The translations under genes and the position numbers were made by a program. From JALSIF01 sp026981635 [NCBI: bacterium] (GTDB lineage Bacteria; 4484-113; JALSIF01), in assembly GCA_026981635.1 (NCBI GenBank), contig JALSIF010000317.1, positions 1 to 7,314 on the forward strand: 7,314 nt of DNA. Reading direction: 5' to 3'. The number at the start of each line of letters is the position of its first letter. The first letter of the stretch is position 1. Shown piece after piece: positions 1-7,314 of this stretch. The notes beneath the pieces were generated by a model. The model made no database searches and was not told where the DNA came from. It saw only the letters and a list, made by a program, of their open reading frames with translations.

Positions 1-1
1 C

Positions 2-436
2 GTGGACGAGAGCGACGCCGAGTTCATCGTCCCCGACCTTATCGCCGATGATGAGGAGCTGATGGCGGTGTGGCAGGAGGCCATCGCCCACTCCCTCATG
101 GCCTACCGCAGGCTTTGCGAGATGCTCTCTGTCAAGGTGGAGAAACGCTTCCCCGAGATGAAGAAGACCTACCGCAGAAAGCTGGTCCGCCAGACCGCCC
201 GCTCTGTCCTACCCAACGCCACCGAGACCAAGATCCTCATCACCGCCAATGCCCGGGCCTTGCGCCACTTCATTGAGATGCGGGCGGCAGAGGGCGCCGA
301 CCGGGAGATCCGGGTGCTGGCGGTAAAGGTGCTTGAGCTCATGCAACGTGAGGCGCCAAACATCTTCTTTGACTTTGAGGTCTACACCGCTGACGACGGG
401 GCGCCGGCCGCAAGGCCCGCCTACAGCAAGGTCTAG
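2..436 (+). CDS. thyX: Flavin-dependent thymidylate synthase ThyX, C-terminal part (5' truncated)
   Basis: ThyX makes dTMP from dUMP using methylene-tetrahydrofolate and FAD/NADPH, replacing the unrelated ThyA; it is a cytosolic homotetramer. The visible 144 codons hold the C-terminal half. The diagnostic stretch is RQTARSVLPNATETK (about residues 63-77 of the visible part), then NARALRHFIEMRAAEGADRE and IRVLA. This matches the family pattern AR-x-LP-T followed by NAR-hF-LR and EI, which supplies the dUMP- and flavin-binding arginines. The family is usually 220-280 residues and its RHRxxS signature lies further N-terminal, so that part is upstream of the window. The GTG at base 2 is simply the first codon of the open frame here and is probably internal. 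The C-terminus ends in a short Ala/Pro-rich tail before TAG. It is convergent with the aldehyde dehydrogenase gene. Family assignment is secure from the motif; activity is inferred. Confidence 0.93.
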   Translation: MDESDAEFIVPDLIADDEELMAVWQEAIAHSLMAYRRLCEMLSVKVEKRFPEMKKTYRRKLVRQTARSVLPNATETKILITANARALRHFIEMRAAEGADREIRVLAVKVLELMQREAPNIFFDFEVYTADDGAPAARPAYSKV

Positions 437-456
437 GAAGGGAGAGCTCTGGGCGG

Positions 457-471
457 GGGGGAATATCCCCC
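457..471. terminator. Small GC hairpin at the convergent thyX / aldehyde dehydrogenase junction
   Basis: An inverted repeat GGGGGA-ATA-TCCCCC has a perfect 6-base-pair stem and a 3-base loop. It lies in the 34-base gap between two convergent stop codons and touches the TAG of the aldehyde dehydrogenase gene. Being symmetric, it could serve transcripts from both sides. No T-tract follows on either strand, so it is not a classical intrinsic terminator. A second 8-base palindrome, AGAGCTCT, lies at 443-450. The terminator role is inferred only from position. Confidence 0.3.
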
Positions 472-2093
472 TACCCTCCCCGGCGGCGGCGCAGGAAGTC
501 CTCCACCATGCGGCGGATCTGCTCTTCACTGAGGGCAAACTGATCGTTTCCCGCCGGCCTTCCCGCCACCACGGTGGGCTGACCCACCGCTGGTGCAGTC
601 CCGGCTAGGGCGGCTCCTCCCCCCTCCTCGATGGGCACCTGGCCCACCATGGAGCGGGAGGGAGAGGGCCTCAGGCTGCCCTGCTCCCTAAAAGTTGGCA
701 GGGGCTTGTCGGTGTAGCCGTTTTTGGCCCTAACCATCTCCCAGGGGACCGACTCGTAGGCCAGCCTTTTTCGGTTGATGAGATGGAGGGGGGTGATGTT
801 GTCGCTGGTGGCACTGCCCCCCCAGGTTCCGCTGCCCAGGGTCATGGCGGGGGGCAGGTTGGTGGTTAGTCCGATGGAGCCCTGGGAGGCGGGGGTGTTT
901 ACCAGGATGCGAAAGACCGGCTTTTCCAGGGCGAAGGCCATGATCACCTCGGGGTCCTCGCCGTGCACCACCAGGGTGTGGCCCACCCCGCCCAGGTTTA
1001 CGATCTCAATGCAGCGCCGGCAGCCCTCCCGCCAGTCCTCCACCTCCCAGAAGCAGATCACCGGCGAGAGCTTTTCCCGGGTGAGGGGATAGTCCCGGCC
1101 CACCGCGGGCTCTTCCACCACAATCATGGGGGTCCCCTCGGGGATCGAAAAGCCTGCCCACTCGGCCAGCACCCAGGGGGCCTGGCCGACGATCTTGGGG
1201 CTTATGCGCCCCCCGGGAAACATCAGCTCCTGAAGCTTTGCCGTCTCCTCCCGGCTGGCGAAGTAGCAGCCCCGGCTCAGGAGCACCTCCCGCGCCTGGG
1301 GTGCCACCTTGCGGTCCACCACGATGGACTGCTCGCTGGAGCAGATCACTCCCCAGTCAAAGGTCTTGGAGGCGATGATGTCGTCAATCGCCTTCTCCAC
1401 ATTGGCCGACTGGTGGATGTAGGCGGGGACATTGCCCGGCCCCACCCCCAGGGCGGGGTTGCCGCTGGAGTAAGCCGCCCGCACCATGGCGGTGCCACCG
1501 GTGGCCAGGATAATGCCAGTGAGCCGGTGGCCCATCAGCTCCTTGGTCCCCTCCAGGGTGACATTGTGGATGGACTGGACGGTGGCACGGGGAGCACCGG
1601 CTCTTACTGCCGCCTGGTCAAGCAGGTCGCAGAGCTCGGCGATGCACTTTCTGGTCCTGGGGTGGGGAGCAAACACCACCGGGTTGCGGGACTTTACGCT
1701 GATCAGGGCCTTGTATATGACGGTGCTGGTGGGGTTGGTGGAGGGAGTGATGCCTGCCACAATCCCCACCGGCACGGCTATCTCAGCGATGCCCAGCTCC
1801 CGGTCCTCGGCGATCACCCCGACGGTGCGCAGGGGAAGGATAAACTCCAGCACCCGATCGGTGGCGAAGCGGTTCTTCATCTCCTTGTGATCGGGCCTGC
1901 CGTAGCCGGTCTCCTGGTGGGCCAGCTCGGCAAAGTGGCGGGCCTTCTCCCGTGCCGCCTCGGCCATGGCTATGCAGATCTGGTCAACCTGCTCTTGGGA
2001 AAACTCCTTCAGGGCGTGGTAGGCCAGCTCGGCCGCCCGCAGGCGGTCCCTCACCTCCTGGATGGAGCGAATGTCGGGGTCAAGTTCAGCCAT
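471..2093 (-). CDS. CoA-acylating aldehyde dehydrogenase, microcompartment-associated (EutE/PduP-like)
   Basis: Predicted to oxidise a short aldehyde to acyl-CoA with NAD+ and CoA, the core reaction of catabolic microcompartments. Residues 1-450 are an aldehyde dehydrogenase fold of the acylating branch: PVGIVAGITPSTNPTSTVIY (108-127), GVGPGNVPAYI (216-226), catalytic Cys251 in VICSSEQSIVV, and TLGSGTWGGSATSDNITPLH (418-437), the last typical of EutE/PduP and the AdhE N-terminal domain. EutE and PduP are about 465 residues; this one has 540. The excess is a Pro/Gly/Ala-rich linker (about 463-517) and a final amphipathic helix, FALSEEQIRRMVEDFL (519-534), which resembles the encapsulation peptides that target cargo to shells. 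The start ATG follows an in-frame TAG two codons upstream. The nearest SD-like sequence, GAGGGAG, is about 15 bases away, so initiation may be weak. It lies 46 bases after the shell gene. The substrate could be acetaldehyde, propionaldehyde or sulfoacetaldehyde; sequence alone does not decide. Confidence 0.92.
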   Translation of the reverse strand: MAELDPDIRSIQEVRDRLRAAELAYHALKEFSQEQVDQICIAMAEAAREKARHFAELAHQETGYGRPDHKEMKNRFATDRVLEFILPLRTVGVIAEDRELGIAEIAVPVGIVAGITPSTNPTSTVIYKALISVKSRNPVVFAPHPRTRKCIAELCDLLDQAAVRAGAPRATVQSIHNVTLEGTKELMGHRLTGIILATGGTAMVRAAYSSGNPALGVGPGNVPAYIHQSANVEKAIDDIIASKTFDWGVICSSEQSIVVDRKVAPQAREVLLSRGCYFASREETAKLQELMFPGGRISPKIVGQAPWVLAEWAGFSIPEGTPMIVVEEPAVGRDYPLTREKLSPVICFWEVEDWREGCRRCIEIVNLGGVGHTLVVHGEDPEVIMAFALEKPVFRILVNTPASQGSIGLTTNLPPAMTLGSGTWGGSATSDNITPLHLINRKRLAYESVPWEMVRAKNGYTDKPLPTFREQGSLRPSPSRSMVGQVPIEEGGGAALAGTAPAVGQPTVVAGRPAGNDQFALSEEQIRRMVEDFLRRRRGG

Positions 2094-2139
2094 GGCCCAC
2101 TAGCCGGCTCCCTCCCACCTCCGAGGCAAAGCTCTCACC

Positions 2140-2664
2140 TCAGATGCGACCAAGCTTTCTGAAGGCGTCCAGCAGTTCCTGCTTGGTCGCACTGCTGATC
2201 TCCCTGCCAGAGAGGGGGAAGTTCTCCGTCCGCCGGGCCAGATTCCTCAACTCCCTCACGGACAGACCTTCCAGAGCTCCTCCCTCACCGGAAGCAATAC
2301 GAGATGGTGATGGCTCCCTTCCTCCGCTCTGTCCTTGGGGGACCTCCCTCCTCCCCAGGGTCCGCAGTTTCTCCACCCGAGGACTCTTAAGAAGCTCATC
2401 CACCATCCCGTGGGGGCGAGGAATCACATGGACGAAGAGAAGCTCCCCCACTCTCTGGGCAGCCGCAGCTGCCGCATCCACTGCCGCCTTGACCGCCCCC
2501 ACCTCGCCCAGGAAGTAGACCGTCATCAGTCCACCGCTGGAGCGCTCCTTCCTGAGCAGGGTGACGTCGGCGGCCTTGAGGCCTGCATCGGCCGCTTCAA
2601 TCATGCCGACCAACCCGCGGGTCTCAACCATGCCCAGGGCCCTGTCGGCATACCGGTCAGCCAT
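2140..2664 (-). CDS. BMC-H microcompartment shell protein with C-terminal SAP/Rho-N-like extension
   Basis: Residues 9-91 form one Pfam BMC domain (PduA/EutM-like): [20 protein letters not shown], Lys30 in the LKAADV helix, [20 protein letters not shown] (53-72) and VHVIPRPH (78-85). Such proteins form hexamers that tile a protein shell. By alignment to PduA the pore loop (GSG there) reads S43-G44-G45, within [10 protein letters not shown]. Typical BMC-H proteins have 90-105 residues; this has 174. After a Ser/Gly/Arg-rich linker (about 92-130) comes [15 protein letters not shown] (131-145), then [17 protein letters not shown] (152-168). This helix-turn-helix pattern resembles Rho N-terminal or SAP domains. 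EutK is a known precedent of a BMC domain fused to a nucleic-acid-binding-like tail. The start ATG has a very good SD. It follows the other shell gene by 12 bases and is about 73% identical to it over the BMC domain (60 of 82 by hand count), indicating a tandem duplication. Confidence 0.93.
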
Positions 2665-2668
2665 GAAG

Positions 2669-2675
2669 ACCTCCT
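2669..2675 (-). promoter_or_regulatory. Strong ribosome binding site for the extended shell protein
   Basis: On the minus strand AGGAGGT is followed by CTTC and ATG, an almost ideal Shine-Dalgarno sequence with a 4-base spacer. It lies in the 12-base gap after the TAG of the first shell gene. It is the best SD in the window, fits high-level translation of a structural shell protein, and fixes the start at 2664. Confidence 0.75.
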
Positions 2676-2676
2676 G

Positions 2677-2985
2677 CTAGGTCTCCTTCCCCACCCGCTC
2701 GGTGTAGCCACCGGGGATGATGGTCTCCACCTCAGCGTGGGGCCGCGGGATGACATGGACGCTTTTTAGCTCGCCCACCCGCTGGGCCGCGGCAGCCCCC
2801 GCATCTACCGCCGCCTTGACCGCGCCCACCTCACCGCGGACGAAGACGGTGACGAAGCCGCCGCCGATCACCTCCTTGCCCACCAGGTGGACATCGGCTG
2901 CCTTGACCATGGCATCGGCAGCCTCAATGGACCCGACCAGACCGCGGGTCTCAATCATCCCGAGGGCTATCTCCCTGATGTCCAT
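2677..2985 (-). CDS. BMC-H microcompartment shell protein (PduA/EutM/CcmK-like hexamer)
   Basis: A 102-residue single BMC-domain protein of standard length and probably the main shell hexamer. It has [20 protein letters not shown] (7-26), Lys28 in [27 protein letters not shown] (51-70) and VHVIPRPH (76-83), all close to the PduA/EutM consensus. The pore loop reads G41-G42-G43 (VIGGGFV), where PduA has GSG. The open frame extends 37 codons further upstream, but those codons are low-complexity and unrelated to BMC proteins. The start chosen, [10 protein letters not shown], gives the usual length and has an SD-like GGGGAGGT upstream. It follows the lipoprotein gene by 64 bases with no convincing internal promoter or terminator between them, and precedes the extended shell gene by 12 bases. 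The family is certain; the identity of the compartment is not. Confidence 0.96.
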
Positions 2986-2995
2986 CTTTCCTGTG

Positions 2996-3003
2996 ACCTC
3001 CCC
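2996..3003 (-). promoter_or_regulatory. Ribosome binding site supporting the short start of the first shell protein
   Basis: Minus-strand GGGGAGGT lies 10 bases before the ATG at 2985, and an additional AGGAAAG abuts that ATG. This supports starting the shell protein at MDIREIALG instead of at the upstream in-frame ATG at 3096, which would overlap the end of the lipoprotein gene. Confidence 0.55.
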
Positions 3004-3049
3004 AGTTAGAGCCTTGCTCGTTGCTCCCTGTCTATCTTCGGTTCTTCCC

Positions 3050-3469
3050 TCAGCGGCCAAATCCGAAGGAGGGTGGCCCGAAGCCTTTTTCCTCACTCTC
3101 CTCTGGAGATTTAACTTTCACCGTCAGCTTTACCGTCCTGCCCGGCTTAAGAACGACCTGGCTTACATCAGCCTCCATCACGGTACCCTTCGCCGTTTTT
3201 ATGGTCAGGTTGTAGGTTGCAGGAGGAACCTTAGATAAAACCACGACCCCATTGTCAGGTACCGACTGGACTATCCGGTCCTGAACTGATGAGCTACCTA
3301 TCGGTTCCAGCACCACCTGGACAAATCCGCGCCGCATACCGGTCTGAGCGTCCACCACGGTGATGGCGATGGTGCCAGGGTAGTCCTTGAACTTGCCACA
3401 GCTGGTGGAAACGGCCAGGAGAAGGGCCATCACCCCGCCTGCCAGTCCTGCCAGGATAGCCTTGCGCAT
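3050..3469 (-). CDS. Small predicted lipoprotein with a beta-sandwich-like domain, function unknown
   Basis: I do not recognise a named family. Starting at 3469 it has 139 residues: a basic N-terminus (MRKA), a hydrophobic segment (about residues 6-20) and Cys24 in [11 protein letters not shown]. This is consistent with a type II lipoprotein signal peptide, although Ser instead of Leu at -3 makes the lipobox imperfect. The rest alternates beta-like segments, including [43 protein letters not shown] and TVKLTVKVK. This is reminiscent of carboxypeptidase-regulatory or PEGA-type beta-sandwich domains of surface proteins. The tail ([17 protein letters not shown]) is charged and then Gly/Phe-rich. 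The start at 3469 has GGGGAG with a 6-base spacer; an alternative ATG at 3475 is in frame and adds two residues. It sits 16 bases after purM and 64 before a shell gene. A membrane lipoprotein between a purine gene and cytosolic shell genes is odd, and any functional link is unproven. Confidence 0.72.
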
Positions 3470-3475
3470 GGTCAT

Positions 3476-3481
3476 CTCCCC
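3476..3481 (-). promoter_or_regulatory. Ribosome binding site favouring the second ATG of the lipoprotein gene
   Basis: Minus-strand GGGGAG directly abuts the ATG at 3475, which is too close to serve it, but is 6 bases from the in-frame ATG at 3469. This favours the shorter product. AAGGTGAG about 9 bases before the first ATG could still serve that one. Confidence 0.45.
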
Positions 3482-3485
3482 GTGC

Positions 3486-4538
3486 TCACCTTTCCAAGCC
3501 TAGCAGCCTCACCTCGCCCTTTCCTTCAACCAACCTCCCACAAACAAACCCTTCAAACCCTGCCTGGGTGGCAACCTCCACTGCTTTGCCCTCATCCCCT
3601 GTTGCCACAACTGCCAGGTAGCCTGCCCCCATGTTGAAGGTGTGCCACATCTCTTTAGGGGACACCCCACCACGGGCGGCGATTATAGCAAACACCTTTG
3701 GGGTGGGGATGGAGCAGGTATCCACTTCAGCGTCAAGCCCGGCCGGCAAGACCCGGGCCAGGTTGTCCTCAATGCCGCCCCCCGAAACGTGGACCAGCGC
3801 CTTAAGACCAACTCCTTCTTCCCTGAGCCTTGCCACCAGCGGGGCATAGCAAAGGGTTGGGCGAAGCAGGGCATCAACCAGAGCCTCCCCGAGCTCCTCC
3901 CAGGGGCGCGTCCACTCCTCATCACCGAGCCCCTCAAACACCCTGCGCACCAGGGTGTAGCCGTTGCAGTGGACCCCGCTTGAGGCAAAGCCCACCACCA
4001 CATCGCCCGGCTCCATGAGCTCCGGCCTGGGGAGGGGGTCCCCCTCAAGCCTGCCCAGGCCAAAACCTACCAGCTCATAGGTCCCCGGAGGATAGAGGTC
4101 CCCCAGTTCTGCGATCTCCCCCCCCACCAGGGCCGCTCCGATCCGGGAACACTCCTCGGCCATCCCCGCCACCAGCTCCTCAATCACCTCCGGCACCACC
4201 CGGTGGATGCCTATGTAGTCCAGAAGGAGCATGGGGCGGGCGTCGGTAGCCACCACATCGTTCATCACCGCCGCCACCAGGTCCCTGCCCGCATCCCGGT
4301 GGCGGCCAAAGCGGCTGCTTAAAAGAAGCTTTGAGCCCACTCCGTCGGTGCTGGCGGCAAGCAGGGAGCCGTCGGGAAGCCGGTAGAGGGCAGCAAATCC
4401 CCCCACCGAGGAGACCACCTCCGGGCCCAGGGTGTTCTTAACCAGGCGCCTTATGCGGGAGACCGCCTCGTCTTGGGCGGCGATGTCCACCCCCGCCTCC
4501 TTGTAGCTAAGGCCCCTCTTCTCGCCCTCACTTCCCAC
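3486..4538 (-). CDS. purM: Phosphoribosylformylglycinamidine cyclo-ligase (AIR synthetase) PurM
   Basis: Catalyses ATP-dependent ring closure of FGAM to aminoimidazole ribonucleotide in de novo purine synthesis; a cytosolic homodimer. At 350 residues it matches the usual length of about 345. Landmarks in order: YKEAGVDI (12-19), ASTDGVGSKL (62-71, ATP/metal-binding loop), MNDVVATDA (92-100), ALVGGEIAEL (136-145), SSGVHCNGYTLVRR (186-199), HVSGGGIEDNLARVLP (250-265) and HTFNMGAGY (299-307). All are family hallmarks. The start is GTG; the codons before GLSYKEAGVD contain no other start, and no SD precedes it. A -10-like TAGACT lies 6 bases upstream, suggesting a leaderless message. It is the first gene of the minus-strand cluster leading into the lipoprotein, shell and aldehyde dehydrogenase genes, and diverges from recF. 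No purN, purF or purL is adjacent. Confidence 0.97.
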   Translation of the reverse strand: MGSEGEKRGLSYKEAGVDIAAQDEAVSRIRRLVKNTLGPEVVSSVGGFAALYRLPDGSLLAASTDGVGSKLLLSSRFGRHRDAGRDLVAAVMNDVVATDARPMLLLDYIGIHRVVPEVIEELVAGMAEECSRIGAALVGGEIAELGDLYPPGTYELVGFGLGRLEGDPLPRPELMEPGDVVVGFASSGVHCNGYTLVRRVFEGLGDEEWTRPWEELGEALVDALLRPTLCYAPLVARLREEGVGLKALVHVSGGGIEDNLARVLPAGLDAEVDTCSIPTPKVFAIIAARGGVSPKEMWHTFNMGAGYLAVVATGDEGKAVEVATQAGFEGFVCGRLVEGKGEVRLLGLER

Positions 4539-4544
4539 GGGGAA

Positions 4545-4550
4545 AGTCTA
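4545..4550 (-). promoter_or_regulatory. Candidate -10 box of a leaderless purM promoter
   Basis: On the minus strand TAGACT fits the TANNNT core of a sigma-70-type -10 box. It is followed by six bases (TTCCCC) and then the GTG start of purM. With the usual 6-7 base distance, transcription would begin at or next to the start codon. This agrees with the absence of a Shine-Dalgarno sequence. No recognisable -35 box is seen; the -35 position falls on a CCCCGGGG palindrome (4567-4574). Confidence 0.5.
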
Positions 4551-4589
4551 GCGCCCATCCCCTGATCCCCGGGGGCAGGCTGGCGGCCA

Positions 4590-4595
4590 TATAAT
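4590..4595 (+). promoter_or_regulatory. Candidate -10 box of a leaderless recF promoter
   Basis: A perfect consensus TATAAT stands 7 bases before the GTG of recF in an otherwise very GC-rich stretch. The spacing puts the transcription start at or within a couple of bases of the GTG, so the message would have essentially no 5' leader. No SD-like purine run precedes recF. No -35 resembling TTGACA is found 16-18 bases upstream and there is no TG extension. Confidence 0.62.
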
Positions 4596-4602
4596 CGCTC
4601 AG

Positions 4603-5775
4603 GTGTTCCTTTCCCGCCTCACTCTGCGCCACTTCCGAAACTTTGACCAGCAGACCCTTTCCCCCTTTGCCGGCCGCAACCTCATCTTCGGCCAGAACGC
4701 TCAGGGCAAGACCAACCTGATTGAGGCCATCCACCTGCTCACCTACCTGCGCTCCTTTCGCACCGGCCGGGAGCGGGAGCTCATCATGCGGGGAAGGGAG
4801 TGGGCGATGATTGAGGCAGAACTCATGAGCAGCCGCCGGGGTCGGGAACACATCCGGCTGGTCCTGCGCGGCGGGCAGAAGTACCTTCGGGTAAACGGTG
4901 CCCCGGTAGCCCGCCAGGAAGACTACCTGGGGCTGGTGCTGGCCCACTTCTTCATCCCCTCCGACCTGAGGCTGATTGCCGGTGAGCCCCGCGAGCGACG
5001 GGCCCTGCTGGACGTGGAGGTGGTGCGCGCCTTGCCCCGCTCGGCAGCCCACATTCGTGCCTACTACGAGCTCTTGGACCAGCGAAACGCCCTACTTCGT
5101 GAGCTTGCCCAGCAGGAAGGGCCGCCCCCGGAGAGCACCCACAGGCTCCTTCGCCAGTACGGCGCCCAGCTTGCCGAGGAGGGCAGCCGGCTGGTGGAGG
5201 CGCGCATGCGCCTGCTTGCCGAGATTATCCCCCGCACCGAGCGCTTCTACCGCAAGATGAGCGGTGGGCGGGAGACCCTTGCCCTAACCTACCGCACCTA
5301 CTGGGGGGAGGAGGTAGCACCAGAGCAGTTTGACCCCCGGGGCTACCGGCAGAGGATGGAGCAGGACCTTAGTGGCGAGCTCTTTAGGGAGATTGAGATC
5401 GGCCACACCCGTGCTGGGCCCCACCGGGACGACCTGGAGTTTGCCCTGGAGGGGAGGCTGGTGAAGAACTTTGGCAGCCAGGGCCAGATGCGAAGTGCGG
5501 TGCTCGCCTTCAAGCTTGCCCTGTGCGAATTTACCGCCGACTATGGAGAGCCGCCCATCCTCTGCCTGGACGACGCCCTAAGCGAGCTTGACGATGCAAG
5601 AAGGCTGAGGCTAGTTGAGATACTGGGCGAAATCCGCCTGGGCCAGGTCTTTATTACTGCCGCCAGCAGAAGGGAGTGCGCTCCGCTGGAGGGGCAGATG
5701 GCCAAGCTCTTTCTGGTGGAGGCGGGCACCATCAGGGAGCTTACCGAGCCCCTCGGGGCAGGCGGGGCCGATTAA
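4603..5775 (+). CDS. recF: DNA replication and repair protein RecF
   Basis: RecF is an SMC/ABC-type ATPase that binds gapped DNA and, with RecO and RecR, loads RecA at stalled forks and gaps. Visible landmarks in 390 residues: FLSRLTLRHFRNF (2-14), Walker A GQNAQGKTNLIEAI (30-43), SFRTGRERELI (51-61), GPHRDDLEF (272-280), ABC signature SQGQMRSAVLAFKLA (292-306), and Walker B with D-loop ILCLDDALSELD (319-330), where Asp323 and Asp324 are the metal/catalytic acids. FITAAS (350-355) follows. Length and motif order are normal (family about 360-380), with a short Gly-rich C-terminal tail. GTG is chosen because the protein begins there with the canonical RecF N-terminus and a TATAAT lies 7 bases upstream. 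RecF often sits beside dnaA, dnaN and gyrB; here it diverges from purM and is followed 14 bases later by mutS, suggesting a repair operon. Confidence 0.97.
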   Translation: MFLSRLTLRHFRNFDQQTLSPFAGRNLIFGQNAQGKTNLIEAIHLLTYLRSFRTGRERELIMRGREWAMIEAELMSSRRGREHIRLVLRGGQKYLRVNGAPVARQEDYLGLVLAHFFIPSDLRLIAGEPRERRALLDVEVVRALPRSAAHIRAYYELLDQRNALLRELAQQEGPPPESTHRLLRQYGAQLAEEGSRLVEARMRLLAEIIPRTERFYRKMSGGRETLALTYRTYWGEEVAPEQFDPRGYRQRMEQDLSGELFREIEIGHTRAGPHRDDLEFALEGRLVKNFGSQGQMRSAVLAFKLALCEFTADYGEPPILCLDDALSELDDARRLRLVEILGEIRLGQVFITAASRRECAPLEGQMAKLFLVEAGTIRELTEPLGAGGAD

Positions 5776-5789
5776 GATAGGGCCAGCCC

Positions 5790-7314
5790 ATGGCCAAGGC
5801 GACCCGTGCAGGCGACACCCCCCTCTTCCAGCAGTACCGTCGCATCCATGAGGAGGTGCCCGACGCCCTGCTCATGTTTCGCCTGGGCGACTTCTACGAG
5901 CTCTTCTGGGAGGACGCCAAGGAGGCGGCCGCTCTGCTGGGGCTCCAGCTTACCGCCCGGGACAACCGCGGCGAGCGGGTGCCCATGTGCGGCATTCCCC
6001 ACCACGCCTTCACCCGCTACGTAAGACGCCTGCTGGAGGCGGGAAGGAAGGTGGCGGTAGCAGAGCAGCTGGAGGACCCGGCCACCGCCAAGGGACTGGT
6101 GGAACGGGGGATAGTCCGGGTGCTTACTCCGGGGACGGTGATTGAGGAGGAGCTGGTTGACCCCGGGCTGGGCAACTTCCTCGCCCTCATCCTCCCCTTT
6201 GGGGAGAAGATCGGGGTGGCCATCCTGGAGTCCTCTGGCGGTGAAACCCTGCTCTACGAGCTTCCCTCCGACCAGGTGGAGGAGGCGGTGGAGCTGGTCT
6301 CCACCAGCGGGGCAAGCGAGATTCTGCTGGAGCGGAGTCTTCGCCGGCGGCGGGAGGTGGAGATCCTCCGCCAGAAGCCGGGCCTCTCCCTCGAGTGGTT
6401 TGAGAACCTGACCGACCCCAAGGAGGCGGAAGACTACACCCACCGCACCTTGGGCCTGGCCCGCCTCAGGGGGCTGGGGATCGCCGAGAGCCCCGCCCTG
6501 ATTCTTGCCCTCTACCACCTGCTTCGCTACCTCGCCTACACCTTCCGCATTGAGAATCCTCGCCTTCGCATCCGGGTGGTCCCCCTGGGCGACCACCTGC
6601 TCCTCTCCACCACCGCGGTAGACAGCCTGGAGCTGATCCGTTCCGTCCGCGGTGGGCGGGAGGGAAGCCTGCTTGCGGCGGTGGACCGGACCAAGACTCC
6701 GGCCGGCCGGCGGCGGCTGGCCCAGCTTATCGTCCGCCCCCACCGCCGCCTCGCTCCCATCCGCGCCCGCCAGCGCCTCACCCTCTCGCTCTCCCGGCTG
6801 GAGCCGAAGGAGCGTGGCAGACTCGCCGGGCTTCTGGGGGAGACGGCCGATGTTGAGCGGATCGTAAACCGGATGCACTTCGGTCGCACCACCCCGCGCG
6901 ACCTTGCCGCCCTGCGAGACACCCTTAGGCGGCTTCCCGCCATCGCCGGTCTTATCCCCCCGGCCAGCGGTGCCATGGCCGAGCGGATCCGGGAGCGCCT
7001 GGCGGGGTTTGAGCCCCTGGCCGACTACCTCAGCCGGGCCATCGCCCCCGAGCCGCCGGCAAAGCTGGGCACCGGCGAGGCCATCGCCCCGGGTTTCAGC
7101 GAGAAGCTTGACCGCTACCGGGAGGTCCTCAGGGAAAGCGACGCCTGGTTCAGGGGCTACCAGGAGCGCCTTAGGGAGGAGACCGGGATAAAGAGCCTCA
7201 AGGTTCGCCACACCCCCGCCTTTGGCTGGTTCATTGAGGTGACCAACCCCAACCTCCACCTGGTCCCCGACTACTTTGAACGCCGCCAGACCCTGAAGGG
7301 AGGCGAGCGCTTCA
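5790..7314 (+). CDS. mutS: DNA mismatch repair protein MutS, N-terminal part (3' truncated)
   Basis: MutS dimers recognise mispairs and recruit MutL. The frame is open from ATG to the window end (508 codons). Domain I (about 1-117) carries PDALLMFRLGDFYELFWEDA (24-43) with the mismatch-wedging F35-Y36-E37 (Phe-x-Glu) motif, VPMCGIPHH (64-72), KVAVAEQLEDP (87-97) and RVLTPGTV (110-117). A connector domain follows. The lever region includes LELIRSVRGGREGSLLAAVD and RTKTPAGRRRL, where family members have LE and GSLL-LD-T-TPMG. The clamp has GIKSLKVRHTPAFGWFIEVT (466-485) and ends at RRQTLKGGERF. The ATPase domain (Walker A onward) lies beyond the window. The F-x-E motif marks mismatch-binding MutS1 instead of MutS2. 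The start is fixed by an in-frame TAG four codons upstream; the SD is weak (AGGG, 7 bases away). It lies 14 bases after recF and is probably cotranscribed. Confidence 0.97.
   Translation, partial: MAKATRAGDTPLFQQYRRIHEEVPDALLMFRLGDFYELFWEDAKEAAALLGLQLTARDNRGERVPMCGIPHHAFTRYVRRLLEAGRKVAVAEQLEDPATAKGLVERGIVRVLTPGTVIEEELVDPGLGNFLALILPFGEKIGVAILESSGGETLLYELPSDQVEEAVELVSTSGASEILLERSLRRRREVEILRQKPGLSLEWFENLTDPKEAEDYTHRTLGLARLRGLGIAESPALILALYHLLRYLAYTFRIENPRLRIRVVPLGDHLLLSTTAVDSLELIRSVRGGREGSLLAAVDRTKTPAGRRRLAQLIVRPHRRLAPIRARQRLTLSLSRLEPKERGRLAGLLGETADVERIVNRMHFGRTTPRDLAALRDTLRRLPAIAGLIPPASGAMAERIRERLAGFEPLADYLSRAIAPEPPAKLGTGEAIAPGFSEKLDRYREVLRESDAWFRGYQERLREETGIKSLKVRHTPAFGWFIEVTNPNLHLVPDYFERRQTLKGGERF

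Follow-up and report, generated by a model that had tools for sequence, protein, structure and literature searches.

The window, meaning the whole stretch of DNA analysed, is an entire contig of 7314 bases from a 317-contig metagenome-assembled genome (MAG) with a completeness of 85%. Three genes at 471–2985, all on the minus strand, encode two microcompartment (BMC) shell proteins of the BMC-H type, the second of which carries a C-terminal tail, and a CoA-acylating aldehyde dehydrogenase (AldDH; Table 1). The two BMC-H genes are separated by 12 bases, and the tailed BMC-H and AldDH genes by 46 bases. Profile matches confirmed the series as the sequence-only reading had described it, between purM with a lipoprotein gene on one side and thyX on the other, and both BMC-H proteins scored above the PF00936 cut-off (99.1 and 90.0 bits against 24.5). 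A family search with the lipoprotein-like ORF returned nothing over the cut-off. Purine-rich sites are visible by eye ahead of both BMC-H starts, and promoter and terminator scans of the window yielded nothing beyond the level of shuffles. Past purM lie recF and mutS, while on the left the contig ends within thyX, 470 bases away from the AldDH stop codon. The suggestion that the cluster does not run past the window edges therefore stands on the purM side and lapses past thyX, as the edge lies inside that gene.

Table 1. Genes of the window and the evidence for their assignment
Feature	Position	Strand	Details
thyX, 3' half only	2..436	+	PF02511 positions 92-191 of 191; contig edge; converging neighbour
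CoA-acylating AldDH	471..2093 (2093-471)	-	540 aa; PF00171 8.8e-21; TIGR02518 6.9e-169
Second BMC-H, tailed	2140..2664 (2664-2140)	-	174 aa; PF00936 9.9e-26
Basal BMC-H, EutM/PduA/CsoS1-like	2677..2985 (2985-2677)	-	102 aa from ATG at 2985; PF00936 1.4e-28, scored on a longer frame opening at 3096
Small lipoprotein-like ORF	3050..3475	-	between purM and BMC genes, co-directional; lipoprotein read from N-terminus
purM	3486..4538	-	TIGR00878 297.4 bits vs cut-off 236.35; upstream, co-directional, outside compartment gene set

The AldDH matches TIGR02518, which we take to be IPR013357, the type-I BMC AldDH family, at 562.8 bits, under the curated cut-off of 620.1. Its presumed catalytic residue, Cys251, lies within the motif ICSSEQS, and its best match among solved structures is an acetylating acetaldehyde dehydrogenase (5j78). 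Sutter et al. (2021, PMC8217296) describe type-I BMC AldDH as the IPR013357 family with a C-terminal encapsulation peptide. In the window protein, a long linker leads to a C-terminal amphipathic stretch (residues ~520–536) that, by its sequence, looks like such a peptide: of the 527 stretches of 14 residues in the protein, the one that starts at residue 522 has the highest hydrophobic moment. The AldDH proteins of four other loci (L048, L086, L129 and L163) end alike. In the AldDH tree, which was built in quick mode, has long branches and lends weak support only, the branch leading to the protein is long and moderately supported (SH-aLRT 82). Of 18 selected genomes that carry a related AldDH, 16 have BMC-P.

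The tailed BMC-H consists of a BMC domain (residues 9–84), a basic linker and, at residues ~129–171, a basic SAP/Rho_N-like domain of ~43 residues that the sequence-only reading had overlooked. Against the SAP, Rho_N and HeH models the tail matches only under the cut-off; for the window protein, Fan1_SAP gave 12.7 bits (cut-off 27). The best of five further tails, L122, reached 19.0 bits for Rho_N and 18.0 for SAP (cut-offs 24.9 and 23.9), and two of the five had no family match whatever. The predicted tail model has a mean pLDDT of 86.4. Structure comparison, made with a helix-extension-helix fold in mind, related this model to Rho N-domains (Z 3.8–5.0), FAN1 (4.3), T4 endonuclease VII (4.3), 3'hExo (3.0–4.2) and a TFIID chain (4.2–5.5), all below Z 8 and with a VIA Z maximum of 5.5, and Foldseek returned no match under E 0.001. 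By its appearance, the tail could bind nucleic acid; the tail of one other genome, G136, is not basic. Arc repressor was also considered as a relative (pArc 6.7e-4; five others 0.76 to 1.5) and set aside as a probable chance match, since no Arc structure appeared among the structure-comparison matches.

A functional parallel may be EutK of Salmonella, presented in PMC12487888 as a BMC-H whose C-terminal domain is positively charged and might bind nucleotides; deleting it is described there as leaving compartments mostly at the poles. Both proteins are thus BMC-H with a charged C-terminal domain, but the window tail resembles SAP/Rho_N instead, and the match to the NCBIfam EutK model is confined to the BMC part of the window protein. 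According to PMC8217296, BMC-H proteins can carry extensions, mostly C-terminal, of as many as 200 residues, and this tail may be implicit in the FRAG tables and HMMs of its supplements. Our literature search retrieved no paper linking a SAP domain with a microcompartment shell protein.

A profile of the tail matched 13 of 385 genomes, in every case within a BMC-H or next to one, with the own genome and G059 among the 13 by construction. The tail is in one frame with the BMC domain in 12 of them and just downstream of it in the thirteenth, and in 11 the tailed BMC-H directly follows another BMC-H. AldDH lies next to the tailed protein in five (from four families), four of these in the window order. 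That order (BMC-H, tailed BMC-H, AldDH) thus recurs in compact loci of three other, distant genomes, G136, G144 and G281, contrary to the chance arrangement that a lack of any synteny would have suggested. The wider purM-to-thyX synteny is shared only as far as the order of the three BMC genes, the surroundings being different in the other genomes. In G144, five genes stand in a row: BMC-H, tailed BMC-H, AldDH, PduL and BMC-P. Among nine same-class genomes, none has a BMC-H or BMC-P match, so the arrangement is without confirmation from a close relative.

All 12 other tail genomes contain BMC-P, and a profile search of the contigs located two adjacent BMC-P genes in the window's own genome, on contig C42, which ends 30 bases past the second stop codon. 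The absence of BMC-P reported earlier therefore applies within the window and not to the genome. In a tree of 99 rows and 92 columns (matches below 60 aa and contained duplicates left out), both proteins, one of them on a long branch (1.8), fall in a nine-row clade (100/99) whose members come from tail genomes only. This clade is missing in five of the 13 tail genomes (G222, G308, G346, G281 and G285), although the contig of G281 stops within PduL and G285 harbours a locus with EutB. Beyond the BMC-P pair, the genome searches, which covered PF00936, PF03319, PduL and EutB, gave no further PF00936 gene, no BMC-T, no PduL or EutB match and no clear signature enzyme in this 85% complete MAG; at that completeness the absences carry little weight.

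The locus is satellite-like and probably belongs to a dispersed metabolosome, a category that has been published as FRAG (PMC8217296). Sutter et al. (2021, PMC8217296) characterize FRAG BMCs by shell genes that are spread over several parts of the genome with few enzymes or none around them, by an AldDH that is in some cases close to them, by occurrence in many candidate phyla and by a common BMC-P triplet. The window resembles these loci in its few enzymes and its AldDH, and its genome has shell genes at two places in the assembly, on two contigs. In contrast to that outline of FRAG, we found in the 85% complete MAG no BMC-T and two BMC-P, both in a clade without any of the triplet members included in the tree, with C42 breaking off right after the second. 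As defined in the section of Axen et al. (2014, PMC4207490) on such loci, a satellite-like locus has PF00936 or PF03319, not both, plus a BMC-related enzyme; the window has two PF00936 genes, contiguous across the 12-base gap, and no PF03319. Unlike for the satellite-like loci in that section, no complete locus was found elsewhere in the 85% complete MAG, only the BMC-P pair at a contig edge.

ACI-type AldDH satellites and acidobacterial, aminicenantid and other BMC-H/AldDH pairs likewise place a BMC-H beside a related AldDH. Twelve such pairs were compared (L097, L098, L100, L103, L106, L108, L120, L121, L130, L153, L158 and L159). No BMC-P or PduL match was found in their examined flanks, and BMC-P occurs elsewhere in 10 of the 12 genomes. 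Unlike the window, they have no tailed BMC-H in those flanks, and in 11 of 12 the AldDH finishes with a different C-terminal domain; in L153, the remaining one, it is truncated by the contig end. EUT-like loci (G285 and, by our reading, L122 and L149) also have a tailed BMC-H next to an AldDH of the window's family, but carry PduL, BMC-P and further shell genes alongside, with EutB shown for G285 only. An ethanolamine function is unsupported, as EutB occurs in one of 20 genomes, G285 alone.

Given the genes themselves, the BMC-P pair on another contig, the recurring order and the co-distributed BMC-P clade, we conclude, with a probability of about 0.78, that part of a dispersed metabolosome lies in the window, that its vertices come from C42 and that the cluster derives from a core of five genes. 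The sequence-only reading had offered a satellite of a distant BMC locus. That idea retains its distant partner in C42, but since no complete main locus was found in the 85% complete MAG, a piece of a dispersed compartment describes the locus better than a satellite of a conventional one. In such a compartment, hexamers of the basal BMC-H would form most of the facets and pentamers of the C42 BMC-P would cap the vertices. AldDH would be drawn into the shell through its C-terminal peptide and would there oxidise a short aldehyde to acyl-CoA, acetaldehyde being the likeliest substrate. We infer an EutK-like role for the tailed BMC-H, whose predicted SAP/Rho_N-like fold, on a flexible basic linker, might tether or space the compartment via nucleic acid. 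In evolutionary terms, the window looks like part of a core of BMC-H, tailed BMC-H, AldDH, PduL and BMC-P that would have been split in this lineage and variously in others, and that has stayed unbroken in one of the genomes sampled, G144.

The main competitor, which we consider improbable, is a single, little-dispersed locus cut by the assembly, with the BMC-P pair just past thyX and the genes nearly contiguous. The window ends inside thyX and C42 ends 30 bases after a BMC-P stop, and one short contig absent from the assembly might link the two. Their ends, however, show no overlap and share no word longer than 11 bases (a short gap is compatible with this), and thyX would divide the two gene sets anyway. 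Moreover, the BMC-H pair and BMC-P lie on different contigs in other tail genomes: in G308, ~169 kb separate the BMC-H pair from the closer end of its 435-kb contig, and BMC-P is on a 658-kb contig. Dispersal is real elsewhere, as the BMC genes of G021, a single contig, are spread over 0.09–2.85 Mb. A decaying remnant of a lost metabolosome is less probable still. No PduL or EutB was found in the 85% complete MAG and the nine class relatives have neither BMC-H nor BMC-P, but the three frames are intact, the presumed catalytic cysteine is present, purine-rich sites (by eye) precede both BMC-H starts and the gene order is conserved in other families. A reduced compartment or open shell-protein sheet around AldDH, built without vertices from two BMC-H only and no BMC-T, is very unlikely; the sheet is unneeded because the genome has two BMC-P vertex genes, from a clade that occurs solely alongside BMC-H of this type. 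Misbinning of the contig from another organism, to which the missing BMC-H and BMC-P of the nine class relatives might point, is largely refuted by MutS, whose seven best matches are same-class genomes (the remaining two match piecewise at 34–48% identity), and by a composition resembling C42 and C59 of the same genome (window and C42: GC 0.629 and 0.649; tetranucleotide correlation 0.964, the top of 14 stretches compared, with unrelated stretches reaching 0.902, so that composition is weak alone).

Beyond the dispersed-metabolosome interpretation, we tentatively propose, as a doubtful but broader idea, a distinct microcompartment type spanning many lineages and comprising basal BMC-H, a BMC-H whose SAP/Rho_N-like tail would bind nucleic acid, type-I AldDH and PduL, together with a BMC-P clade of its own. 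The genes of this type might drift apart because binding of the tail to the nucleoid, and not operon co-expression, would assemble and position the compartments; the window organism, with two BMC-H and two BMC-P, would be near-minimal. Of all BMC types, the dispersed ones are among those least understood, since genes that lie apart reveal no functional context. With tailed BMC-H and a matching BMC-P clade as a common signature, separate pieces could be attributed across genomes to a single organelle, and the nucleic-acid-binding-like tail offers a testable idea for compartment positioning. As a candidate aldehyde source we sought a class II aldolase and found one gene, on C59, with no BMC gene in the stretch examined and no obvious targeting peptide by eye. 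It lies between genes read as RNase PH and a transporter.

Gene calls and PF00936 scores confirm the arrangement proposed in the sequence-only reading, with two BMC-H genes (hexameric shell proteins; 99.1 and 90.0 bits against a Pfam cut-off of 24.5) and a CoA-acylating aldehyde dehydrogenase (AldDH) in series, flanked by purM and a lipoprotein-like ORF on one side and by thyX on the other. The thyX gene converges on the minus-strand run from purM to AldDH, and on the far side of purM come recF and the 5' part of mutS, in divergent orientation. The one point on weaker ground is the argument against a continuation of the cluster outside the window, as the left contig edge cuts thyX close to AldDH. 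The window is the entire 7314-base contig C317 of a MAG of 1.75 Mb (317 contigs, 85% complete, 0.7% contaminated).

Features of the purM-AldDH run on C317
Feature	Coordinates	Strand	Family
purM	4538-3486	minus	
Small lipoprotein-like ORF	3475-3050	minus	none over cut-off
Basal BMC-H	2985-2677	minus	PF00936
Second (tailed) BMC-H	2664-2140	minus	PF00936
Acylating AldDH	2093-471	minus	

The best NCBIfam model for the AldDH is TIGR02518 (562.8 bits, below the curated cut-off of 620.1); among solved structures it matches 5j78 best, an acetylating acetaldehyde dehydrogenase. Cys251, within the motif ICSSEQS, we take to be the catalytic residue. Of the 527 stretches of 14 residues in the protein, the one from position 522 ranks first in hydrophobic moment, and peptides similar to this C-terminal end close several relatives; type-I BMC AldDHs are described as bearing a C-terminal encapsulation peptide (PMC8217296).

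The same reading had suggested searching the whole genome for further compartment genes. For PF03319 (BMC-P, vertex protein) this yielded two adjoining genes at 85-683 of C42, another contig of the MAG, which ends 30 bases past the second. Upstream on the same strand are genes for an M48 peptidase, a 4HBT thioesterase and a 5'-nucleotidase C-terminal protein, and a further upstream ORF was read as a release factor. Apart from the two window genes, the recovered sequence of this 85% complete MAG contained no PF00936 member and hence no BMC-T; it also gave no match to PduL (phosphotransacylase) or EutB. The genome has one class II aldolase gene, in whose surroundings no BMC gene was seen. The 4HBT thioesterase-like gene (L046:1529-2014) lies two genes upstream of the BMC-P pair, and its product might substitute for PduL by freeing the acid from acyl-CoA.

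The second BMC-H carries a C-terminal tail, passed over in the sequence-only reading, for which no Pfam or NCBIfam model exceeded its cut-off (best Fan1_SAP, E 0.13). The same tail is found on the second BMC-H of genome G059 (52% identity over 46 residues); PF00936 occurs in 11 of 60 genomes, only these two of which carry the tail, which is therefore not general to BMC-H. A three-row profile (window, G059 and locus L122) matched 13 of 385 genomes at E <= 1e-4, our genome and G059 by construction and the other 11 independently of it. The tail shares one frame with the BMC domain in 12 of these 13 tail genomes, and another BMC-H directly precedes the tailed gene in 11 (for G079, counting the ORF ahead of the tail as that gene). 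AldDH comes next in five, from four families (our genome, G136, G144, G281 and G285, whose locus includes EutB); in G184 BMC-P instead adjoins the tailed gene. Comparison across genomes, also suggested earlier, showed that the exact order BMC-H, tailed BMC-H, AldDH recurs in G136, G144 and G281, making four genomes of three families with our own, a recurrence that in our judgement exceeds chance. In G079 (L195:1073-1608) the tail lies about 100 bases past the second BMC-H ORF and outside its frame, which may reflect a split gene or a frameshift.

In G144, BMC-H, tailed BMC-H, AldDH, PduL and BMC-P stand in one row; G281 has the first four before its contig ends, and G136 keeps this order but with insertions and one more BMC-H, its third. 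G059 has the corresponding genes on separate contigs, one holding the BMC-H pair, another AldDH with PduL, and another the matching BMC-P. Each of the 12 other tail genomes has BMC-P. A BMC-P tree of 99 rows places both C42 proteins in a nine-row clade (support 100/99) whose other members come one each from the tail genomes G136, G184, G144, G079, G219, G350 and G059; G222, G308, G346, G285 and G281 lack this clade. Branching inside it is uncertain because of the short alignment and the long branch of one of the C42 proteins. We read the window and C42 as two pieces of one core, broken up differently across lineages. Downstream of the G144 core lie a DUF711 protein and an ACT-domain protein (L218:4595-5008) whose N-terminus resembles, by eye, an encapsulation peptide. 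A class II aldolase adjoins BMC-P genes, three per locus, in both G308 and G346 (L228:6294-7112, L229:7691-8485) and might supply aldehyde to the dispersed compartments there.

Among the best 80 of 394 confirmed AldDH relatives in named genomes, 22 loci have BMC-H in the flank, one BMC-P only, three PduL only and 54 none of these. Twelve loci (acidobacterial, aminicenantid or other) and Clostridium locus L156 have BMC-H beside AldDH with no BMC-P or PduL match, several of these flanks stopping early at contig ends. BMC-P is encoded in 16 of 18 genomes of loci chosen from the best 80 (missing in G061 and G067), among them 10 of the 12 genomes just mentioned, so AldDH and BMC-H set apart from BMC-P are common; such separation of AldDH or shell genes is described for the ACI and FRAG types (PMC8217296). 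The AldDHs of acidobacterial pairs (L100:6045-7688, L106:9863-11593, L121:2399-4051 and others) end in a conserved domain, not a short helix, near 'DFVSE.DVR....IHAKTLLTPSARELGE', possibly another targeting or binding module.

In the terms of Axen 2014 (PMC4207490), the window is a satellite-like locus, and with a probability of about 0.78 we regard it as one piece of a dispersed metabolosome whose core is split in this lineage. The main uncertainty of this placement is the incomplete, fragmented MAG: the missing enzymes could lie in its unrecovered part, and C317 and C42 could be close together in the chromosome. Dispersal as such is real: G021, which lacks the tail and is assembled as one contig, has PF00936 and PF03319 genes across 0.09 to 2.85 Mb. 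C317 is probably not misbinned, since among the other genomes searched the window MutS finds its seven best matches in its own class (G004 and G001, the two further members of the class, each align to it in two pieces, with 34-48% identity) and the tetranucleotide correlation of the contig with C42, 0.964, is the highest of 14 stretches compared, a match of limited specificity given values up to 0.902 for unrelated stretches. BMC-H and BMC-P found no match in the nine same-class genomes searched; in this class as sampled, therefore, the compartment is known from our genome only. The dispersed metabolosome would work like a FRAG BMC (the dispersed type of PMC8217296); we do not file it as FRAG, an assignment that would rest on how far apart its pieces lie, on a BMC-P triplet and on type-specific HMMs.

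An AlphaFold2 model of the tailed BMC-H, built from three sequences, shows residues 95-129 as a linker of low confidence, followed by a compact, helical tail domain (pLDDT blocks of 84-91 over 131-170; mean 86.4 when modelled alone). Foldseek gave no significant match for the tail; structural matches at Z 3 to 5.5, values that can mean a common arrangement only, included Rho N-terminal domains, FAN1, T4 endonuclease VII, 3'hExo and a TFIID chain. Among five further tails, one weakly matched Rho_N, SAP and HeH/LEM (E 0.0014-0.016), a second SAP (E 0.0076) and HeH (E 0.02), a third Fan1_SAP (E 0.074), and two no family. The predicted fold is suggestive of a nucleic-acid binder. Salmonella EutK, likewise a BMC-H with a positively charged C-terminal part, is described as possibly binding nucleotides, and compartments in cells without it as mostly polar (PMC12487888); by analogy, the tail would place the compartment on nucleic acid. 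Tails are basic (pI > 9) in 13 of 14 cases, the exception being that of G136.
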